Part shown: positions 1-64,000 of the stretch, piece after piece
Layout of the letters: every line of letters begins with the position of its first letter
How positions within the stretch are numbered: position 1 is the stretch's first letter
Assembly: GCA_000171875.1 (NCBI GenBank)
Contig: ABHI01000001.1
Coordinates: 445,001 to 509,000, forward strand
Direction of reading: 5' to 3'
Length of the DNA stretch: 64,000 nt
DNA from: Flavobacteriales bacterium ALC-1
GTDB taxonomy: Bacteria > Bacteroidota > Bacteroidia > Flavobacteriales > Flavobacteriaceae
The notes under the pieces: generated by a model
What the model was told of the DNA's origin: nothing
The model's database searches: none
What the model saw: only the letters and a program-made list of their open reading frames with translations
Program-made: the position numbers and the translations under genes

Positions 1-647
1 ATTACAATATGCGCATTTGCTCTATACCTTTCATTTTTTGACTTGTAACTAGTAGTGAAACGAAAATTCCCAGAACTAGTAAGGGCATTTTGATAATTAC
101 CAAGTGACCTTAGACCTTTGTAAGCAATTGAGAAATTAAATTGTTTGGATAGATTAACTGCAAATGATGCATCCAACAACTGCCCTTGTTCAAAAGCGGT
201 TTTATATGTTAATCTTGTCCATGGCGTAGGTACTTCATAATATTTTATATCGTCTTCTTCTAAATAATTAAAATGTCTAGCCCTTGCTGCAAACAAGGGC
301 ATTGTAATATTCTTAGATGCATTAAAACTTAATGTATTATATGCTTGACCAATATTTGCAAAAGGCATTAAGCCAAAATTATCTTTCAATAAGTAATTGA
401 ATTTATAATTTTTTTTTATCGACAATGAGGTATCCACCTCAATTGTATCTATAGAACTATTAAATTGCAAATACATATCAATAGTTGCTAACTTACTAAA
501 ACCTCTAGCTTTTTTAGCAGACGAGGAATCGTTACTAAATGGATTGTCCTTATCAGGAAGTCTCGTTTTGTTTAACTTTACCTGAGCACTAATATTACTT
601 AGTGAATACAAAAAAAATATAAATACTAAATATTTAGGATGTAACAT
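1..647 (-). CDS. Putative outer-membrane porin, Porin_10 family (partial, 3' end outside window)
   Basis: Reading the complement from the ATG at 647 gives an open frame without stops that runs off the left edge, so about 215 N-terminal residues are visible. The first ~22 residues are hydrophobic and end in SNISAQ, which fits a Sec signal peptide. The mature part carries phrases I recognise from the Bacteroidetes 'putative porin' family (Porin_10/DUF4289): YKFNYLLKDNFGLMPF, NIGQAYNTL, RHFNYLEEDDIKYY and a segment ending AYKGLRSLGNYQ. The family is predicted to form an outer-membrane beta-barrel; the substrate is unknown. It lies downstream of the S8 protease gene in the same direction, but a hairpin terminator at 760-798 separates them, so it probably has its own promoter. 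Confidence 0.85.
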   Translation of the reverse strand, partial: MLHPKYLVFIFFLYSLSNISAQVKLNKTRLPDKDNPFSNDSSSAKKARGFSKLATIDMYLQFNSSIDTIEVDTSLSIKKNYKFNYLLKDNFGLMPFANIGQAYNTLSFNASKNITMPLFAARARHFNYLEEDDIKYYEVPTPWTRLTYKTAFEQGQLLDASFAVNLSKQFNFSIAYKGLRSLGNYQNALTSSGNFRFTTSYKSKNERYRANAHIV

Positions 648-759
648 ATATAAAATATTATACTTATTTAAGTTGATATTCCTCAGACTGAAGCATCAAC
701 AAATTGGTATTCAAAATTTTTCTTATTAACAATATGTTAAGCATAAAATATTTTTAAAT

Positions 760-798
760 ATTTAGAGCGAGAAATCATAAAATTATCTCGCTCTAAAT
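760..798 (-). terminator. Rho-independent terminator of the S8 protease gene
   Basis: A perfect 13-bp inverted repeat (760-772 with 786-798, arm ATTTAGAGCGAGA) with a 13-base loop lies 50 bases past the protease stop codon. On the minus strand it is followed by a T-rich stretch (TATTTAAAAATATTTT). Confidence 0.8.
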
Positions 799-847
799 AA
801 AAATTAAATGTAGTTCTAGTTCTTTTTATATTATTTAAACTATAAAA

Positions 848-2827
848 TTAATCAACTATTATCTTATGATTAATAACGTTAGTTCCTTCCTTTATAGATA
901 AAATATAAGTTCCTTTTGAAAAACTACTTACGTTTATTCTTTCATTAATCTCTGAACTCACAACCTTTATAAGATTATTGTAAACTACTCTCCCTTGTAA
1001 GTCACTGATTAATAACGAAACACTTTGATTACTTATTGTTTTATAATTTACATTAACAACACTAGTAGATGGGTTTGGCCAAATCTTAGCGTTTGACAAT
1101 TTATTGTCTGTAGTACCTAAAGTTAAGTTATTACCTGTAACAATTAGTGAAAAATTTTGGCTTTGTGGATCAAAAGGTCCTCCTACGTTACCTTGTAATG
1201 TTCCTTTATGTGTTACTGTCAATGTATAATTTCCAGATTCAGGTACATCAATATCAACAACCTCAATATTATCAACTATATTATCCCCTTTAGAATTTGA
1301 AAAACCTGTTGTTGGTGAATAATCTAATTTCCATGGAAGAAAAGTAGTTCCATCTTTAGTTAATCTCAAATCTAAATCATTAACCAGTCTAGGGGTAGGA
1401 TCATTTAACACACCTGTTGATACAGCTCCTGGTATATCAGTCCAACATATAGTAGCCTTCAAGTTTTCACCTGCCTGAGCAGAAAAAGTGTAAGTATAGG
1501 TTTGACCTTCACTTAAATTTAATTCCTCTATAATAGATTCACTGTTATTATCTTCTGCTATGGTCTCAGCTGAAGCTTTTGCATCTAAAAACCCCCAACC
1601 AAAAATTGGATCAGGTCCAGGTGTCGTTATATCATCTAAAGATGTATGACATACCAACCCTTTTAAAGTAGATGCATTCATATAAGATCCATTTAATTGA
1701 TTATAGTACTGTTGTAATAATATTAATGTCCCTGCTGTATTAGGAGAAGCCATAGATGTCCCGGAAAAAACAGCATAATTATCAGAAGGAACTGTAGAAA
1801 GTAAATTAGTTCCATCTGCAGCTAAATCTGGTTTTACTCTTAAATCATCAGTAGGACCTTGACTACTCCCTGAATTAATTGCTAAACTAGAAATCTCATA
1901 GTTGCCACTAAAAATTGGTTGTTCTACTATAGATGGATTAGCATTAGCAATTACAAGGCTATTCTTAGCATTTTTGTCTGTAGTTAGTTTATCATAACCA
2001 GCAAACATTCCATTTGGATAAGTAGTATTTCCTGCGTTTCCAGCTGAAGCAACTACTAAATATTGTGGATTATTACTAATTATATTGTCTATATTTCTAG
2101 CACTTTGTGTATAAGCTCCCATAATCCATGAGTCTAATGGACCAGAGCCATCGCCTGGATCTACAGGCACACCATATGAATGGTTAGAAACTAGTATTGG
2201 GGCTGTTGGGTCAGTTGCAGCTACAACCATCTCTGATTCATCATTATTCCAATTATATGATTTTACGTTTACATTAGGTGCCATTCCTAATGCTTGGGCA
2301 TTCGTTCCTTTTGATGCTATTGTACCAGATACATGGGTTCCGTGAGTACTTGGCCCAGCACTTCCGTCAGAATTTAAAGCGTCAATCATTGTTAATCTGG
2401 AACCAGAATTAGCGGTATTAGAAAATTCAAGATGCGTACCCTCAGCTGGTCCTCCATCCCATACTCCAATTGTCATTCCTGATCCATCCAAGTTTAGACC
2501 AAGGCTACCTCCTGATTGCAAGTGACTTGTTTTAGTACCTCTAGCTGCCTCAAGATTATCAGTAGCTCTGTAAATAGGCTTACCATCAATTATATCATAA
2601 ATATAAATCATCTGACTTTTTCCATTATCAATTGATTTACTAACCGTTGGATTAGCCTTAAAATAAGCCTCTACTCTATTGATTCTTTTTTGTTCTTGCT
2701 CTTCAAATTGTTTTAATAATTCAGTATTAGCTTTTGAAAGATTTCTATTCGAATTTTGAGAATTCAAAAAGCTACAAAAGCTAAAAAAAAACAATAGCAA
2801 GATACACTGTATTGTATTTCTTTTCAT
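848..2827 (-). CDS. Secreted subtilisin-like (S8) serine protease with type A T9SS sorting domain
   Basis: The 659-residue protein starts with a signal peptide (about residues 1-24, ending FLNSQ). The S8 catalytic set is complete: Asp124 in GVWDGG, His162 in THGTHVSGT, the oxyanion Asn264 in SAGN, and Ser358 in SGTSMASP. After the catalytic domain, around residues 440-570, there is a beta-sandwich like the P/PPC domains that follow many S8 proteases (LVNDLDLRL). The last ~75 residues (from KIWPNPS to IIVD) are a T9SS type A sorting domain, so the enzyme should cross the outer membrane by T9SS and be surface-attached or released. It probably digests extracellular protein. It lies directly downstream of a SusCD-type uptake operon but is separated from it by a strong terminator. 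Confidence 0.93.
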   Translation of the reverse strand: MKRNTIQCILLLFFFSFCSFLNSQNSNRNLSKANTELLKQFEEQEQKRINRVEAYFKANPTVSKSIDNGKSQMIYIYDIIDGKPIYRATDNLEAARGTKTSHLQSGGSLGLNLDGSGMTIGVWDGGPAEGTHLEFSNTANSGSRLTMIDALNSDGSAGPSTHGTHVSGTIASKGTNAQALGMAPNVNVKSYNWNNDESEMVVAATDPTAPILVSNHSYGVPVDPGDGSGPLDSWIMGAYTQSARNIDNIISNNPQYLVVASAGNAGNTTYPNGMFAGYDKLTTDKNAKNSLVIANANPSIVEQPIFSGNYEISSLAINSGSSQGPTDDLRVKPDLAADGTNLLSTVPSDNYAVFSGTSMASPNTAGTLILLQQYYNQLNGSYMNASTLKGLVCHTSLDDITTPGPDPIFGWGFLDAKASAETIAEDNNSESIIEELNLSEGQTYTYTFSAQAGENLKATICWTDIPGAVSTGVLNDPTPRLVNDLDLRLTKDGTTFLPWKLDYSPTTGFSNSKGDNIVDNIEVVDIDVPESGNYTLTVTHKGTLQGNVGGPFDPQSQNFSLIVTGNNLTLGTTDNKLSNAKIWPNPSTSVVNVNYKTISNQSVSLLISDLQGRVVYNNLIKVVSSEINERINVSSFSKGTYILSIKEGTNVINHKIIVD

Positions 2828-2904
2828 ATAATAAAATTTTTATTGCAATATAATGATATTATAAATAATTATTTACTTGTTAACATACGAAAATAATTAA
2901 AAGT

Positions 2905-2934
2905 AAAGAGCCACCTTATATAAGGTGGCTCTTT
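2905..2934 (-). terminator. Rho-independent terminator of the susCD operon
   Basis: A 30-base perfect palindrome (arm AAAGAGCCACCTTAT) lies 26 bases past the stop of the accessory lipoprotein gene. On the minus strand its descending arm is followed by TTT, then ACTTTTAATTATTTT. It closes the susC-susD-lipoprotein unit and insulates the protease gene. Confidence 0.85.
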
Positions 2935-2960
2935 GCATATAAAAATAATAATCTATATTA

Positions 2961-3683
2961 CTACTCTATAGTAAATGTATTAGAAGAAGATGAACCGCCT
3001 AAAGTAGTTGAACCTACTAAAGTTGTTGCCCCTGCCTTAACAGAATATGTTGGTCCTCCATCACCATAAGAATCGTAAACTACAACCCCATAGTCACCTG
3101 GTAATAAGCAAAACTCGAAAAATAAGTTTGCAAAATCATCAGCTGGGTTATTATATGGTCCCCCTGAGAATATCACAGTTGGTGTTCCTGATAAATCATA
3201 GATTTCCCATGTCGTTTCATCCGGCCATGTATCTAAGTCTAAGAAGAATTGCACTAATGTACCTGGACACTCCTCAGTAACATTAATAACCAAACTTCCT
3301 CCACTATCAATACTAGCAGATTCTTCAATGTTAAGAACTATAGTTTGCGGTACAAACTCTAAAGTATCATCATCTGTTACTGAAACAGATAAAGCACCTA
3401 CATTTGAATTCGCAGGAATGGTTACTGTACTTGGTACAGAATAACTCGCTCCTAATGTAGAACTTGCATCAACGGATACATTGAAGGTTCTTGCTGAACC
3501 TGTTTTGTTACCTGTATATACATTAATATCCTTAGTTGTAGTTCCATCCTTGTCAACTGTAAACCCACTAGGGCTCGTTTCAAAGGTCACATAGTTTGTA
3601 CTTCCACTAGGAAGGTCTTCTTCACAATTGTAGGCAAATGATACTAAGATGCCCACCATAATATAATTTATAATTTTCTTCAT
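2961..3683 (-). CDS. SusCD-associated surface lipoprotein (hypothetical)
   Basis: The 240-residue protein has a lipoprotein signal with the likely lipidated cysteine at Cys20 (FAYNCEED), followed by an acidic CEED stretch like those of surface-exposed flavobacterial lipoproteins. Residues ~30-135 look like a Calx-beta/Ig-like beta-sandwich (IPANSN, VTDDDTLE, QTIVLNIEES). Residues ~140-240 resemble a module often seen in flavobacterial secreted proteins (LDTWPDETTWEI ... YGVVVYDSYGDGGP). The gene follows susD by 22 bases and precedes a strong terminator, so it is the last gene of the operon. By analogy with SusE/F-type proteins it probably helps bind substrate at the cell surface. No catalytic motif is visible. 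Confidence 0.75.
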   Translation of the reverse strand: MKKIINYIMVGILVSFAYNCEEDLPSGSTNYVTFETSPSGFTVDKDGTTTKDINVYTGNKTGSARTFNVSVDASSTLGASYSVPSTVTIPANSNVGALSVSVTDDDTLEFVPQTIVLNIEESASIDSGGSLVINVTEECPGTLVQFFLDLDTWPDETTWEIYDLSGTPTVIFSGGPYNNPADDFANLFFEFCLLPGDYGVVVYDSYGDGGPTYSVKAGATTLVGSTTLGGSSSSNTFTIE

Positions 3684-3705
3684 GAGATAAGTCTTGTTTT
3701 AATTA

Positions 3706-5193
3706 TTATTGATTTTGATCGCTGATAAAGATATTATCTTGAATCTCTTGCTCAGGAATCTCAAACGTTAAACGCTCATCATCATAAGACATTGGTACAC
3801 CAACAAATGATAAGTGATTAGGTCCTCTATTTACAGTACCTTGATTTCTCTTAAGCGCTAAGTAAGATTTACCTTCTGCCCAAAGCTCAATACGTGTTTG
3901 TAAATAAATTTCATCTTGTAATGCTGTACCAGATAAACCATCTAAATAAGACGTATCAGGAACACGTTGAGACATTAATGATCTTAACATTTCTCTTGCA
4001 GGACCATCTTGACCTGATTTTGCTAAGGCTTCAGCATTTAATAAAACCATCTCTGCTTGACGCATGTATACATAGTCATTTAACATTGGTCCACTACCAG
4101 CTGGTTGTCTTGCTGGATCGTAAAACTTATCTAAAGGCATTAAGTATAATGAACCAGCAACAGTATAAAACTGAGCTTTACGTGCATCATCTGCAGGAAT
4201 TGCATTATATAAACCTTCATCTATAGACTTAGAATCTCCAAATGCTGGGTAACTGTATGAGAAATAATCCATTTGTCCCCACCATGATACTAAACCTAAA
4301 CCAATATCTAAAGTAATATCAACACCCCAAAACCATCCTGGTGTTGCTACATTATTAAAACCACCTGTAATCTCAGCTGCACTCATTAATGTTGCACCGT
4401 TAGTCGCCATCACTTCTGAAGTCAATGCTGCCACTTCTGGCCATGCATTACGCTTAGACGCTAATACATAAGCTAACATTGCTTGTGCAACTGGCTTATT
4501 AACCTGAGTCTTAGTTGGTCTGTTATAACCATCTAAAAGATCGATTGCTCTGTTTAAATCTCTTTCGATAAATTCAAATACCGCAGTCGTTGTAGATTTT
4601 GCTTGACCTGTAGCTGTGGTCTCATCATATAATGGTAAGATTTCAGCATCAGGATAGTAATCTCTAGACATATATTGAGTTAAATACCACATAGAATGTG
4701 CTCGCATAGCTAAAGCCTGTCCTAAGATATGTCTGTTCACCTCAGTGTCAGGAGTGCTATTTGTACCACCTAAAGTACCAATAACAATATTTGAGTTTTT
4801 AACAACTCTGTAATAGTGTCTCCATACCTGATAATTATCCGTAAACGTAAAATCTTGTGTACACTGTAATTCAGTAATACTTGCTCTATACCATCCGTAA
4901 GTACTTAAAGACAACGCTAAGTCACCAGATAACATATCACCAAAGATATCATATGCTTTGTGACCGAAATCATCGTGACCACCTGTACCACCTGTACCAG
5001 TACTAAATGTCGTAGTGTATACACCATCCATAGTACCAATAACAATCTCAGGATTTACAGCTGCTGCATCTGCAAGCTGGTCTAAAGTAATTAGACCACC
5101 TTGAGGTTCAGTATTTATAAAGTCCTTTTCACAACTGAATGCCAATGACATCACAGCTGATAACATTAATAATTTAAATACATTTTTTTTCAT
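3706..5193 (-). CDS. RagB/SusD family nutrient-binding outer-membrane lipoprotein
   Basis: The 495-residue protein has a lipoprotein signal with Cys21 (SLAFSCEKD). It shows family features: the alpha-helical TPR-like segment LAMRAHSMWYLTQYM and the C-terminal region EMVLLNAEALAKSGQ followed by an LRSLMSQRV repeat-like stretch. SusD proteins lie over the SusC barrel as a hinged lid and bind the ligand. The gene starts 15 bases after the susC stop, the usual susC-susD arrangement. The substrate cannot be read from the sequence. The absence of glycoside hydrolases and the nearby secreted protease suggest peptides or proteins rather than glycans. Confidence 0.93.
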   Translation of the reverse strand: MKKNVFKLLMLSAVMSLAFSCEKDFINTEPQGGLITLDQLADAAAVNPEIVIGTMDGVYTTTFSTGTGGTGGHDDFGHKAYDIFGDMLSGDLALSLSTYGWYRASITELQCTQDFTFTDNYQVWRHYYRVVKNSNIVIGTLGGTNSTPDTEVNRHILGQALAMRAHSMWYLTQYMSRDYYPDAEILPLYDETTATGQAKSTTTAVFEFIERDLNRAIDLLDGYNRPTKTQVNKPVAQAMLAYVLASKRNAWPEVAALTSEVMATNGATLMSAAEITGGFNNVATPGWFWGVDITLDIGLGLVSWWGQMDYFSYSYPAFGDSKSIDEGLYNAIPADDARKAQFYTVAGSLYLMPLDKFYDPARQPAGSGPMLNDYVYMRQAEMVLLNAEALAKSGQDGPAREMLRSLMSQRVPDTSYLDGLSGTALQDEIYLQTRIELWAEGKSYLALKRNQGTVNRGPNHLSFVGVPMSYDDERLTFEIPEQEIQDNIFISDQNQ

Positions 5194-5208
5194 ATCGCTT
5201 TTTTTTAA

Positions 5209-8200
5209 TTAAAATTTCAATTTAACACCTAAAGTAAATGTTGTAAGTGGTGCATAAAAACCTCTACCACTTCCACCATTTTGGCTAGTTGATGGATTAT
5301 AACCTGTTCTTTTAGATTTTATAAATAAGTTATCTCCAGACACATATAAGTTTACTAAATCTAAACCTGTCTTATCTAAGAATTTAGACGATAAGGTGTA
5401 ACCTAATAAAACATTGTTTAAGGCTAAATAATCTCTCTTAATAAGGAATCTTGTTGATCCAGAACTTACATTAGGGATAACTCTATCTGCAATTCTTGGT
5501 ACAGATGTAATATCACCTGGTTGTCTCCAACGATCTCTAATATCGACGTGTCTGTTAGTACCAGAAATACCACTATTATTATCGTGAATTAACTCACGGT
5601 ACTGACCATCAAAGGCGTAACCACCAATTGAATAAGTAAACTGCGTAGATAAGTTCCAATTTTTGTAACGTGCAGATAAACGGAAAGCTCCTGCTACATC
5701 TGGAATACCAGATTTCTCATTGAATTTTTCAGTTGCGCTAGCATACGTTTTTGTAACTGTTTTTTCTACGTTAGCATCAGGATTAGCATTTAAATAATCA
5801 GTCATACTCTGAATAGCAGTATCACCAGCATCAAAAATACCATCACCATTAACATCATCATAATACTGATTCCACATTGGGAAACCATCTGCAGGATCTA
5901 CACCAGCATACTCACGAATGTAGAAATCATATATAGAACGTCCTTTTGCATATGCAAAATTACCTTGTCTATCTAATATTTTAGGTAAACCTGTAGAAGG
6001 CTCAATAGGCATTGTTGTAATTTCGTTATCATACATAGAACCATTAACAGATAAGTCTAAAGTAAAATCATCTTTTCTGATAATATGACCTGTTAAATCA
6101 AATTCTAAACCAAAGTTTCTTAAGACACCATCATTAACTGTAATAACAGCTACACCTGTTGAAGGTGGATTTCTACGTGGAAAAATCAGATTTTCTGTAT
6201 CCTTAACAAAATAATCAATAGAACCATCTAACCAATTACCTAAACCAAATTCAACACCTACTTGGTATTGCTTAGCTGTTTCCCATGTTAATTCTGGGTT
6301 CTCAAAAGTGTTAGGTGCAATAGCAATAGAACCACCAAGGTTAGATGCATTAAATGTATCAATACCTGTGTAGAAACCTACTCCATTTTCATCACCTGTT
6401 ACACCATAAGATCCTTTAAGTTTTAAGTATGTAAACAAGTTACTATCTGATAAGAAGTCTTCATTAGATAAAATCCAAGCGGCACCTACAGAACCAAATG
6501 TTCCATATTTATCATTAGCAAATCTTGAAGAACCATCACGACGGATAGATCCTGTTAAGAAATATTTTTTATCAAAATCATAATTAACTTGACCAAAATA
6601 AGATTCTAATGTTCTACCTTGACGGAAACCTGTTGATGGATTGGCATCAATGATGTAGTTATTTAATTCATAAATACCTGGCACGACAGCTTTACTCTTA
6701 CTTCCTGTAATAAATGATTGCTCAAACTCATTACTCTCATGTGCTGCTAAAATCTCTAAAGAATGATTTCCAAAACTAGTTCTGTAACGTAACAACTGTA
6801 AAAAGTTCATCGTTAAAGTTTCTGTATTTCTCTGGAAAAAATTACCTCCATTAGGAGCTCCACCACCATAGAATTGGTTAGAAGCACTTTTAAAAATTTG
6901 GTTAGAGTACTGTGCACCAAACGTTGTTTCAAAAGTTAAGCCTTTTGCAACATTGATAGTCGCATTAAAACTACCATTAACTTCATGTCTATCCGTACCA
7001 ACAAAATCATATAATGCTGATGCTATTGGGTTAAGACCATCAGAAGCGGGTCTAGCTCTTGGAGCAAAACCATTATTAATCGCTGAAATAGAACCATAAT
7101 CATATTGGAAACCTCCAAAGATTGGATCTGCAACCAATTCCTGATTGTCATCTCTTAAGAAAACACCATAGATAGGTGGCATCTTATCAGCAAATTCAAA
7201 AAGGTTCTCTGCACCATTCGTCTGACCATTACTTCTAGTCTCAGAATACGTATAACCTAAGTTTGCACCAATCTTAAACCATGGTCTAACTTTAGCATTA
7301 ACATTTAATCTCGTTGTATATCTTCTAAATCCAGAATTAATAATATACCCTGAATCATCTAAGTAACCACCAGAGATAAAATACTTTACATCTTCATTAC
7401 CACCACCCATTCTAAGGTTAACCTCAGTTCTGTAGGCTGGATTAAATGATTCTTCTTGGAAATTCTTTGGTGTAAACTTACGTGTAACACCTGGTCTTAC
7501 TTGTGCTGTTGCTGGATCAATTAATTCAGCTCCATTGGCAACATTCCACATATTGTACACTGGGTTGATAAGCGTTGTAAATAAAGTATTATTTACAGTC
7601 CCTACTGGATCAGCATCACCAGTTAATATTTGTCTGTTCACATTTGCCTCCCATACATATCCAATAAATTCTTCTGGATCAGTAATAACATCATATCTAT
7701 CTATTAACTGTGTGTTAATACCAGTTCTTACATCAACTTCGATATAAGATTCTGTAGCAGAACCACCTTTAGTTGTGATTAAAATAACACCATTTGCACC
7801 ACGCGAACCATAAATAGCCGTTGCAGTCGCATCCTTAAGGATCGTTGTCGATTTAATATCTGAAGGGTTGATAGCATTTAAACTACCAGAGTAAGGAACA
7901 CCATCTACAACATATAAAGGTGCTCTGTTACCATTAACAGAACCGAAACCTCTAATTCTAATTGTAGAAGTAGAACCTGGCTGACCAGATGTGTTAATTA
8001 CTGTTACACCAGCAGCTTCACCTGCAAGTGACTGAGAAACGTTTGAGAAGTTTTTCGTTTCAATATTCTCAGATTTTACTACCGTTGCTGTACCAGCATA
8101 GGCTTTCTTAGTTGTGGTACCATAACCAACAACTACTACTTCATCAAGTGTGCTGTCATCTTCTAGAGCGACATCGTAAGTGTTACTTGCTCCTACAGTC

Positions 8201-8451
8201 ATTTCTGTAGTTTTCATACCTACATAAGATACGACAAGAACATCACCTTGATTGACTTGAATGGTATACTTACCATCAAAATCTGTTTGTTGACCTTTAT
8301 TGGTCCCCTTTACAAGTACGCTAGCACCAGGAAGCGGTAAACCGTCTGAAGCTGTTGTAACTGTACCTGTGACAGTTTTCTCTTGTGCAAAAGAAAATTG
8401 CATCACGAACGCCATAAAAAGCGTTAATAACCATGTTAACTTTAATTTCAT
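5209..8451 (-). CDS. SusC/RagA family TonB-linked outer-membrane transporter
   Basis: The 1080-residue protein has a signal peptide ending FSFAQ (residue ~23). Next comes a carboxypeptidase-regulatory-like domain (VTGTVTTASDGLPLPGAS ... VVSYVGMKT, ~25-100), a TonB box-like DEVVVVGYGTTTKK, a plug domain with the SusC signature SRGANGVILITTKGG (~215-230), and a long beta-barrel ending in the aromatic LGVKLKF expected for outer-membrane insertion. It imports oligomers bound by SusD, using TonB-ExbBD energy. It is the first gene of the susC-susD-lipoprotein operon. Rare GC-rich stretches or frame breaks are not seen. Confidence 0.95.
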   Translation of the reverse strand: MKLKLTWLLTLFMAFVMQFSFAQEKTVTGTVTTASDGLPLPGASVLVKGTNKGQQTDFDGKYTIQVNQGDVLVVSYVGMKTTEMTVGASNTYDVALEDDSTLDEVVVVGYGTTTKKAYAGTATVVKSENIETKNFSNVSQSLAGEAAGVTVINTSGQPGSTSTIRIRGFGSVNGNRAPLYVVDGVPYSGSLNAINPSDIKSTTILKDATATAIYGSRGANGVILITTKGGSATESYIEVDVRTGINTQLIDRYDVITDPEEFIGYVWEANVNRQILTGDADPVGTVNNTLFTTLINPVYNMWNVANGAELIDPATAQVRPGVTRKFTPKNFQEESFNPAYRTEVNLRMGGGNEDVKYFISGGYLDDSGYIINSGFRRYTTRLNVNAKVRPWFKIGANLGYTYSETRSNGQTNGAENLFEFADKMPPIYGVFLRDDNQELVADPIFGGFQYDYGSISAINNGFAPRARPASDGLNPIASALYDFVGTDRHEVNGSFNATINVAKGLTFETTFGAQYSNQIFKSASNQFYGGGAPNGGNFFQRNTETLTMNFLQLLRYRTSFGNHSLEILAAHESNEFEQSFITGSKSKAVVPGIYELNNYIIDANPSTGFRQGRTLESYFGQVNYDFDKKYFLTGSIRRDGSSRFANDKYGTFGSVGAAWILSNEDFLSDSNLFTYLKLKGSYGVTGDENGVGFYTGIDTFNASNLGGSIAIAPNTFENPELTWETAKQYQVGVEFGLGNWLDGSIDYFVKDTENLIFPRRNPPSTGVAVITVNDGVLRNFGLEFDLTGHIIRKDDFTLDLSVNGSMYDNEITTMPIEPSTGLPKILDRQGNFAYAKGRSIYDFYIREYAGVDPADGFPMWNQYYDDVNGDGIFDAGDTAIQSMTDYLNANPDANVEKTVTKTYASATEKFNEKSGIPDVAGAFRLSARYKNWNLSTQFTYSIGGYAFDGQYRELIHDNNSGISGTNRHVDIRDRWRQPGDITSVPRIADRVIPNVSSGSTRFLIKRDYLALNNVLLGYTLSSKFLDKTGLDLVNLYVSGDNLFIKSKRTGYNPSTSQNGGSGRGFYAPLTTFTLGVKLKF

Positions 8452-8479
8452 AAAACAATTATTTGAGTTAGTCTAGTTG

Positions 8480-8511
8480 CAAACATCTTAATTAAATATT
8501 AAATAAACAAG
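8480..8511 (-). promoter_or_regulatory. Possible promoter of the susC operon
   Basis: On the minus strand CTTG (8511-8508) is followed after 20 bases by GATGTTTG (8487-8480). This is one mismatch from the Bacteroidetes -7 box TAnnTTTG at the right spacing. It lies about 30 bases before the susC start codon. Weak, because both boxes are imperfect. Confidence 0.35.
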
Positions 8512-8654
8512 TGTTTTTGCTAAAAAAATGTTAATGCTTTTGCGAATTTATCAACAGGGTGCACAATTCATTTTTCCTAATGTTTTAAACATTTAACTCA
8601 ATACTTTAGTCAATACTTAGATGTAAAAACTGTAAAAGGGTTGCGTTAAAATTT

Positions 8655-8662
8655 TAACTTTG
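8655..8662 (+). promoter_or_regulatory. -7 promoter element of rnhB
   Basis: TAACTTTG matches the Bacteroidetes -7 consensus TAnnTTTG exactly. It ends only 16 bases before the likely rnhB start, so the leader would be very short. No good -33 TTTG is found at 19-21 bases upstream. Confidence 0.45.
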
Positions 8663-8678
8663 CTGAAATTTTAACATT

Positions 8679-9281
8679 TTGACTCTTAAAATTCAATTTT
8701 CTTCTTTCGATTTAGAATGTGGTACAGATGAGGCAGGCAGAGGCTGTCTAGCTGGACCAGTAACTGCTGCAGCTGTGATATTACCTCAATCATTTAATAA
8801 CAAAAAATTAAATGATTCTAAACAACTTTCAGAAAAAAACAGGAATCTTCTAAAACCTATTATTGAAACTGAAGCACTTTCTTTTGCCGTTCATCATATT
8901 TTTGAATCAGAGATTGACACCATTAATATATTGAACGCCTCAATTAAAGCCATGCATCATTCTATTGATAAACTTAAAATTACACCAAACTATATTATAG
9001 TTGACGGAAATAAATTTAAACCCTATAGAGACATTCAGCACAAAACTATAATTAAAGGAGATAGTAAATACCTGAGTATTGCAGCAGCTTCAATTTTGGC
9101 AAAAACATATAGAGATGAATACATGAAAAAAATTCATGAAGAATTTCCTATGTACAATTGGAAACAAAATAAAGGTTACCCAACAAAAGAACACAGAGCT
9201 GCAATTAAAGAATTCGGTATTACAAAATACCATAGAAAATCATTTAGATTATTACCAGAGCAATACCGTTTAGATTTATAA
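8679..9281 (+). CDS. rnhB: Ribonuclease HII
   Basis: This 200-residue enzyme removes RNA, including single ribonucleotides, from RNA-DNA duplexes. The active-site block [15 protein letters not shown] is present (Asp17, Glu18), followed by IIVDGNKF (Asp109) and [18 protein letters not shown], all diagnostic of RNase HII. Length is normal. There is no in-frame ATG near the conserved N-terminus; the frame opens with TTG at 8679, which gives the expected distance to the first motif, so TTG is taken as the start. A -7-like TAACTTTG lies just upstream. The next gene, a lipoprotein, starts 21 bases after the stop and may be cotranscribed. Confidence 0.95.
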
Positions 9282-9302
9282 CTTTGTAATAAATATATTT
9301 TA

Positions 9303-11675
9303 ATGAAGAAATTCGGATTTTTAATAGTGCTATTATTTATTCTATTAGCCTGTCAAAAAGATTATAACAAAACTAAACTAGCTTATCAATTTGCACCTAG
9401 TAATTCATCTGCTATCATTAAAGTAAATGAGCTTAATGATTTCATTAACAGTATTGAAAATCATAACATTCTTTCTGGTGTATATAATAAGGAGTTAAAA
9501 AATGCTTCAGAAGTTTTAAGACACTTTAATACAACAAAGCAAGTTTATGTCAGTTTTACTAATACTACAGAAAATAATTCAGACTATATTATTCTTACAG
9601 AAAACGACTCTACTCTATTTGTTATAGATTCTATCCCAAACCACATTTCTAAAACTTTAATAGATTTTAAAATTGAAAACACACAAATTGATACTACGAC
9701 TGTCTATCATAAAATAATAGGAAATGTTTTTGCCGGTTCTAATAACCTAGAACTCTTAAAATCTCTAGATGCGAAAAAAGAAAACACAGAACTTAGTAAA
9801 CTAATTGAAACTACAGACGAAAAATCTGTGGCTTCTATCGTTTTTAAACCCAATACAAATAACTATTCAAAATTATTATTCGATACTATTGATTTACAAG
9901 ACGACAATTCTAATTACACTGTTTTAGACTTAGGTTATACCGATAATAATCTTCAGTATAATGGAATACTTACTTCTGAAGACTCTATCTCTAATAAGTT
10001 AGACAGCTTTAAGCATACTATTCCTCAAAAAAATCATACTCCGGAGTTAGCCCCAAACAATACGACTTCATTATTAAGTATAACATATGATGACTTTTTA
10101 GTATTCAATAAAAATCTTAGCCTATTAAATAAACAGGAGATTGATAGCACTCAAACTCTTTTAAATTTTACTAATGAAATTGCATTAATTGATAACGCAG
10201 TACTATTATATTCATTAGACCCAAATCTTGCTATAGAATATATCGAAGATAAATCTAATGCCGAAACATTTAGAGGTGTTGAAATTTATGAGTATGGCAA
10301 TCCGGATTTTTTTAATTCGCGGTTAAAACCATTTATAACTTACAGTAATGCTGAATACTTTTCAGTTTATGAAAATTTTATTGTGTTTTCAAACTCTATT
10401 GAGAGTATCAAAACTATACTGACAAATGCATTAAACAATAACACATTAGTAAATTCTAATGCATTTATTAGTATTAGTAAAAATCTTAGTGATGAGGCAT
10501 CTTTATTTATTTTTAAAAATTCTGAAGGCTTATCAAAAATTTTAGACAGTAACACAAAAGATTACAATGCTAATGCTGTACAATATATTTATGAAGATAA
10601 TTATGCTCATATAAATGGTATTATTCAAAAATTCAAAAAAAGAGCTCCACTAAACACAATTACTGAGGCTTTTGTTACAAAACTTGATGCCGAAACCATA
10701 ATAGCACCACAAACACTTAAGAATCATGTTACAAATGCTAATGATATTGCTGTACAAGATGTAGATAACATTCTCTATCTTATTTCAAGTTCTGGTAATG
10801 TGCTTTGGAAAAAACAATTGCAGGGGAAAATCCTCGGTAAAATTGAGCAAATAGACATGTACAAAAATGGTAGGTTGCAACTTGCTTTTGTTACAAAAAA
10901 TCATATTTATGTTTTAGATCGCAATGGAAATAACGTTTCACCATTTCCAAAAAAATTTAGCGATGCTATTACGCAGCCACTTGCTGTCTTCGATTACGAC
11001 AAAAGAAAAGACTATAGGCTTTTAGTTACTCAAGGCAAAAACCTATTAATGTATAATTCCAAAGGGGAATCAATAACCGGTTTTAATTATAAAAATAATG
11101 GCTCAACTATTACTACTCAACCAAAACATTTTAGAATAGGCAGCAAAGATTATATTGCTTTTGCTGCTGGTGAGACACTTAAGATATTAAACCGCCAAGG
11201 GAACATTCGTGTAAATGTAAAAGACAAGATTCGCTTTTCAGAAAACGAACTCTATTTATATCAAAATAAATTTACTACAACTAATACGCTTGGACAACTT
11301 GTACAAATCAATACCAAAGGTAAATTAAGCACTAAAAATTTAGTCTTACCCAACAATCATCATATTGAAACTACAAGTAAAACCTTAGTTACTATGACTG
11401 AAAATAAGTTAAACATAAAATCTAGAACTATTGATTTAGATTATGGAGACTATACAGCACCAAAAATCTTTTATTTAAATGATAAAATCTATGTGACCAC
11501 AACAGACTTACAATCTAAAAAAGTTTATCTTTTTGATAGTCAAGCTAAAGCTATTCCTAATTTTCCAGTATTTGGAACCTCAGCAGCAGAATTACAAAAA
11601 TTAGATAAAGATCATGGTCTAGAACTTATAACTCAAAGTGATGATAAAAATATCATTGTTTACAAACTTCACTAA
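9303..11675 (+). CDS. Large conserved-type lipoprotein of unknown function
   Basis: The 790-residue protein has a lipoprotein signal with Cys17 (FILLACQKD). The N-terminal ~450 residues are a mix of alpha and beta with several FxxY/ITYDDF segments and no recognised motif. From about residue 470 there is a run of beta-rich segments (ILYLISSSGNVLWKKQL, HIYVLDRNGN, LLMYNSKGES, TLKILNRQGN, VYLFDSQAKAIPNFPVFG) that look like blades of a PQQ/WD-type beta-propeller. The propeller assignment is inference from the repeated VxxxDxxG pattern. The gene follows rnhB closely. I do not recognise a named family. Confidence 0.7.
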   Translation: MKKFGFLIVLLFILLACQKDYNKTKLAYQFAPSNSSAIIKVNELNDFINSIENHNILSGVYNKELKNASEVLRHFNTTKQVYVSFTNTTENNSDYIILTENDSTLFVIDSIPNHISKTLIDFKIENTQIDTTTVYHKIIGNVFAGSNNLELLKSLDAKKENTELSKLIETTDEKSVASIVFKPNTNNYSKLLFDTIDLQDDNSNYTVLDLGYTDNNLQYNGILTSEDSISNKLDSFKHTIPQKNHTPELAPNNTTSLLSITYDDFLVFNKNLSLLNKQEIDSTQTLLNFTNEIALIDNAVLLYSLDPNLAIEYIEDKSNAETFRGVEIYEYGNPDFFNSRLKPFITYSNAEYFSVYENFIVFSNSIESIKTILTNALNNNTLVNSNAFISISKNLSDEASLFIFKNSEGLSKILDSNTKDYNANAVQYIYEDNYAHINGIIQKFKKRAPLNTITEAFVTKLDAETIIAPQTLKNHVTNANDIAVQDVDNILYLISSSGNVLWKKQLQGKILGKIEQIDMYKNGRLQLAFVTKNHIYVLDRNGNNVSPFPKKFSDAITQPLAVFDYDKRKDYRLLVTQGKNLLMYNSKGESITGFNYKNNGSTITTQPKHFRIGSKDYIAFAAGETLKILNRQGNIRVNVKDKIRFSENELYLYQNKFTTTNTLGQLVQINTKGKLSTKNLVLPNNHHIETTSKTLVTMTENKLNIKSRTIDLDYGDYTAPKIFYLNDKIYVTTTDLQSKKVYLFDSQAKAIPNFPVFGTSAAELQKLDKDHGLELITQSDDKNIIVYKLH

Positions 11676-11756
11676 ACCTTAAACCTATTCTACATTTCAT
11701 TTTTTAGTTTCAATAGTTATCCTTAATTTTAGACCGCTATTAATCAATTACTTAAA

Positions 11757-13331
11757 ATGAATCAATCTACAGTTCTAAAGCAGCTTTTTATTACCACTTT
11801 CCTTGTATTATTTGTTTCTCCTAGCCTTGAGGCTCAAACAAAAAAACTGAAGCGTCCAAAAAATAAAGTCGGTATTTCTAGTGTAGATAAGTTTGTAAAA
11901 GAGTCATTCGATTTATACGAAAAAGTTTATAAATATGACAGTTATGCAGAAGCTGGCACTCCCTTAGAAGATGAGGATATAGATGTTTTAGAAGATGCAT
12001 TAGAGAATGTCTCTGCTTTAAGTGAAAGCGCACCAGATATTGTGGATGATTTAAGCGGAAAAAGTGTTTTTAAACAAGGTAAGGCTACGCTTCAAATTAA
12101 TCGTGCAAAAAAGGCTTTAAAATACAGTATTAAAACTGCCAAAAAATTACTTCTTGGAGCTAAAAAAGGTGAGGAAGATGAAGACGATGATAATAGCTCT
12201 TCTGATGATAAAGATACGGGGGCAGATAAAAATTCAGAAGACATATCTAATAGAGGTTCTAATGAAAACCAAGATAACACCACCAAAGAAGAACCTTCAA
12301 ATATTTCGGATGGTTTAGAAGTATACAGTAAATACGATTTTGTACCTGGAGACAAGCTCATTTTTTACGATGATTTTACCAACGATTTTATTGGTGATTT
12401 CCCTAGCAAATGGAACACTAATGGCTCTGGTGAAGTCGTAACACTAAATAAAGTTCAAGGAAGATGGCTTGAATTTAAACAAGGTTACAATACTTTTTTT
12501 ATTCCAAGCTTACCAAGAGAACTTCCAGAAAATTTCACCATAGAGTTTGATCTTGTTGCATTAGGAATTAATGACAAAACCTCTAGTGCCGCACTTTTAG
12601 AAGTTAAATTAGAAGATAATAACGAATTCAGAACTGGTAAAGACTTTGCAAGAGTTGAAATTCCATTTGTTCAATATGTTACCTCTACCTTTCGAGTAAG
12701 AAACAGAATTAATGGTAAAAATAGTATTACTAACAATGTTAAAGCAGATATACGCAAAGCGGTACTTAACAAACCTCATATCTCTATAGCCGTCAATAAA
12801 GAACGCTTAAGGGTTTGGGTAAATGAAAAAAAATGTGTTGATATTCCTAAAATGATTGGCACTAATTCACCTTTAAAAGCTATTAAATTTCATATGTCTG
12901 GTTTTAAAGAAGAAGGCAAGGAGCGTTTATTTATATCTAACCTTAAAATTTCTGAAGGTGGTGAAGATTTACGACGCAAATTAATGAGCGAAGGAAAAAT
13001 ATCTACTAATGGTATTTTGTTTGATTCTGGATCAGCTAATATTCAGCCACAATCTCTAGGAATTGTACGTCAGATTTCACAAGTTTTAATGCAAGATGAA
13101 AGTATTAAGTTAAACATCATAGGGCATACAGATGCAGATGGGCCAGATGACGCTAATTTAAAATTATCTAAAGCCAGAGCTGCTGCAGTAAAAGACGTCT
13201 TAATTAACATTTATAAGATTTCTGCAGACAGATTAACCACAGATGGTAAAGGTGAAACCCAACCTGTTGGAGACAATAAAACTACAGACGGAAAAGCACA
13301 AAATAGACGTGTAGAATTTGTAAAAATATAA
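11757..13331 (+). CDS. OmpA family protein with N-terminal secreted domain and acidic linker
   Basis: The 524-residue protein has a signal peptide ending SLEAQ (residue ~27). A basic helical segment follows, then a very acidic low-complexity linker (EEDEDDDNSSSDDKDTG, ~140-175). Residues ~195-395 form a beta-rich concanavalin-like domain (IFYDDFTNDFIGDFPSKW). The last ~110 residues are an OmpA/MotB peptidoglycan-binding domain (ILFDSGSANIQPQS, IIGHTDADG, LSKARAAAVKDVL, QNRRVEFV). It should sit at the outer membrane and hold the cell wall. It stands alone, with a strong terminator just downstream. Confidence 0.88.
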   Translation: MNQSTVLKQLFITTFLVLFVSPSLEAQTKKLKRPKNKVGISSVDKFVKESFDLYEKVYKYDSYAEAGTPLEDEDIDVLEDALENVSALSESAPDIVDDLSGKSVFKQGKATLQINRAKKALKYSIKTAKKLLLGAKKGEEDEDDDNSSSDDKDTGADKNSEDISNRGSNENQDNTTKEEPSNISDGLEVYSKYDFVPGDKLIFYDDFTNDFIGDFPSKWNTNGSGEVVTLNKVQGRWLEFKQGYNTFFIPSLPRELPENFTIEFDLVALGINDKTSSAALLEVKLEDNNEFRTGKDFARVEIPFVQYVTSTFRVRNRINGKNSITNNVKADIRKAVLNKPHISIAVNKERLRVWVNEKKCVDIPKMIGTNSPLKAIKFHMSGFKEEGKERLFISNLKISEGGEDLRRKLMSEGKISTNGILFDSGSANIQPQSLGIVRQISQVLMQDESIKLNIIGHTDADGPDDANLKLSKARAAAVKDVLINIYKISADRLTTDGKGETQPVGDNKTTDGKAQNRRVEFVKI

Positions 13332-13360
13332 CGATAACCAAATCTAAGTCCTCGAGTCTG

Positions 13361-13387
13361 AAAACGCCAAATTTATTTTGGCGTTTT
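13361..13387 (+). terminator. Rho-independent terminator after the OmpA-family gene
   Basis: An 11-bp perfect stem (AAAACGCCAAA, 13361-13371, with 13377-13387) with a 5-base loop is followed by CTTATTTA. It lies 30 bases past the stop codon. Confidence 0.8.
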
Positions 13388-13450
13388 CTTATTTATAAGC
13401 CTATGGTTTTGTAGTATTGTACACTCAAAAACAAGCACTCTTTTTCTGTT

Positions 13451-14500
13451 ATGATAAAACGACAAAAAGCCTCAATAAAAAGCTGCATTATCCACAAAGT
13501 TGGAAACAAATTTAATGACACAAAAAACGCATTTTCTGATGCGTCAGTACATTTTGATGAAGCGACTTATAACTTAATGTTGCCTTATCTTTTAAAGCCT
13601 TTTGTTAGTGTTGCTGAAAATTATCGTTTTCATCATCATAGTGATGTTGGGCTTAATGAAATTAATACCTACAGTGAACAAATTTTTAAAGATGAAGGCG
13701 ATTTTGTAGACGTTTCTAAACATATTGTCACACATCTATTTGAACAAAGTAATTCCGCACAAATAAAAACAGGTGATGTGCTCATTTGTCATTTTGAGAA
13801 CGTACAATACGAAGATTATTTTACAGATGCTATTGGCATCTATAAAATTGAAAATAAAACAGAATTTTTTCAGACTTATCTAGAATCTGGAAATTATGAC
13901 ATTTTAGTACAAAAAGGTATCCAAGCTAAGAAGGTAGATAAAGGGTGTTTAATACTTAATACCTCAGACATGGAAGGTAAAATTGTATTTAGTGTAGATA
14001 ACAATACCTACGACACACAATACTGGATTAAAAGCTTTTTAAACATTACATATCCAGACGATAGTAATCAGCATACCAAGAATTGTATTGAGCTATGTAG
14101 GGAGTTTTCTAAAGACGTTTTACAACCTAATTTTGGTGGACAAGCACAGAGCAATTTCTTAGCTAATACAGTAGATTTTTTTAAAGAAAATGAAATTATA
14201 AATATTGAAACATTTAAAGAAGAAGTCTTTGACGAAGAAGATCAAATACAACTCTTTGAAGACTACAAAAAAAGTTATGAATCTGAACACAAAGTGCTCA
14301 TTAGAAATCAATTTGATGTTTCTGAGCGCGTCTTAAAAAAGCAAAAACAAAAGATTAAAACCGAAATAAAACTAGACACCAACATACAAATTAAACTAGA
14401 TGTTGACGCACCAGATGCCTCTGCAGAGTATCTAGAGCGTGGTTATGACGATGAGAAAAAAATGCATTTTTATAAGGTGTTTTTTAATGCTGAAGCTTAG
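13451..14500 (+). CDS. Nucleoid-associated protein, NA37/NdpA family
   Basis: The 349-residue protein matches the 37-kDa nucleoid-associated family (NA37, E. coli YejK): the N-terminal block IIHKVGNKFN, then YLLKPFVSVAENYRF, then GDVLICHFENVQY and a conserved middle segment (DYFTDAIGIYKIENK). It is probably a cytoplasmic DNA-binding protein; the exact role of the family is poorly known. There is no signal peptide. The last ~34 codons, from GAT at 14399 to the stop, are repeated with about 97% identity at 17304-17404, on the other side of the next gene (see pseudogene entry). Confidence 0.88.
   Translation: MIKRQKASIKSCIIHKVGNKFNDTKNAFSDASVHFDEATYNLMLPYLLKPFVSVAENYRFHHHSDVGLNEINTYSEQIFKDEGDFVDVSKHIVTHLFEQSNSAQIKTGDVLICHFENVQYEDYFTDAIGIYKIENKTEFFQTYLESGNYDILVQKGIQAKKVDKGCLILNTSDMEGKIVFSVDNNTYDTQYWIKSFLNITYPDDSNQHTKNCIELCREFSKDVLQPNFGGQAQSNFLANTVDFFKENEIINIETFKEEVFDEEDQIQLFEDYKKSYESEHKVLIRNQFDVSERVLKKQKQKIKTEIKLDTNIQIKLDVDAPDASAEYLERGYDDEKKMHFYKVFFNAEA
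14399..14500 (+). repeat. Direct repeat copy A: 3' end of the NA37 gene
   Basis: These 102 bases, the functional 3' end of the NA37 gene, align with 17304-17404. I count three substitutions and one deleted T in the second copy. Weaker similarity continues past the stop codon into a TTTG/TTAG-N19-TAnCTTCG promoter-like arrangement in both copies. Confidence 0.9.
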
Positions 14501-14531
14501 TTAGATTTTGTCAGAATTTTTACTAACTTCG
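14501..14531 (+). promoter_or_regulatory. Possible promoter of the type B T9SS gene
   Basis: TTAG (14501-14504), 19 bases, then TAACTTCG (14524-14531). It has the same spacing and the same position relative to the TAG stop as the better matching TTTG-N19-TATCTTCG in the second repeat copy (17405-17435). It lies 64 bases before the ATG at 14596. Confidence 0.4.
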
Positions 14532-14595
14532 ATTAGCGTTGAATAATAAACATTAAAACTCAATCTCATTACTAAACTTGGAAAGAAGCTTCAAA

Positions 14596-17292
14596 ATGAA
14601 TAGAAGACAACATCTTACATTTTTTATCATAATATCACTTAGCTGTATTATCAAGTCCAGTGCGCAAATCCTAATAGGAAATAGTTCCTGTAATGAAATT
14701 GAAGAAGCCTCAATATATGGTTGTAGTTGGGGAGGAATAAATTGGGCTAAGACTTATGATTTATCTAGTTTTGGTATAAACAATAATGAGGAACTAGTAT
14801 TAACAAGTGGTGAAATTGGTCTAGATTGGGTTGGGACTTGGGATGTAAATATTAGATTTAATATCTATGAAATTGATGCCAACTTCCCTAATTCATTTTC
14901 AGAAACAGACTTAATTGGCAGTAGTCAAGTTGTTCCTGTTCCTTATTATGGACAAAACAACCCTCAAATCATAACCGTTAATTTTGATACACCCATCCTA
15001 ATTGGAAGTAATATCTCTTTAATTTTAGTTGAAGTAGAACAGCTTTCAAGCTTAAGTAGTGGTGCAGTTGCCTTTGCTGGAAATATTCCCGCTAATGGTA
15101 GTTTATCCTGGTTTAGAAGCGAGAATTCTGGCTGCCCACCTTCTACATATACAAGTACAGTAGATCTCGGTTATCCTGACGCTAATTTTCATATTACAGT
15201 ATCTGGAGCAACAAATAATATAAACGATCCTTTTACATTAAATTTTTCTAATGATTGCACAAGTACTTTTCGAGAATTTCAACTAAACAACACAAGTAAC
15301 ATAAACTCTATTCAATGGGATTTTGGTGACCCAGCTTCTGGTGTAAATAACAACTCAACTTTTACCTCGCCTACACATGATTTTTCCTCACCTGGTCAAT
15401 ATTCGATTACAGCAACAATTACACAAACAAACGGAACAACATATATAATAAACGAGACTATTTCTGTAGCAGAACCTCCTATTGCCCATCCGATTAATGA
15501 TATTCATGAGTGTGAAAACACTATTGGTTCTGGTATTTCTTCTAATTTTGATACATCTAGTATAGAATCACAAGTATTAAATGGACAAACAGGAGTCATA
15601 GTCTCCTATTATGACCAAAATGGCAATGTGCTACCTAACCCACTACCAAACCCTTTTACCAACACACAACCCAATTCTCAAATAATAATAGCTAGAGTAA
15701 GTAACAGTAGTGATTTGTGTTGTTTTACTGAAACTTCGTTTAATTTAATTGCAGACCCATTACCAAACATAGCTCAAATCGATGATATGCTATCATGTGA
15801 TATTGATGAAGATGGTTTTACAATATTTGATTTAACTAATGTACCAATTGAATTAGTCAACGGTCAATCTAATTTCACCGTTGAGCTATTTGACAGTAAT
15901 GATATTATAATTTCAACCGCTAACTATATTGATTTTGTAAACTTAACAGCAAATCAAGATTATATAAAAGCCATAGTAACTAACTCGTTTACTAATTGCT
16001 CATCTGAAACCAATCTTAACTTGGTAGTAAGTGATAATCCTGAAGCAAATCAATTACAAATTATATATGGCTGTGATGATAATAATGATGGTGTTTCTGA
16101 ATATTTTGAGACCTCTAATATAGAGAGTCAAGTTTTAAATGGGCAAACAGGTATGACCGTTAGTTATTTTGACCAAAGTGGCAACCAATTATCTAGTCCA
16201 TTACCTAATCCTTTTACGAATTCTAATCTTTTTAATGAATTAATAACTGTAAGAGTGACTGATAATAATTCAACCTGTTTTACTGAAACTACACTTCAAT
16301 TGCAAACTGTAACGCAGCCTAGCATAAATCAACCCGACAATTTATATGCATGTAACCAAAGCAATGGATATGCAGAATTTGACACGTCTAATATTGAAAC
16401 ACAGATTATTGGTAATCAAACAGGTTTAACAATACAATTTTATGATTCTGACAATAATGCACTCCCAAGTCCTTTACCTGTATTATTTCAAAATACAGAA
16501 CCCTTTTCTCAAACTATAAATGTTAGGGTCGAAGATGCCTCAAATCCTATATGTTATTCAGAAACATCATTTGATTTAATAGTGAATGATTTACCTGAAA
16601 TCAATTTAGAAGAAGAATACTTCATTTGTAACTTAGAGCCTTCTATTTCATTAAATATAAATTCTGATTTTAATACATATAATTGGCTCTTTGAAGATGG
16701 AACTTTAATTTCTAATACATACAGTGCAGAAATAATAGAAGAAGGAAATTACTTTTTAATGGTTACCAAAATTGAAAATGGTATAACTTGTGAAAACTCA
16801 TTTGAGTTTAACCTAATTCGCTCTGTACTACCAGAAATACAACAAGTAAATTATGGAGAATTAGGAAATAATTATATTGAGATAATCGCTGCAGGTGATG
16901 GAGATTTTGAATACTCAATTGATGGTCTCAACTATCAAGAAAGCAATTATTTTCAAAATATTCAAGGAGGCACTTACGTCGTATTTGTAAGGGATAAAGA
17001 TGGATGTGGACAAGACTCAGAAGAGGTAACAATAATTGATTACCCTAAATTCTTTACACCAAATAATGATGGATATAATGATTTTTGGCAAATAAAAGGA
17101 ATAAGTAATTTTCCCGATTCGAAAATATTGATTTTTAACAGGTATGGAAAATTATTAACTCAACTATCATACAATGATTTAGGCTGGAATGGATTTTATA
17201 ATGGGAAAAAAATGATGTCGAGTGATTATTGGTTTAGAGCAAACCTTGGAAATGGACTAATCTTTTCTGGGCATTTTGCATTGAAAAGATAA
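14596..17292 (+). CDS. Secreted multi-domain protein with type B T9SS (CHU_C) sorting domain
   Basis: The frame is open from TTG 14578, but ATG 14596 directly precedes a signal peptide (FFIIISLSCIIKSSAQ), so I take it as the start (898 residues). After an N-terminal beta-sandwich there is a PKD-like module (IQWDFGDPASG ... HDFSSPGQYSITATI). Three or four Ig-like repeats follow, sharing the phrases TSNIESQVLNGQTG, VSYxDQxGN and PLPNPFTN. The last ~85 residues (FFTPNNDGYNDFW ... FNRYGKLL ... SGHFALKR) are the gliding-motility-associated CHU_C domain, which marks T9SS type B cargo. It is probably a surface adhesin or motility-associated protein. It is flanked by two copies of the NA37 gene 3' end, which suggests that it was inserted or duplicated here. 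Confidence 0.9.
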   Translation: MNRRQHLTFFIIISLSCIIKSSAQILIGNSSCNEIEEASIYGCSWGGINWAKTYDLSSFGINNNEELVLTSGEIGLDWVGTWDVNIRFNIYEIDANFPNSFSETDLIGSSQVVPVPYYGQNNPQIITVNFDTPILIGSNISLILVEVEQLSSLSSGAVAFAGNIPANGSLSWFRSENSGCPPSTYTSTVDLGYPDANFHITVSGATNNINDPFTLNFSNDCTSTFREFQLNNTSNINSIQWDFGDPASGVNNNSTFTSPTHDFSSPGQYSITATITQTNGTTYIINETISVAEPPIAHPINDIHECENTIGSGISSNFDTSSIESQVLNGQTGVIVSYYDQNGNVLPNPLPNPFTNTQPNSQIIIARVSNSSDLCCFTETSFNLIADPLPNIAQIDDMLSCDIDEDGFTIFDLTNVPIELVNGQSNFTVELFDSNDIIISTANYIDFVNLTANQDYIKAIVTNSFTNCSSETNLNLVVSDNPEANQLQIIYGCDDNNDGVSEYFETSNIESQVLNGQTGMTVSYFDQSGNQLSSPLPNPFTNSNLFNELITVRVTDNNSTCFTETTLQLQTVTQPSINQPDNLYACNQSNGYAEFDTSNIETQIIGNQTGLTIQFYDSDNNALPSPLPVLFQNTEPFSQTINVRVEDASNPICYSETSFDLIVNDLPEINLEEEYFICNLEPSISLNINSDFNTYNWLFEDGTLISNTYSAEIIEEGNYFLMVTKIENGITCENSFEFNLIRSVLPEIQQVNYGELGNNYIEIIAAGDGDFEYSIDGLNYQESNYFQNIQGGTYVVFVRDKDGCGQDSEEVTIIDYPKFFTPNNDGYNDFWQIKGISNFPDSKILIFNRYGKLLTQLSYNDLGWNGFYNGKKMMSSDYWFRANLGNGLIFSGHFALKR

Positions 17293-17404
17293 AAACAGAA
17301 CTCGATGTTGACGCACCAGATGCCTCTGCAGAGTATCTAGAAAGTGGTTATGACGATGAGAAAAAAATGCATTTTATAAGGTGTTTTTTAATGCTGAGGC
17401 TTAG
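17286..17404 (+). pseudogene. Remnant: duplicated 3' end of the NA37/NdpA gene
   Basis: From 17304 to 17404 the sequence repeats the last 34 codons of the NA37 gene (14399-14500). It still encodes DVDAPDASAEYLE-GYDDEKKMHF, then loses one T in the T-run (four instead of five), which shifts the frame. There is no start, so it cannot be expressed as a gene. Upstream, 17286-17300 reads in the same frame as KIKTE, which also occurs in NA37 14 residues further from the tail. The junction therefore falls almost exactly on the 3' end of the T9SS gene, whose natural LKR-stop ending overlaps it. This is direct repeat copy B. Confidence 0.88.
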
Positions 17405-17435
17405 TTTGATGTTTTGATTTTTTCAACTATCTTCG
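17405..17435 (+). promoter_or_regulatory. Promoter of the small lipoprotein gene
   Basis: TTTG (17405-17408), exactly 19 bases, then TATCTTCG (17428-17435). This fits the Bacteroidetes sigma-A pattern TTTG-N19-TAnnTTTG with one change. It starts right after the TAG of the NA37 remnant and lies ~40 bases before the ATG. Confidence 0.55.
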
Positions 17436-17475
17436 TTTATGCTCAACATAAAGTGCTGACAATCATCTATATATT

Positions 17476-17787
17476 ATGAAAACTAGAATTTCAATATTTT
17501 TATTAATATTTTGTCTTTTTACTAATTGTAATAATGATGATGATAGCCCACAAATAGAATTTGAGTCAACTGGAAAAATCACAGGTTATGATTCAGGCGC
17601 ATGCTTCTGTTGCGGTGGTTTTTATATTGAAATTGATGGGGTAGAAGATAATAAAAGCACTTATTTTCCTGAAAATTTCGACATCGATTTGCAAAACTTA
17701 ACATTTCCAATATATCTTCAATTAAATTGGTCTAATGCACTTTGTACAAAAAGAATTATCATTGATCAAATGGAATTAATTGAATAG
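17476..17787 (+). CDS. Small lipoprotein with CFCCGG motif
   Basis: The 103-residue protein has a lipoprotein signal with Cys18 (LFTNCNNDDD). The rest is a small beta-rich domain with a cysteine cluster (GACFCCGGFYIEIDG) and one further Cys near the C-terminus (NALCTKR). Small Bacteroidetes lipoproteins with a similar CCGGxxIEID phrase are familiar, but their role is unknown to me. The cysteines could bind a metal or form disulfides. It has its own promoter-like element upstream. Confidence 0.75.
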   Translation: MKTRISIFLLIFCLFTNCNNDDDSPQIEFESTGKITGYDSGACFCCGGFYIEIDGVEDNKSTYFPENFDIDLQNLTFPIYLQLNWSNALCTKRIIIDQMELIE

Positions 17788-17906
17788 AGTCAAGTCTAAG
17801 TAACATATTCAGCCTCAAAAAGCACACTAAAACACTTCAAGAGTTTATAATTATTGTTAAATTAACACATCTATTTCTAAGCTAAAACAGATATTATCTA
17901 ATTAAA

Positions 17907-18644
17907 ATGCCTAAGCACTATAAAACAAATTATCGAGCAATTCTTGGGTTTATTTTAGCCTCAATTGTTTTAGTTCTTATTTGGCGTACTTACTATGGTT
18001 ATTACATTTTATATCCATTTACTATTCTTGGTACTTGGTTTCACGAAATGGGCCATGGTATTATGTCTATGATTGTTGGTGGTAGCTTTACACGATTAGA
18101 AATCTTTAATAATGGCTCTGGTTTAGCATTCAGTAGTTACATTGATTCTAATTTCTATTTCAATAAAAATATTTCACTTGGACTGGTCTCAGCTGCTGGG
18201 TTATTTGGCCCACCTGTAATAGGCTCTGTTTTAGTTTTAATGAGTAAAACATATAAACGCTCTAAAATAATATTATATATCCTCTCTATAGTTATGTTAA
18301 TATCTGTTGTCGTTTGGGTAAGGACTACAGTAGGTGTCGTTGTTATTTTATTTTTAGGAGCACTTTTATTTTACATCGCCATTAAAGGAAATGAAACATT
18401 ACAACAATTAGTAGTGCAATTTTTAGGTGTAATTGCATGTATAGATACCTACAAACAAATTAATTATTTGTACATAAAAAGTTTTGTAAGCAATGGTGTA
18501 GAAAAGCTATCAGACACAGGTTCTATGGCAGAACGTATAGGTTTTACTCATAGTTTTTGGGCAACTACAATTCTTATTTTAAGCTTTTCTATGCTTTTAT
18601 ATAGTTTGCTTTTAAGGAATAGAATTAGACGAACTCAGCATTAA
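17907..18644 (+). CDS. M50B-like membrane zinc peptidase
   Basis: The 245-residue protein has an early membrane segment (ILGFILASIVLVLIW) followed by WFHEMGHGIMSMIVGG, a zinc-binding HExxH (HEMGH) at about residues 46-50, typical of peptidase M50B-like proteins. Four or five further membrane segments follow. A second conserved segment, GLVSAAGLFGPPVIGS, matches the position of the family's later motif. The substrate is unknown; it may be an intramembrane or housekeeping protease. Its 3' end overlaps the 3' end of the convergent lipB by 20 bases, so no separate terminator exists between them. Confidence 0.82.
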   Translation: MPKHYKTNYRAILGFILASIVLVLIWRTYYGYYILYPFTILGTWFHEMGHGIMSMIVGGSFTRLEIFNNGSGLAFSSYIDSNFYFNKNISLGLVSAAGLFGPPVIGSVLVLMSKTYKRSKIILYILSIVMLISVVVWVRTTVGVVVILFLGALLFYIAIKGNETLQQLVVQFLGVIACIDTYKQINYLYIKSFVSNGVEKLSDTGSMAERIGFTHSFWATTILILSFSMLLYSLLLRNRIRRTQH

Positions 18645-19323
18645 AAAGAGTTTTGAAATGCTTCAAAAGCTTTGTTTTAACCTCTTCTTCATCTACGCTA
18701 TCAAGACCCAATTCGTTATTTAAAGTAGTGACTGCTTTACCTCTAATACCACAAGGAATAATATTGTCAAAATAACCTAAATCTGCATTGACATTCAGTG
18801 CAAAACCATGCATGGTAACCCAACGACTGGCTCTTACTCCCATAGCACAGATTTTGCGCGCAAACGGAGTACCTACATCTAACCACACACCTGTTTCACC
18901 AGGACTGCGTTCAGCTTTTAAATTATATTCTGCTAAAGTGCCAATAATCATCTCCTCTAAAAAGCGTAGGTATTTGTGAATATCTGTAAAGAAATTATCT
19001 AAATCTAAAATAGGGTAACCTACAATCTGTCCAGGACCATGATAGGTGATATCTCCTCCTCTATTTATCTTGTAAAAGGTTGCTCCTTTTTCGGTTAGTT
19101 GAGCTTCAGTAAGTAACAGGTTAGATAATTCACCACTTTTACCCAAGGTATAGACATGAGGATGCTCAACAAACAAAAAATGATTGCCTGTTTCCAAACC
19201 AGCATCTTCTCTTCTATTCTTTATTTTGGTATCTAAAATAGCCTTAAAAAGCGTTTCTTGATAATCCCAAGTTGCTTTAAAATCTTTTAGACCTAGGTCT
19301 TGAAGCTTAACCGTTTTATTCAT
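18625..19323 (-). CDS. lipB: Octanoyl-[acyl-carrier-protein]:protein N-octanoyltransferase
   Basis: LipB moves the octanoyl group from acyl-ACP to the lipoyl domains of 2-oxoacid dehydrogenases and GcvH, the first step of lipoylation. The 232-residue protein has the family motifs: FVEHPHVYTLGKSG, NRGGDITYHGPGQIVGYPI, the catalytic lysine Lys157 in ARKICAMGVR, and the catalytic Cys191 in IIPCGIRGKAVT. Length is normal. The start overlaps the stop of the upstream lipoprotein gene by 8 bases, so the two are probably translationally coupled. A lipoyl-dependent E2 is encoded at 53660-54964 in this window. Confidence 0.96.
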   Translation of the reverse strand: MNKTVKLQDLGLKDFKATWDYQETLFKAILDTKIKNRREDAGLETGNHFLFVEHPHVYTLGKSGELSNLLLTEAQLTEKGATFYKINRGGDITYHGPGQIVGYPILDLDNFFTDIHKYLRFLEEMIIGTLAEYNLKAERSPGETGVWLDVGTPFARKICAMGVRASRWVTMHGFALNVNADLGYFDNIIPCGIRGKAVTTLNNELGLDSVDEEEVKTKLLKHFKTLFNAEFV

Positions 19324-20122
19324 CTACAAACTTTACATTAGTATCTAGTATTAATGGATTCTTAAGATATTCTATCCAATTAACTCTATAAGTAATTGTC
19401 TTTCTATCTTCAGAAAACACTGCACCTTCAACATCTATAGATTTTACAGGTTTAGGAAAAGTAAGTTTTACATTATAAAAGGCATTTTCAAAATAATCCA
19501 TAAACTCCTGATTACTCTCATCTTCCTCATTAAATAACTCTTCCATGGCATCCTCTGCAGTTCCTTCGGGAATATCAATTTTAGTAATTCTAGAAAAACT
19601 GTGTTCAGTTAAAGTATAACCCGTTTTATTATTTTCACTACCAAAGAAATTACCAAGAGGAGAGTTTTCTTTCATTGAGCCAACTTGATCTCCTTGTGAA
19701 TTTAAGCTTTGCGCTTTTCTTATTTTTTCATTAATATTCTTTAATTCGTCTATAGAATTAAAATTAAGGCCTATTCCCAAATTCATAATTCCCTCATCCT
19801 CATCAACTTTCATGTTCATAAACATATCTTTTACAGCTTCCATAGCTAAGCGTTTTTCTTCTGGTAGAGCAGCTACACTATCTTTATAGGTCTCCATTAT
19901 ATCAGCAAAAACCATAGTGGTATCCATAACTTCTCCACCTTCCTTCTTCTCAGAATCAGACTTTCCCCCCCCCATAGCTTTTGTCATAGCTTTCATTGCG
20001 TCACCCATTTCGTAGGTCACTAAAAACTCACCAGATCCATTTTCATTAAATACCAAAGACTCGGTAACATTACAACTTGTTAAAAAACAAGCAAAAGCTA
20101 ATAATAAGATAATTTTTTTCAT
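19316..20122 (-). CDS. Lipoprotein of unknown function with an in-frame G9 tract
   Basis: The 268-residue protein has a lipoprotein signal with Cys17 (CFLTSCNVTES) and then a mostly charged alpha/beta domain. FNENGSGEFLVTYEMG and the late IDVEGAVFSEDRKTITYRV are recognisable beta segments. I know of similar flavobacterial lipoproteins but no function. On the coding strand it has nine consecutive G (complement of 19965-19973), encoding Gly51-53, which is striking in so AT-rich a sequence. The stop lies inside the beginning of lipB, and yqaE lies 39 bases upstream. A TATCTTTG -7 box sits in that gap. Confidence 0.75.
   Translation of the reverse strand: MKKIILLLAFACFLTSCNVTESLVFNENGSGEFLVTYEMGDAMKAMTKAMGGGKSDSEKKEGGEVMDTTMVFADIMETYKDSVAALPEEKRLAMEAVKDMFMNMKVDEDEGIMNLGIGLNFNSIDELKNINEKIRKAQSLNSQGDQVGSMKENSPLGNFFGSENNKTGYTLTEHSFSRITKIDIPEGTAEDAMEELFNEEDESNQEFMDYFENAFYNVKLTFPKPVKSIDVEGAVFSEDRKTITYRVNWIEYLKNPLILDTNVKFVDE
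19965..19973 (-). repeat. Homopolymeric G9 tract inside a coding region
   Basis: Nine C on the plus strand, G9 on the coding strand, at codons 50-53 of the lipoprotein gene. I noticed no other G or C run this long in the window. Such tracts are prone to slipped-strand changes. Confidence 0.85.
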
Positions 20123-20148
20123 GTGTACTTTATTGATTTAGTAAAGCA

Positions 20149-20156
20149 CAAAGATA
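20149..20156 (-). promoter_or_regulatory. -7 promoter element before the lipoprotein-lipB pair
   Basis: On the minus strand TATCTTTG matches TAnnTTTG exactly, within the 39-base gap after yqaE and 27 bases before the lipoprotein start. No clear -33 box is seen. Confidence 0.45.
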
Positions 20157-20161
20157 AGGAT

Positions 20162-20320
20162 TTATCGTTCAGGATTATTGAGAATAACCAATGCAGCAAT
20201 AACTCCCGGAACCCAACCGCACAGCCATAATAAAAAAGTGATAACAATAGAACCACAACCTTTGTCTAAGACTGCTAAAGGTGGGCAAATGATGGACAGT
20301 ATAACACGCCAGATACTCAT
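20162..20320 (-). CDS. YqaE/Pmp3 family small membrane protein
   Basis: The 52-residue frame starts at ATG 20320 and ends at TAA 20162. The sequence begins MSIWRVILSIICPPLAVL and continues through WLCGWVPGVIAALVI, the two transmembrane helices of the UPF0057/Pmp3 family, including the ICPPLAV signature. In yeast and plants, homologues help maintain membrane potential and respond to salt or cold stress; the bacterial role is unclear. The gene lies upstream of the lipoprotein-lipB pair in the same direction. Confidence 0.92.
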   Translation of the reverse strand: MSIWRVILSIICPPLAVLDKGCGSIVITFLLWLCGWVPGVIAALVILNNPER

Positions 20321-20428
20321 ATTTCGTTTAATGATTTGATGTATAGATATGACGTAACTTTATTAAAATTGTTACACTATTTGGTTAAAGCTATTTTAAA
20401 GTCAATGAAAATTATGTAGTTTCGTTCT

Positions 20429-21484
20429 ATGCGATTGAAAATCCTTTTGATCTTTTTAGCAGCTTCATTTGTTTGCCAAGCTCAATACTCCTTTTCTGGT
20501 TATGTAAATCCAGAAGAATGGGAAAATTCGGTGTATTTATCCATTGTAGAAGACTACCGGAAAATGTCTGGTGTATATGCTGAGCAAATCATCGCCAAAA
20601 CAACTGCTGATGAAACAGGTTTCTTTGAGTTTAAAGGCAATATGCTTGATGATGAGAATAGAATTTACCGTATTCATGTCGATAAATGCTCAGATACCCA
20701 GCAAGATTTAAATCATTTTAATGGACATTGTAGCGATAGTGAAGAACTCTTATTTATTGCTAAAAATACAGACACCTTAAAATTACCTTTTTCTTTTGGA
20801 AATCAGGTGTTTTGTACTGTAGAATCAAATAATCCAAAGGCTAATGCTTTTGTGAAAATTGACTCTCTAAAAAACGATATGCGTTTTGCGTATGGTGAAT
20901 TTAGAAGTGAAGCTAACCGCAAATTGAATAACAAAAAGTGGTTTAAGGAGCTTCAATATTTTGGTGAAGCGTTAGATGAGCCAATTGCTGAACTTTATAT
21001 ATACTCTTACCTGTCTGATAGAAGTAGTGACTTGCATAGTTATTATGTTGAGGATTTAAAAAATAATTCCTATTATGATAAACTAAAATCACGGCTTGTA
21101 ACCTCTTATCCCAACGCACCATACACCAAACAATACACTAACGAACTCGAAGCCGATCGTTTTATGTTAGAAGCCTCAAATGGTGACACTGGTTTTAATT
21201 GGAGTTTTTACCTCTATGTAGTATTAGGGATTTCATTTTTTTTAAATGTGTTCTTTCTCTATCGGATATGGAAACAAAAACAATCTAAAACCAAAGACTT
21301 AAAAGATAGATTGTCTAAACAAGAACAAGTTGTTTTAGAGCATCTATTACAGGATAAAACCAATAAAGCTATTGCCGAATCACTTTTTTTGAGTGTAAGC
21401 ACTGTAAAAACACACACAAATAATATCTACAAAAAACTAAACGTTCAATCTAGAGATGGAGCTAAATCTCTTTTTGTCAAATAG
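20429..21484 (+). CDS. Membrane-anchored LuxR-type transcriptional regulator with periplasmic sensor
   Basis: The 351-residue protein has a signal sequence (residues 1-19, ending CQAQ), an exported region of ~235 residues that begins like a DUF4369-type beta domain (YSFSGYVNPEEW), one transmembrane helix (~258-280), and a cytoplasmic LuxR-type helix-turn-helix (~295-350: LSKQEQVVLEHLLQDKTNKAIAE is followed by VSTVKTHTNNIYKKL). This order puts a sensor outside the inner membrane and the DNA-binding domain inside on one chain, as in ToxR/CadC but with a LuxR HTH. It has two cysteine-containing segments in the exported part (Cys87, Cys101, Cys129). The next genes encode DUF1573 and thioredoxin-like proteins and are possible targets. 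Confidence 0.85.
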   Translation: MRLKILLIFLAASFVCQAQYSFSGYVNPEEWENSVYLSIVEDYRKMSGVYAEQIIAKTTADETGFFEFKGNMLDDENRIYRIHVDKCSDTQQDLNHFNGHCSDSEELLFIAKNTDTLKLPFSFGNQVFCTVESNNPKANAFVKIDSLKNDMRFAYGEFRSEANRKLNNKKWFKELQYFGEALDEPIAELYIYSYLSDRSSDLHSYYVEDLKNNSYYDKLKSRLVTSYPNAPYTKQYTNELEADRFMLEASNGDTGFNWSFYLYVVLGISFFLNVFFLYRIWKQKQSKTKDLKDRLSKQEQVVLEHLLQDKTNKAIAESLFLSVSTVKTHTNNIYKKLNVQSRDGAKSLFVK

Positions 21485-21501
21485 TTACAAAATTCAAACC
21501 A

Positions 21502-21513
21502 GGTACTAGTACC
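21502..21513. promoter_or_regulatory. 12-base perfect palindrome, possible operator
   Basis: GGTACTAGTACC lies 17 bases after the luxR-type regulator stop codon and ~80 bases before the DUF1573 start. It could be a regulator-binding site, but palindromes this size also occur by chance in a window of this length. Confidence 0.25.
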
Positions 21514-21592
21514 GATTTCCAACCTTATTTTTTCAAAATTTTCATTTGTAATATTGATGTTTGTTTCATTGTTAATCATAAACATTTTTATC

Positions 21593-22000
21593 ATGAAACG
21601 AACATTGTATATCGCTATCCTTTTAGTCATAGCATTAAGTTTTTTTAATGTAGCATCAACTGAGTTTGACAAATATGACAGTAAAATCGCTGTAATTAAA
21701 TTTAAAACGGAGATTATAGATTATGGCACAATTAAGCAGAACTCTGATGGATTAAGAACCTTTAACTTTAAAAATACTGGTAATGCTCCATTGCTAATTA
21801 CAAGAGTAAAAACTACTTGTGGCTGTACAGTTCCAAGTTATTCAAAAACACCTATTCTACCAGGAGATTCGGGTAAATTAAACATCAAATATAATACAAG
21901 ACAACTCGGTGTATTTACTAAGACTATCACTGTAATGTCAAATGCAGAAGGTGGTAACAAAATCTTAAAAGTTAAAGGAAAAATTATTGCTTCTAAATAG
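21593..22000 (+). CDS. DUF1573 domain secreted protein
   Basis: The frame is open from 21554, but ATG 21593 begins a good signal peptide (MKRTLYIAILLVIALSFFNV), so this start is preferred (135 residues). The mature part is one DUF1573 Ig-like domain: IDYGTIKQNSDGLRTFNFKN, then NAPLLITRVKTTCGCTVPSY and LGVFTKTITVMSN. The CGC pair is the usual family feature. DUF1573 proteins are common exported proteins in Bacteroidetes with no settled role. The thioredoxin-TPR gene follows after 53 bases, probably in the same unit. Confidence 0.88.
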   Translation: MKRTLYIAILLVIALSFFNVASTEFDKYDSKIAVIKFKTEIIDYGTIKQNSDGLRTFNFKNTGNAPLLITRVKTTCGCTVPSYSKTPILPGDSGKLNIKYNTRQLGVFTKTITVMSNAEGGNKILKVKGKIIASK

Positions 22001-22053
22001 AGCTCAATATCTATAAATCACCTTTTCAAAAATTTCAATTTAAAATCATCGTA

Positions 22054-22944
22054 ATGAAAACAACTATTTTATCATTAATAACTATACTATTTTCTATAAT
22101 TCAACTAAACGCTCAAATCCTAAATAAAGAAATATTAAAGGAAGGCAAAACACCATACTTACTTGGAAAAATTGACAAAAACGGTTTAGAAAGCGAAAAT
22201 TACACCACATGGTTTACCAAAAATCATGAAGCTTATAAGCCTAACACTTCTATTACAAGTGATATTTCATTAGAATTAAAAACATATTCTATAACAGTTT
22301 TTATGGGCACTTGGTGTGGTGATAGTAAAAGAGAAGTACCTAAATTATATAAAGTCTTAGAAGCTTGCGATTTCCCAATGGAACAATTAACTGTTGTAGC
22401 TGTTAGTAGACAAGCAGATATGTACAAGCAAAGTCCGCAACATGAAGAAGTTGGTTTAAATATCCACAGAGTACCAACTGTAATCTTTTATAAAAATGAC
22501 AAAGAAGTTAACCGAATTGTAGAGCATCCTGTTGAGACTTTCGAAGAAGATATTAAAAATATTATCACTAAAAATGATTACAAATCTAACTATCACATTG
22601 TTACTACAGTTGATAATCTTTTAAAGAAAAAAGGGGCGAAAGGACTAAAAAAGAAAAGTAAAAAACTCTTAAAAGACTTAAAAGGTAAAGCTAAGAATAT
22701 GTATGAATTAAATACATATGCTAGAATCTTATACGGAACAGATCGAGTAAATGAAGCCATCGAAGTATATACATTGAACACAAAACTGTTTCCAGAACAA
22801 CCGAGAGCATATATGAGTCTTGCAAATACTTTAGGCATCAGTGGGCAAAAAGAAAAAGCTATTAAAGTACTAGAGGAAGCTATTGAAACTTTTCCTGATA
22901 ATAAAGACCTTAAGAAAAATCTTGAGACTATAAAATCTAATTAA
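22054..22944 (+). CDS. Thioredoxin-like protein with C-terminal TPR repeats
   Basis: The 296-residue protein has a signal peptide ending LNAQ (residue ~20). Residues ~60-165 form a thioredoxin fold: FMGTWCGDSKREVPKLY, then VPTVIFYKND with the cis-proline before Thr. The active site has one cysteine (WCGDSK) instead of CxxC, so it is unlikely to be a classical disulfide reductase and may act on a single thiol. A lysine-rich segment (~185-215) leads to two or three TPR-like helices (GTDRVNEAIEVYTLNTKLFPEQPRAYMSLA is one region). It lies between the DUF1573 gene and lysS. Confidence 0.82.
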   Translation: MKTTILSLITILFSIIQLNAQILNKEILKEGKTPYLLGKIDKNGLESENYTTWFTKNHEAYKPNTSITSDISLELKTYSITVFMGTWCGDSKREVPKLYKVLEACDFPMEQLTVVAVSRQADMYKQSPQHEEVGLNIHRVPTVIFYKNDKEVNRIVEHPVETFEEDIKNIITKNDYKSNYHIVTTVDNLLKKKGAKGLKKKSKKLLKDLKGKAKNMYELNTYARILYGTDRVNEAIEVYTLNTKLFPEQPRAYMSLANTLGISGQKEKAIKVLEEAIETFPDNKDLKKNLETIKSN

Positions 22945-22974
22945 AAAGGAGTTCTCTAATGTTTTGAAATAGTG

Positions 22975-22982
22975 TAATTTTG
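22975..22982 (+). promoter_or_regulatory. -7 promoter element of lysS
   Basis: TAATTTTG matches TAnnTTTG exactly and lies 19 bases before the lysS ATG, in the 57-base gap after the thioredoxin gene. There is no clear -33 box. Confidence 0.45.
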
Positions 22983-23001
22983 CAGTTCTAAAATAACAAG
23001 A

Positions 23002-24690
23002 ATGCAACTTTCAGAACAAGAATTAGTACGACGCGAAAAGTTAGAAAAATTACGTGCTTTAGGGATTAATCCTTATCCAGCAGATTTATTCCCTGTAAAC
23101 CGCACCTCTAAACAGATAAAATTAGATTTTAAGGAAGGTAAACAGGTGATTGTTGCAGGTCGTCTTATGGCTATTAATGTACAAGGAAAAGCTTCTTTTG
23201 CGCAGTTACAAGATAGTGAAGGTCGTATTCAAGTATATTTTAATAGAGATGAAATTTGTACTGGTGAAGACAAGTCATTATACAATGACGTCTTTAAAAA
23301 GCTGATAGATTTAGGTGATTTTGTTGGTATAGAAGGAGAGCTTTTCACCACCAAAGTTGGTGAAAAAACTATAATGGTTAGGGAGTTTAAATTACTAAGC
23401 AAAGCCTTAAAACCTTTACCAATTCCTAAGCAAAAAGATGGAGTTACTTATGATGCGTTTACAGATCCTGAGCAGCGTTATAGACAACGTTATGCTGATT
23501 TAGCTGTAAATCCGCATGTAAAAGAAGTTTTTATAAAACGTACTAAACTTTTTAATGCGATGCGTCAGTTTTTTAATGACGCTGGTTATTTTGAAGTAGA
23601 AACACCAATTTTACAGCCTATTCCTGGTGGAGCTGCAGCACGTCCATTTATTACACATCACAATAGTTTAGATATTCCACTATATATGCGAATAGCGAAC
23701 GAATTGTATCTAAAACGTTTAATCGTTGGTGGTTTTGATGGCGTATATGAGTTTTCTAAAAACTTCCGTAACGAAGGTATGGATAGAACCCATAATCCTG
23801 AATTTACTGCCATGGAAATCTATGTATCATACAAAGATTACAATTGGATGATGGATTTCTGTGAGCAATTATTAGAGCATTGTGCGATTGCTGTAAACGG
23901 AACTTCCGAAGCTACATTTGGAGAGCACAAAATCAATTTCAAAGCTCCTTATAAGCGTATTACCATGCGCGATTCTATATTAGAATTCACAGGTTTTGAT
24001 ATCTATAATAAATCTGAAGATGAGATTAGAGCTGCCGCAAGAGGTATGCATATCGAAGTAGATGAAACGATGGGTAAAGGTAAACTAATCGATGAGATTT
24101 TTGGAGAAAAATGTGAGGGTAATTATATTCAACCAACATTTATTACAGATTACCCAAAAGAGATGAGCCCTCTCTGCAAAGAACATAGAGAGAATCCTGA
24201 ATTAACGGAACGTTTTGAGCTTATGGTTTGCGGTAAAGAAATTGCCAATGCCTATTCAGAATTGAATGACCCAATAGATCAGCGCGAGCGTTTTGAGCAC
24301 CAATTAAAACTGGCTCAAAAAGGTGATGATGAAGCCACAGAATTTATAGACCACGACTTTTTACGTGCTCTAGAATACGGAATGCCTCCAACGTCAGGTA
24401 TGGGAATTGGTATGGATCGTTTGATTATGTTTTTAACTAACAATCAAAGTATCCAAGAGGTATTATTCTTCCCTCAGATGCGACCGGAAAAGAAAAAAGT
24501 AGACTTAAGTGATAACGAAAAAGCCATTTTTGAAATCCTTAAATCTCAAAAACGTATGGACTTAAACGCTCTAAAATCACAATCTGGATTAAGTAATAAG
24601 GGCTGGGACAAAGGCATTAAAGGTTTAGGCAAACATGGCTTAACAAAGGTTGAAAAGACTGATGATGGTTTGTTTGTTGAAATGATATAA
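23002..24690 (+). CDS. lysS: Lysyl-tRNA synthetase, class II
   Basis: The 562-residue enzyme charges tRNA-Lys. It has the N-terminal OB fold for the anticodon (VIVAGRLMAINVQGKASFAQ), class II motif 2 (FRNEGMDRTHNPEFTAMEIY) and motif 3 (GMGIGMDRLIMFLTNNQSI). The core ends near FFPQMRPE at about residue 497. A further ~60 residues follow, with a winged-helix-like look (LSDNEKAIFEILKSQKRMDL ... GLTKVEKTDDGLFVEM). This makes the protein longer than the ~505 residues of E. coli LysS; I believe such tails are usual in Bacteroidetes. A terminator follows. Confidence 0.97.
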   Translation: MQLSEQELVRREKLEKLRALGINPYPADLFPVNRTSKQIKLDFKEGKQVIVAGRLMAINVQGKASFAQLQDSEGRIQVYFNRDEICTGEDKSLYNDVFKKLIDLGDFVGIEGELFTTKVGEKTIMVREFKLLSKALKPLPIPKQKDGVTYDAFTDPEQRYRQRYADLAVNPHVKEVFIKRTKLFNAMRQFFNDAGYFEVETPILQPIPGGAAARPFITHHNSLDIPLYMRIANELYLKRLIVGGFDGVYEFSKNFRNEGMDRTHNPEFTAMEIYVSYKDYNWMMDFCEQLLEHCAIAVNGTSEATFGEHKINFKAPYKRITMRDSILEFTGFDIYNKSEDEIRAAARGMHIEVDETMGKGKLIDEIFGEKCEGNYIQPTFITDYPKEMSPLCKEHRENPELTERFELMVCGKEIANAYSELNDPIDQRERFEHQLKLAQKGDDEATEFIDHDFLRALEYGMPPTSGMGIGMDRLIMFLTNNQSIQEVLFFPQMRPEKKKVDLSDNEKAIFEILKSQKRMDLNALKSQSGLSNKGWDKGIKGLGKHGLTKVEKTDDGLFVEMI

Positions 24691-24715
24691 AAAATTTTAA
24701 TTATAAAATTTAAAG

Positions 24716-24747
24716 AAGGAATTATCGAAAAGGTGATTCCTTTTTTG
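24716..24747 (+). terminator. Rho-independent terminator after lysS
   Basis: The stem AAGGAAT (24716-24722) pairs with ATTCCTT (24736-24742) and is followed by TTTTTG. It lies 26 bases past the lysS stop. Confidence 0.65.
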
Positions 24748-24844
24748 TTTATAAATCTAATTCATAAAAAGACAAGGGATTTAATTTTTATATCTTTTTT
24801 AGTAATTTGGCTATCCATACTTAACCCAAAACATGGCATTTCAC

Positions 24845-25825
24845 ATGAAAAATCTATTCATATTAATCATTATTACACTGCTTTTTAGCTCATGCGAAAA
24901 AGACGACTCAATGACTCCTGCTCCAACTCCTGCCGTTGTTGCAGAATTTAAAACTAATCTTTCTGAATTAAATTTGTTTACAGGTAATTTAGAGGAATTA
25001 AATATTACACCAGTTGCATTTGAGTATAACCTCAATACTACACTATTTTCTGATTATTCTCATAAGCAACGTATTATTGCTTTGCCCGAAGGTACTAGTA
25101 TGCAATTTGACGGAGATGGTTTACCAATTTTCCCTGACAATACTGTAATTGCCAAAACGTTCTATTACAATGCTGACGAACGTGATTTGTCTCTTGGGCG
25201 TCAAATCATTGAAACACGTATTCTTATAAAGATTAATGGAGAATGGCAATCAGGTGACTATAAATGGAATACAGAGCAAACTGACGCAACTTTAGATCTT
25301 AATGGAAGTACATTACCAATTACTTGGATTGACAGAGACGGAAATTCTAATTCTGTAACTTATGAGATACCATCTGATGCAGATTGTTTTACATGCCATG
25401 AAAGTTTTGATAATACTATGCCTATTGGCCCAAAATTAAGAACCATGAATTTTGAAGTCGATGGTATTAATCAATTAGAAAAATTTATAACTAATAATCA
25501 ATTAATAGGCATAACTAGTAGTACTTCAGTTAGAAGTCTTCCTAATTGGGAAGATGACTCAGTCTCATTAGAAGATAGAGCCAGAGCTTATATGGATATT
25601 AATTGTGCGCATTGCCATATTCCAGGAGGTCAATGTGAAGATGAATCTACTCTTAATCTTGCCTATGAAACTCCATTAAGTGAGAGCAACATTGTAGAAC
25701 GAAGCTTTAGTATTGATTATAGAGTTTCAATTAATATTGAAGGGTTAGGTATGCCGTTTATTGGAACTACAATACTTCATACAGATGGTGTTGCATTGAT
25801 ACAGGAGTATTTAAACTCGCTTTAA
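24845..25825 (+). CDS. Diheme c-type cytochrome lipoprotein, SO2930/HNE_0200-like family
   Basis: The frame opens at ATG 24833, but ATG 24845 fits the lipoprotein signal best (MKNLFILIIITLLFSSCEKD, lipid Cys17), giving 326 residues. The N-terminal half has the family phrase LNTTLFSDYSHKQRIIALPEG and a beta-rich domain (TVIAKTFYYNADERD). Two haem-binding CxxCH motifs follow: CFTCH and CAHCH in INCAHCHIPGG. Proteins of this family are probably envelope electron carriers. The next gene, a metalloprotease, starts 67 bases downstream and may or may not be cotranscribed. Confidence 0.85.
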   Translation: MKNLFILIIITLLFSSCEKDDSMTPAPTPAVVAEFKTNLSELNLFTGNLEELNITPVAFEYNLNTTLFSDYSHKQRIIALPEGTSMQFDGDGLPIFPDNTVIAKTFYYNADERDLSLGRQIIETRILIKINGEWQSGDYKWNTEQTDATLDLNGSTLPITWIDRDGNSNSVTYEIPSDADCFTCHESFDNTMPIGPKLRTMNFEVDGINQLEKFITNNQLIGITSSTSVRSLPNWEDDSVSLEDRARAYMDINCAHCHIPGGQCEDESTLNLAYETPLSESNIVERSFSIDYRVSINIEGLGMPFIGTTILHTDGVALIQEYLNSL

Positions 25826-25892
25826 GAATCCGTTAAAAAAATACTAAAATCTATTCCTGAATTAACAAATTCTCAATAGAATACGTATTTTC

Positions 25893-28412
25893 ATGCAAAT
25901 TTTTAAAAAACCGACAATTTTGAGACACTTATCAATCAAACTACTATTTGTAGTTTCTGCGTTTTTAGTCTTTTCTTGCTCTACAGCAAAAAAGGCAAGC
26001 AAATCTAAAAAAGGGGCTCCAACAGCCATGGCAAAACCACCAGCAAAAAGACCTGGTAAAAACGACATCCAACCTTACAACAAAGTAATTACTAAAAAAG
26101 CAAAAACCGATAAAGGTTTATTCGCGGTACATAAAGTAGACGAAAAATACTTTTACGAAATCCCAGACACGCTTTTTGAAAGAGAAATGTTAATGGTAAC
26201 CCGTATTTCTAAAACTGCATCAGGACTTGGTTTTGGTGGAGGTAAATTGAGTGAGCAAGTATTACGCTGGCAAAAGAAAGATAAAAAAGTTTTATTGCGT
26301 ATGGTATCTCACCAAGTCGTAGCTGCTGACTCTTTACCAGTACATGAAGCTGTTGTAAATTCTAATTTAGAACCTGTAATTGCAACATTTCCGATTAAAG
26401 CGTTTAGCAAAGATTCTTTAAACACTGTAATTGATGTTACTAATTTATTTTCTAAGGATGTAAAACCATTAGGATTTCCTCAAAGAAGAAGAGCTCAATA
26501 TAGGATTACACGCTTAGACGGACAATTATCATATATAGAAAGTCTTAAGTCTTACCCTACGAATATTGAATCTCGTACAGTAAAAACATATTCTGCAGGG
26601 CGCCCACCGTCAAACTCTAATACTGGTGCTATTACTTTAGAGATTAATAACTCTATGATTTTACTACCTAAAGTACCAATGCAACGTCGTATATTCGATC
26701 AGCGTGTAGGATGGTTTACTAGCGGCCAAACAGATTATGGATTAACTGCTCAAGAAAGTAAACGAGTAACTTACTTAGATCGTTGGAGATTAGAAGTAAG
26801 AGATGAAGATATGGAGAAGTTTAAACGAGGTGAATTAGTTGTTCCTAAGAAGCAAATTATTTACTATGTGGATAGAGCTACCCCAAACCAATGGAAAAAA
26901 TATATTAAGCAAGGTATTGAAGATTGGCAGGTTGCTTTTGAAGCTGCTGGTTTTAAAGACGCTATTATAGCTAAAGAACCACCAACTAAGGAAGAAGACC
27001 CTGAATGGAGTCCTGAAGACGCAAGATATTCTGTTGTACGTTACTTAGCATCACCAATACCAAATGCTAATGGACCTCACGTAAGCGATCCTAGATCCGG
27101 TGAAATTTTAGAAAGTGACATTAACTGGTACCACAATGTAATGACTTTATTACGCAACTGGTTCTTTGTACAAACTGCAGCTATCAATCCTGATGCTCGT
27201 AGTGTTGCTTTTAAAGATGAAGTTATGGGACGATTAATACGTTTTGTATCTGCTCACGAAGTTGGTCATACACTTGGTTTACCACATAACATGGGAAGTA
27301 GTGTTGCTTATCCTGTTGAAAAACTAAGAGATCCTGAATTCACAAAAAAATATGGAACTGCACCATCTATTATGGATTACGCACGTTTCAATTATGTAGC
27401 TCAGCCTGGAGATGAAGGTGTAGCGTTAATGCCAAATATTGGGATATATGATAAGTATGCTATTGAATGGGGTTACAGACCTATCTTAGATGCTAAATCT
27501 GCTGAAGATGAAAAGAAAACTTTAGATAGCTGGATTTTAAAGCATGCTGGAGATCCTATGTATAGATTCGGAAGACAGCAATTTGGTGTTATTGACCCAA
27601 GTTCTCAAACTGAAGATTTAGGTGACGATGCTGTTTTAGCTTCAGAATACGGTATTGCTAACTTAAAGCGTATTGTGCCAAACTTAATAGAATGGACTGC
27701 TGAAGATGGCAAAAACTATAGCGATTTACAAACAATGTATGGACAGGTTTTAGGACAGTTTAACCGTTATATGGGGCACGTTGCTTCTAATATTGGTGGT
27801 GTTTATGAAATTTATAAAACATACGACCAAGAAGGTGCTGTTTATACACATGTTGCTAAGGATCATCAGAAAAAGGCAATGAAGTTTATTCAAGATCAAT
27901 TATTCACTACTCCAACATGGATGTTAGATGAAGACATCTTTAATAAAATAGAAAGTGCTGGTAGTATTGAACGTGTTAGAGGTATGCAAACTAGAACCTT
28001 AAATAACATGTTAGATTTTGGTAGAATGCAACGTATGCTAGAGAATGAAACTTTAAATGGTTCTGACTCCTATGGTCTTTATGACATGATGAAAGATGTT
28101 AGAAAAGGTTTATTTAGTGAATTACGTACTGGAAAGAAAATTGATATCTACAGACGTAACTTACAACGTGCTTATATTGAAAGACTGGAGTTCATTATGA
28201 AAAATGAACAACCAGTTATACCTGCACAATTCAGACGTTTCTTTGGAGGAACATCTGTAAATGTGAGTCAGTCAGATATTAGAGCAGTTGTTAGAGCTGA
28301 GTTAAAATCTTTACGAAGTCAATTACGTGCTGCACGAGGAGGAGATTCTATGAGTAGAATACACATTGCTGATGCATTAGAGCGTGTAAAAGATATTTTA
28401 GATCCTAAGTAA
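25893..28412 (+). CDS. Zinc-dependent metalloprotease lipoprotein (DUF5117/DUF4953 type)
   Basis: The 839-residue protein has a lipoprotein-like signal with Cys29 (FLVFSCSTAKK), followed by a lysine-rich linker. The N-terminal ~350 residues carry the DUF5118/DUF5117 pattern (YFYEIPDTLFEREMLMVTRI, GWFTSGQTDYG). The catalytic zinc site is SAHEVGHTLGLPHNMGSS (HExxHxxGxxH, a metzincin-type motif) with the downstream Met-turn-like SIMDYARF. The long C-terminal part matches the DUF4953 region of Bacteroidetes zinc-dependent metalloproteases. It should be anchored in the envelope; the substrate is unknown. A palindromic terminator shared with the convergent hydrolase gene follows. Confidence 0.92.
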   Translation: MQIFKKPTILRHLSIKLLFVVSAFLVFSCSTAKKASKSKKGAPTAMAKPPAKRPGKNDIQPYNKVITKKAKTDKGLFAVHKVDEKYFYEIPDTLFEREMLMVTRISKTASGLGFGGGKLSEQVLRWQKKDKKVLLRMVSHQVVAADSLPVHEAVVNSNLEPVIATFPIKAFSKDSLNTVIDVTNLFSKDVKPLGFPQRRRAQYRITRLDGQLSYIESLKSYPTNIESRTVKTYSAGRPPSNSNTGAITLEINNSMILLPKVPMQRRIFDQRVGWFTSGQTDYGLTAQESKRVTYLDRWRLEVRDEDMEKFKRGELVVPKKQIIYYVDRATPNQWKKYIKQGIEDWQVAFEAAGFKDAIIAKEPPTKEEDPEWSPEDARYSVVRYLASPIPNANGPHVSDPRSGEILESDINWYHNVMTLLRNWFFVQTAAINPDARSVAFKDEVMGRLIRFVSAHEVGHTLGLPHNMGSSVAYPVEKLRDPEFTKKYGTAPSIMDYARFNYVAQPGDEGVALMPNIGIYDKYAIEWGYRPILDAKSAEDEKKTLDSWILKHAGDPMYRFGRQQFGVIDPSSQTEDLGDDAVLASEYGIANLKRIVPNLIEWTAEDGKNYSDLQTMYGQVLGQFNRYMGHVASNIGGVYEIYKTYDQEGAVYTHVAKDHQKKAMKFIQDQLFTTPTWMLDEDIFNKIESAGSIERVRGMQTRTLNNMLDFGRMQRMLENETLNGSDSYGLYDMMKDVRKGLFSELRTGKKIDIYRRNLQRAYIERLEFIMKNEQPVIPAQFRRFFGGTSVNVSQSDIRAVVRAELKSLRSQLRAARGGDSMSRIHIADALERVKDILDPK

Positions 28413-28431
28413 TCTTAAATTTATATAAAAT

Positions 28432-28465
28432 AAAAAAGGCTTCAAGTTAACTTGAAGCCTTTTTT
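28432..28465. terminator. Bidirectional rho-independent terminator
   Basis: A 34-base perfect palindrome (arm AAAAAAGGCTTCAAGTT) with T-runs on both strands sits between convergent genes ending at 28412 (+) and 28467 (-). Confidence 0.9.
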
Positions 28466-28466
28466 A

Positions 28467-29285
28467 TTACAGAATAGTTTTAATTGTTTGATGATATTCT
28501 TCAAACTCAATAAGATTATTATGATCCCCGCCTTTAACTGTTATAAAATCTAAATTTTGAAGTTTCAAGTCTGACAATTTTTTACCTGATGAATATGGCA
28601 CAACACTATCATCTGTTCCATGGATGATTGAAATTAAACAGTTTGCTTTGGGTAAATACTTATATGTAGGAAAATTATATTTTAAAAGCTTCTTTACAGG
28701 AAACATAGGAAATCGATGCTCAGCAACATCTAAAATGCTATAATATGGCGTTTCGAGAATAAGTTGTTTAGGCTTATTTTTTGAAGCTAAATACGATGCA
28801 ATTCCTGTTCCTAGCGATCTTCCATATAGAGTGATTTCAGTTTCAGAATATTTCTTTAAAAGGTAATTGTAACAAAACTGAGCATCATTGTATAGAGCTT
28901 GCTCACTTAACTTACCAACACTTTTTCCATAAGTTCTGTAATCCATTACCAAGACATCATAATTCATTTCAACAAAATATTCTGTAATAGTTCCCCAACG
29001 ACTTAAATCGCCAGCATTACCATGAAAATAAAGAATAACTCCTTTTGGATTTTTAGCCTTAAAATAAAGTGCATTAATTGTAGCATCTTTATCTGTTTTT
29101 AAAAATAATTCTTCAAAATTATTGTTGAACTGATATTGATAATCTTGCTTTAAAGTTGTTGGTAAAAACAATAGTTTTTCTTGAAAAAAGTATAGTGCAG
29201 ATCCTATCATAACATATAAACCAAAAAGGACAATAATGAACTTTCTAAGCCTTTTTTTTAGATTTTTTTGACGAGTGAATGACAT
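28467..29285 (-). CDS. Membrane-anchored alpha/beta hydrolase (paralogue 1)
   Basis: The 272-residue protein has an N-terminal membrane anchor (FIIVLFGLYVMIGSALYFF, ~17-36) and an alpha/beta hydrolase domain. It shows the oxyanion region YFHGNAGD, the nucleophile Ser in YGRSLGTGIAS, the acid Asp in HGTDDSVVPY, and the catalytic His in GGDHNNL, so the triad is complete. It belongs to the BEM46/YfhR-type group; the substrate is unknown. Its first 41 bases overlap the end of the upstream paralogue gene, which implies coupled translation. The two proteins share the anchor and all triad motifs. Confidence 0.88.
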   Translation of the reverse strand: MSFTRQKNLKKRLRKFIIVLFGLYVMIGSALYFFQEKLLFLPTTLKQDYQYQFNNNFEELFLKTDKDATINALYFKAKNPKGVILYFHGNAGDLSRWGTITEYFVEMNYDVLVMDYRTYGKSVGKLSEQALYNDAQFCYNYLLKKYSETEITLYGRSLGTGIASYLASKNKPKQLILETPYYSILDVAEHRFPMFPVKKLLKYNFPTYKYLPKANCLISIIHGTDDSVVPYSSGKKLSDLKLQNLDFITVKGGDHNNLIEFEEYHQTIKTIL

Positions 29286-30123
29286 TAATACTTGTGGTTT
29301 CTAAATCAATGGTTTTGGGTTGTCTATTTAAAATATCATCCATCATTTTATGGTAGGATTCAAAATTATTCAAATTCTTGTGCCCTCCACCAATCACTGT
29401 ATGCAACTTAGTGAGTTTTGGGTTAATCTGAGCCAACTTAACACTCGATTTATAAGGTATCAACTTATCATGAGTACCATGAATGATATGAATTGGGCAT
29501 TGTACATACTTTAACCATTTATAAGTTGGTAAAGGATACTTAATTAGTAATGATAAAGGCATAAAAGGGGCATAACGTGCAGTAACTTTTGTTAAGCTGT
29601 AATATGGTGCGTCTAAAATTAGCATCTTAGGGTTATTTATAGACGCTAATTTGGTTGCAAAACCTGAACCTAAAGAACGACCATATAAGATAATCCTGTC
29701 TTCGGTTGTTAGCTTCTTAATTTCATTATAAACCAACTGTAAATCACGCTTAATTGCTTTTTGAGAGCGCTTGCCTGTACTCTTACCAAAGCCACGATAA
29801 TCTACCATAAGTACATTATAACCGTGCCTTGTAAAATCTACAGCAAATTTTCCCCAACCTTTAATACTTTTAGAATTGCCTTTAAGATATAGTACCACAC
29901 CTTTACTTTCTCCTTTTGGAAAAAATCGTAAACCATTGATAACCGCTCCATCTCTGGTTTCTAGATTATACTCTTGTGTTTCTTGATTTTCATAATCGAA
30001 CTGAAAATCTTTAGGCAGCTTTTCTGGCTTAAAGAGCATATAATCTTGTAAGTAATACAATGCAATACTAATTGCAATGTATATTCCTAAAATTAATAAA
30101 ATGGTGGAAACCCAGTATGGCAT
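29245..30123 (-). CDS. Membrane-anchored alpha/beta hydrolase (paralogue 2)
   Basis: The 292-residue protein has an N-terminal membrane helix (STILLILGIYIAISIALYY) and the same hydrolase layout as its neighbour: YLKGNSKSIKGWG in place of the HGN oxyanion phrase, the nucleophile Ser in YGRSLGSGFAT, Asp in IHGTHDKLIPY, and His in GGHKNL. The Lys for His change in the oxyanion loop distinguishes it from paralogue 1. The C-terminus is basic (SSKKSKKKA), and this tail is the part that overlaps the next gene by 41 bases. Tandem duplication is the likely origin. Confidence 0.87.
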   Translation of the reverse strand: MPYWVSTILLILGIYIAISIALYYLQDYMLFKPEKLPKDFQFDYENQETQEYNLETRDGAVINGLRFFPKGESKGVVLYLKGNSKSIKGWGKFAVDFTRHGYNVLMVDYRGFGKSTGKRSQKAIKRDLQLVYNEIKKLTTEDRIILYGRSLGSGFATKLASINNPKMLILDAPYYSLTKVTARYAPFMPLSLLIKYPLPTYKWLKYVQCPIHIIHGTHDKLIPYKSSVKLAQINPKLTKLHTVIGGGHKNLNNFESYHKMMDDILNRQPKTIDLETTSINVIHSSKKSKKKA

Positions 30124-30164
30124 AAAACTATGATTACTTTCTACAAGATAATAAAAATTAAGAC

Positions 30165-30857
30165 TTAGAAGTATTTAAGAAAAACATCTGCAAATGGATC
30201 TTGGTTTACAACAGTATAATAAAACAATGCGCCTAGCCATCCATGAAATAATCCTAGAGCATATACATTCTTCTCTTTTAAATAGATATAACCATAAAAT
30301 ATAGCAAGAATAAAAGTGCCTAACATTAACCATAGTGAAGGGTAATGAACTACAGAAAATAGAATTGCAGTTATAAATACAATAAGTGGTTTGCTTAATT
30401 TAAAGCGTTTCATTTGGTTTAAATTACCAGCTACAATTGCAATGGTTAAAAACTGCTGTACAATTCCCCAAATAGGGTAAGTTATTAAAAGTGGTAAAAT
30501 ATGCCACGTTATATTTATTGTGTCTTGAAAGTAACCTATAGTAAAAAAGAACAAAATTGAAACTACCGAAAATGGTAGCATTAGCTTAATAACAGTTTTA
30601 AAATTATCTGTTCTAAATCCCCAATCTTTTAATACTAATTTATCTTTCCTATATCTATAAATCACATATAATGACCAAGCTAGTATTGTAATTATAATAA
30701 AAGGTAATCTCCAATTTAAATAATCTACAAAAACGAACTTGCCTATAGCTGTTAAAGCAACAGCTATAATTTCTATGATTCTGACTTTATCTGAAGCTGG
30801 TCTGGTGAGCTTTATGTTGGAGAACTCTATTAAATATGATGTAAGCTTGTTTTTCAT
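30165..30857 (-). CDS. CPBP/CAAX-protease-like membrane protein lacking the glutamate pair
   Basis: The 230-residue protein has six or seven predicted membrane segments. The order of conserved positions resembles the CPBP (ABI/CAAX) intramembrane protease family: WGIVQQFLTIAIV in the place of the EExxxR motif, FSVVHYPSL for FxxxH (His171), and LGLFHGWLGALF for the last His motif (His205). The key glutamates are replaced by Gln134-Gln135, so it may be an inactive family member, or it may only resemble the family. It lies between the hydrolase pair and yiaA on the same strand. Confidence 0.65.
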   Translation of the reverse strand: MKNKLTSYLIEFSNIKLTRPASDKVRIIEIIAVALTAIGKFVFVDYLNWRLPFIIITILAWSLYVIYRYRKDKLVLKDWGFRTDNFKTVIKLMLPFSVVSILFFFTIGYFQDTINITWHILPLLITYPIWGIVQQFLTIAIVAGNLNQMKRFKLSKPLIVFITAILFSVVHYPSLWLMLGTFILAIFYGYIYLKEKNVYALGLFHGWLGALFYYTVVNQDPFADVFLKYF

Positions 30858-30871
30858 GATGATAATTATTT

Positions 30872-30908
30872 AAAACCTCGCAGCTCTAAAACCAATCTGC
30901 GAGGTTTT
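30872..30908 (-). terminator. Rho-independent terminator after yiaA
   Basis: A 12-bp perfect stem (AAAACCTCGCAG, 30872-30883, with 30897-30908) and a 13-base loop lie downstream of the yiaA-like gene on the minus strand. The stem ends in TTTT and runs on to AAATAATTATC. It separates yiaA from the CPBP-like gene. Confidence 0.75.
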
Positions 30909-30935
30909 GGGTTACTAACTAACCTATCATCAAAA

Positions 30936-31427
30936 CTAGTCTTCGTTTTCTTTAGTTTTAATTTCCTTATCTATATAAGCAACGTCTCTAGTATTCTTTT
31001 GAACTGCAATTGCAGCAAAAAGACTTAATGTAAACGACATGCCGTAAAATCCTTTTTCACTAAGTTCTAAATCTGCATTCCAAAGCCCAATAACTAATAA
31101 AACAATAGCTGCGATTGAGGTAAACCAACTAATACCAAAGTATATTTCTGTTACCTGAATATCTTCTAATTTATCTCTAACTGCTTTTTGCACAGAGATT
31201 ACTGAAAATAAACCAAAAAGTAATACTGTGAAATAATACCCTTTTTCATTGAGCATCATATCTGCATTCCATAAACCTATACAATATGATACCATACCAA
31301 TGAGTAATGCAGTCCATGACGCTCCAATAAATGCCGGCGTAGGTTTATTATTATACACTTTCTTCTCTGTCTTTTTTGTTTTTACTTTTTCTTCATCTTT
31401 TAATGAAACCGTAGTTTGATAATTCAT
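30936..31427 (-). CDS. YiaA/YiaB family inner-membrane protein
   Basis: The 163-residue protein has a charged N-terminal tail (~1-30) and four membrane helices formed by two copies of the yiaA/B two-helix domain. The repeat is obvious: [21 protein letters not shown] with [17 protein letters not shown], then a second block with [20 protein letters not shown]. Both copies end with VQKxxRD. Function is unknown; in E. coli the related proteins are small inner-membrane proteins. The next gene downstream is beyond a terminator. Confidence 0.88.
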
Positions 31428-31489
31428 AATGTTTTGTTTTAATGATTATGAAACAAATCTGCAAAGAAGTCTAACTATAAAAAAAACAA

Positions 31490-31519
31490 TTTGAATACTT
31501 TACTGACGATATAATTTTA
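31490..31519 (+). promoter_or_regulatory. Possible promoter of the helical-repeat gene
   Basis: TTTG (31490-31493), 18 bases, then TAATTTTA (31512-31519), one mismatch from TAnnTTTG, in the divergent region between yiaA and the gene at 31579. Confidence 0.35.
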
Positions 31520-31578
31520 CTTTATATATAAAAATTATTTATATTTATTATTATAATAGTATAATATATGACGATTAA

Positions 31579-33075
31579 ATGATAGCATTAAAATCTATAA
31601 TTGACACCTTTAATCCGGAAGAACAGCTAAAATTCATTGCCTATTTAGAGCAAAAGAACAAGCGCAAGGACACTAAGAACATTCAATTATTTAAGCTTTT
31701 AGTAAGAGGAGACCAAGATTCAAAGTCTATCTGCAATCAGTTATACAAAACAACTCAGAGTAATGCTTACCACGCATTGAGAAAACGTTTATTTCAATCT
31801 TTAATAGATTTTACGGCGAATAAAAATCTTGAAGATGAAAATTCAATAGACATGCAGATTATAAAATATATTCTAGCATCCAGAACATACTTGCTTCAAA
31901 AAAACTATGACATTGCTTATAAAATACTAGACAAAGCAGAGCGATTGGCAGATGAGCATTTATTGTTCCCTATTCTAAATGAAATTTATCATACCAAAAT
32001 TCAGTATGCACCCAATTATTCAAAAATAGATTTAGAAGCACTTATCTTAAGGCAAAAAGAAAATCAGAAAAAGCATCAGCTAGAAGACCAATTAAACATT
32101 GTTTACGCCAAATTAAAATCAGTGCTAAATGCAATTAGTTATGAAGGTGAAATCATAAATTTTGAACATATAATTCAAGACACTTTAAAAGGTTATAATA
32201 TTTCACTCAATGAATCACTATCCTTTAAATCATTGTATCAGATTATAGCAATTGCTAATATTTCTGCTTTAGTAACCACACAATACTTTCAGATTGAAGA
32301 TTTTGTTTTAAACAGTTATAAAATTCTGAAAAGCAAAAAGGAAACCGATAAACAGCTATATTACCAAATACATATCGTTTATATTATTGCTAATACACTC
32401 TTCAGAAATAAAAAGTTTAAAACTTCATTGCGGTATATAAATGAAATGGAGGAACTAATGCGATCAAAAAGAAGTTTTTATTACAAAGATTTTATCCTTA
32501 AAAAAGCTTTAGTAAAAGCTTTAAACCTCAATTATAGTAATCAGCAAGAAAAAGCTATAAAACTTGTAGAATCTATAATTAAAATAAAACATAAAGACAT
32601 AGAATCTTTACTAGATCTTCATCTCTCACTATTCATGTTTTATTTTCAGAAAGAAGATTTTTTAAAAGCGAAATCTATTTCATCACAATTTTACCATACT
32701 GATCAATGGTATATTAAAAAAGCAGGAATAGATTGGGTGATTAAAAAGAATATCGCAGAAATACTTCTATATATAGAACTAAAGGAAGATGATTTGTTGT
32801 ATTCAAGATTAAAAAGCTTTAAGCGACGTTATACAAGTTATCTAAAACAAATTGATCAAATAAGAATATTAGCCTTTCTAAATTTTGCCGAACAGTATTA
32901 TATAAAACCAAAAAGTGTTGCTACAAAAGAATTTAAAAACAAACTAGAAGTATCTTTTCAATGGACTTCAGTAATAGAAGAAGACATCTTTGTAATGAGT
33001 TTTTATGCTTGGTTAAAAAATAAAATGGAGAAAAGAAACTTATACGAAACAACACTTAGACTAATAAAAATTTAG
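31579..33075 (+). CDS. Alpha-helical repeat protein of unknown function
   Basis: The 498-residue protein has no signal peptide or membrane segment and appears helical throughout. Many segments have the spacing of TPR-like helices (YLLQKNYDIAYKILDKAERLA, TLFRNKKFKTSLRYINEMEEL, YFQKEDFLKAKSISSQFY). The N-terminus (LKSIIDTFNPEEQLKFIAYL) is followed by a putative helix-turn-helix-like stretch, but no clear DNA-binding motif. I know similar long helical proteins from flavobacteria without a named role. It is likely a scaffold. It stands alone, with an AT-rich upstream region. Confidence 0.65.
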   Translation: MIALKSIIDTFNPEEQLKFIAYLEQKNKRKDTKNIQLFKLLVRGDQDSKSICNQLYKTTQSNAYHALRKRLFQSLIDFTANKNLEDENSIDMQIIKYILASRTYLLQKNYDIAYKILDKAERLADEHLLFPILNEIYHTKIQYAPNYSKIDLEALILRQKENQKKHQLEDQLNIVYAKLKSVLNAISYEGEIINFEHIIQDTLKGYNISLNESLSFKSLYQIIAIANISALVTTQYFQIEDFVLNSYKILKSKKETDKQLYYQIHIVYIIANTLFRNKKFKTSLRYINEMEELMRSKRSFYYKDFILKKALVKALNLNYSNQQEKAIKLVESIIKIKHKDIESLLDLHLSLFMFYFQKEDFLKAKSISSQFYHTDQWYIKKAGIDWVIKKNIAEILLYIELKEDDLLYSRLKSFKRRYTSYLKQIDQIRILAFLNFAEQYYIKPKSVATKEFKNKLEVSFQWTSVIEEDIFVMSFYAWLKNKMEKRNLYETTLRLIKI

Positions 33076-33098
33076 TTAATGTTAAAGTTAATGTTAAA
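33075..33098 (+). repeat. Tandem 12-base repeat
   Basis: GTTAATGTTAAA occurs twice without a gap, beginning in the stop codon of the helical-repeat gene and lying ~70 bases before the next gene. No role is apparent. Confidence 0.6.
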
Positions 33099-33169
33099 AA
33101 CTTAGTCCTTATTAAACTTAATAGATCTTCTTATGGTCTAACCTAGCGTAACATAAAATTATAAAAGAA

Positions 33170-33625
33170 ATGAAAAAATTATTAGTAATTGCTATAGCGC
33201 TTTTTACATTAAACGGTATAGCACAAGAACAGAGAAAACATAGAGCAGATCGTAAAGGTGGCTCTGAATTAAGAAAGCAAATGACACCTAGTGAGATTGC
33301 AGATTTAAAAGCAAAAAAAATGACTTTGATGCTAGATCTTACAGATGCTCAACAAAGAAAGGTGCATACAGTTATTCTAAATCAAGCTAAAGAAAATAAA
33401 GCTTTAAGAGAAGAACATAAAGCACAAGATGTTGAGAAAAGAGAAAAACTTTCAAAAGAAGGATTTGTAAAAATGCAGAATTATAGACTAGACCAGCAAA
33501 TTGAAATGAAGCGAGAAATGAAGACTATATTAACTGCCGAACAGTATTCTAAATTTGAAAAAATGAAACCAAGGAGACATAAGGAAAGAAAGAAGCATGG
33601 TAAAAGACACCATAAAAGAAGATAA
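33170..33625 (+). CDS. Spy/CpxP-like secreted basic protein
   Basis: The 151-residue protein has a signal peptide ending NGIAQ (residue ~19) and a basic helical mature part. LKAKKMTLMLDLTDAQQRKV and MKTILTAEQYSKFEKM match the paired LTxxQ-type repeats of the Spy/CpxP periplasmic chaperone-like family. The C-terminus is a dense basic tail (RRHKERKKHGKRHHKRR). It probably acts in the periplasm on misfolded proteins or metals. It is followed by a terminator and by a second short Spy-like gene. Confidence 0.75.
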   Translation: MKKLLVIAIALFTLNGIAQEQRKHRADRKGGSELRKQMTPSEIADLKAKKMTLMLDLTDAQQRKVHTVILNQAKENKALREEHKAQDVEKREKLSKEGFVKMQNYRLDQQIEMKREMKTILTAEQYSKFEKMKPRRHKERKKHGKRHHKRR

Positions 33626-33645
33626 CTGAAAATATATTTTAAAGT

Positions 33646-33674
33646 AAAAAGTTTCGCTTAGGCGAAACTTTTTT
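33646..33674 (+). terminator. Rho-independent terminator between the two Spy-like genes
   Basis: The stem AAAAAGTTTCGC (33646-33657) pairs with GCGAAACTTTTT (33662-33673) around a 4-base loop TTAG and runs into TTTATTT. Confidence 0.85.
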
Positions 33675-33726
33675 ATTTAATTAAATAAAATTATTACATT
33701 AGAGGCAAATAATTAAACAATCCATA

Positions 33727-34071
33727 ATGAAAAAGGTAGTAACACTTTGCTTATTTGCTCTAGTAATGGTTCTAGGAACTGAATCAGTAATGGCACAAAA
33801 CAGTAAATTAGAAAATAGAATTGAAATAAATACTGAAGCTTCTGAAAAAACTGAAGCCTTAAGAAAGTATGTGAAATTTACTAATGAGCAACGTGATGAA
33901 ATATATAATGCTCTAAAAGTTTATGGTCAAGCTAAAGCTAGCACTAAAGACAAACCTCTAAACGAAGAGGAAAATGCTAAAATAGAAAAGCAGTTAGACG
34001 ATAAAGTGAAAATAATTTTATCTGAAGAACAATACGAGCGTTACAAAGAATATAACAATAGAGAAAACTAA
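33727..34071 (+). CDS. Small secreted helical protein, Spy-like
   Basis: The 114-residue protein has a signal peptide ending SVMAQ (residue ~24). The mature part is helical and charged. LRKYVKFTNEQRDEIYNAL and KVKIILSEEQYERYKEY have the same LTxxQ-like positions as the preceding gene, but the protein is acidic rather than basic. It is probably a distant relative of the Spy/CpxP family. It has its own position between two terminators, so it is likely monocistronic. Confidence 0.7.
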   Translation: MKKVVTLCLFALVMVLGTESVMAQNSKLENRIEINTEASEKTEALRKYVKFTNEQRDEIYNALKVYGQAKASTKDKPLNEEENAKIEKQLDDKVKIILSEEQYERYKEYNNREN

Positions 34072-34074
34072 AAT

Positions 34075-34103
34075 AAAAAGCCTCACAAATTGTGAGGCTT
34101 TTT
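34075..34103. terminator. Bidirectional terminator between the Spy-like gene and hemL
   Basis: A near-perfect palindrome (AAAAAGCCTCACAA, 34075-34088, with TTGTGAGGCTTTTT, 34090-34103) with T-runs on both strands sits between convergent genes. Confidence 0.88.
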
Positions 34104-34105
34104 AT

Positions 34106-35392
34106 TTATAGCTCTTTTGCAACTACTTCAACGGCAGTAATTGTTTCGTTTAAATCTTGGTATGTTAAGGCATCGGTTATAAACCATGTTTCAAATGCAC
34201 TTGGAGCAATATATACTCCTTGATTCAACATCCCGTGAAAGAATTTTTTAAAGATTTCATTATTGCCTTTTGCTGCTGAATCAAAATCCACAACTGCATC
34301 TTCAGAAAAATGAACAGAAATCATTGACCCTATTCTGTTGATTGTATGTACTATATTATTCTTATTTAATGCATCTGCAATTCCATTGTGCAAATACTTA
34401 GTTTTTTCCTCTAAACGATTCATCAAACCTTTGTCACCATTAATAGCCTTTAACATGGCAAAACCAGCTGCCATTGCTAATGGGTTACCACTTAAAGTTC
34501 CTGCTTGATACACTGGACCCAATGGAGCTAAATGATTCATAATTTCATCTCTAGCCGCAAAAGCACCAACAGGCAATCCTCCACCTACAACTTTACCAAA
34601 GCAAACAATATCAGCATCAATTCCTTTTAGCTCTTGCACACCACCCTTTGCTAATCTAAAACCAGTCATTACCTCATCAAAAATTAGTAAAATATTATTA
34701 GCGTCGCAAACAGCTCTTAAGCCCTCAAGAAAACCTTCAACTGGTGGAATGCAGCCCATATTACCTGCAATGGGCTCTATAATAATAGCTGCAATTTCAT
34801 CTTTATTAGCCTCAACAAGTTCTTTTACATTTTCAATATCATTATACTTTGCTAATAATGTGTCTTTTGCAGTACCTTGCGTTACACCTGGACTATTTGG
34901 TGTTCCAAAGGTTACTGCGCCACTTCCTGCTGCTATTAAAAATGAATCACTATGGCCATGATAACAACCAGCAAATTTTATTATTTTATCTTTTTTGGTA
35001 TAACCTCTTGCCAATCTAATAGCACTCATACATGCTTCTGTACCAGAATTAACAAATCTTATTTTATCAATATTTGGCACCATTGAGGTGGCTAATTCAG
35101 CTATCTCAGTCTCTAATTCAGTAGGCATACCGAAAGATGTTCCTGCTTTAGCTTTTTCAATTATTGCGTCAACCACAGGCGGAAATGCATGGCCAAGCAA
35201 CATTGGGCCCCAAGAATTTATATAATCTATAAAACGATTACCATCTTCATCATACACGTAAGCTCCTTTTGCTGATTTCGCAAAAATTGGTGTACCACCT
35301 ACAGCGTTAAAAGCTCTTACTGGCGAATTTACACCGCCAGGAATGACCGTTTTAGCGGCTTTAAACAAAGCGCTACTTCTTTGATATAACAT
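34106..35392 (-). CDS. hemL: Glutamate-1-semialdehyde 2,1-aminomutase
   Basis: HemL turns glutamate-1-semialdehyde into 5-aminolevulinate in the C5 route of tetrapyrrole synthesis, using pyridoxal phosphate. The 428-residue protein begins with the family's [12 protein letters not shown], has [17 protein letters not shown] (cofactor region), [12 protein letters not shown] (Asp contacting the PLP ring nitrogen) and [16 protein letters not shown] with the PLP lysine. Length is normal. It is the last gene of a compact unit: 3 bases separate it from the glucosaminidase gene. Confidence 0.96.
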
Positions 35393-35395
35393 ATA

Positions 35396-36205
35396 TTAAT
35401 TGCTAATTATGAGTTCTTGACCTATGGCTAAGTCATTAGAAGTTAAATTGTTTTTTTCTTTTAAAGCCTCAACCGATGTTTTGTACAACTTTGAGATTGA
35501 GTACAATGTATCCCCTTTTGCGACAACGTGTTTTACTTTAGAACCCTTATTTATTATAGATGTCTTCCTAGGCTTTCCTAATACTTGTTCATCATATTCA
35601 TAAAGCTTATAGCGCTCTATAAGACTAATCAATTTTTGAGGATACTTTCTATCTGTTGCATATCCAGCAGTTCTTAAACCTTTTGCCCAACCTTTATAAT
35701 CATTAGCTTTTAATCTAAACAAACTTGCATAGCGCTTTCTGCCTGTTAAGAATTCTGAATGATCTTCATAAGATGTTTCTGCTTTTCTATACTTTCTAAA
35801 ACATTCTTGAGAACGATCATCATCATGGTAAATTTTAGCACCTTTCCAGCCATGACATTTAATACCAAAATGATTGTTTGCTTTTTTAGCTAAGCGACCA
35901 CGACCTGATCCAGATTCTAAAATACCTTGAGCGAGTGTGATACTAGCAGGTATTTTATGGGTACGCATATTATCCATTGCAATTTCAGAATATAAATCAA
36001 TATATATTTCTACTGCACTACGAACCTTACTAGTCTTTGTTTTTACATTTTCTGAAGTTTTCTTAGTAGATTCTTCATCCTTCTCCTTATTAACAACCTC
36101 TTTTTTCGCACTACTCTTCTTCTTTGTCACAATCCCTTTTTTAGGACCACAACTCATCACAGAAAGCACAATTAATACTAATATGTATTTAAATTTCATT
36201 TTCAT
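35396..36205 (-). CDS. Glucosaminidase (GH73) lipoprotein with C-terminal LysM
   Basis: The 269-residue protein has a lipoprotein signal (Cys19 in SVMSCGPKKG) and a Lys/Glu/Ser-rich linker (~22-62). The GH73 domain (~65-210) shows IPASITLAQGILESGSGRG with the catalytic Glu, then NNHFGIKCHGW and GLRTAGYATDRKYP. A LysM peptidoglycan-binding domain closes the protein (HVVAKGDTLYSISKLYKTS ... GQELIIS). It cleaves the glycan strands of peptidoglycan, probably at the outer-membrane inner face. Its ATG overlaps the stop of the PLP-enzyme gene by 4 bases (ATGA). Confidence 0.93.
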   Translation of the reverse strand: MKMKFKYILVLIVLSVMSCGPKKGIVTKKKSSAKKEVVNKEKDEESTKKTSENVKTKTSKVRSAVEIYIDLYSEIAMDNMRTHKIPASITLAQGILESGSGRGRLAKKANNHFGIKCHGWKGAKIYHDDDRSQECFRKYRKAETSYEDHSEFLTGRKRYASLFRLKANDYKGWAKGLRTAGYATDRKYPQKLISLIERYKLYEYDEQVLGKPRKTSIINKGSKVKHVVAKGDTLYSISKLYKTSVEALKEKNNLTSNDLAIGQELIISN

Positions 36206-37125
36206 ATTTCAATTAAGGGCAATTTTTTACGCTGCAACATTTCATTCATTCCTGTTATACCTTGTAAACCTCCAGTATGAATAGTTAATATTTTTGAATT
36301 TTTTGGAAAAAACTTCTTTTCAATTAAATCGAATATTCCAAACATCATTTTACCAGTATATATTGGATCTAATAGAATATTTTGATTTTTATTAAATCTA
36401 TTGATAAACGTTATTAGTTCGGGCTTTATTTTACCATAACCCCCAAAATGATAATCTGTTATCAATTGCCAATTGTCTTGGGCTGCAAATTTACGAATAT
36501 CCTCTTGTATAAAATTATTTTTTAACGCAGGAAACCCTAATATTTTTTGATGCTTTTTTGAAGCATTTATTATACCAGAAATTGTTCCACCTGTACCTAC
36601 GGCACAACATATATAATCAAACGTTTCATCTTGAAGCTGCAAAATCTCTTCACATCCTTTTACTGCTAAATCATTTGTACCACCTTCAGGAATTAAATAA
36701 AAGTTATCAAATTCGTTTTTTAGTTTTTCAATAAAATCACTATTGGTTTTGTTTCTATAGTCTTCTCTAGATATAAATTTAAGATGCATTCCACAAGCTT
36801 TTGCAAATTCTAAGGTTGAATTTAAATCTTTTTTAAACTCTAACTCCTCACCTCTAATTACACCAATAGTAGAAAAATCATATTCTTTTCCTGCAGAAGC
36901 TACTGCAGCAATATGATTAGAAAACGCTCCACCAAAGGTCAATAAGAATTTTGAATTTAACGTTTTTGCCTCTTTTAAATTAAACTTTAGCTTGCGATAC
37001 TTATTTCCAGAAATAAATGGATGTATCAAATCCTCTCGCTTAATTTTTAAGCTAATTGATTTATTTTTAATGGATATATTCTGATTATAAATGGGTGTAT
37101 TAAACAAAATGATATTCTTTTTCAC
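36202..37125 (-). CDS. D-cysteine desulfhydrase / ACC deaminase-like PLP enzyme
   Basis: The 307-residue protein is a fold-type II PLP enzyme. KREDLIHPFISGNKYRKLKF contains the PLP lysine in NKYRK, then TFGGAFSNHIAAVA and AVGTGGTISGI (phosphate-binding loop). These match the ACC deaminase/D-cysteine desulfhydrase group, which breaks D-cysteine or 1-aminocyclopropane-1-carboxylate; the actual substrate cannot be told from the sequence. The frame starts with GTG at 37125, and there is no ATG between it and the conserved region. A TACTTTTG -7-like box overlaps this GTG, which leaves the true start open. It is the first gene of the unit with the glucosaminidase and hemL. Confidence 0.85.
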   Translation of the reverse strand: MKKNIILFNTPIYNQNISIKNKSISLKIKREDLIHPFISGNKYRKLKFNLKEAKTLNSKFLLTFGGAFSNHIAAVASAGKEYDFSTIGVIRGEELEFKKDLNSTLEFAKACGMHLKFISREDYRNKTNSDFIEKLKNEFDNFYLIPEGGTNDLAVKGCEEILQLQDETFDYICCAVGTGGTISGIINASKKHQKILGFPALKNNFIQEDIRKFAAQDNWQLITDYHFGGYGKIKPELITFINRFNKNQNILLDPIYTGKMMFGIFDLIEKKFFPKNSKILTIHTGGLQGITGMNEMLQRKKLPLIEI

Positions 37126-37350
37126 AAAAGTAGGAAAGCAATTTTAATCCTTAAAAGTTATTTTTTTTGTAGAAAAAAGAATACGAAACTGCAATTGAAC
37201 GATGTTTTTTATCGTTTAATCGGTAAAAAATTATTTTTTTTAGTTTTTTTTCATTACGTTTGACAAAATAATTAAGACCTATTTAAAACTGATATAGAAC
37301 TTATTTTGTATGTATAAAAGGATATCCTTCTATCTGAAAACCTACTAACT

Positions 37351-40300
37351 ATGAAGAATACGCTACATTCTCCGTTATTTTGTCTGTCTAATTTTTACTT
37401 AAAATTTAACAAAAAACTACTATTCATATTACTTTTTGGAACTTTCCTATTCACTAGTAATCTTGCGCATGCTCAGTTGCCTATATTTGATGATTTTGAA
37501 TCAGGTTTTGGAAATTGGAATGATGGTGGTGGTGATTGTTTTTTAGATAATAATGGGTTTATTAATGGTAATGATACCGTACTATTAAGAGACAATTCAG
37601 GTGTAGCATCCTCTACTACATCAGACATTATTGACTTATCTTCTTACACCTCTGTACAAATAGAGTTTTTATTCACTACACGTAATTTTGCTAATGGAGA
37701 AGACTTTTTTGTTATGTATGATGACGGTACGGGGTTTACAACCATAGCAACCTACACACGAGGTATAAATTTTGTAAATAGCACAACCTATAGTATTTCA
37801 CTAACCCTAGCCACACCAACCTATAATTTGACTAATAATGCTAGATTCAGAATACAAGCAGATGCTAGTGGTAATGGTGATAGATTATATATAGATGATA
37901 TTAACATCACAGAAACTCTTCCACCGCCTGCGAATGACGACTGTGCAAATGCAGTATCCATTAGTCCTAATTCTGTATGCACATTCACGTCTGGCACAAC
38001 TACTGGTGCTTCTCAATCATTTTCTGGCTGTGCTGGTACTGCTGACGATGATGTATGGTTTTCTTTTGTAGCAACTGCTACTTCACATACAATAACCGTA
38101 GACCCATCTACGATGAATGATGCCGTATTTCAGGTTTATAATAACTCTTGTTCTGGAACTGGCTCTATAGCTTGTGTAGATAATACAGGAGGCTCTTCAA
38201 ATGAATTCGCAACTATACCCAGTTTTACAATCGGTAACACATATTACATAAGAGTTTACAGTTATTATGGAGGCACTAGCGAACAAGGTGACTTTGAGAT
38301 ATGTGTTGTAGAACCTTGTACTCCCTCTACAGCAGATGGAACTACCACATTAGGATGCCCATCTGTAGATGTTGGCGGTCTTGGATTAAGTGGTTCTACG
38401 CCACCTACTCTCAATTGTACAGCTAGTGACACGACATTAGAAGCTACCTATTTAGAGTTAGGTGACACATCTAGCTATTCTGTTGAATCTATAGCGTATA
38501 GCCCACCATTTCAATTTCAATGCCTTGCAAATCCAGTTAGTGTTAATTTAGATGATGTTTGGTCACCTGTTATTAGTTTACCATTTGACTTTTGTTTTTA
38601 TGACAATACTTACGATGAAATTGTTATTGGCTCTAATGGTGTTATATCATTTGACACAAGTTTAGCAAATACTTCATCTGGTTGGGATACCAGACAAGAC
38701 ATCCCTAATATTGAAAATACAATTGGCAGGTATTTTGGCCCATCGATATATGGAGTTCATCATGATGTTGATCCTAGTGCTGGTGGTGAGATAGGCTACC
38801 AATTAATCACATTAAATACTGGTTGTCGTGCTCTTGTAGCTGCATGGAATGATGTGCCAATGTTTGCCGACAATTCCTTATTGTATACAGGTATGATTGT
38901 ATTTTACGAAGACACAAACATCATTGAAGTTTATATTAAAGAAAAAAGAGTTTTAAATGCTTGGAATAATGGTAATGCCAGTGTTGGTATACAAGCTGAT
39001 GATACTGAAGGATTAGCAGCACCTGGAAGAAATACTAGAGATGCTAACTGGACTACTTTTAATGAAGCATGGAGATTTGTCCCATCTGGAGCATCAATTA
39101 CTGAGCTTAAATGGTATGAAAATTCTGTATCAGTTGCAAATGAGATTATAGACCCAACACCTGGCGACAATCAAATTGTTGTTTCACCTTCTTCTAATAC
39201 AACTTACTTTGCTGAAGTAACATATACTCTATGCGATGGTTCGACCATTGTTGAAACAAATGATACAACAGTTACTTTAACAGGAAATAAAACTTGGAAT
39301 GGATCTGTCAGTACAGATTGGAATGACCCTAACAATTGGACACCTGTAGGTGTACCAGTAATAACAAACTGTATAACAATTCCTATCACTGGTAATGATC
39401 CAGTTATGTCAGGTGTTACAAACGCAAATGGTTACAGTTTAGAAATAATGGATGGTGCTACGTTAACACAACAATCTAACTCTTCACTTACCATAGAAGA
39501 TGTAATTACTATTGAACCAACTGGAGATTTAGAGGTTAGAGATGATGCTAGTCTTATACAAATTACTGATGTAGTAACCAATCTAAATACTGGTGACGCT
39601 AGAGTACAAAGACAAGTTACAGGAGTTGACTATTTTGATTATGTTTATTGGTCATCACCTGTTGATGCGTTCAACGTGGAAGATATTTCTCCAGGCACTC
39701 CAAGTTTTGCTATTTATGAATGGACACCTACAGTCGCTAATGGAACTGCTGGTCAACATGGAAGTTGGTTCAATACTTTAGGTAACATGCCTCTTGGTAA
39801 AGGTTATATAGTAAGAGGCTTATTAGGTGGCTCAATTGCCAACACCGTAGAGTTTGAAGGCACACTAAATAATGGGCAAATATCCTTTCCAATATCAAGA
39901 GGCACATATAATGGTGCAGACTATATGGGCATAGGTAATACAGCTACAGCAGATGATGACAACTGGAATTTATTAGGAAACCCATATCCATCAGCAATTT
40001 CATTAACTGATTTTGTAACAGCTAACCCTGCAATTGACGGAACTCTATATTTTTGGAGACATTTAACGCCTACAAGTAGTGCTATTCCTGACCCTTTTCA
40101 TGAAAATTACTTATATAATTATTCATCTAGTGACTACTTAGCTGAAAATGGCTCTGGCTCTGTTCCTCCTGGTTTTGATGATGACTTAATAGCTTCTGGA
40201 CAGGGATTCTTTGCATTAATGCTGCATTCAGCCGCTACGCCTAATACAGTCACTTTTAGTAATTCTATGAGAGATGCTACTTATGATAATAACGAGTTTT

Positions 40301-41010
40301 ATAGGTCAACTAATTCATCTGTAAATTCTACCGAAAAGCATCGTATTTGGTTAGATTTAGTGGATGATAATACCAATACAGCTAATTCTATATTAGTAGG
40401 ATATATCGAAGGCGCAACTGATGATATTGATAGATTATATGATGGTCGCCTTTTAAAAGGGTCTGGACATAAATTCTATTCAATAGTTTCAGATCAAGAC
40501 CTTGTAATAAATGGTAAAGGTCTACCTTTTAATGATACAGATATCATTCCAATAGGTTATCAAACATTAAGTGCAGGTAATTACACAATTACTATAAATT
40601 CATTAGACGGTTTATTTAACAATACTACCCAAGATATTTTTATAGAGGACACAGAACTCAATATCATTCACAACTTAAGAAATAACCCTTACTCATTTAC
40701 AACTGAAGAAGGCACATATAATGATAGATTTAAAATTAAGTTTACACAACAAGTGTTAAGTATAAGTGATCAAGATATTATTTCTAATTTAGAAATTAAG
40801 TCTATTGATAGAGTTATTGATGTAACATCTACGCTAAGTGTTATTAAAACATTTGAATTATTTGATCTTACTGGTAGAACAATTCATAAAAACTTAAAGG
40901 TAGATGATACAAACTATGAGTATCAAAATCGTAATTTGAGTAATGGTGCATACATTGTGCAAGTATCTCTAGCAAATGGATCTGTTGTATCCAAGAAAGT
41001 TGTTATCTAA
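37351..41010 (+). CDS. Large secreted multi-domain protein with type C T9SS signal
   Basis: The 1219-residue protein starts with a long signal peptide (to AHAQ, residue ~42). Domains follow in this order: a MAM/concanavalin-like domain (DDFESGFGNWND ... LYIDDINI, ~45-190); a PPC-like domain (NDDCANAVSISPNSVC ... DDDVWFSFVAT, ~193-320); a NIDO-like beta domain (VIGSNGVISFDTS, SVGIQADDTEG, ~370-575); and a beta-helix-like stretch (KTWNGSVSTDWNDPNNWTP). The C-terminal ~130 residues (FIEDTELNIIHNLRNNPYSF ... FELFDLTGRTIH ... VSKKVVI) match the T9SS type C signal known from F. johnsoniae ChiA. It has no recognised catalytic site and is probably a surface adhesin. A terminator follows. Confidence 0.88.
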   Translation: MKNTLHSPLFCLSNFYLKFNKKLLFILLFGTFLFTSNLAHAQLPIFDDFESGFGNWNDGGGDCFLDNNGFINGNDTVLLRDNSGVASSTTSDIIDLSSYTSVQIEFLFTTRNFANGEDFFVMYDDGTGFTTIATYTRGINFVNSTTYSISLTLATPTYNLTNNARFRIQADASGNGDRLYIDDINITETLPPPANDDCANAVSISPNSVCTFTSGTTTGASQSFSGCAGTADDDVWFSFVATATSHTITVDPSTMNDAVFQVYNNSCSGTGSIACVDNTGGSSNEFATIPSFTIGNTYYIRVYSYYGGTSEQGDFEICVVEPCTPSTADGTTTLGCPSVDVGGLGLSGSTPPTLNCTASDTTLEATYLELGDTSSYSVESIAYSPPFQFQCLANPVSVNLDDVWSPVISLPFDFCFYDNTYDEIVIGSNGVISFDTSLANTSSGWDTRQDIPNIENTIGRYFGPSIYGVHHDVDPSAGGEIGYQLITLNTGCRALVAAWNDVPMFADNSLLYTGMIVFYEDTNIIEVYIKEKRVLNAWNNGNASVGIQADDTEGLAAPGRNTRDANWTTFNEAWRFVPSGASITELKWYENSVSVANEIIDPTPGDNQIVVSPSSNTTYFAEVTYTLCDGSTIVETNDTTVTLTGNKTWNGSVSTDWNDPNNWTPVGVPVITNCITIPITGNDPVMSGVTNANGYSLEIMDGATLTQQSNSSLTIEDVITIEPTGDLEVRDDASLIQITDVVTNLNTGDARVQRQVTGVDYFDYVYWSSPVDAFNVEDISPGTPSFAIYEWTPTVANGTAGQHGSWFNTLGNMPLGKGYIVRGLLGGSIANTVEFEGTLNNGQISFPISRGTYNGADYMGIGNTATADDDNWNLLGNPYPSAISLTDFVTANPAIDGTLYFWRHLTPTSSAIPDPFHENYLYNYSSSDYLAENGSGSVPPGFDDDLIASGQGFFALMLHSAATPNTVTFSNSMRDATYDNNEFYRSTNSSVNSTEKHRIWLDLVDDNTNTANSILVGYIEGATDDIDRLYDGRLLKGSGHKFYSIVSDQDLVINGKGLPFNDTDIIPIGYQTLSAGNYTITINSLDGLFNNTTQDIFIEDTELNIIHNLRNNPYSFTTEEGTYNDRFKIKFTQQVLSISDQDIISNLEIKSIDRVIDVTSTLSVIKTFELFDLTGRTIHKNLKVDDTNYEYQNRNLSNGAYIVQVSLANGSVVSKKVVI

Positions 41011-41011
41011 C

Positions 41012-41335
41012 TTAGTAAAATTTTATAAAAGCCCAAAAAGACCTTGATTTCAAATAATTAAGGTCTTTTTCTTTTCTATAAGCTTCACGCTCAAAAGAGA
41101 TGTTCATGTAGGCAAATTTCCAGTTTTTATATTGAATTAATCGTATTAGAAATTCTAAACTATAGAAAACAAAAAATGGAATGATCAGCAATTCGATTTG
41201 TTGCCTCAAGTGGATTTTTTCATGATTTATCAAAATAGTATTTCCTTTTAAAGTCTTATACTTTAAAAACATAAAAGGAAAAATAGTTATTCCGATATAA
41301 CCTCGTGGTACAATATATTTTGAAATTAAAATCAC
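41012..41335 (-). CDS. Small membrane protein with HExxH motif
   Basis: The 107-residue protein has a hydrophobic N-terminal stretch, the zinc-binding-type motif NHEKIHLRQQIELL (HEKIH, ~38-42), a second hydrophobic helix (LIIPFFVFYSLEFLI), and a C-terminal FEREAYRKEKD that could supply a third ligand Glu. The arrangement recalls minimal metallopeptidases, and I know similar short flavobacterial proteins with HEKIHLRQQ. Activity is not proven. It is convergent with the type C T9SS gene (1 base apart) and divergent from the DUF5522 gene. Its last codons contain the neighbour's terminator hairpin. Confidence 0.75.
   Translation of the reverse strand: MILISKYIVPRGYIGITIFPFMFLKYKTLKGNTILINHEKIHLRQQIELLIIPFFVFYSLEFLIRLIQYKNWKFAYMNISFEREAYRKEKDLNYLKSRSFWAFIKFY
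41035..41070 (+). terminator. Terminator of the type C T9SS gene, inside the convergent coding region
   Basis: The stem AAAAAGACCTT (41035-41045) pairs with AAGGTCTTTTT (41060-41070) around a 14-base loop and is followed by CTTTTC. It lies 25 bases past the T9SS stop and within the 3' end of the HExxH protein gene. Confidence 0.75.
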
Positions 41336-41370
41336 AGTTTATAGCATTCAAAAATCAATCCAAATTACAT

Positions 41371-41378
41371 TATCTTTG
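41371..41378 (+). promoter_or_regulatory. -7 promoter element of the DUF5522 gene
   Basis: TATCTTTG is an exact TAnnTTTG match and ends 6 bases before the ATG at 41385. If it is used, the transcript would start at or next to the start codon (leaderless). Confidence 0.45.
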
Positions 41379-41384
41379 CTAAAC

Positions 41385-41549
41385 ATGAAAAAAATTGTCC
41401 CAATTGAAGAAGGTGATTATTATTTAACCCCTGAAGGTTATCGCTGTTTTACTGAGCAATATCACTTAAAACGAGGATATTGTTGTGAAAGTGGTTGCAG
41501 ACATTGCCCTTATGGGTTTGATAAAAAGACAAATACACAGAAAAAATAA
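41385..41549 (+). CDS. DUF5522 family cysteine-rich small protein
   Basis: The 54-residue frame has a start at ATG 41385 and stop TAA 41547-41549. The sequence begins MKKIVPIEEGDYYLTPEGYR and contains FTEQYHLKRGYCCESGCRHC, PYGF, the DUF5522 signature with a CC-x3-C-x2-C cluster that could hold a metal. It is short, has no signal peptide, and is conserved in Bacteroidetes and other bacteria without a known role. It is divergent from the HExxH membrane protein gene and lies upstream of hutU. Confidence 0.9.
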   Translation: MKKIVPIEEGDYYLTPEGYRCFTEQYHLKRGYCCESGCRHCPYGFDKKTNTQKK

Positions 41550-41588
41550 ACTTTGGATTTAATTTTAATGACATATAGAATAAAAGTT

Positions 41589-41618
41589 GCGAATACCCAT
41601 CATCGTGTGGATATTCGC
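41589..41618 (+). other. Hairpin upstream of hutU
   Basis: GCGAATA (41589-41595) pairs with TATTCGC (41612-41618). The stem can extend inward with one mismatch. There is no T-run after it, so it is not a typical terminator. It lies between DUF5522 and hutU, ~65 bases before the hutU ATG. Confidence 0.4.
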
Positions 41619-41680
41619 TATCCATAGGTTTTACATATTAAATAAAAGCACTGAATATGTAATAATCTAAAGCACTACAA

Positions 41681-43675
41681 ATGACATTTAAAGAACAAAT
41701 ATTAGAAGGAATTCCAGAAATATTGCCTCAACAAAAGACTTATGACACTTCAATAAATCATGCTCCAAAGCGTAAAGCCATCCTTACTTCAGAAGAAGAA
41801 AAATTAGCATTAAAAAATGCCTTACGTTATTTTGATAAAAAACATCATAAAACACTACTACCAGAATTTAAAGATGAGTTAGATACTTATGGTCGTATAT
41901 ATATGTATCGTTTAAGACCAGATTACACAATGTATGCCAGGCCAATTGAAGACTATCCTGCAAAATCAAAACAAGCCGCAGCTATAATGTTGATGATTCA
42001 GAATAATTTAGATTATGCAGTAGCACAGCATCCTCACGAGCTTATTACTTATGGCGGTAATGGTGGTGTATTTTCAAATTGGGCACAGTATAGACTAACC
42101 ATGAAATACTTAGCCGAAATGAATAACGAACAAACACTTGTTATGTATTCTGGTCATCCGATGGGTTTATTTCCTTCTCATAAAGAGGCCCCAAAAGTTG
42201 TAGTAACTAACGGCATGATGATTCCCAACTACTCTAAACCAGATGATTGGGAGAAATTTAATGCTTTAGGAGTCACCCAATATGGCCAAATGACTGCTGG
42301 AAGCTATATGTATATTGGACCACAAGGTATTGTTCACGGCACTACAATTACAGTTTTAAATGGTTTTAGAAAAATTAATAAAGAGCCACAAGGTAACCTA
42401 TTTGTAACGTCCGGATTAGGTGGCATGTCTGGTGCACAACCAAAAGCAGGAAATATTGCAGGTTGTATTACGGTTTGTGCAGAAGTTAATCCTAAAATAA
42501 CACAAGTAAGATTAGACCAAGGCTGGATAGATGTAAAAATCACAGATTTAGATGATCTTGTTGCTCGTGTTAATAATGCTAAAACTAAAAAAGAAACCAT
42601 TTCAATAGCATACCTAGGTAATATTGTTGATGTCTGGGAAAAGTTTGACCAAGCTAATATTCATATCGATTTAGGAAGTGATCAAACTTCTTTACATAAT
42701 CCATGGGCAGGAGGTTATTATCCTGCAGATATATCTTTTGAGGATGCTAACGAAATGATGGCAAATAACCCTGAACTGTTCAAAGAAAAAGTTCAGGAAA
42801 CATTACGTCGTCATGCAAAGGCAATTAATAAACATACAGCTAAAGGTACTTATTTCTTTGATTATGGAAATGCTTTTTTATTAGAAGCATCTCGCGCAGG
42901 AGCAGATGTAATGTCTAAAAATCCAACTATAGGTCGTGAATTTAAATATCCTAGTTATGTACAAGACATTATGGGACCAATGTGTTTCGATTATGGGTTT
43001 GGGCCTTTTCGTTGGGTTTGCGCTTCGGGAAAGCCAGAGGATTTAGCAAAAACAGATAAGATTGCTTGTGAAGTTCTTGAAGAAATAATGCAAAACTCAC
43101 CAAAGGAGATTCAACAACAAATGGCTGATAATATTCAATGGATTAAAGGCGCTCAAGAAAACAAGCTTGTTGTGGGTTCTCAAGCCAGAATATTATATGC
43201 TGATGCTGAAGGCAGAATGAAAATTGCCCAAGCATTTAATAATTCTATAGAAAAAGGAGAAATAGGGTTTGTAATACTTGGTAGAGATCACCATGATGTT
43301 TCTGGAACAGATTCACCCTACAGAGAAACAAGTAATATTTATGATGGCTCTCGCTTTACAGCAGATATGGCAATTCATAATGTTATTGGCGATAGTTTTA
43401 GAGGAGCAACATGGGTAAGTATCCATAATGGAGGTGGAGTTGGTTGGGGAGAAGTGATTAACGGTGGATTTGGTATGGTTCTTGATGGTACTAAAGAAGC
43501 ATCAAAACGATTAAAACAAATGTTATTTTGGGATGTTAATAATGGTATTTCAAGACGAAGTTGGGCGAGAAATGAAGGTGCCATTTTTGCTATAAAACGA
43601 GCTATGGAAGTTGAACCAAATTTAAAAGTAACATTACCGAATCAAGTTGATGACAATTTATTAGAAACAATTTAA
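41681..43675 (+). CDS. hutU: Urocanate hydratase (long form)
   Basis: Urocanase converts urocanate to imidazolonepropionate, the second step of histidine degradation, with a bound NAD+. The 664-residue protein shows LITYGGNGGVFSNWAQYRLT, GQMTAGSYMYIGPQGIVHGT, VTSGLGGMSGAQPKAGNIAG and FFDYGNAFLLEASRAGADV, and ends with the FRGATWVSIHNGGGVGWGE region. It is longer than the ~555-residue enzyme of many Proteobacteria and resembles the long form. No hutH, hutI or hutG is near, so the rest of the pathway must lie elsewhere. Confidence 0.95.
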   Translation: MTFKEQILEGIPEILPQQKTYDTSINHAPKRKAILTSEEEKLALKNALRYFDKKHHKTLLPEFKDELDTYGRIYMYRLRPDYTMYARPIEDYPAKSKQAAAIMLMIQNNLDYAVAQHPHELITYGGNGGVFSNWAQYRLTMKYLAEMNNEQTLVMYSGHPMGLFPSHKEAPKVVVTNGMMIPNYSKPDDWEKFNALGVTQYGQMTAGSYMYIGPQGIVHGTTITVLNGFRKINKEPQGNLFVTSGLGGMSGAQPKAGNIAGCITVCAEVNPKITQVRLDQGWIDVKITDLDDLVARVNNAKTKKETISIAYLGNIVDVWEKFDQANIHIDLGSDQTSLHNPWAGGYYPADISFEDANEMMANNPELFKEKVQETLRRHAKAINKHTAKGTYFFDYGNAFLLEASRAGADVMSKNPTIGREFKYPSYVQDIMGPMCFDYGFGPFRWVCASGKPEDLAKTDKIACEVLEEIMQNSPKEIQQQMADNIQWIKGAQENKLVVGSQARILYADAEGRMKIAQAFNNSIEKGEIGFVILGRDHHDVSGTDSPYRETSNIYDGSRFTADMAIHNVIGDSFRGATWVSIHNGGGVGWGEVINGGFGMVLDGTKEASKRLKQMLFWDVNNGISRRSWARNEGAIFAIKRAMEVEPNLKVTLPNQVDDNLLETI

Positions 43676-43686
43676 AACAAAGCGAT

Positions 43687-44244
43687 ATGAAGAAGTTACT
43701 CAAATTTACACCAATTTTAGTATTTGCCATCCTTCTATCTTCTTGTAGTTCAGTTAGAGTTGCAGCAGATTATGATAGAGAAGCAAATTTTGATCAATAC
43801 AAAACCTTTGCATTCTTTAAACCTGGTATTGATAAAGCAGAAATTAGCGATATTGATAAGCGTAGAATCTTAAGAGCGATTGAAGCCGAACTAATGGCTA
43901 AAGGCATGACTAAGTCTGAAAACCCTGATATGTTAGTGAGTATTTTCACTAAGTCGAACCAACGTGTTAATATTTATAACAACGCATGGGGCGCTGGTGC
44001 TTGGGGTTGGGGAGGTTTCAACCGTTGGGGCTGGGGCTGGGGACCAGGTTTTGGTGGAGGAAATCAGGTTTCAACTAAAACAGAAGGTATGCTCTTTATT
44101 GATTTAATTGACACTAATAAAAAGGAATTAATCTGGCAAGGTTCTGGCACAGGTTATCTAGTTACCAGAAATGTTGAAAAGAAAGAAGCTCGTATCAAAG
44201 AGTTTGTAAGCAAAACTATGGAGCAATTTCCTCCTGCAAAATAA
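43687..44244 (+). CDS. DUF4136 lipoprotein
   Basis: The 185-residue protein has a lipoprotein signal with Cys20 (AILLSSCSSVRV). The DUF4136 pattern is clear: ADYDREANFDQYKTFAFF, then RRILRAIEAELMAKGM and, near the end, LIWQGSGTGYL. In the middle (~100-126) a Gly/Trp-rich stretch (GAGAWGWGGFNRWGWGWG) interrupts the domain. The family is thought to be an envelope lipoprotein; the function is unknown. It starts 11 bases after the hutU stop, so cotranscription is likely. A terminator follows. Confidence 0.88.
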   Translation: MKKLLKFTPILVFAILLSSCSSVRVAADYDREANFDQYKTFAFFKPGIDKAEISDIDKRRILRAIEAELMAKGMTKSENPDMLVSIFTKSNQRVNIYNNAWGAGAWGWGGFNRWGWGWGPGFGGGNQVSTKTEGMLFIDLIDTNKKELIWQGSGTGYLVTRNVEKKEARIKEFVSKTMEQFPPAK

Positions 44245-44264
44245 AAACAAGCCTCGAATTATAT

Positions 44265-44294
44265 AAAAAAGTACTGTTTTACAGTACTTTTTTT
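44265..44294 (+). terminator. Rho-independent terminator after the DUF4136 gene
   Basis: The stem AAAAAAGTACTGT (44265-44277) pairs with ACAGTACTTTTTT (44281-44293) around a TTT loop, and a T-run continues. Confidence 0.85.
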
Positions 44295-44332
44295 GTTTCC
44301 TATACTTTTATATGCTTTAAATCTAAATACGC

Positions 44333-44340
44333 TATATTTG
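44333..44340 (+). promoter_or_regulatory. -7 promoter element of the SulP gene
   Basis: TATATTTG is an exact TAnnTTTG match, 23 bases before the ATG at 44364; an AGGATAGGA ribosome site lies between. Confidence 0.45.
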
Positions 44341-44363
44341 CCGACTTTTAAAGGATAGGAATT

Positions 44364-46010
44364 ATGATACTAGGTCAAACTACCAGAAAAAACTTTACTC
44401 AAAACCCTAAGAATGATATTCTTTCTGGATTAACTGTTGCTTTAGCTTTAGTACCAGAAGCTGTAGCATTTGCATTTGTTGCAGGTGTAGACCCACTAGT
44501 TGGATTATATGGTGCTTTTATGATGGGAATTGTAACTGCTTTATTTGGTGGAAGACCTGGAATGATATCTGGCGCAACTGGTGCCATGGCAGTAGTAATG
44601 GTACATCTTATAAAAAAAGGAAATGATGTTGGACTAACCTTAGACATTCCAATAGATAATTTGGGTTTACAATGGCTATTTATTACACTTCTTTTTGTTG
44701 GTGGAATACAAATTCTTGCTGGAGTCTTTAAACTAGGAAAGTTTGTACGTTTAATTCCTCATCCAGTAATGATGGGATTTGTTAATGGATTAGCTATCGT
44801 TATTTTTCTTTCACAACTAGGGTTATTTAAAGAAACAATCGATGGCGAAAAAGTTTTTATGACTGGCAATGCGCTATACACTATGCTTGGTTTAATAGCA
44901 TTGACAATGGGTATTATGTACGGCTTACCTAAACTCACAAAAAAAATACCTGCTGCATTATTAGCAATAATTGTTGTTGCAGCAATAACAATTTTCGGAA
45001 AGTTAGATGTAAGCACTGTAGGTTCATTTATTAGAGATGGTGGTGGCGAAGGTTTACAAGGAGGTCTACCAGTATTTCAAGATCAAATATTTGGTTTATT
45101 TAATACCCTAGATGGTCACTTTTTAACGGTTATATTACCAACGGCTTTTATACTTGCAGCTATTGGATTAATTGAATCGTTAATGACATTGAATCTTATC
45201 GATGAAATGACAGAAACTAGAGGAAACGGAAACCGAGAATGTATCGCTCAAGGTGGCGCTAACATACTTAACGGATTCTTTGGTGGTATGGGCGGTTGTG
45301 CTATGATTGGTCAATCTATTATTAATGTAGATTCTGGTGGACGCGGAAGACTCTCTGGTGCGATTGCAGCTATAGCACTACTCTGTTTTGTATTATTTGG
45401 TGCTCCTTTAATTGAACAAATTCCTATTGCAGCTTTAGTTGGCGTAATGTTTATGGTAGTCATCGGAACTTTTGCTTGGTCTAGTTTTAGGATTTTAAGA
45501 AAGATCCCTATATCTGATGCTATCGTTTTAATTGCTGTATCTGCAATAACTGTATGGAAGGATTTAGCAATAGCTGTAGTTGCTGGTGTTATTATTTCTG
45601 CTTTAGTTTTTGCTTGGAAAAATGCCACTATGATTAGAGCACGAAAACGAATGCAACCAAATGGCACTAAAACCTATGAAATTTGGGGACCTCTATTTTT
45701 TGGTTCTATTCAGAATTTTAACTCTAAATTCGATGTAAAAAATGACCCTAAAAATGTCGAAATCGATTTTGTTGAATCTCGTGTTAGTGATCATTCAGCA
45801 TTAGAGGCAATTTTTAACTTGGTAAACAAATACGAAGCCGAAGGTAAATCTATTAAATTGAAGCATTTAAGCGAAGATTGTAAAATTCTTCTAAGAAAGG
45901 CAAGTCCTAAATTTGAAGAAGTTATTGTGGAAGATATAGACGACCCGCGTTATCATTTAGCTGCAGATCCTGAAAAGTTCACAAAACCACTTTCAGAATA
46001 TAAGATGTAG
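44364..46010 (+). CDS. SulP family anion transporter with STAS domain
   Basis: The 548-residue protein has the SulP start NPKNDILSGLTVALALVPEAVAFAFVAG, the PGMISGATGAMAVVM motif and a conserved LIESLMTLNLIDEMTETRGNGNREC segment before IANILNGFFGG-like text (residues ~260-310). Ten or more membrane helices are predicted. The C-terminal ~115 residues form a STAS domain (NVEIDFVESRVSDHSALEAI). SulP proteins carry sulfate, bicarbonate or other anions, usually with Na+ or H+; the substrate cannot be told from sequence. It lies alone between two terminators. Confidence 0.92.
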   Translation: MILGQTTRKNFTQNPKNDILSGLTVALALVPEAVAFAFVAGVDPLVGLYGAFMMGIVTALFGGRPGMISGATGAMAVVMVHLIKKGNDVGLTLDIPIDNLGLQWLFITLLFVGGIQILAGVFKLGKFVRLIPHPVMMGFVNGLAIVIFLSQLGLFKETIDGEKVFMTGNALYTMLGLIALTMGIMYGLPKLTKKIPAALLAIIVVAAITIFGKLDVSTVGSFIRDGGGEGLQGGLPVFQDQIFGLFNTLDGHFLTVILPTAFILAAIGLIESLMTLNLIDEMTETRGNGNRECIAQGGANILNGFFGGMGGCAMIGQSIINVDSGGRGRLSGAIAAIALLCFVLFGAPLIEQIPIAALVGVMFMVVIGTFAWSSFRILRKIPISDAIVLIAVSAITVWKDLAIAVVAGVIISALVFAWKNATMIRARKRMQPNGTKTYEIWGPLFFGSIQNFNSKFDVKNDPKNVEIDFVESRVSDHSALEAIFNLVNKYEAEGKSIKLKHLSEDCKILLRKASPKFEEVIVEDIDDPRYHLAADPEKFTKPLSEYKM

Positions 46011-46168
46011 TAATTTTATTTTTTATTTCATCTTAAATTTAATTTGGCTAGGCACTAAGGTTTAGTTCGTTACAAATTTGTTTTAACTATTTACACAATA
46101 AAAACTTGAAATTAATTGAATATCAATTAATTAGACTACCTTCACCACTTAATTTAATATATTTTAAT

Positions 46169-46360
46169 ATGAGTACTGGTACAGTAAAATTTTTTAATGA
46201 TTCTAAAGGTTTTGGATTCATAACAGAAGAAGGAAGCGACAAAGATCATTTTGTACACATTTCTGGTTTAGTAGATGAGATTAAAGAAGGAGACAATGTA
46301 GAATTCGATTTAACAGAAGGAAAAAAAGGTTTAAATGCAGTAAATGTAAAAGTTATATAA
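46169..46360 (+). CDS. Cold-shock-domain protein
   Basis: The true start is ATG 46169, giving the usual 63-residue CSD protein (MSTGTVKFFNDSKGFGFITE). RNP1 (KGFGFI) and RNP2 (HFVHI) are intact. The frame stays open back to a TTG at 46106, but the extra residues are not conserved. It binds single-stranded RNA and acts as an RNA chaperone. A ~158-base non-coding leader precedes it after the SulP gene, which would fit leader-based control of csp genes, but I cannot show that from sequence. Confidence 0.95.
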   Translation: MSTGTVKFFNDSKGFGFITEEGSDKDHFVHISGLVDEIKEGDNVEFDLTEGKKGLNAVNVKVI

Positions 46361-46388
46361 CTATATACCTTACAATCTTTTTAAGACT

Positions 46389-46420
46389 AAGGCCTATCTT
46401 ATAGATAGGCCTTTTTTTTG
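46389..46420 (+). terminator. Rho-independent terminator after the cold-shock gene
   Basis: The stem AAGGCCTATCT (46389-46399) pairs with AGATAGGCCTT (46403-46413) around TAT and runs into TTTTTTG. It lies 1 base from the stop of the convergent bestrophin gene. Confidence 0.88.
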
Positions 46421-46421
46421 T

Positions 46422-47483
46422 TTACATCTGAACATTCTTTTCTTCAGGAAATTGACTTGGAATTTCGCTCGGATCTTCATCTAACATTTGCCTTAAATCA
46501 ATTTCAATCCCACGAGCAATTGTAGATATAGGCACATCATTTGGCCCTCCTTCAAATGGGTTTTCACCTGTTCTAGCTAATCTTTCCATAGTATGAAAAG
46601 CCCATGAAACCACACCACAAAATGGTATTGCAATCCAAATAAAATATTTACCAACCAGAAAAAAATCATCAACCATAGTTTCTCCTATTTCAGCAAATTC
46701 AGGTATTAAGCCAAATGGCAATAAAATTGTAAATACCCGAGTTAAATATAATCCTAAGCTTGCATATTGTCGCGGGTAAGGAAAGTTCTTTATACGCTCA
46801 GATTTTCCTTGATGTGTAAAAAGAGATTCTAAAACATTTTCAAGTTCTAAAAATGAAAACTCCCATATGAGTCCTTTTTCTTTTAATTCTCTAATATGTT
46901 TAGATTGCAGATACAACAATGCTGTTTGCTTATTCCCTTTGGATAAAACATAAGCTCTCTCCTTTTCTGACAAATACATCATAAGATTATCTTTTAGAGT
47001 AGATACTTCTTCCGGAATGTGTATCATATTTCTCCACTCTTGATTGGTCTTAGCTTTATGTAATGTCTCCCATGTTTTACGTTGACGCATAGCATATCTC
47101 AAAGCAGTCATCCAAGCAATATGCCGATAAACAAGTGTTTTTTTATGCCCTTTTAAAACATCTTCAGAGACTGGGTTCTTACTATGTTCATTAGTAACCA
47201 TATCTTGCACTTTCATTCCCCAAGTTCTTGATGTATTTACTATTGCTCCCCAAATCATTCGAGCTTCCCAAATACGTCCATAAGCTGAGTTATTTTGAAA
47301 ACCAACTAAAAATGCCACAGCTGTACCTATTAATGCTACTGGAGTCCATGGTACATTTAAAAATGTAAACCCAAAAACTTTATACAGAACAGTAATTACA
47401 CCAGCATAAAAAAGGTAGATAAGGGTCTCACCTCTAGTCCATAAGACCATATCTTTTATTGAGTATCTCTTTTTTGTAAGCAT
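46422..47483 (-). CDS. Bestrophin family ion channel (paralogue 1)
   Basis: The 353-residue protein has the bestrophin core: VPWTPVALIGTAVAFLVGF, then NNSAYGRIWEARMIWGAIVN, with four membrane helices and a C-terminal phrase NPFEGGPNDVPISTIARGIE. Bacterial bestrophins form pentameric channels for cations or anions. It is the second gene of a two-paralogue unit, 13 bases after its partner. The gene ends 1 base from a shared terminator. Confidence 0.93.
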   Translation of the reverse strand: MLTKKRYSIKDMVLWTRGETLIYLFYAGVITVLYKVFGFTFLNVPWTPVALIGTAVAFLVGFQNNSAYGRIWEARMIWGAIVNTSRTWGMKVQDMVTNEHSKNPVSEDVLKGHKKTLVYRHIAWMTALRYAMRQRKTWETLHKAKTNQEWRNMIHIPEEVSTLKDNLMMYLSEKERAYVLSKGNKQTALLYLQSKHIRELKEKGLIWEFSFLELENVLESLFTHQGKSERIKNFPYPRQYASLGLYLTRVFTILLPFGLIPEFAEIGETMVDDFFLVGKYFIWIAIPFCGVVSWAFHTMERLARTGENPFEGGPNDVPISTIARGIEIDLRQMLDEDPSEIPSQFPEEKNVQM

Positions 47484-47496
47484 ATCAATTTAAAAT

Positions 47497-48600
47497 TTAC
47501 ATAATGATATCATTTTTCCATACATACGGTTTAGGTATATCGGTATCATCAATTAGTTGTCTAATGTCTATTTCAATGCCCCTACTCATATTGGTTATTG
47601 GCACATCATTCGGACCACCTTCAAAGGGATTTTCTGTATTTTCTCCAATAGCTTCCATTGTATGAAAAACCCAAGCTAACAATGTACTAAAAGGAATAGA
47701 AAACCATACAAAATGTTGCGCTATAAATTCTTGTATTCGATGAAGTGTTGACGAATGTGACACATGACTTTCTAAATCTTCGATAATATGTTCCCCAATA
47801 GACTCAAAACCTTCCATAATTCCAAAAGGTAAGAGGATAATAAAAATCCAAACAAACAAATAGTTCAAAGTAGCAAATTGTCTTGGGTAAGGAAAGTTTT
47901 TGATTCGCTCACTTTTCCCTTGAAGCGTATAAAATTCTTTAAGCATATTTGCCATTTCCATATGCCTAAAGTCTTCAATTAAGCCTTGCTGCATTAATTC
48001 TTTTAACCTACGAGATTGGACCCCTAATATTTGTGAAGGCTTATTTCCTTTAGCAAAAATCTCATCATATTCAGCATTAGATATATAAGGTTTTATCGCT
48101 TCTTCTATTGAAATTTCTTCTTCACAAACTCTAAATTGAGTTTCCCTAAACTCTCTATTAGATCTTGTGGCTTTTAAATGCATTTCCCATGGTTTATCTG
48201 CACGTAATTGATAACGCAAAGCCGTTAACCAAGCCACATGACGATGTACTAATTCTCTATGAATTTTAAATAAATATTCTTTAGATTTTTCTTCCTCACT
48301 ATGATCATTATTTATAAAATCTTTGACCATAATCGTCCATGTACGAGAGGCATTTACAATACCTCCCCAAATTTTTCGTGCTTCCCATAATCTGTCATAA
48401 GAGGCATTATTTTTAAAACTAACAATAAATGCCACAGCTGTACCTAAAACACCCAAAGGTAACCATGGCACATGCAACCATTTAAGTCCTACTACATCAA
48501 ATAAGAAAACTGGTATTGTGGCAAGAATCAAAAATAAAAAAATATGTCTTCGTGTCCATTTTATAACACCAGCGATAGGAAATATGCGTTTAGTATACAT
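47497..48600 (-). CDS. Bestrophin family ion channel (paralogue 2)
   Basis: The 367-residue protein has the same signature: VPWLPLGVLGTAVAFIVSF, NNASYDRLWEARKIWGGIVN, and NPFEGGPNDVPITNMSRGIE. It is close to its partner in the core and longer at the loop before the last helix (a HIIEDLESHVSHSSTLHRI segment is extra). The two genes are in one transcription unit and could form homo- or hetero-pentamers. Tandem duplication is the likely origin. Confidence 0.93.
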   Translation of the reverse strand: MYTKRIFPIAGVIKWTRRHIFLFLILATIPVFLFDVVGLKWLHVPWLPLGVLGTAVAFIVSFKNNASYDRLWEARKIWGGIVNASRTWTIMVKDFINNDHSEEEKSKEYLFKIHRELVHRHVAWLTALRYQLRADKPWEMHLKATRSNREFRETQFRVCEEEISIEEAIKPYISNAEYDEIFAKGNKPSQILGVQSRRLKELMQQGLIEDFRHMEMANMLKEFYTLQGKSERIKNFPYPRQFATLNYLFVWIFIILLPFGIMEGFESIGEHIIEDLESHVSHSSTLHRIQEFIAQHFVWFSIPFSTLLAWVFHTMEAIGENTENPFEGGPNDVPITNMSRGIEIDIRQLIDDTDIPKPYVWKNDIIM

Positions 48601-48707
48601 TTACCGAATTTTAAAATAGAAATATACAAATTCTAAAAAAGATTAAACTATCCTAAATAAATGTTTTATTGTTTACCTTTAAACAACCAATACTTCAACT
48701 ATTAAAA

Positions 48708-50003
48708 ATGAAAAAATATTATTTCTATTGCATAATCTTTGTGATAATCTCGTCAACTCTTTCAGCTCAGAATTTATCAAACACTGAAAAGAAAATTATT
48801 ACTTCTATTGAAAATAATAACGCTGAAGCTATTTCCTTCTTAAAAGAGGTGGTTAATATTAATAGTGGCACTATGAACCCTAAAGGCGTAAAGAGAGTTG
48901 GTATGGTTTTCAAAGAAGCTTTTGATGAAATTGATTTTAATACCTCATGGATTGAGATGCCTAAAGACATGAATAGATCTGGTCATCTCTTTGCCGAAAC
49001 ATCAGGAAACAAAGGAAAAAAGCTATTACTTATTGGACATTTAGATACTGTTTTTGAAGCCGACAGTCCTTTTCAAGAATTTAAAATGGTAAATGATAGT
49101 ATTGCACATGCGCCAGGTGGAAACGATATGAAAGGCGGAGATGTCATTGTGCTATATGCTCTAAAAGCACTACATGAGAACGGACTATTGAATGACGCAC
49201 AAATTATTGTAGCCTATACTGGTGATGAAGAGAGTACAGGAAAACCTTTAAGCATAAGCAGAAAGGATTTAGTAAATGCTGCAAAACGTAGCGATATTGC
49301 ATTAGGTTTTGAAAACTCTACGGGGTTTAATTATGCTACTGTTGCTAGAAGGGGTTCTTCTGGTTGGAAATTAGAAGTAACAGGCAAACGCGCACATTCA
49401 TCTGGAATATTTAATGAACGTGTTGGTGCTGGGGCCATTTTTGAAATGTCTCGCATACTTAATGATTTTTACACCAAAGTAAAAGGTGAAGAATATCTAA
49501 CCTTTAATCCTGGTGTGTTACTTGGAGGTACATTTACGGATTTAGATGCTATGACTAGCAAAGGCAATGCCTTTGGAAAAAGTAATGTAGTAGCACAAAC
49601 AGCTGTAGTTAAAGGTGGACTTCGTTTTATTTCTGAAGAACAAAAAGAAAACGCTAGAGCTAAAATGCGTGAAATAATTGCCAATAATTTACCACAAACC
49701 TCAGCAAAAATAACTTTTACAGATAGCTATCCTGCAATGGGCCCAACCGAAGGAAATAAAAATCTTTTGAACATTTTAAATACTGTTAGTCTTGACCTTA
49801 ATCAAGGTGAAGTACATGCTTACGACCCAGGAAAACGTGGTGCAGCAGACACATCTTTTGTGGCAGAATATGTAGACTGCTTAGACGGTTTAGGAACTAT
49901 GGGATCCGGAGCACATACACCAAAAGAAACCGTAAACCTAAAAACATTTGAAGCCTTAACTAAACGTGCAGCAATTCTGATTTATAGATTGATAAATCAA
50001 TAA
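48708..50003 (+). CDS. M20 family zinc peptidase (exported)
   Basis: ATG 48708 precedes a signal peptide (YFYCIIFVIISSTLSAQ); the frame opens earlier at TTG 48669, but those residues are not signal-like. The 431-residue protein has the metal-binding set of family M20: LLLIGHLDTVFE (His, Asp), GGNDMKGGDVI (Asp), YTGDEESTGKP (Glu pair), GFENS, and SGAHTPKETVNL (His). The dimerisation domain inset contains VTGKRAHSSG. It should release amino acids or cleave dipeptides in the periplasm. Its 3' end overlaps that of the E1 gene by 7 bases. Confidence 0.93.
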   Translation: MKKYYFYCIIFVIISSTLSAQNLSNTEKKIITSIENNNAEAISFLKEVVNINSGTMNPKGVKRVGMVFKEAFDEIDFNTSWIEMPKDMNRSGHLFAETSGNKGKKLLLIGHLDTVFEADSPFQEFKMVNDSIAHAPGGNDMKGGDVIVLYALKALHENGLLNDAQIIVAYTGDEESTGKPLSISRKDLVNAAKRSDIALGFENSTGFNYATVARRGSSGWKLEVTGKRAHSSGIFNERVGAGAIFEMSRILNDFYTKVKGEEYLTFNPGVLLGGTFTDLDAMTSKGNAFGKSNVVAQTAVVKGGLRFISEEQKENARAKMREIIANNLPQTSAKITFTDSYPAMGPTEGNKNLLNILNTVSLDLNQGEVHAYDPGKRGAADTSFVAEYVDCLDGLGTMGSGAHTPKETVNLKTFEALTKRAAILIYRLINQ

Positions 50004-52045
50004 TCTAATATCATTTCGATTTTAACCTTCACTTTCCCCGTCGAAGGAATCATAGTTTGTTCTAAAGTAGAATTTAAAGGAATCGCTGGCATATTTTCAC
50101 TACCAATAGTCATTACTGGGGCATCTAAGTATTTGAAACATTCTTCTTGAATTTTTCCAGCTAACGCTTTTGCAAAACTATTATTTGAAGGTTCTTCAGT
50201 TACCACTAAACATTTTCCTGTTTTCTTAACAGATGTCATGATCGTCTCTTCGTCAAGAGGATATAAAGTTCTTAAATCAATGATTTCGATTTGATCTCTC
50301 ATATCTAATTCACCTGAAGCATTGTAAGCCCAATGCACTCCCATACCGTAAGTAACAATGGTTAGGGTTTCAACCTCTTCTTGTTTCCAGATTTCTTGAA
50401 GCACCCAAGCTTTTCCAAAGGGAAGCACATAATCTTCAGCAGGCTCTTTTGAAGTTGCTGTTAACGTACCAGGAACCTTAGACCAATACAAACCTTTATG
50501 TTCTAAAATTACCACAGGATTAGGATCGTGATAAGCCGCTTTCATTAAGCCTTTTAAGTCTGCTCCATTACTTGGGTATGCTATTTTTATACCTCTAATA
50601 TTAGTAATCACACTTTCTACAGAAGATGAATGATAAGGCCCCCCACTACCATAGGCTCCAATTGGCACTCTTAATATCATAGAAACTGGCCATTTTCCGT
50701 TACTTAAATAGCAACTACGACTTACTTCTGTAAACAACTGATTTAAGCCTGGCCAAATATAATCTGCAAATTGCACCTCAACAATTGGTTTTAAACCAAC
50801 TGCGCTCATACCAACCGTAGAACCAACAATAAAAGCTTCTTGAATAGGAGTATTAAACACTCGATCGTCACCAAATTTTTGAGCTAAAGTTGCTGCTTCT
50901 CTAAATACACCACCAAGTCGTCCACCAACATCTTGTCCGTAGAGCAAACATTCTTTATGCGCTCTCATTAATTCTTCCACTGCAAATAAAGCACAGTCAA
51001 CCATCACTACCTTTTCAGCATCTTTTGGTTCTCGTGTACCTTTTTCTTCTGTAATTAGAGTTGGCACAAAATCGTGCGTAAATAAATCTTCAGGCTTTGG
51101 ATCTTCTGCTTGTAGTGCTTTTTTAAAATCTGAAGCTACTTTGGATTTGGCTTCATTTTCAATGTCTTCGACTTCTTTTGAAGAAAAACCATTATCTAAT
51201 AATTGCTGTTTTAAAACTGGATAAGGGTCACGAGAACGTGCTTCATCTAAATCATCACGATACCATTCCATACGTACTCCAGATGTATGATGATTTAATA
51301 AGGGTACTTTAGCATGTACTAAAAATGGTCGACGCTCTTCGCGTATCGTTTTAATCACTTTCTCTAGAGCTACATAACTTTCAATGAAGTTGGCACCATC
51401 AATCGAGATAGCTTCCAATCCATGAAATCCTGCTGCATATTCCGCTGCATTTTGAGCTCTAGTTTCCGCTTCATTTGCCGAAATATCCCAACCATTATCT
51501 TGTACTAAATACAGTATTGGCATTTGTTTTAATGCAGCCATTTGAAAGGCTTCTGCTATTTCACCTTCTGTAACTGAGGCATCACCCAATGAACATATAG
51601 ATATTGGATTTTCTATTGACTCATCATTTAATCCTTGTAATTCTTTATACTGCATTCCCATAGCAACACCAGTTGCAGGAATTGCCTGCATACCAGTTGC
51701 AGAAGATTGATGTGGAATTTTTGGTTTATTATTATCCTTCAAACTTGGATGCGAATAGTAGCTCCGTCCTCCTGAAAACGGATCATCTTTCTTTGCTAAC
51801 AACTGTAACATCAAATCATAAGGCTCTAAACCAAATGATAATAACATGGCATCATCACGATAATAAGGAAAGGCATAATCTTGTGGTAATACTTGTAATC
51901 CTAATGCAATCTGAATCGCTTCATGTCCACGAGAAGTAGCATGCACATATTTTGAAACTTGTTTAAAATTAGCCTCATATAATTCTGTCATAGCTTTTGC
52001 CGTACAAAGCTTTGAGAATCCTTGTTTTAAAATATCTTTTTTCAT
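49997..52045 (-). CDS. 2-oxoisovalerate-type dehydrogenase E1, alpha and beta fused
   Basis: The 682-residue protein joins both E1 subunits. Residues ~1-345 are E1 alpha (YVHATSRGHEAIQIALG, AIPATGVAMGMQ, and the TPP motif GDASVTEGEIAEAFQMA ... YLVQDN). Residues ~350-682 are E1 beta (YGQDVGGRLGGVF, FNTPIQEAFIVGSTVGMSA, IGAYGSGGPYHSS). It should decarboxylate branched-chain 2-oxoacids and acylate the E2 lipoyl arm. The frame runs back to 52126, but the ATG at 52045 is used because it lies one base after the stop of the PNPOx-like gene and gives the expected N-terminus. The E2 and the aminotransferase are in the same block; the E3 (lpd) is not. Confidence 0.93.
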   Translation of the reverse strand: MKKDILKQGFSKLCTAKAMTELYEANFKQVSKYVHATSRGHEAIQIALGLQVLPQDYAFPYYRDDAMLLSFGLEPYDLMLQLLAKKDDPFSGGRSYYSHPSLKDNNKPKIPHQSSATGMQAIPATGVAMGMQYKELQGLNDESIENPISICSLGDASVTEGEIAEAFQMAALKQMPILYLVQDNGWDISANEAETRAQNAAEYAAGFHGLEAISIDGANFIESYVALEKVIKTIREERRPFLVHAKVPLLNHHTSGVRMEWYRDDLDEARSRDPYPVLKQQLLDNGFSSKEVEDIENEAKSKVASDFKKALQAEDPKPEDLFTHDFVPTLITEEKGTREPKDAEKVVMVDCALFAVEELMRAHKECLLYGQDVGGRLGGVFREAATLAQKFGDDRVFNTPIQEAFIVGSTVGMSAVGLKPIVEVQFADYIWPGLNQLFTEVSRSCYLSNGKWPVSMILRVPIGAYGSGGPYHSSSVESVITNIRGIKIAYPSNGADLKGLMKAAYHDPNPVVILEHKGLYWSKVPGTLTATSKEPAEDYVLPFGKAWVLQEIWKQEEVETLTIVTYGMGVHWAYNASGELDMRDQIEIIDLRTLYPLDEETIMTSVKKTGKCLVVTEEPSNNSFAKALAGKIQEECFKYLDAPVMTIGSENMPAIPLNSTLEQTMIPSTGKVKVKIEMILDY

Positions 52046-52046
52046 T

Positions 52047-52496
52047 CTAAAATCCGTACATTTTTTTTGCACTTTCAATTTGATCTTCTTCTGTAGTTTC
52101 AGGGTACAGAATATATTTAGGTGCAATAATCGATTTAATTGATGTCACTCTAATCTCGATAATTGATGCAAATGGAAACTTTCCTTCTGTCATTTTCTCA
52201 AGAATATGCTCCATACCAGAGAATTCAGTTTGTGCTTTATCAATAATTCTCCCTTTACCTTTTATTTGATATCCTTTTTGAACCAAAATATCAATAAAAC
52301 TTATACAAGCATCAGCATTGTTTTTGATATTCTTAACTGATTGTGGCGATGCTATATTGGCAACAATTATTTTTTCTTCTCCATAAGCAGCGAAAATTTC
52401 TTTAGGAGAAACATTAGGAATATTATCAACTGATACTGTTGCTAGCCAGCAAAGCACACTATTCTCTATGGATTGGATAACAGGTTCTGTAAGCAT
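52047..52496 (-). CDS. Pyridoxamine 5'-phosphate oxidase-like flavin-binding protein
   Basis: The 149-residue protein is a split-barrel flavin-binding fold: SVLCWLATVSVDNIPNVSPK at the N-terminus, then EEKIIVANIASPQSVKNIKN and the KGKGRIIDKAQTEF region. These fit the PNPOx-like family in general; the true PdxH catalytic pattern is not clear. It may bind FMN, F420 or haem. It sits between ilvE (15 bases upstream) and the fused E1 gene (1 base downstream) and is part of the operon, but its contribution is unknown. Confidence 0.8.
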   Translation of the reverse strand: MLTEPVIQSIENSVLCWLATVSVDNIPNVSPKEIFAAYGEEKIIVANIASPQSVKNIKNNADACISFIDILVQKGYQIKGKGRIIDKAQTEFSGMEHILEKMTEGKFPFASIIEIRVTSIKSIIAPKYILYPETTEEDQIESAKKMYGF

Positions 52497-52511
52497 ATTT
52501 ACTTAATACTA

Positions 52512-53579
52512 TTAAGCTAATTCTTTTCTAGTTTTTAACATCCAACCAAACTTATCTTCGAGTTGACCTGTCTTTATAGCACTTAGTGTGTCATTAACTT
52601 CTATACCTACTGGGCTTTCATCTGAAACATGAATTGTTTCTCCTTCTAATCCTATTTCCTGTATATAGGCAATACCTACTGCAGTACCTGTTCCAAAAGC
52701 TTCTTCTAAGATTCCATTTTCTGAAGCCTCTATGATTTCATCAATCGTGATTTTTCGCTCTGTAACATTATAATTCATAGCTCTAAGCATTTCTATAACG
52801 CTAGCTCTTGTAATACCATGTAGTACTGACCCATCCAATTCTGGAGTAATAAATTCACCATTAATCTTAAAAAAGATATTCATTGTTCCTACTTCTTGAA
52901 TGTATTTATGCTCATCTGCATCTAACCACAATACTTGGTCATAGCCTTTAGCCTTAGCTAACTCTGTTGGTCGTATTGCTGCTGCATAATTACCTGCTGC
53001 TTTTGCTTCACCTGTTCCACCATGAGCTGCTCTGATGTATTGTTTTTCTGCCCAAAGTTTAATGCGTTTACTAAAAAATGGGCCAGCTGGTGATGCCATA
53101 ATTATAAATTTGTAATGCGTAGCTGCTCTCATACCAATAAAAGGCTCATCTGCATACATAAATGGTCTTAAATATAAAGCACTTCCTTGTTGTGGTGGAA
53201 TCCAATTATGTTCTAAACTCACCAATTCTTTTAATCCATCTACAAATAAATCTTCTGAAACATTAGGCATTCCCATGCGATCTGCACTCAGATTTAAACG
53301 CTTTGCATTTTGTTCTGGTCGAAATAGCATTGGCTCTCCTTCAGCATCTTTATAGGCTTTCATGCCTTCAAAAATAGCTTGACCATAATGTAAAGCCATT
53401 GCTGCTGGATGTGTTGGAATTAATCCCATTGGAACAATTCGTGGGTTTACCCATTCACCATTTTCAAAATCACAAATAAACATATGATCTGTAAATGTGG
53501 TTCCTAATGGAATATTATTAAAATCTAAAGTATTAACTCTAGATTTTTCTACTTTGGTTATTGAAATGTTAGGTTTCAT
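52512..53579 (-). CDS. ilvE: Branched-chain amino acid aminotransferase
   Basis: The 355-residue class IV PLP enzyme has GQAIFEGMKAYKDAEGE, FKRIKLWAEKQY-like substrate region, and GGTGEAKAAGNYAAAIR with the PLP lysine. VLWLDADEHKYIQEVGTMNI and HGITRASVIEMLR are also conserved. It moves the amino group between branched-chain amino acids and their 2-oxoacids. Because E2 and E1 of a branched-chain dehydrogenase flank it, the catabolic direction is likely. A dispersed palindromic repeat lies between it and the E2 gene. Confidence 0.95.
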   Translation of the reverse strand: MKPNISITKVEKSRVNTLDFNNIPLGTTFTDHMFICDFENGEWVNPRIVPMGLIPTHPAAMALHYGQAIFEGMKAYKDAEGEPMLFRPEQNAKRLNLSADRMGMPNVSEDLFVDGLKELVSLEHNWIPPQQGSALYLRPFMYADEPFIGMRAATHYKFIIMASPAGPFFSKRIKLWAEKQYIRAAHGGTGEAKAAGNYAAAIRPTELAKAKGYDQVLWLDADEHKYIQEVGTMNIFFKINGEFITPELDGSVLHGITRASVIEMLRAMNYNVTERKITIDEIIEASENGILEEAFGTGTAVGIAYIQEIGLEGETIHVSDESPVGIEVNDTLSAIKTGQLEDKFGWMLKTRKELA

Positions 53580-53593
53580 ATTCTTTATTTAGT

Positions 53594-53659
53594 TGTCATT
53601 GCGAGGACAAAGGACGTGGCAATCTCTTTCTGAGATTCTTCGCTTCGCTCTGAATGACA
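53594..53659. repeat. REP-like palindromic repeat next to the E2 stop codon
   Basis: The element is bounded by TGTCATT (53594-53600) and AATGACA (53653-53659) and has an inner stem AATCTC/GAGATT (53621-53626, 53632-53637). The phrase GTCATTGCGAGG and the CTTCGCTTCGCTC stretch are familiar from dispersed repeats in many Bacteroidetes and other bacterial genomes. It ends on the base before the E2 stop codon begins (53660), between ilvE and the E2 gene. Confidence 0.7.
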
Positions 53660-54964
53660 TTATATTTTTCTATTGATATCAAATTGTTCAAAATAATCAG
53701 CTACGCGTCGCACGAAACTTCCGCCTAAAAAGCCATCAACCACTCTATGGTCAAAGGATAAGGATAAGTACATCATACTTCTTATAGCAATTTCATCACC
53801 TTTTTCTGTTGTAATAACTTCAGGACGTTTCTTTATGATTCCTAATGCTAGTATTGCAACTTCTGGTTGATTAATGATTGGTGTACCCATCACACTACCA
53901 AAGGTTCCTACGTTAGAAATGGTGAACGTGCTGCCTTTAATATCATCTCCAGATAATTTGTTTTCTCTGGCTTTTCCAGCCAGTTCATTTACGTCGCTTG
54001 CTATAGTTTTTAAATCTTTAGTGTCAGCATTTTTAACTACAGGAACAATTAAGTTACCGCTTGGCAATGCTGTGGCCATACCAATATTAATATCTTCTTT
54101 TACAATGATGTTAGTTCCATCTACTGAAGCATTAATATTCGGGAAGTCTTTAACCGCTTTTGCTACGGCTTCAACAAATAAAGGTGTAAAGGTTAGGCGT
54201 TCATCATACTTTTCTTGAAATGCTTTTTTGTTGGCATTTCTCCAATTCACCATATTGGTTAAATCGGCTTCAACATAAGCTGTAACATGAGGTGACGTGT
54301 GCTTAGAATAGACCATATGGTCAGCGATCATCTGACGCATACGGTCCATTTCTACAATTTTCCCTTTTCCTTTTTCAAATGTGAGTTGCGGTATTCTATA
54401 TGCTGTTGGGTCTTGAGTGATTGGTTGAGCGAACTTAAAAGGTCGACCATCTTCTATATATTGAAACAAGTCACTTTTACGCAATCTTCCTTCGTTTCCT
54501 GTTGCTGGAATACGAGCTAATTCTTCAAAACTGATATGTTGTTCTTTTGCTATTGAAATTATTAATGGTGAAAAGAACGTGTTAGCATTGGAAGTTGAAA
54601 ATGAAGTCGAACTTGAATTTGAAGCTTTTAGGTTTTTTTGTTTGGCTTTGTTCTCGACTGCGCTCGAACTGACAGCTTTAGTTTCTTTGTTCGAGTTCGA
54701 GTTCGGATTCAATTTCTTTTCCTCTGAAACTTCTAATATTGCCATTACTTCTCCAACAGGAACGATATCTTTTGCTTGAAATAAGGTTTTGACTAAAGTT
54801 CCAGATGCTGGAGCAGGAACTTCATTATCTACTTTATCTGTTGCAACTTCCAAAATAATATCACCTTCTTCAAAAGTATCACCTTCACTGATTAACCAAT
54901 TTATTATGGTTCCTTCAGTGATACTCTCACCCATTTTGGGCATCTTAAGTTCAAATTCTTTCAA
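53660..54964 (-). CDS. Dihydrolipoamide acyltransferase E2 (branched-chain type)
   Basis: The chain has the lipoyl domain (FELKMPKMGESITEGTI, with lipoyl Lys in ATDKVDNE), a low-complexity Ser/Asn/Lys linker, a peripheral subunit-binding domain (FFSPLIISIAKEQHISFEEL ... GNEGRLRKSDLFQYI), a second linker, and the acyltransferase core ending LSLSFDHRVVDGFLGGSF (catalytic His, Asp). The longest frame begins at 55015 and the first ATG is at 55003, but the conserved N-terminus begins only at TTG 54964 (434 residues); the true start is unsure. It passes the acyl group from E1 to CoA. LipB in this window is the kind of enzyme that would supply its octanoyl group. Confidence 0.93.
   Translation of the reverse strand: MKEFELKMPKMGESITEGTIINWLISEGDTFEEGDIILEVATDKVDNEVPAPASGTLVKTLFQAKDIVPVGEVMAILEVSEEKKLNPNSNSNKETKAVSSSAVENKAKQKNLKASNSSSTSFSTSNANTFFSPLIISIAKEQHISFEELARIPATGNEGRLRKSDLFQYIEDGRPFKFAQPITQDPTAYRIPQLTFEKGKGKIVEMDRMRQMIADHMVYSKHTSPHVTAYVEADLTNMVNWRNANKKAFQEKYDERLTFTPLFVEAVAKAVKDFPNINASVDGTNIIVKEDINIGMATALPSGNLIVPVVKNADTKDLKTIASDVNELAGKARENKLSGDDIKGSTFTISNVGTFGSVMGTPIINQPEVAILALGIIKKRPEVITTEKGDEIAIRSMMYLSLSFDHRVVDGFLGGSFVRRVADYFEQFDINRKI
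54650..54673 (-). repeat. Dispersed repeat fragment inside the E2 linker coding region
   Basis: On the coding strand the 24 bases from 54673 to 54650 begin GTCAGTTCGAGCGCAGTCGA. I recognise this from a GTCAGTTCGAGCGCAGTCGA-type repeat dispersed between genes of flavobacteria. Here it is read in frame as VSSSAVEN within the flexible linker between the lipoyl and E1/E3-binding domains. Confidence 0.55.
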
Positions 54965-55052
54965 TCTATTTCTAATTATTTTAGAAATAAAGATAAGTAA
55001 CATAGGGTTTTTCAATCTTAAAAAACTTCAAAAATACTTATAATAAGCATTA

Positions 55053-55132
55053 TATTCTTAAAAACTAATATTATAAAGTTTTTTATTCTTTTTATTCTTA
55101 ATTTTACGACGATTAAAAACATAATATTCTTA
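55053..55132 (+). promoter_or_regulatory. Repeated TATTCTTA boxes between E2 and lrp
   Basis: TATTCTT(A) occurs at 55053-55060, 55084-55090, 55093-55100 and 55125-55132. Starts are spaced by 31, 9 and 32 bases, so the outer pairs are close to three helical turns apart. They fill the divergent spacer between the E2 operon and the lrp-type gene; the last box overlaps the A of the lrp ATG. They may be the binding site of this regulator. Confidence 0.45.
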
Positions 55133-55605
55133 TGGCTCATAGCCTTGACAAAATAGACACTCAAATACTCGCAATACTACAAAAAGACAGCGATCGTACT
55201 ACAAAAAGCATAGCTACAGAGCTAGAAATGACGACTTCACCAGTTTTTGAACGTATTAAAAAATTAGAAAAAGAAGGTTATATTAAAAAGTATGTTGCTG
55301 TTTTAGACAATAAAAAAATAGGCTTAAAGCTTACTGTTTTCATTGGAATCACCTTGCAAGGTCACACAAGAAGTTTTTTAGAAAAATTTGTGACTGAAAT
55401 CAATAACTTTCCTGAAATAGTGGAATGTCATCGCGTCAGTGGAAACTTTGATTATTTACTAAAACTGGTAGTTGAAGACATTGAAGCTTATGAAACCTTT
55501 ATCATTTCAAAATTGACACTTCTTCCTTATCTAGGAAACGTTCAAAGTTTAATAACACTTTCTACCGGAAAAGAAACTAATGAGATTGATTTGAGTAGAA
55601 TATAG
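55132..55605 (+). CDS. Lrp/AsnC family transcriptional regulator
   Basis: The 157-residue protein has the AsnC-type helix-turn-helix (LDKIDTQILAILQKDSDRTT, then SIATELEMTTSPVFERIKKL) and the RAM ligand domain (VECHRVSGNFDYLLKLVVED). Family members sense amino acids. The gene reads away from the branched-chain catabolic genes over a 116-base spacer (from 55015), which makes it their likely regulator. It carries typical family length and motifs. Confidence 0.93.
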   Translation: MAHSLDKIDTQILAILQKDSDRTTKSIATELEMTTSPVFERIKKLEKEGYIKKYVAVLDNKKIGLKLTVFIGITLQGHTRSFLEKFVTEINNFPEIVECHRVSGNFDYLLKLVVEDIEAYETFIISKLTLLPYLGNVQSLITLSTGKETNEIDLSRI

Positions 55606-55653
55606 TCTTGATTAAAACATTTAAAAAGTCAGAGACAGTAGCTTAAAAATTTA

Positions 55654-56754
55654 CTAATTCAATATTTTGATACTACTTATAAAATCATTAAACTTCTTGA
55701 CATTTAAATCATAGGTCTGGTTTGTAGCTACAAACTTTATTAATACGAAATGAGTTTTAGTTTCAAAAGTTACATATTGACAATCGTATAATGAGTTCCC
55801 ATACTTAGCTTGAATTTTATAAGCAATACCATTGAGATTATCAGTTATATCTAGCTCTTTTTTTAATAAGAATATTCCTCCACCTAATTTATCTCCTGTT
55901 TTCTTATCTAAAATAAGTTCTTTATTAAAATGATTAAAACTCTTATAATTATCTTTTTCAAACCAGCTTAAATTCACAGCATTTTTGACATTATCGACAT
56001 CTGGCATAGTTAACACTAAACTTACAGATAAGTCTGATTTAAGCAAATTAGCCCAACTAGGAATTTCTACTTCGAAACCTGCATTGTCATTCACAAACTC
56101 AATATTAGTATTCTCTTCTTCTGCATCCATTTTTGCATAAGTTCCATCAATATCTATTGGTCCACCAAACACATTATATGAATCAGAAATTTCTTTAATA
56201 AATTCTATTTTTTGTTCTACATCTTCTCCTCCGTATGAAACCGTCATAATACTAGAAACAAAATCATTGACAATACAGTTTAAAAAATAATAGTTAGAAA
56301 CTTTTTGTTGAATTTCGTTGTTAACTTCAACATCTTTAAAAGCTGATTCTGGAATCTTATAACTCCATAAATGAAACCTCTTACCAGAATTATTCAAAAA
56401 CACCTCTTCAAGAACATCTATATCTTGATTAAAAACTTCTCCTTCTAAGTAATCAACTTCATATTTCATTGCTGCTTTTAAAACTTGTAGCTCTTTTTCT
56501 ATTTTAGATTTATTATTATAAATCGTTTTATCATAGTCACGTTTGAGAAACTGAAAAATATCACCTCCAATTAAATAAGCATTTTCCATACCTGCAGATT
56601 TAATACTATCTGCTGGAAATGTTACTGTAAAATAAGTGTTTTTAGAATTATCTACATACACAATACTACTATCTAATTTAAAATATGATATATCATTTTG
56701 AGCTACACCTAGAGTTACAAAAAACAAAAACACTATTACTATATATTTATTCAT
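55654..56754 (-). CDS. Secreted protein of unknown function
   Basis: The 366-residue protein has a signal peptide ending LGVAQ (residue ~19). The mature part is alpha/beta with two similar-looking halves: YFTVTFPADSIKSAGMENAY and, later, NAGFEVEIPSWANLLKSDLS, each followed by helices, and it ends ATNQTYDLNVKKFNDFISSI. I recognise no family and see no catalytic motif. It lies between the lrp-type gene (convergent) and paaY; 18 bases separate it from the end of paaY on the same strand, so it may be read as the last gene of the paa transcript. Confidence 0.6.
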   Translation of the reverse strand: MNKYIVIVFLFFVTLGVAQNDISYFKLDSSIVYVDNSKNTYFTVTFPADSIKSAGMENAYLIGGDIFQFLKRDYDKTIYNNKSKIEKELQVLKAAMKYEVDYLEGEVFNQDIDVLEEVFLNNSGKRFHLWSYKIPESAFKDVEVNNEIQQKVSNYYFLNCIVNDFVSSIMTVSYGGEDVEQKIEFIKEISDSYNVFGGPIDIDGTYAKMDAEEENTNIEFVNDNAGFEVEIPSWANLLKSDLSVSLVLTMPDVDNVKNAVNLSWFEKDNYKSFNHFNKELILDKKTGDKLGGGIFLLKKELDITDNLNGIAYKIQAKYGNSLYDCQYVTFETKTHFVLIKFVATNQTYDLNVKKFNDFISSIKILN

Positions 56755-56772
56755 TTGCTATTATTAAATATT

Positions 56773-57369
56773 CTACTTGTTCATGAAATTACGAAGCGTC
56801 TTATATGTATCATCCTGTATTTTCATATTCTCTGGCACTTCACGAAGTGGCTCAACTGCTCTCAATGACTCATGACAATCAGCTGGTAATTGTTGATAGA
56901 GTTCTGTTCCTTTGGTTTTCCAAGCAATCATTTCATCACTCACCTGCTTAACCACTTTTGCAGGGTTACCTACTACTAAACTGCGTTTTGGAATTATCGT
57001 TTCCGCTTTTACAAAAGCCATAGCACCAACAATAGATTCATCACCAATTTCGGCATCGTCCATAATGACCGTATTCATCCCAATGAGACAATTTCTCCCC
57101 AAATTAGCACCATGAATTATAGCTCCATGTCCTACATGCGCACTTTCTTTGAGTGTAATTGATTTACCAGGAAACATATGTACGGTGCAATTCTCTTGCA
57201 CATTTACACCATCTTCTAAAATGATTTGTCCCCAATCTCCGCGAATTGCTGCTCCTGGACCTATATAACAGTTTTTACCTATAATCACATTTCCAGTTAC
57301 GGCAGCTAAAGGATGCACAAAACTGCTTTCGTGAACTACTGGTGTATAGCCTTTGAAACTGTAAATCAT
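56773..57369 (-). CDS. paaY: PaaY-like hexapeptide-repeat thioesterase/acyltransferase
   Basis: The 198-residue protein is a left-handed beta-helix: many hexapeptide repeats such as VIIGKNCYIGPGAAIRGD, VNVQENCTVHMFPG and SAHVGHGAIIHGANLGRN. The metal-binding histidines typical of gamma-carbonic-anhydrase-type proteins are present (HMFPG, HVGHG). The C-terminal extension with LREVPENMK is PaaY-like. PaaY hydrolyses dead-end CoA thioesters in phenylacetate catabolism. It is separated from the enoyl-CoA hydratase gene by 100 bases with an inverted repeat. Confidence 0.88.
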   Translation of the reverse strand: MIYSFKGYTPVVHESSFVHPLAAVTGNVIIGKNCYIGPGAAIRGDWGQIILEDGVNVQENCTVHMFPGKSITLKESAHVGHGAIIHGANLGRNCLIGMNTVIMDDAEIGDESIVGAMAFVKAETIIPKRSLVVGNPAKVVKQVSDEMIAWKTKGTELYQQLPADCHESLRAVEPLREVPENMKIQDDTYKTLRNFMNK

Positions 57370-57389
57370 CTTTAATATTTAAGATTGTG

Positions 57390-57465
57390 GATTAACGATT
57401 TTTGATTTTTGAAGTTCTAACTCTTACTTCTTAAATCTCCAATCAACATTCTTCAATCGTTAATC
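57390..57465. repeat. Inverted repeat between the enoyl-CoA hydratase gene and paaY
   Basis: GATTAACGATT (57390-57400) pairs perfectly with AATCGTTAATC (57455-57465). A smaller inner pair is GAAGT with ACTTC. The 54 bases between are low complexity. It is either a dispersed flavobacterial repeat or an mRNA processing hairpin. Confidence 0.55.
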
Positions 57466-57469
57466 ATTA

Positions 57470-58222
57470 TTATTTAAATCCCTTTAATTTTTCTTTGGTA
57501 AAATCAGACAGCACCAATCTTCCACTTGTTTGAGCACGTTTCGATAGAAGCTCATCCCAATCATCAGTACCTTTCCAAAACACTTTTTTCATCTCCGTCA
57601 TGGCTTCAGTATTATATGTACATAGATGCTCTGCAGTTGTTTTTACAGCTTCATCTAACTCTTCTGTACTTTCATAGACATGTGTAAACAACCCCTTTTG
57701 TTTAGCCCATTCAGGCGGATAAAAGGAATTAGCGTCAATGGCAATTTGTGACAACGCGCTTAATCCCATTTTACGTTCTATAGCTGGTCCAACCACAAAA
57801 GGTCCAATACCTATATTAAGCTCACTTAATTTAATAGCAGCAAACTTTGTTGCCATACAATAATCTGTAGAAGCTGCAAGTCCTACTCCACCACCAACTG
57901 TTTTCCCTTGTATACGTCCAATAATAAACTTTGGACATTTACGCATCGCATTAATAACATTGGCAAAACCAGAAAAGAACACTTTACCAGTTGCTGCATC
58001 ATTAATGTTTATTAATTCTTTAAAACTTGCTCCAGCACAAAAAGTTCTGTCACCTCCGCTTTTTAAGACAATCACTTTTATAGCATCGTTCTTACCAGCT
58101 TCAGTAATAGTATTAGCTAACTTTGCTAGAATATCACCAGGTAATGAGTTATGTGCAGGGTGAAAAAATTCAATATATCCTACTTCATTTTCTATGGTTT
58201 GTTTTACGTATGGCTTTGTCAT
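57470..58222 (-). CDS. Enoyl-CoA hydratase/isomerase family protein (paa operon)
   Basis: The 250-residue crotonase-fold protein has FCAGASFKELI (oxyanion region), GRIQGKTVGGGVGLAASTDY and FAAIKLSELNIGIGPFVVGP. It fits the PaaF/PaaG type enzymes that hydrate or isomerise the ring-opened CoA intermediates of phenylacetate. I cannot decide which of the two reactions it performs. It starts 3 bases after the stop of the unknown 157-residue gene. Confidence 0.88.
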   Translation of the reverse strand: MTKPYVKQTIENEVGYIEFFHPAHNSLPGDILAKLANTITEAGKNDAIKVIVLKSGGDRTFCAGASFKELININDAATGKVFFSGFANVINAMRKCPKFIIGRIQGKTVGGGVGLAASTDYCMATKFAAIKLSELNIGIGPFVVGPAIERKMGLSALSQIAIDANSFYPPEWAKQKGLFTHVYESTEELDEAVKTTAEHLCTYNTEAMTEMKKVFWKGTDDWDELLSKRAQTSGRLVLSDFTKEKLKGFK

Positions 58223-58225
58223 TTT

Positions 58226-58699
58226 TTAATTAAATTCTGTTTCAATCTTATTTATGTTGGCAATTTCTTTGTTCAAATATTTTATACTGACTTTAGGCGG
58301 AATTGATATTTCAATACAAGTTTCGCTAAAGACTAAACTATCAGATGATAATCTACCCTGAAATTCGTTTGACATTAAAAGGGATTTTAAAATTAGCTTT
58401 AACATTTTTTTGTCTTTATAATCCTCATAAAGCTTTTCTATATCATCTTCATTAATTTCTTTGTAGCGACTAAAGTGAATTTCTATAGAAGGAGGAATTG
58501 ATATTCCAACAATCAGTCTATTTGTCCTAAAACCTGCTTCTTCTAAAATAGGTAAAACATCAAAAACATCTGTCACATAACTGACAAATTTATTCGTCGT
58601 TGCTTTACCAATATCTGAAATTTTAGATAAGCCCTCTTTAAGTTGACTGAGAACTTTATCAGTGCCATCTATAATTGTTTCTGACGCTTTTTTAATCAT
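58226..58699 (-). CDS. Unrecognised 157-residue protein within the paa operon
   Basis: The protein has no signal peptide or membrane helix. An N-terminal helical part (to ~residue 48) is followed by LPILEEAGFRTNRLIVGISI, PPSIEIHFSRYKEI, and later by IEISIPPKVSIKYLNKEI. The two SIPP-x2-I segments look like an internal duplication of a beta-strand plus turn. I do not recognise the family. It is 3 bases from paaZ upstream and 3 bases from the hydratase gene downstream, so it is cotranscribed. Its place argues for a role with the paa enzymes, but this is inference only. Confidence 0.7.
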   Translation of the reverse strand: MIKKASETIIDGTDKVLSQLKEGLSKISDIGKATTNKFVSYVTDVFDVLPILEEAGFRTNRLIVGISIPPSIEIHFSRYKEINEDDIEKLYEDYKDKKMLKLILKSLLMSNEFQGRLSSDSLVFSETCIEISIPPKVSIKYLNKEIANINKIETEFN

Positions 58700-58702
58700 T
58701 AT

Positions 58703-61201
58703 TTATATTAATCCAAATTGTTCAAAGTGATGATTTAAATGCTTACGTTCTACTAAATACCACTCGTATTTATTTAATTCTCCAAATACCATATTAGGTA
58801 ATGTCGTATCTGGATTTTCTTTAAAGTATTCTAAATAAGATTCACGTTGTGATTTGAATTTTTCAATTGCAGTCGCTAAATTATCATGTTTTAAATCATC
58901 AAGCGTATCTTTTTCTAGTAAAGGAAATTGGCTGTTTTTTGGAAACTTAGTATAATTCCAAAGACTATTTTTTACTTTTTCTAAAATCTTCTCTGGTGTA
59001 GAGATTTCAAAATCCTGAATTTCACCTGCAGCAATCTTATACGTATATTCTAAATGCTCTATCATGTGTTGTGGCGTCATGATTCCCCATTTTGGTTTCA
59101 TGTCCTCAGTTAACTTAGATAAACATTCATCAATCTTGTCATCAGACATTTCAACAAAAGTCTCTTGTTTCTTCTGCACCATCGTCAATACAGTTGCTAA
59201 TGCTACGAGTTCATCATCAGCATCAAATATTTCAGCAAACCATTTTACAATTCCGCTTGGATGTTCAGCAGAAGCTACATCGCGATCTATTTTCTGCTTA
59301 CATGTTAATCGTACATAAATTGTATCGTTATGATATAATGGTCGAAGGAAACGACATTCTTCTAATCCATAATTTGCCGATACTGGTCCTTTATTTGGAT
59401 GCACAAACAAGCCTGCCGCAGCTGAAATGATGAAATAACCATGAGCTGTTCGTTTTTCAAAAATACTTCCATCTAAAGATGTAATATCCGTATGTGCATA
59501 GAAATGATCCCAAGTCACATTAGCAAACGATATGATATCTGTATCAGTAATGGTACGCTTATGTGTTTTCATAGACATACCAGCTTCGATATCTTCCCAA
59601 TGGTATTTAAATGGATGCTGTTCTGCTTCCTTATATTTAGCGTTAGCTTGATATATACCTGTAATTTCTGTGATTGTAGTTGGTGAACCTTGAATTGCTG
59701 TACGTTGCAAATAATGCTTTATACCACGCATGCCTCCCATTTCTTCTCCACCGCCTGCGCGTCCTGGTCCTCCATGAACCAAATATGGTAATGGTGAACC
59801 ATGACCTGTACTTTCTTTAGCACTCTCTCTATTAAGCACTAATATTCTACCATGATGAGATGCTGCATTAACAACATACTCTTTTGCAATCTTATCATCA
59901 TTTGTCGCAATTGAAGACACTAATGAACCTTTACCCATTTGAGCAAGCGTAATGGCTTCATCTAAATTTTTATATGGCATAATAGTACTTACAGGTCCAA
60001 AAGCTTCACGTTCATGAATAACTGTATTCTGGAATGGATGATCTGCTCTTAAAAGTATTGGACTAATGAATGCCCCTTTTTTAGCATCTGCTCCAATAGT
60101 TTCAATCTTATCTAAATCCCCATAAACGATTTGTGCTTCTTTTGCTAAATCGTTTACTGAATCTCTCACGGCCTGAACCTGTTGTTGGCTCACTAAAGAC
60201 CCCATTCTCACTTCTTTTAATCTTGGGTCACCAATCGTTACTTTATCTAGTGCTTTACCTAAAGAAATTTGAACATCTTCAACTAAATTTTCTGGTACAA
60301 TAATTCGTCTAATTGCTGTACATTTTTGTCCGGCTTTAACAGTCATTTCTTTTCGGACTTCTTTGATAAACAAGTCGAACTCTGGTGTTCCAGGAGCTGC
60401 ATCTTCACCTAAAATAGAAGCGTTTAAAGAATCGGCTTCCATAGTAAATGGCACAGATTCTTGAATTAATCTTGGATGCGCTTTTAATAATCGACCCGTT
60501 TGCGCAGAACCCGTAAATGTGACAACATCTTGTGATTCTACTGTATCTAAAATAGTTTTAACCGTTCCATTTATGATTTGAAGTGCGCCTTCTGGCAAAA
60601 TACCAGAATCAATAATTGTTCTTGCTACCGCTTCAGCTAAATATGATGATGAAGGTGCTGGTAACACCACAGCAGGAACCCCTGCCATCCAATTCACAGC
60701 ACATTTCTCTAACATACCCCAAACTGGGAAATTAAAAGCATTAATATGCACAGCAACCCCTTTTTTAGGCACCATAATATGATGCGCCATAAAACGGCCA
60801 CCTCGAGATAAATCGATAGCATCTCCTTCTACATGATACGGTTGATTAGGGAATAACTTCCTTAAAGAAGCATTTGCAAAGAGGTTACCAAATCCTCCTT
60901 CGATATCGATCCAACTATCTACTTTAGTTGCTCCAGTTCGGTAACTTAATTCATAAAAGACATCCTTTCGTTTTGTGAGATATAGCGCTAATTTTTTAAG
61001 CATATTACCACGTTCTTGAAAGGTCATTCTACGCAGTACTTCGCCTCCTTTTGTTCTTCCGTATTGAAGAATTTCTGGAATATCTAACCCTTCAATAGCC
61101 ACACTTGTAAAAACTTCACCAGTTACTGCATCTAGAATTGGTGTTCCTTCTTCTTTACCTGTTGTCCAACTACCTTGGACGTAATGTTGTATTTTCTCCA
61201 T
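58703..61201 (-). CDS. paaZ: Bifunctional PaaZ (aldehyde dehydrogenase and MaoC-type hydratase) with C-terminal DUF1569/DinB-like domain
   Basis: The 832-residue protein opens the oxepin-CoA ring and oxidises the resulting aldehyde. Residues ~1-510 are the aldehyde dehydrogenase (TMEADSLNAS with Glu, KAGQKCTAIRRI with catalytic Cys). Residues ~530-670 are the MaoC hot-dog hydratase (NVTWDHFYAHTDIT, Asp/His). Residues 677-832, beyond the usual 681-residue length of E. coli PaaZ, form a DUF1569/DinB-like helical domain (TPQHMIEHLEYTY with His716; MVFGELNKYEWYLVERKHLN, then HFEQFGL, His821, 824, 825). The signature FGELxxxEWxxxxxKHLxHHxxQFG is that of DUF1569. Its role here is unknown. The gene starts 6 bases after the SDR stop. 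Confidence 0.95.
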   Translation of the reverse strand: MEKIQHYVQGSWTTGKEEGTPILDAVTGEVFTSVAIEGLDIPEILQYGRTKGGEVLRRMTFQERGNMLKKLALYLTKRKDVFYELSYRTGATKVDSWIDIEGGFGNLFANASLRKLFPNQPYHVEGDAIDLSRGGRFMAHHIMVPKKGVAVHINAFNFPVWGMLEKCAVNWMAGVPAVVLPAPSSSYLAEAVARTIIDSGILPEGALQIINGTVKTILDTVESQDVVTFTGSAQTGRLLKAHPRLIQESVPFTMEADSLNASILGEDAAPGTPEFDLFIKEVRKEMTVKAGQKCTAIRRIIVPENLVEDVQISLGKALDKVTIGDPRLKEVRMGSLVSQQQVQAVRDSVNDLAKEAQIVYGDLDKIETIGADAKKGAFISPILLRADHPFQNTVIHEREAFGPVSTIMPYKNLDEAITLAQMGKGSLVSSIATNDDKIAKEYVVNAASHHGRILVLNRESAKESTGHGSPLPYLVHGGPGRAGGGEEMGGMRGIKHYLQRTAIQGSPTTITEITGIYQANAKYKEAEQHPFKYHWEDIEAGMSMKTHKRTITDTDIISFANVTWDHFYAHTDITSLDGSIFEKRTAHGYFIISAAAGLFVHPNKGPVSANYGLEECRFLRPLYHNDTIYVRLTCKQKIDRDVASAEHPSGIVKWFAEIFDADDELVALATVLTMVQKKQETFVEMSDDKIDECLSKLTEDMKPKWGIMTPQHMIEHLEYTYKIAAGEIQDFEISTPEKILEKVKNSLWNYTKFPKNSQFPLLEKDTLDDLKHDNLATAIEKFKSQRESYLEYFKENPDTTLPNMVFGELNKYEWYLVERKHLNHHFEQFGLI

Positions 61202-61207
61202 AATAAC

Positions 61208-61810
61208 TTAAGCCATTATTCTTAAAATTCTTCCTGTAATTCTCCCTTCAATAGCTTTTACATAGCCATCTACAATTTTATGCATCGGCACTGGTGTATT
61301 GCCAGGGAAATAATCTTTATATTTTTCGAAGGCATCCTCAACCAAATCAGAACTCACAGCGTTTATTCTTATACCGTTTTCAAGTTCTAAAGCTACAGCT
61401 CTTACAAAACTGTGAATACCTCCATTAACCATAGCTGCACTTGTTGTCATATCTACTGGATCATCTGCTAATATTCCAGTTGACAATGTTATTGAACCAT
61501 TCGGATTTAAATACTCTTTTCCAATGCGCACCACATTAACTTGTCCCATGAGTTTACTCTTGATGCCAATGTAAAAATCATCTTCAGATAAATTATTAAA
61601 CTTATCCCATTTAGCATCACCAGCAATAGACACAATAGCGTCTACTTTACCAATCTTTTCAAACATTGATTTAATAGAGGTTGAATCTGAAAAATCTACA
61701 GTAACATCACCAGATGATCTTCCTGCAATAAGTACTTCATGTTTTTGTGATAAGCGTTCACTTACTTTTTTACCGATAGTTCCGTTCCCTCCTATGATTA
61801 GTATTTTCAT
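61208..61810 (-). CDS. Atypical short-chain dehydrogenase (no YxxxK)
   Basis: The 200-residue protein has the Rossmann nucleotide loop IIGGNGTIGKKV and later INAVSSDLVEDAF, as in SDRs. At the position of the catalytic Tyr-x3-Lys it reads MTTSAAMVNGGIHSFVRAVA, so both residues are missing; STGILAD replaces the usual Ser region. Similar SDR-like proteins without YxxxK occur in other bacteria. It may be a structural or non-canonical enzyme. It lies 1 base after the thiolase stop, upstream of paaZ. Confidence 0.83.
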   Translation of the reverse strand: MKILIIGGNGTIGKKVSERLSQKHEVLIAGRSSGDVTVDFSDSTSIKSMFEKIGKVDAIVSIAGDAKWDKFNNLSEDDFYIGIKSKLMGQVNVVRIGKEYLNPNGSITLSTGILADDPVDMTTSAAMVNGGIHSFVRAVALELENGIRINAVSSDLVEDAFEKYKDYFPGNTPVPMHKIVDGYVKAIEGRITGRILRIMA

Positions 61811-61811
61811 A

Positions 61812-63020
61812 TCAAACGCGTTCTATTATTGCTGCATAGCCTTGTCCGACACCAATACACATGGTGATTAAAGCATACTTCTTGTTTTGTTCATGTAATT
61901 CTAAAGCAGCAGAATAGGCTATTCTTGCCCCCGTTACTCCTAGTGGATGACCGATTGCAATCGAGCCTCCATTAGGATTTAATCTTGGGTCATCATCTGC
62001 TAATCCCCAAGCTCTTGTGCAAGCTAATGCTTGTGCTGCAAATGCTTCGTTAAGCTCTATCACATCCATATCGTCCATTGTTAATCCTGCTTTTTCTAAA
62101 GCTTTATTCGAAGCTTGCACAGGACCAATTCCCATTATTCTTGGCTCTACACCAACCACAGCAGAACTTACTATTCTTGCTAATGGCTTTAGATTGTATT
62201 TTTTTACTGCATCTTCTGATGCTATAATTGTCGCAGCTGCACCATCGTTTAATCCTGATGAATTTCCTGCAGTAACACTTCCACTTTCTTTTTTAAATGC
62301 ACCTCTTAATTTCCCTAAAACTTCTAATGAGGTATTAGGTTTTACAAACTCATCTTTTGAAAACTGAATGGGATCTTTTTTACGTTGCGGAATTTCTACT
62401 GTTACAATTTCTCTTGCCAAACGACCATTGTCTTGTGCTTTCGATGCTTTCATCTGACTCCAATACGCAAACTTATCTTGGTCTTCTCGAGAGATGTTAT
62501 ATTTTTCTACTAGATTTTCAGCTGTAACTCCCATGCCATCTGTACCATATAACTTGTGCATTTTAGGGTTCACAAAACGCCATCCAAAAGTAGAATCGTA
62601 CATTTTAGAATCGCCTCCAAATGCTGATGATGGCTTTGCCATCACGTAAGGTCCTCTTGTCATGTTCTCTACTCCACCAGAAATAAACACATCACCATCA
62701 CCTGCTTTTATTGCTCTGTTTGCATGGATAATTGCTGATAAACCAGAACTACACAAACGGTTAACTGTTTCTCCAGGAACCGTAAATGGTAATCCCGCTA
62801 ATAGTGATGACATACGTGCAATATTACGATTATCTTCTCCTGCTTGATTAGCACAGCCCATTATCACATCGTCATACGCTTCTTTTGGAATATTAGGATT
62901 TCGTTTTACAACTTCTGCAATCACTAAAGCTCCTAAATCATCTGTACGAACAGCAGATAAAGTACCTTTGTAATTTCCTATTGGTGTACGAACACCATCT
63001 ATTATATATACTTCTTTCAT
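61812..63020 (-). CDS. paaJ: 3-oxoadipyl-CoA thiolase-type acetyl-CoA acyltransferase
   Basis: The start is ATG 63020, which overlaps the paaI stop as ATGA; the longer TTG start at 63029 is less likely. The 402-residue thiolase has VNRLCSSGLSAIIHANRAIK (nucleophile Cys), VIELNEAFAAQALA and GGSIAIGHPLGVTGAR (His), and CIGVGQGYA (second Cys). The length and the place in the operon fit PaaJ/PcaF, which splits 3-oxoadipyl-CoA into succinyl-CoA and acetyl-CoA. The next gene downstream is the SDR. Confidence 0.93.
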   Translation of the reverse strand: MKEVYIIDGVRTPIGNYKGTLSAVRTDDLGALVIAEVVKRNPNIPKEAYDDVIMGCANQAGEDNRNIARMSSLLAGLPFTVPGETVNRLCSSGLSAIIHANRAIKAGDGDVFISGGVENMTRGPYVMAKPSSAFGGDSKMYDSTFGWRFVNPKMHKLYGTDGMGVTAENLVEKYNISREDQDKFAYWSQMKASKAQDNGRLAREIVTVEIPQRKKDPIQFSKDEFVKPNTSLEVLGKLRGAFKKESGSVTAGNSSGLNDGAAATIIASEDAVKKYNLKPLARIVSSAVVGVEPRIMGIGPVQASNKALEKAGLTMDDMDVIELNEAFAAQALACTRAWGLADDDPRLNPNGGSIAIGHPLGVTGARIAYSAALELHEQNKKYALITMCIGVGQGYAAIIERV

Positions 63021-63424
63021 TCTTCCCAATCTTTTTGAGTTCTATACACAACACCTTTAAACAGTGCTACTAGTTCATCACCACGTTTTACTTCGACGAT
63101 GTTAAACCCTAATTTATTATTTACTTTTTCAATAATTGATTCCGCTACCAAATAATCACCTTCTTCCAAAGCTTCAATATGGTTAATACTGGTTTCAATG
63201 GAAACCGCATATTTACCATGAGTGTTTGCTGTAAAACCAAATGCTGTATCTGCTAATGAATAACTAATTCCGCCATGTGCTTTACTCATACTATTAAGCA
63301 TCTCTTTTCTGATAGTCATGGCTACTTTACATCTCCCTATTTCACATTCAAGAATTTCAATACCTAACCATTGACTATAGGCATCTTGACTTAACATCTT
63401 ATATGGAATTGCTTCTCCTTTCAA
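63017..63424 (-). CDS. paaI: PaaI-type hot-dog thioesterase
   Basis: The 135-residue protein has the PaaI signature NSMSKAHGGISYSLADTAFG, in which the Asn, His-Gly-Gly and Asp of the active site are present. The N-terminus SQWLGIEILECEIGRC is also typical. PaaI releases stalled CoA thioesters from phenylacetate catabolism. It starts immediately after the paaH stop (63425) and overlaps the thiolase gene by 4 bases. Confidence 0.94.
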   Translation of the reverse strand: MKGEAIPYKMLSQDAYSQWLGIEILECEIGRCKVAMTIRKEMLNSMSKAHGGISYSLADTAFGFTANTHGKYAVSIETSINHIEALEEGDYLVAESIIEKVNNKLGFNIVEVKRGDELVALFKGVVYRTQKDWEE

Positions 63425-64000
63425 TTAAAAGAATGTTTTATGTTCTCTATTCATTTTGCGTAATAATGGACTACAACGATATCTATCCTCATGGTATTCG
63501 TCATACAATCTATCTAAAGCCGTTACACATTTATCAATACCTATTTCATCTGCCCATGCCAATAAACCTTTTGGATAATTAACACCTTTAGTCATCGCAT
63601 TATCAATATCTTCTGCTGAAGCAATATTTAAAAATAGCGCATCTGCGGCTTCATTGATTAACATTACGATGACACGATTGAATATCTTTTCAGCTAATGC
63701 TTTATCTTCTATTGGAGCAGGTTTGGTTGCACCTTCAGTATAGTCATAATAGCCTTTTCCAGATTTTCTACCTAAATAGCCTGCTTCTGAAAAACGCTTT
63801 TGGGTAAATGCTGGCTTGTATCTTGGATCGAAATAAAATGCTGTAAACACTGTTTCCGTTACTGTATAGTTAACATCGTTTCCGATAAAGTCCATCAATT
63901 CAAAAGGTCCCATTCTGAATCCACCAATAGTTTTTAAACTCCAATCGATAGTAGTAAAATCTGCAATACCTTCTTCATATATTCGTAAGGCTTCCCCATA
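63425..64000 (-). CDS. paaH: 3-hydroxyacyl-CoA dehydrogenase, PaaH type (partial, 5' part outside window)
   Basis: The frame is open from the right edge, so the C-terminal 191 residues are present. Upstream of the internal ATG at 63913 it continues without a stop (YGEALRIYEEGIADF, IDWSLKTIGGFR). The visible part is the 3HCDH C-terminal region: MGPFELMDFIGNDVNYTVTE, then FSEAGYLGRKSGKGYYDY, followed by a second 3HCDH C-terminal repeat (VIVMLINEAADALF, AMTKGVNYPKGLLAWADEIG). It oxidises 3-hydroxyadipyl-CoA in phenylacetate catabolism. The ATG at 63913 is internal, not a start. Confidence 0.9.
   Translation of the reverse strand, partial: YGEALRIYEEGIADFTTIDWSLKTIGGFRMGPFELMDFIGNDVNYTVTETVFTAFYFDPRYKPAFTQKRFSEAGYLGRKSGKGYYDYTEGATKPAPIEDKALAEKIFNRVIVMLINEAADALFLNIASAEDIDNAMTKGVNYPKGLLAWADEIGIDKCVTALDRLYDEYHEDRYRCSPLLRKMNREHKTFF

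What the first reader, a model, noticed from the sequence alone, without database searches (positions are those of the whole stretch)
14399..17435. 3' end of the NA37 gene duplicated around a type B T9SS gene
The last 102 bases of the NA37/NdpA gene (14399-14500) reappear at 17304-17404, with three substitutions and one lost T that breaks the frame. Between them sits a complete T9SS type B gene. Both copies are followed by a promoter-like TTTG/TTAG-N19-TAnCTTCG at the same offset from the TAG. This fits an insertion or duplication that regenerated the 3' end of the target gene and its downstream promoter, so that the new gene and the old downstream gene each kept a promoter. The high identity suggests a recent event. 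The mechanism is not visible, since no integrase or IS is present.
Basis: partly seen in the sequence, partly recalled or inferred. Interest (0 to 1): 0.72.

Follow-up and report, generated by a model that had tools for sequence, protein, structure and literature searches.

The report
Gene insertion leaving a displaced gene end
In a marine bacterium a new secreted-protein gene has been inserted just behind a conserved gene, leaving that gene whole and stranding a copy of its old 3' end behind the newcomer; similar scars in relatives suggest how single genes can be added without a recognisable mobile element.

Summary
In detail: the last 102 nt of NA37 (14399-14500) recur at 17304-17404 (98 of 102 columns identical, one lost T) around a complete 898-aa type IX-secreted gene (T9). 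In 59 genomes of the genus (Winogradskyella, own included) NA37 and lipB are convergent neighbours; 13 have under 100 bp between them, 46 have 453-9392 bp of changing cargo (84 ORFs, 39 families, 82 on NA37's strand). The insertion reading holds, but the two promoters are not one duplication: the stretch after the stop is far more diverged than the tail (27/39 against 98/102, p=3.8e-5). Displaced 3' ends also lie behind NA37 in two congeners and one other genus, behind lysS, behind an A200-B147 pair and, weakly, at lipB. At A200-B147, and less firmly at NA37 in one congener, the downstream copy keeps the ancestral neighbour, so it is the old end. Best mechanism (inferred): one-ended homologous import, with the other end joined illegitimately inside the old gene end. 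No recombinase was found in the inserts scanned. The process is known in kind; the fossils are unusually legible. How far 3' ends are preferred over 5' ends is not settled.

The parts
13451..14500 (+). NA37 (nucleoid-associated protein family) gene, complete, 349 aa
   Evidence: Pfam PF04245, E=2.2e-38; 62 of 68 genus genomes match
14399..14500 (+). 3' end of NA37, upstream copy of the repeat (c1)
14501..14531 (+). promoter-like TTAG-N19-TAACTTCG in front of T9
   Evidence: read; resembles stretches behind NA37 in G012, G035 copy 2 and G023 (0 of 1000 shuffles each)
14596..17292 (+). T9: inserted gene, 898 aa, PKD and CHU_C (type B T9SS signal)
   Evidence: relatives at other places in the genus
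17304..17404 (+). displaced 3' end of NA37 (c2), frame broken
   Evidence: 98 of 102 columns identical to c1; profile hit E=1.5e-29
17405..17435 (+). promoter-like TTTG-N19-TATCTTCG in front of cf
   Evidence: read; 27 of 39 columns identical to the c1 side
17476..17787 (+). cf: 103-aa putative lipoprotein (CFCCGG), old downstream neighbour in this reading
   Evidence: no Pfam family; no match in the other 67 genus genomes, one 62% paralogue in the own genome
17803..17849 (-). probable displaced 3' end of lipB (weak)
   Evidence: profile hit E=0.00096, none in reversed sequence; alignment
17907..18644 (+). M50B peptidase-like gene, second cargo gene, shared with G470
   Evidence: Pfam PF13398
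18625..19323 (-). lipB, convergent flank of the insertion spot
   Evidence: ORF; syntenic in 59 genomes; the name lipB is my recognition of the protein, not from a family search

Best explanation
The NA37-lipB junction is an insertion spot where accessory genes come and go without a visible mobile element. DNA from a relative carrying [NA37 3' end - promoter - T9] recombined homologously with the resident NA37 near its stop codon; the far end of the incoming piece, just behind the T9 stop, was joined illegitimately to the recipient about 100 nt inside NA37's own 3' end. NA37 stayed complete, T9 arrived with its promoter, and the old tail with its promoter was pushed downstream, still in front of cf, where it decays. 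Shown: the repeat, the variable spot, similar scars at other loci, and at A200-B147 (less firmly at NA37 in G018) that the downstream copy has the ancestral neighbour. Inferred: that T9 stood behind NA37 in the donor, one-ended homology with an illegitimate far end, and the vehicle and route of entry (transformation is a guess).
For: Variable spot in 59 genomes. Displaced NA37 tails in 3 of 46 gaps (G000, G018, G035), 0 in reversed control, and in 1 of 13 loci of other genera (G426). In G018 the relic precedes a DUF1275 gene with a G462-like spacer (62/73 aligned bases, 0 of 1000 shuffles). In G468 a T9-family gene sits between two copies of A200-end+B147; the empty site in G032 has the same 238 bp (92.9%) behind B147 as the downstream copy, and 17 of 17 other genomes with B147 have one copy. 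Repeats are mosaic: nearly identical at the start, more diverged after, in G000 (98/102 then 27/39, p=3.8e-5) and G468 (93/94 then 408/441, p=0.018), as expected if a crossover inside the repeat joins native to donor DNA. Copies start 6-224 nt behind the cargo stop in five cases.
Against: No donor with NA37 directly before this T9 was found. The spacer test in G018 fails against G019, G022 and G483. The lysS case in G011 has the opposite mosaic (tail 56/64, after stop 56/56), and some relatives carry both lysS-side genes without a relic. 43 of 46 gaps show no relic. The neighbouring lipB-lysS interval varies too (351-7707 bp), so the spot is not unique. Raw counts of 5'-end copies outside ORFs are similar to those of 3'-end copies. 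ComEC and DprA matches do not show competence: most control genomes have them too.
Confidence: 0.62

Rival explanations
1. A small circle carrying a NA37 tail joined to T9 integrated by a single crossover in the tail (Campbell type).
For: Predicts the same end structure: direct repeats around the cargo with a native/donor mosaic.
Against: Needs a circle in which the T9 end was already joined to a tail start; none was seen. No direct evidence either way.
Confidence: 0.2
2. A site-specific integrase-type element uses the NA37 3' end as attachment site and regenerates it; the integrase has since been lost.
For: Conserved gene 3' end rebuilt, repeats flanking the insert, variable cargo at one spot.
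Against: Repeat lengths differ widely (62 nt to 535 nt), targets differ (NA37, lysS, A200-B147), no recombinase among the insert genes scanned with Pfam, and 0 viral contigs with an exact match to a degenerate pattern of the tail.
Confidence: 0.1
3. Tandem duplication of tail plus downstream gene, followed by divergence, loss or replacement of one downstream gene.
For: In G000 the tail copies are closest to each other (96.2%).
Against: In G468 the ancestral B147-Fic spacer behind the downstream copy is intact, so no deletion scar; in G000 the promoters are much more diverged than the tails.
Confidence: 0.06
4. Decay of a full second NA37 gene.
For: Copy 2 is a broken fragment.
Against: No second full NA37 among 62 genomes with a match; homology starts a few bases behind the T9 stop.
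Confidence: 0.02

Closest known systems
Homology-facilitated illegitimate recombination (PMC3240628: start of abstract seen in the listing; original Streptococcus and Pseudomonas papers seen only as references in PMC5361080)
   Same: Homology at one end of the incoming DNA, illegitimate joining at the other.
   Different: Experimental systems; here only genome scars, and the far end lies inside the anchor so the anchor's end is doubled.
Displacement of T6SS effector-immunity modules in Vibrio cholerae and orphan Rhs 3' ends (PMC5361080, passages read)
   Same: New module inserted by the proposed one-ended route, old 3' part displaced downstream as an orphan.
   Different: There the displaced part is polymorphic cargo that may be kept by selection; here it is a dead copy of a conserved gene's end.
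Hotspots without mobile elements driven by double recombination at flanking core genes (PMC5635113, passages read)
   Same: Variable cargo between two conserved genes, no mobile element.
   Different: Double recombination swaps contents and leaves no displaced end; it does not by itself add a gene beside the resident one.
Transformation-generated merodiploids in Streptococcus pneumoniae (PMC3784515, passages read)
   Same: Taken-up DNA with a homologous part yields duplications bordered by repeats.
   Different: Large tandem duplications between pre-existing repeats, not addition of a new gene.
Phage or island integration into a gene 3' end that is then regenerated (recalled, e.g. icd in E. 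coli; no call)
   Same: Target gene gets a new 3' end, old one at the far side.
   Different: Requires a site-specific recombinase and one fixed site; not seen here.

Membership tests
Gene addition by homology-facilitated illegitimate recombination | Homologous join on one side of the insert | tested here: inconclusive
   Mosaic repeats in G000 (p=3.8e-5) and G468 (p=0.018) fit a crossover inside the anchor; G011 does not show it; no donor found
Gene addition by homology-facilitated illegitimate recombination | Non-homologous join on the other side | tested here: met
   Copy starts abruptly 6-224 nt behind the cargo stop, inside the anchor gene's end, in five cases
Gene addition by homology-facilitated illegitimate recombination | Entry of linear DNA and dependence on RecA | not testable with these tools
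   Needs transformation experiments; ComEC and DprA matches are not diagnostic
Integrase-type integrative element at a gene 3' end | Recombinase gene in the element | tested here: not met
   None in the Pfam results for T9, cf, M50B, nine G035 insert genes, eight other cargo genes and the two lysS-side genes; not all 84 ORFs were scanned
Integrase-type integrative element at a gene 3' end | One fixed attachment core | tested here: not met
   Repeat lengths and targets differ between cases
Hotspot with recombination at flanking core genes | Diverse cargo between conserved flanks without mobile elements | tested here: met
   39 families in 46 occupied gaps of 59 genomes
Hotspot with recombination at flanking core genes | Excess homologous recombination in the flanking genes | not tested
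   Only nearest neighbours along NA37 were listed; no comparison with other core genes

The most novel reading that the evidence does not exclude
In Winogradskyella, and perhaps more widely in its family, accessory single genes (several of them type IX-secreted) are added by a one-ended, element-free process that grafts them behind conserved genes and leaves the old 3' end as a datable fossil. Such fossils would let the rate, direction and order of element-free gene gain be read from genomes.
Probability: 0.42. Interest if true: 0.65.

Novelty: new variant of a known kind. Interest (0 to 1): 0.5.

Why it matters
Many hotspots of gene gain lack a mobile element. Swapping by double recombination explains how contents spread, but not how a gene without a counterpart in the recipient is first added. 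Displaced ends of conserved genes are apparently unselected scars that tell which gene came last, from which side and roughly when, so the question becomes countable across genomes and testable by transformation in a laboratory flavobacterium.

Tried and rejected
A mobile promoter or repeat module: a pattern scan of the own genome gave 0 (the pattern was strict and misses the copies in the window too), and a 121-nt query found only the two NA37 copies below E=0.2. Foreign composition of T9: GC 0.318 and GC3 0.196 are within the range of the 12 window genes compared. NA37 tail carried by viruses: 0 exact matches to one degenerate pattern. Donor assignment by local similarity along NA37: no donor stands out among 56 congeners (G023 and G032 were left out). 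T9 as an element that always duplicates its target: of 16 T9-family loci checked, G000 and G468 C3 have target repeats within 200 bp on both sides, L177 and L180 have array repeats there, others have distant repeats or none, and some had short flanks. Integron origin of those arrays: 0 of 68 genomes have a gene over the integron-integrase cut-off, three repeats fold with z -2.16, -1.57 and +0.51, no Rfam match; left open. 5'-end control: in four sets, copies outside ORFs numbered 5, 1, 4 and 2 (the last one match seen twice) for 3' ends, and 3, 0, 5 and 1 for 5' ends. The 5'-end ones are mostly short, beside paralogous genes, or among repeated sequences, but I did not test this formally, so a preference for 3' ends is not established. 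One 3'-end match in that set (a 763-aa gene in L182, copy at 5636-5699, between B147 and T9) is unexplained. Extra tail matches in other genera seen (G061, G263, G324, G367) were not followed up; G156 and G117 were fetched and showed no tail copy in their gaps or stretches. Papers: searches listed no report of displaced ends of housekeeping genes in this genus; this open-access library is partial.

Full report
OBSERVATION. The last 102 nt of NA37 (14399-14500) and 17304-17404 align with 98 of 102 columns identical, 3 substitutions and one lost T. Homology starts a few bases behind the stop codon of the gene in between and, weaker, runs past the TAG to about 17439. That gene is complete: 898 aa with PKD and CHU_C domains. 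In 464 kb of this genome (window plus 400 kb, 368 ORFs) it is the only nearby 3'-end copy outside an ORF at E<=1e-5, setting aside one pair of adjacent paralogues; a looser search of the 400 kb adds one 31-nt match.

SETTING. NA37 is matched in 62 of 68 genus genomes. For 59, own genome included, NA37's end and lipB lie on one fetched stretch; G001 and G029 lack lipB there and G015 has only a 28-residue edge match and was not fetched. The two genes are convergent. Thirteen genomes have under 100 bp between them, five of these with overlapping ends; 46 have 453-9392 bp. I called 84 ORFs of at least 60 aa in the gaps: 39 families by blastp, 27 of them single, 82 of 84 on NA37's strand. The distance upstream of NA37, measured between match ends, is 27-342 bp in 60 loci, but the interval from lipB to lysS is also variable (351-7707 bp, 57 genomes), so this is not the only variable spot here. 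On a lysS+lipB tree the 29 arrangements need 38 changes (least possible 28, shuffled mean 43.7, as low in 0 of 200): content is partly inherited, partly turned over. Recurrent cargo includes DUF1275 (12 genomes), an inward-rectifier-type K+ channel (12) and the M50B peptidase (2).

SAME SCAR ELSEWHERE. A profile of NA37's last 180 nt finds displaced copies in 3 of 46 gaps (this genome, G018, G035) and none in reversed sequences; 1 of 13 loci that I picked from other genera has one, in front of lipB (G426). In G018 the copy stands before a DUF1275 gene that follows NA37 directly in several congeners; its spacer resembles that of G462 (62 of 73 aligned bases, 0 of 1000 mononucleotide shuffles as good), but not those of G019, G022 and G483. 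A scan of 784 genes in 975 kb around NA37 found one more long case, lysS in G011: lysS, a 375-aa protein with a T9SS sorting domain, a 62-nt lysS-tail copy followed by the same terminator-like stretch as lysS, then a 418-aa gene. G462 has lysS followed by the 418-aa gene. G002, G014, G019 and G459 have lysS followed by the 375-aa gene, but also carry the 418-aa gene further on with no relic detected. A looser pass added a 34-nt lipB-tail match in G023.

SECOND LOCUS. Looking for relatives of T9 I found in G468 a 56% relative flanked by a 535-nt repeat made of the last 30 codons of gene A200 and all of B147. In G032 the site is empty: A200, B147, spacer, Fic gene. In G468 the 238 bp behind the downstream copy match G032 at 92.9%; the stretch behind the upstream copy matches relatives only weakly (nine other genomes fetched). 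So the downstream copy is the original. 17 of 17 other genomes with B147 have one copy. The two copies are 93/94 identical in the A200 end but 408/441 in the rest (p=0.018); the B147 copies are about as far apart as each is from orthologues in other species (best 94.8% and 95.5%), so the upstream B147 looks imported.

THE WINDOW. By the same logic copy 2 and cf are the older state, and the present promoter behind NA37 plus T9 the newer. The stretches behind the two stops are 27/39 identical against 98/102 in the tails (Fisher p=3.8e-5), and the T9-side promoter scores higher against those behind NA37 in G023, G035 (copy 2) and G012 than against the cf-side one. The copy-2 tail is closest to NA37's own tail (96.2%, next 88.5%), so the crossover would lie near the stop codon, with native tail on both sides. 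A weaker scar (lipB tail, 17803-17849, E=0.00096) lies between cf and M50B; the corresponding stretch in G470, which has M50B at the same place, did not reach E=1. If real, cf is bracketed by the old ends of both neighbours, and T9 and M50B were added later on either side.

MECHANISM. The pattern (anchor gene whole, cargo, a copy of the anchor's end starting 6-224 nt behind the cargo's stop, then an older neighbour) is what one-ended homologous import with an illegitimate far end gives when that end lands inside the anchor. When it lands further down no scar remains, which may be why 43 of 46 gaps show none. A single crossover of a circle predicts the same product. Site-specific integration is disfavoured by varying repeat lengths, several targets and no recombinase in the inserts scanned (not all cargo was scanned). 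Tandem duplication is disfavoured by the intact ancestral junction in G468 and by the promoter difference here. Against the reading: G011 shows the opposite mosaic (tail 56/64, after the stop 56/56), and 5'-end copies outside ORFs are about as frequent in raw counts. ComEC and DprA family matches make DNA uptake possible, not shown; most control genomes have them too.

KNOWN. Homology-facilitated illegitimate recombination is reported for transformable bacteria and E. coli conjugation (PMC3240628, start of abstract). A model of this kind was proposed for displaced T6SS modules and orphan Rhs ends (PMC5361080, passages). Hotspots without mobile elements are attributed to double recombination at flanking core genes (PMC5635113, passages). 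Repeat-flanked variable segments and illegitimate recombination are discussed in PMC2884548 (passages). The process is known in kind; what I did not find, in the searches named, is its recognition from displaced ends of housekeeping genes.

Noticed in passing
L138/L177 (5 repeats), L139/L178 (3), L140/L180 (3), L141/L171 (2), L176 (4), L181 (2): T9-family genes in several Winogradskyella genomes lie in or next to arrays of unrelated same-strand genes separated by similar repeats of about 130-150 bp that begin CAACACCGTGTATAATTAATTGC. Cassette-array-like; no integron integrase over cut-off in 68 genomes, folding not convincing.
   Followed up: partly
L037, oriented 8489-11700 (G011): lysS 3' end and its terminator-like stretch repeated behind a 375-aa T9SS-sorted gene: another displaced gene end.
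   Followed up: partly
L062 and L063 (G023): A fragmented assembly (78% complete) with two partial NA37 copies on two contigs; strain mixture or a larger duplication.
   Followed up: no
G000:C8:114671-119563 and 119657-124513: Two neighbouring genes of about 1620 aa whose 3' ends are 99.4% identical over 165 nt while their starts are about 72% alike: looks like recent gene conversion of the 3' end.
   Followed up: no
window 17476-17787; G000:C6:91282-91608: The cf gene has one 62% paralogue in the same genome and no match in the other 67 genus genomes.
   Followed up: no
L061 (G032): NA37 is split in two reading frames near residue 293 in an otherwise ordinary locus: frameshift or sequencing error.
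   Followed up: no
L182:5636-5699: 65-nt match (74%) to the 3' end of a 763-aa gene lying upstream in the same locus, between B147 and the T9-family gene; unexplained.
   Followed up: no
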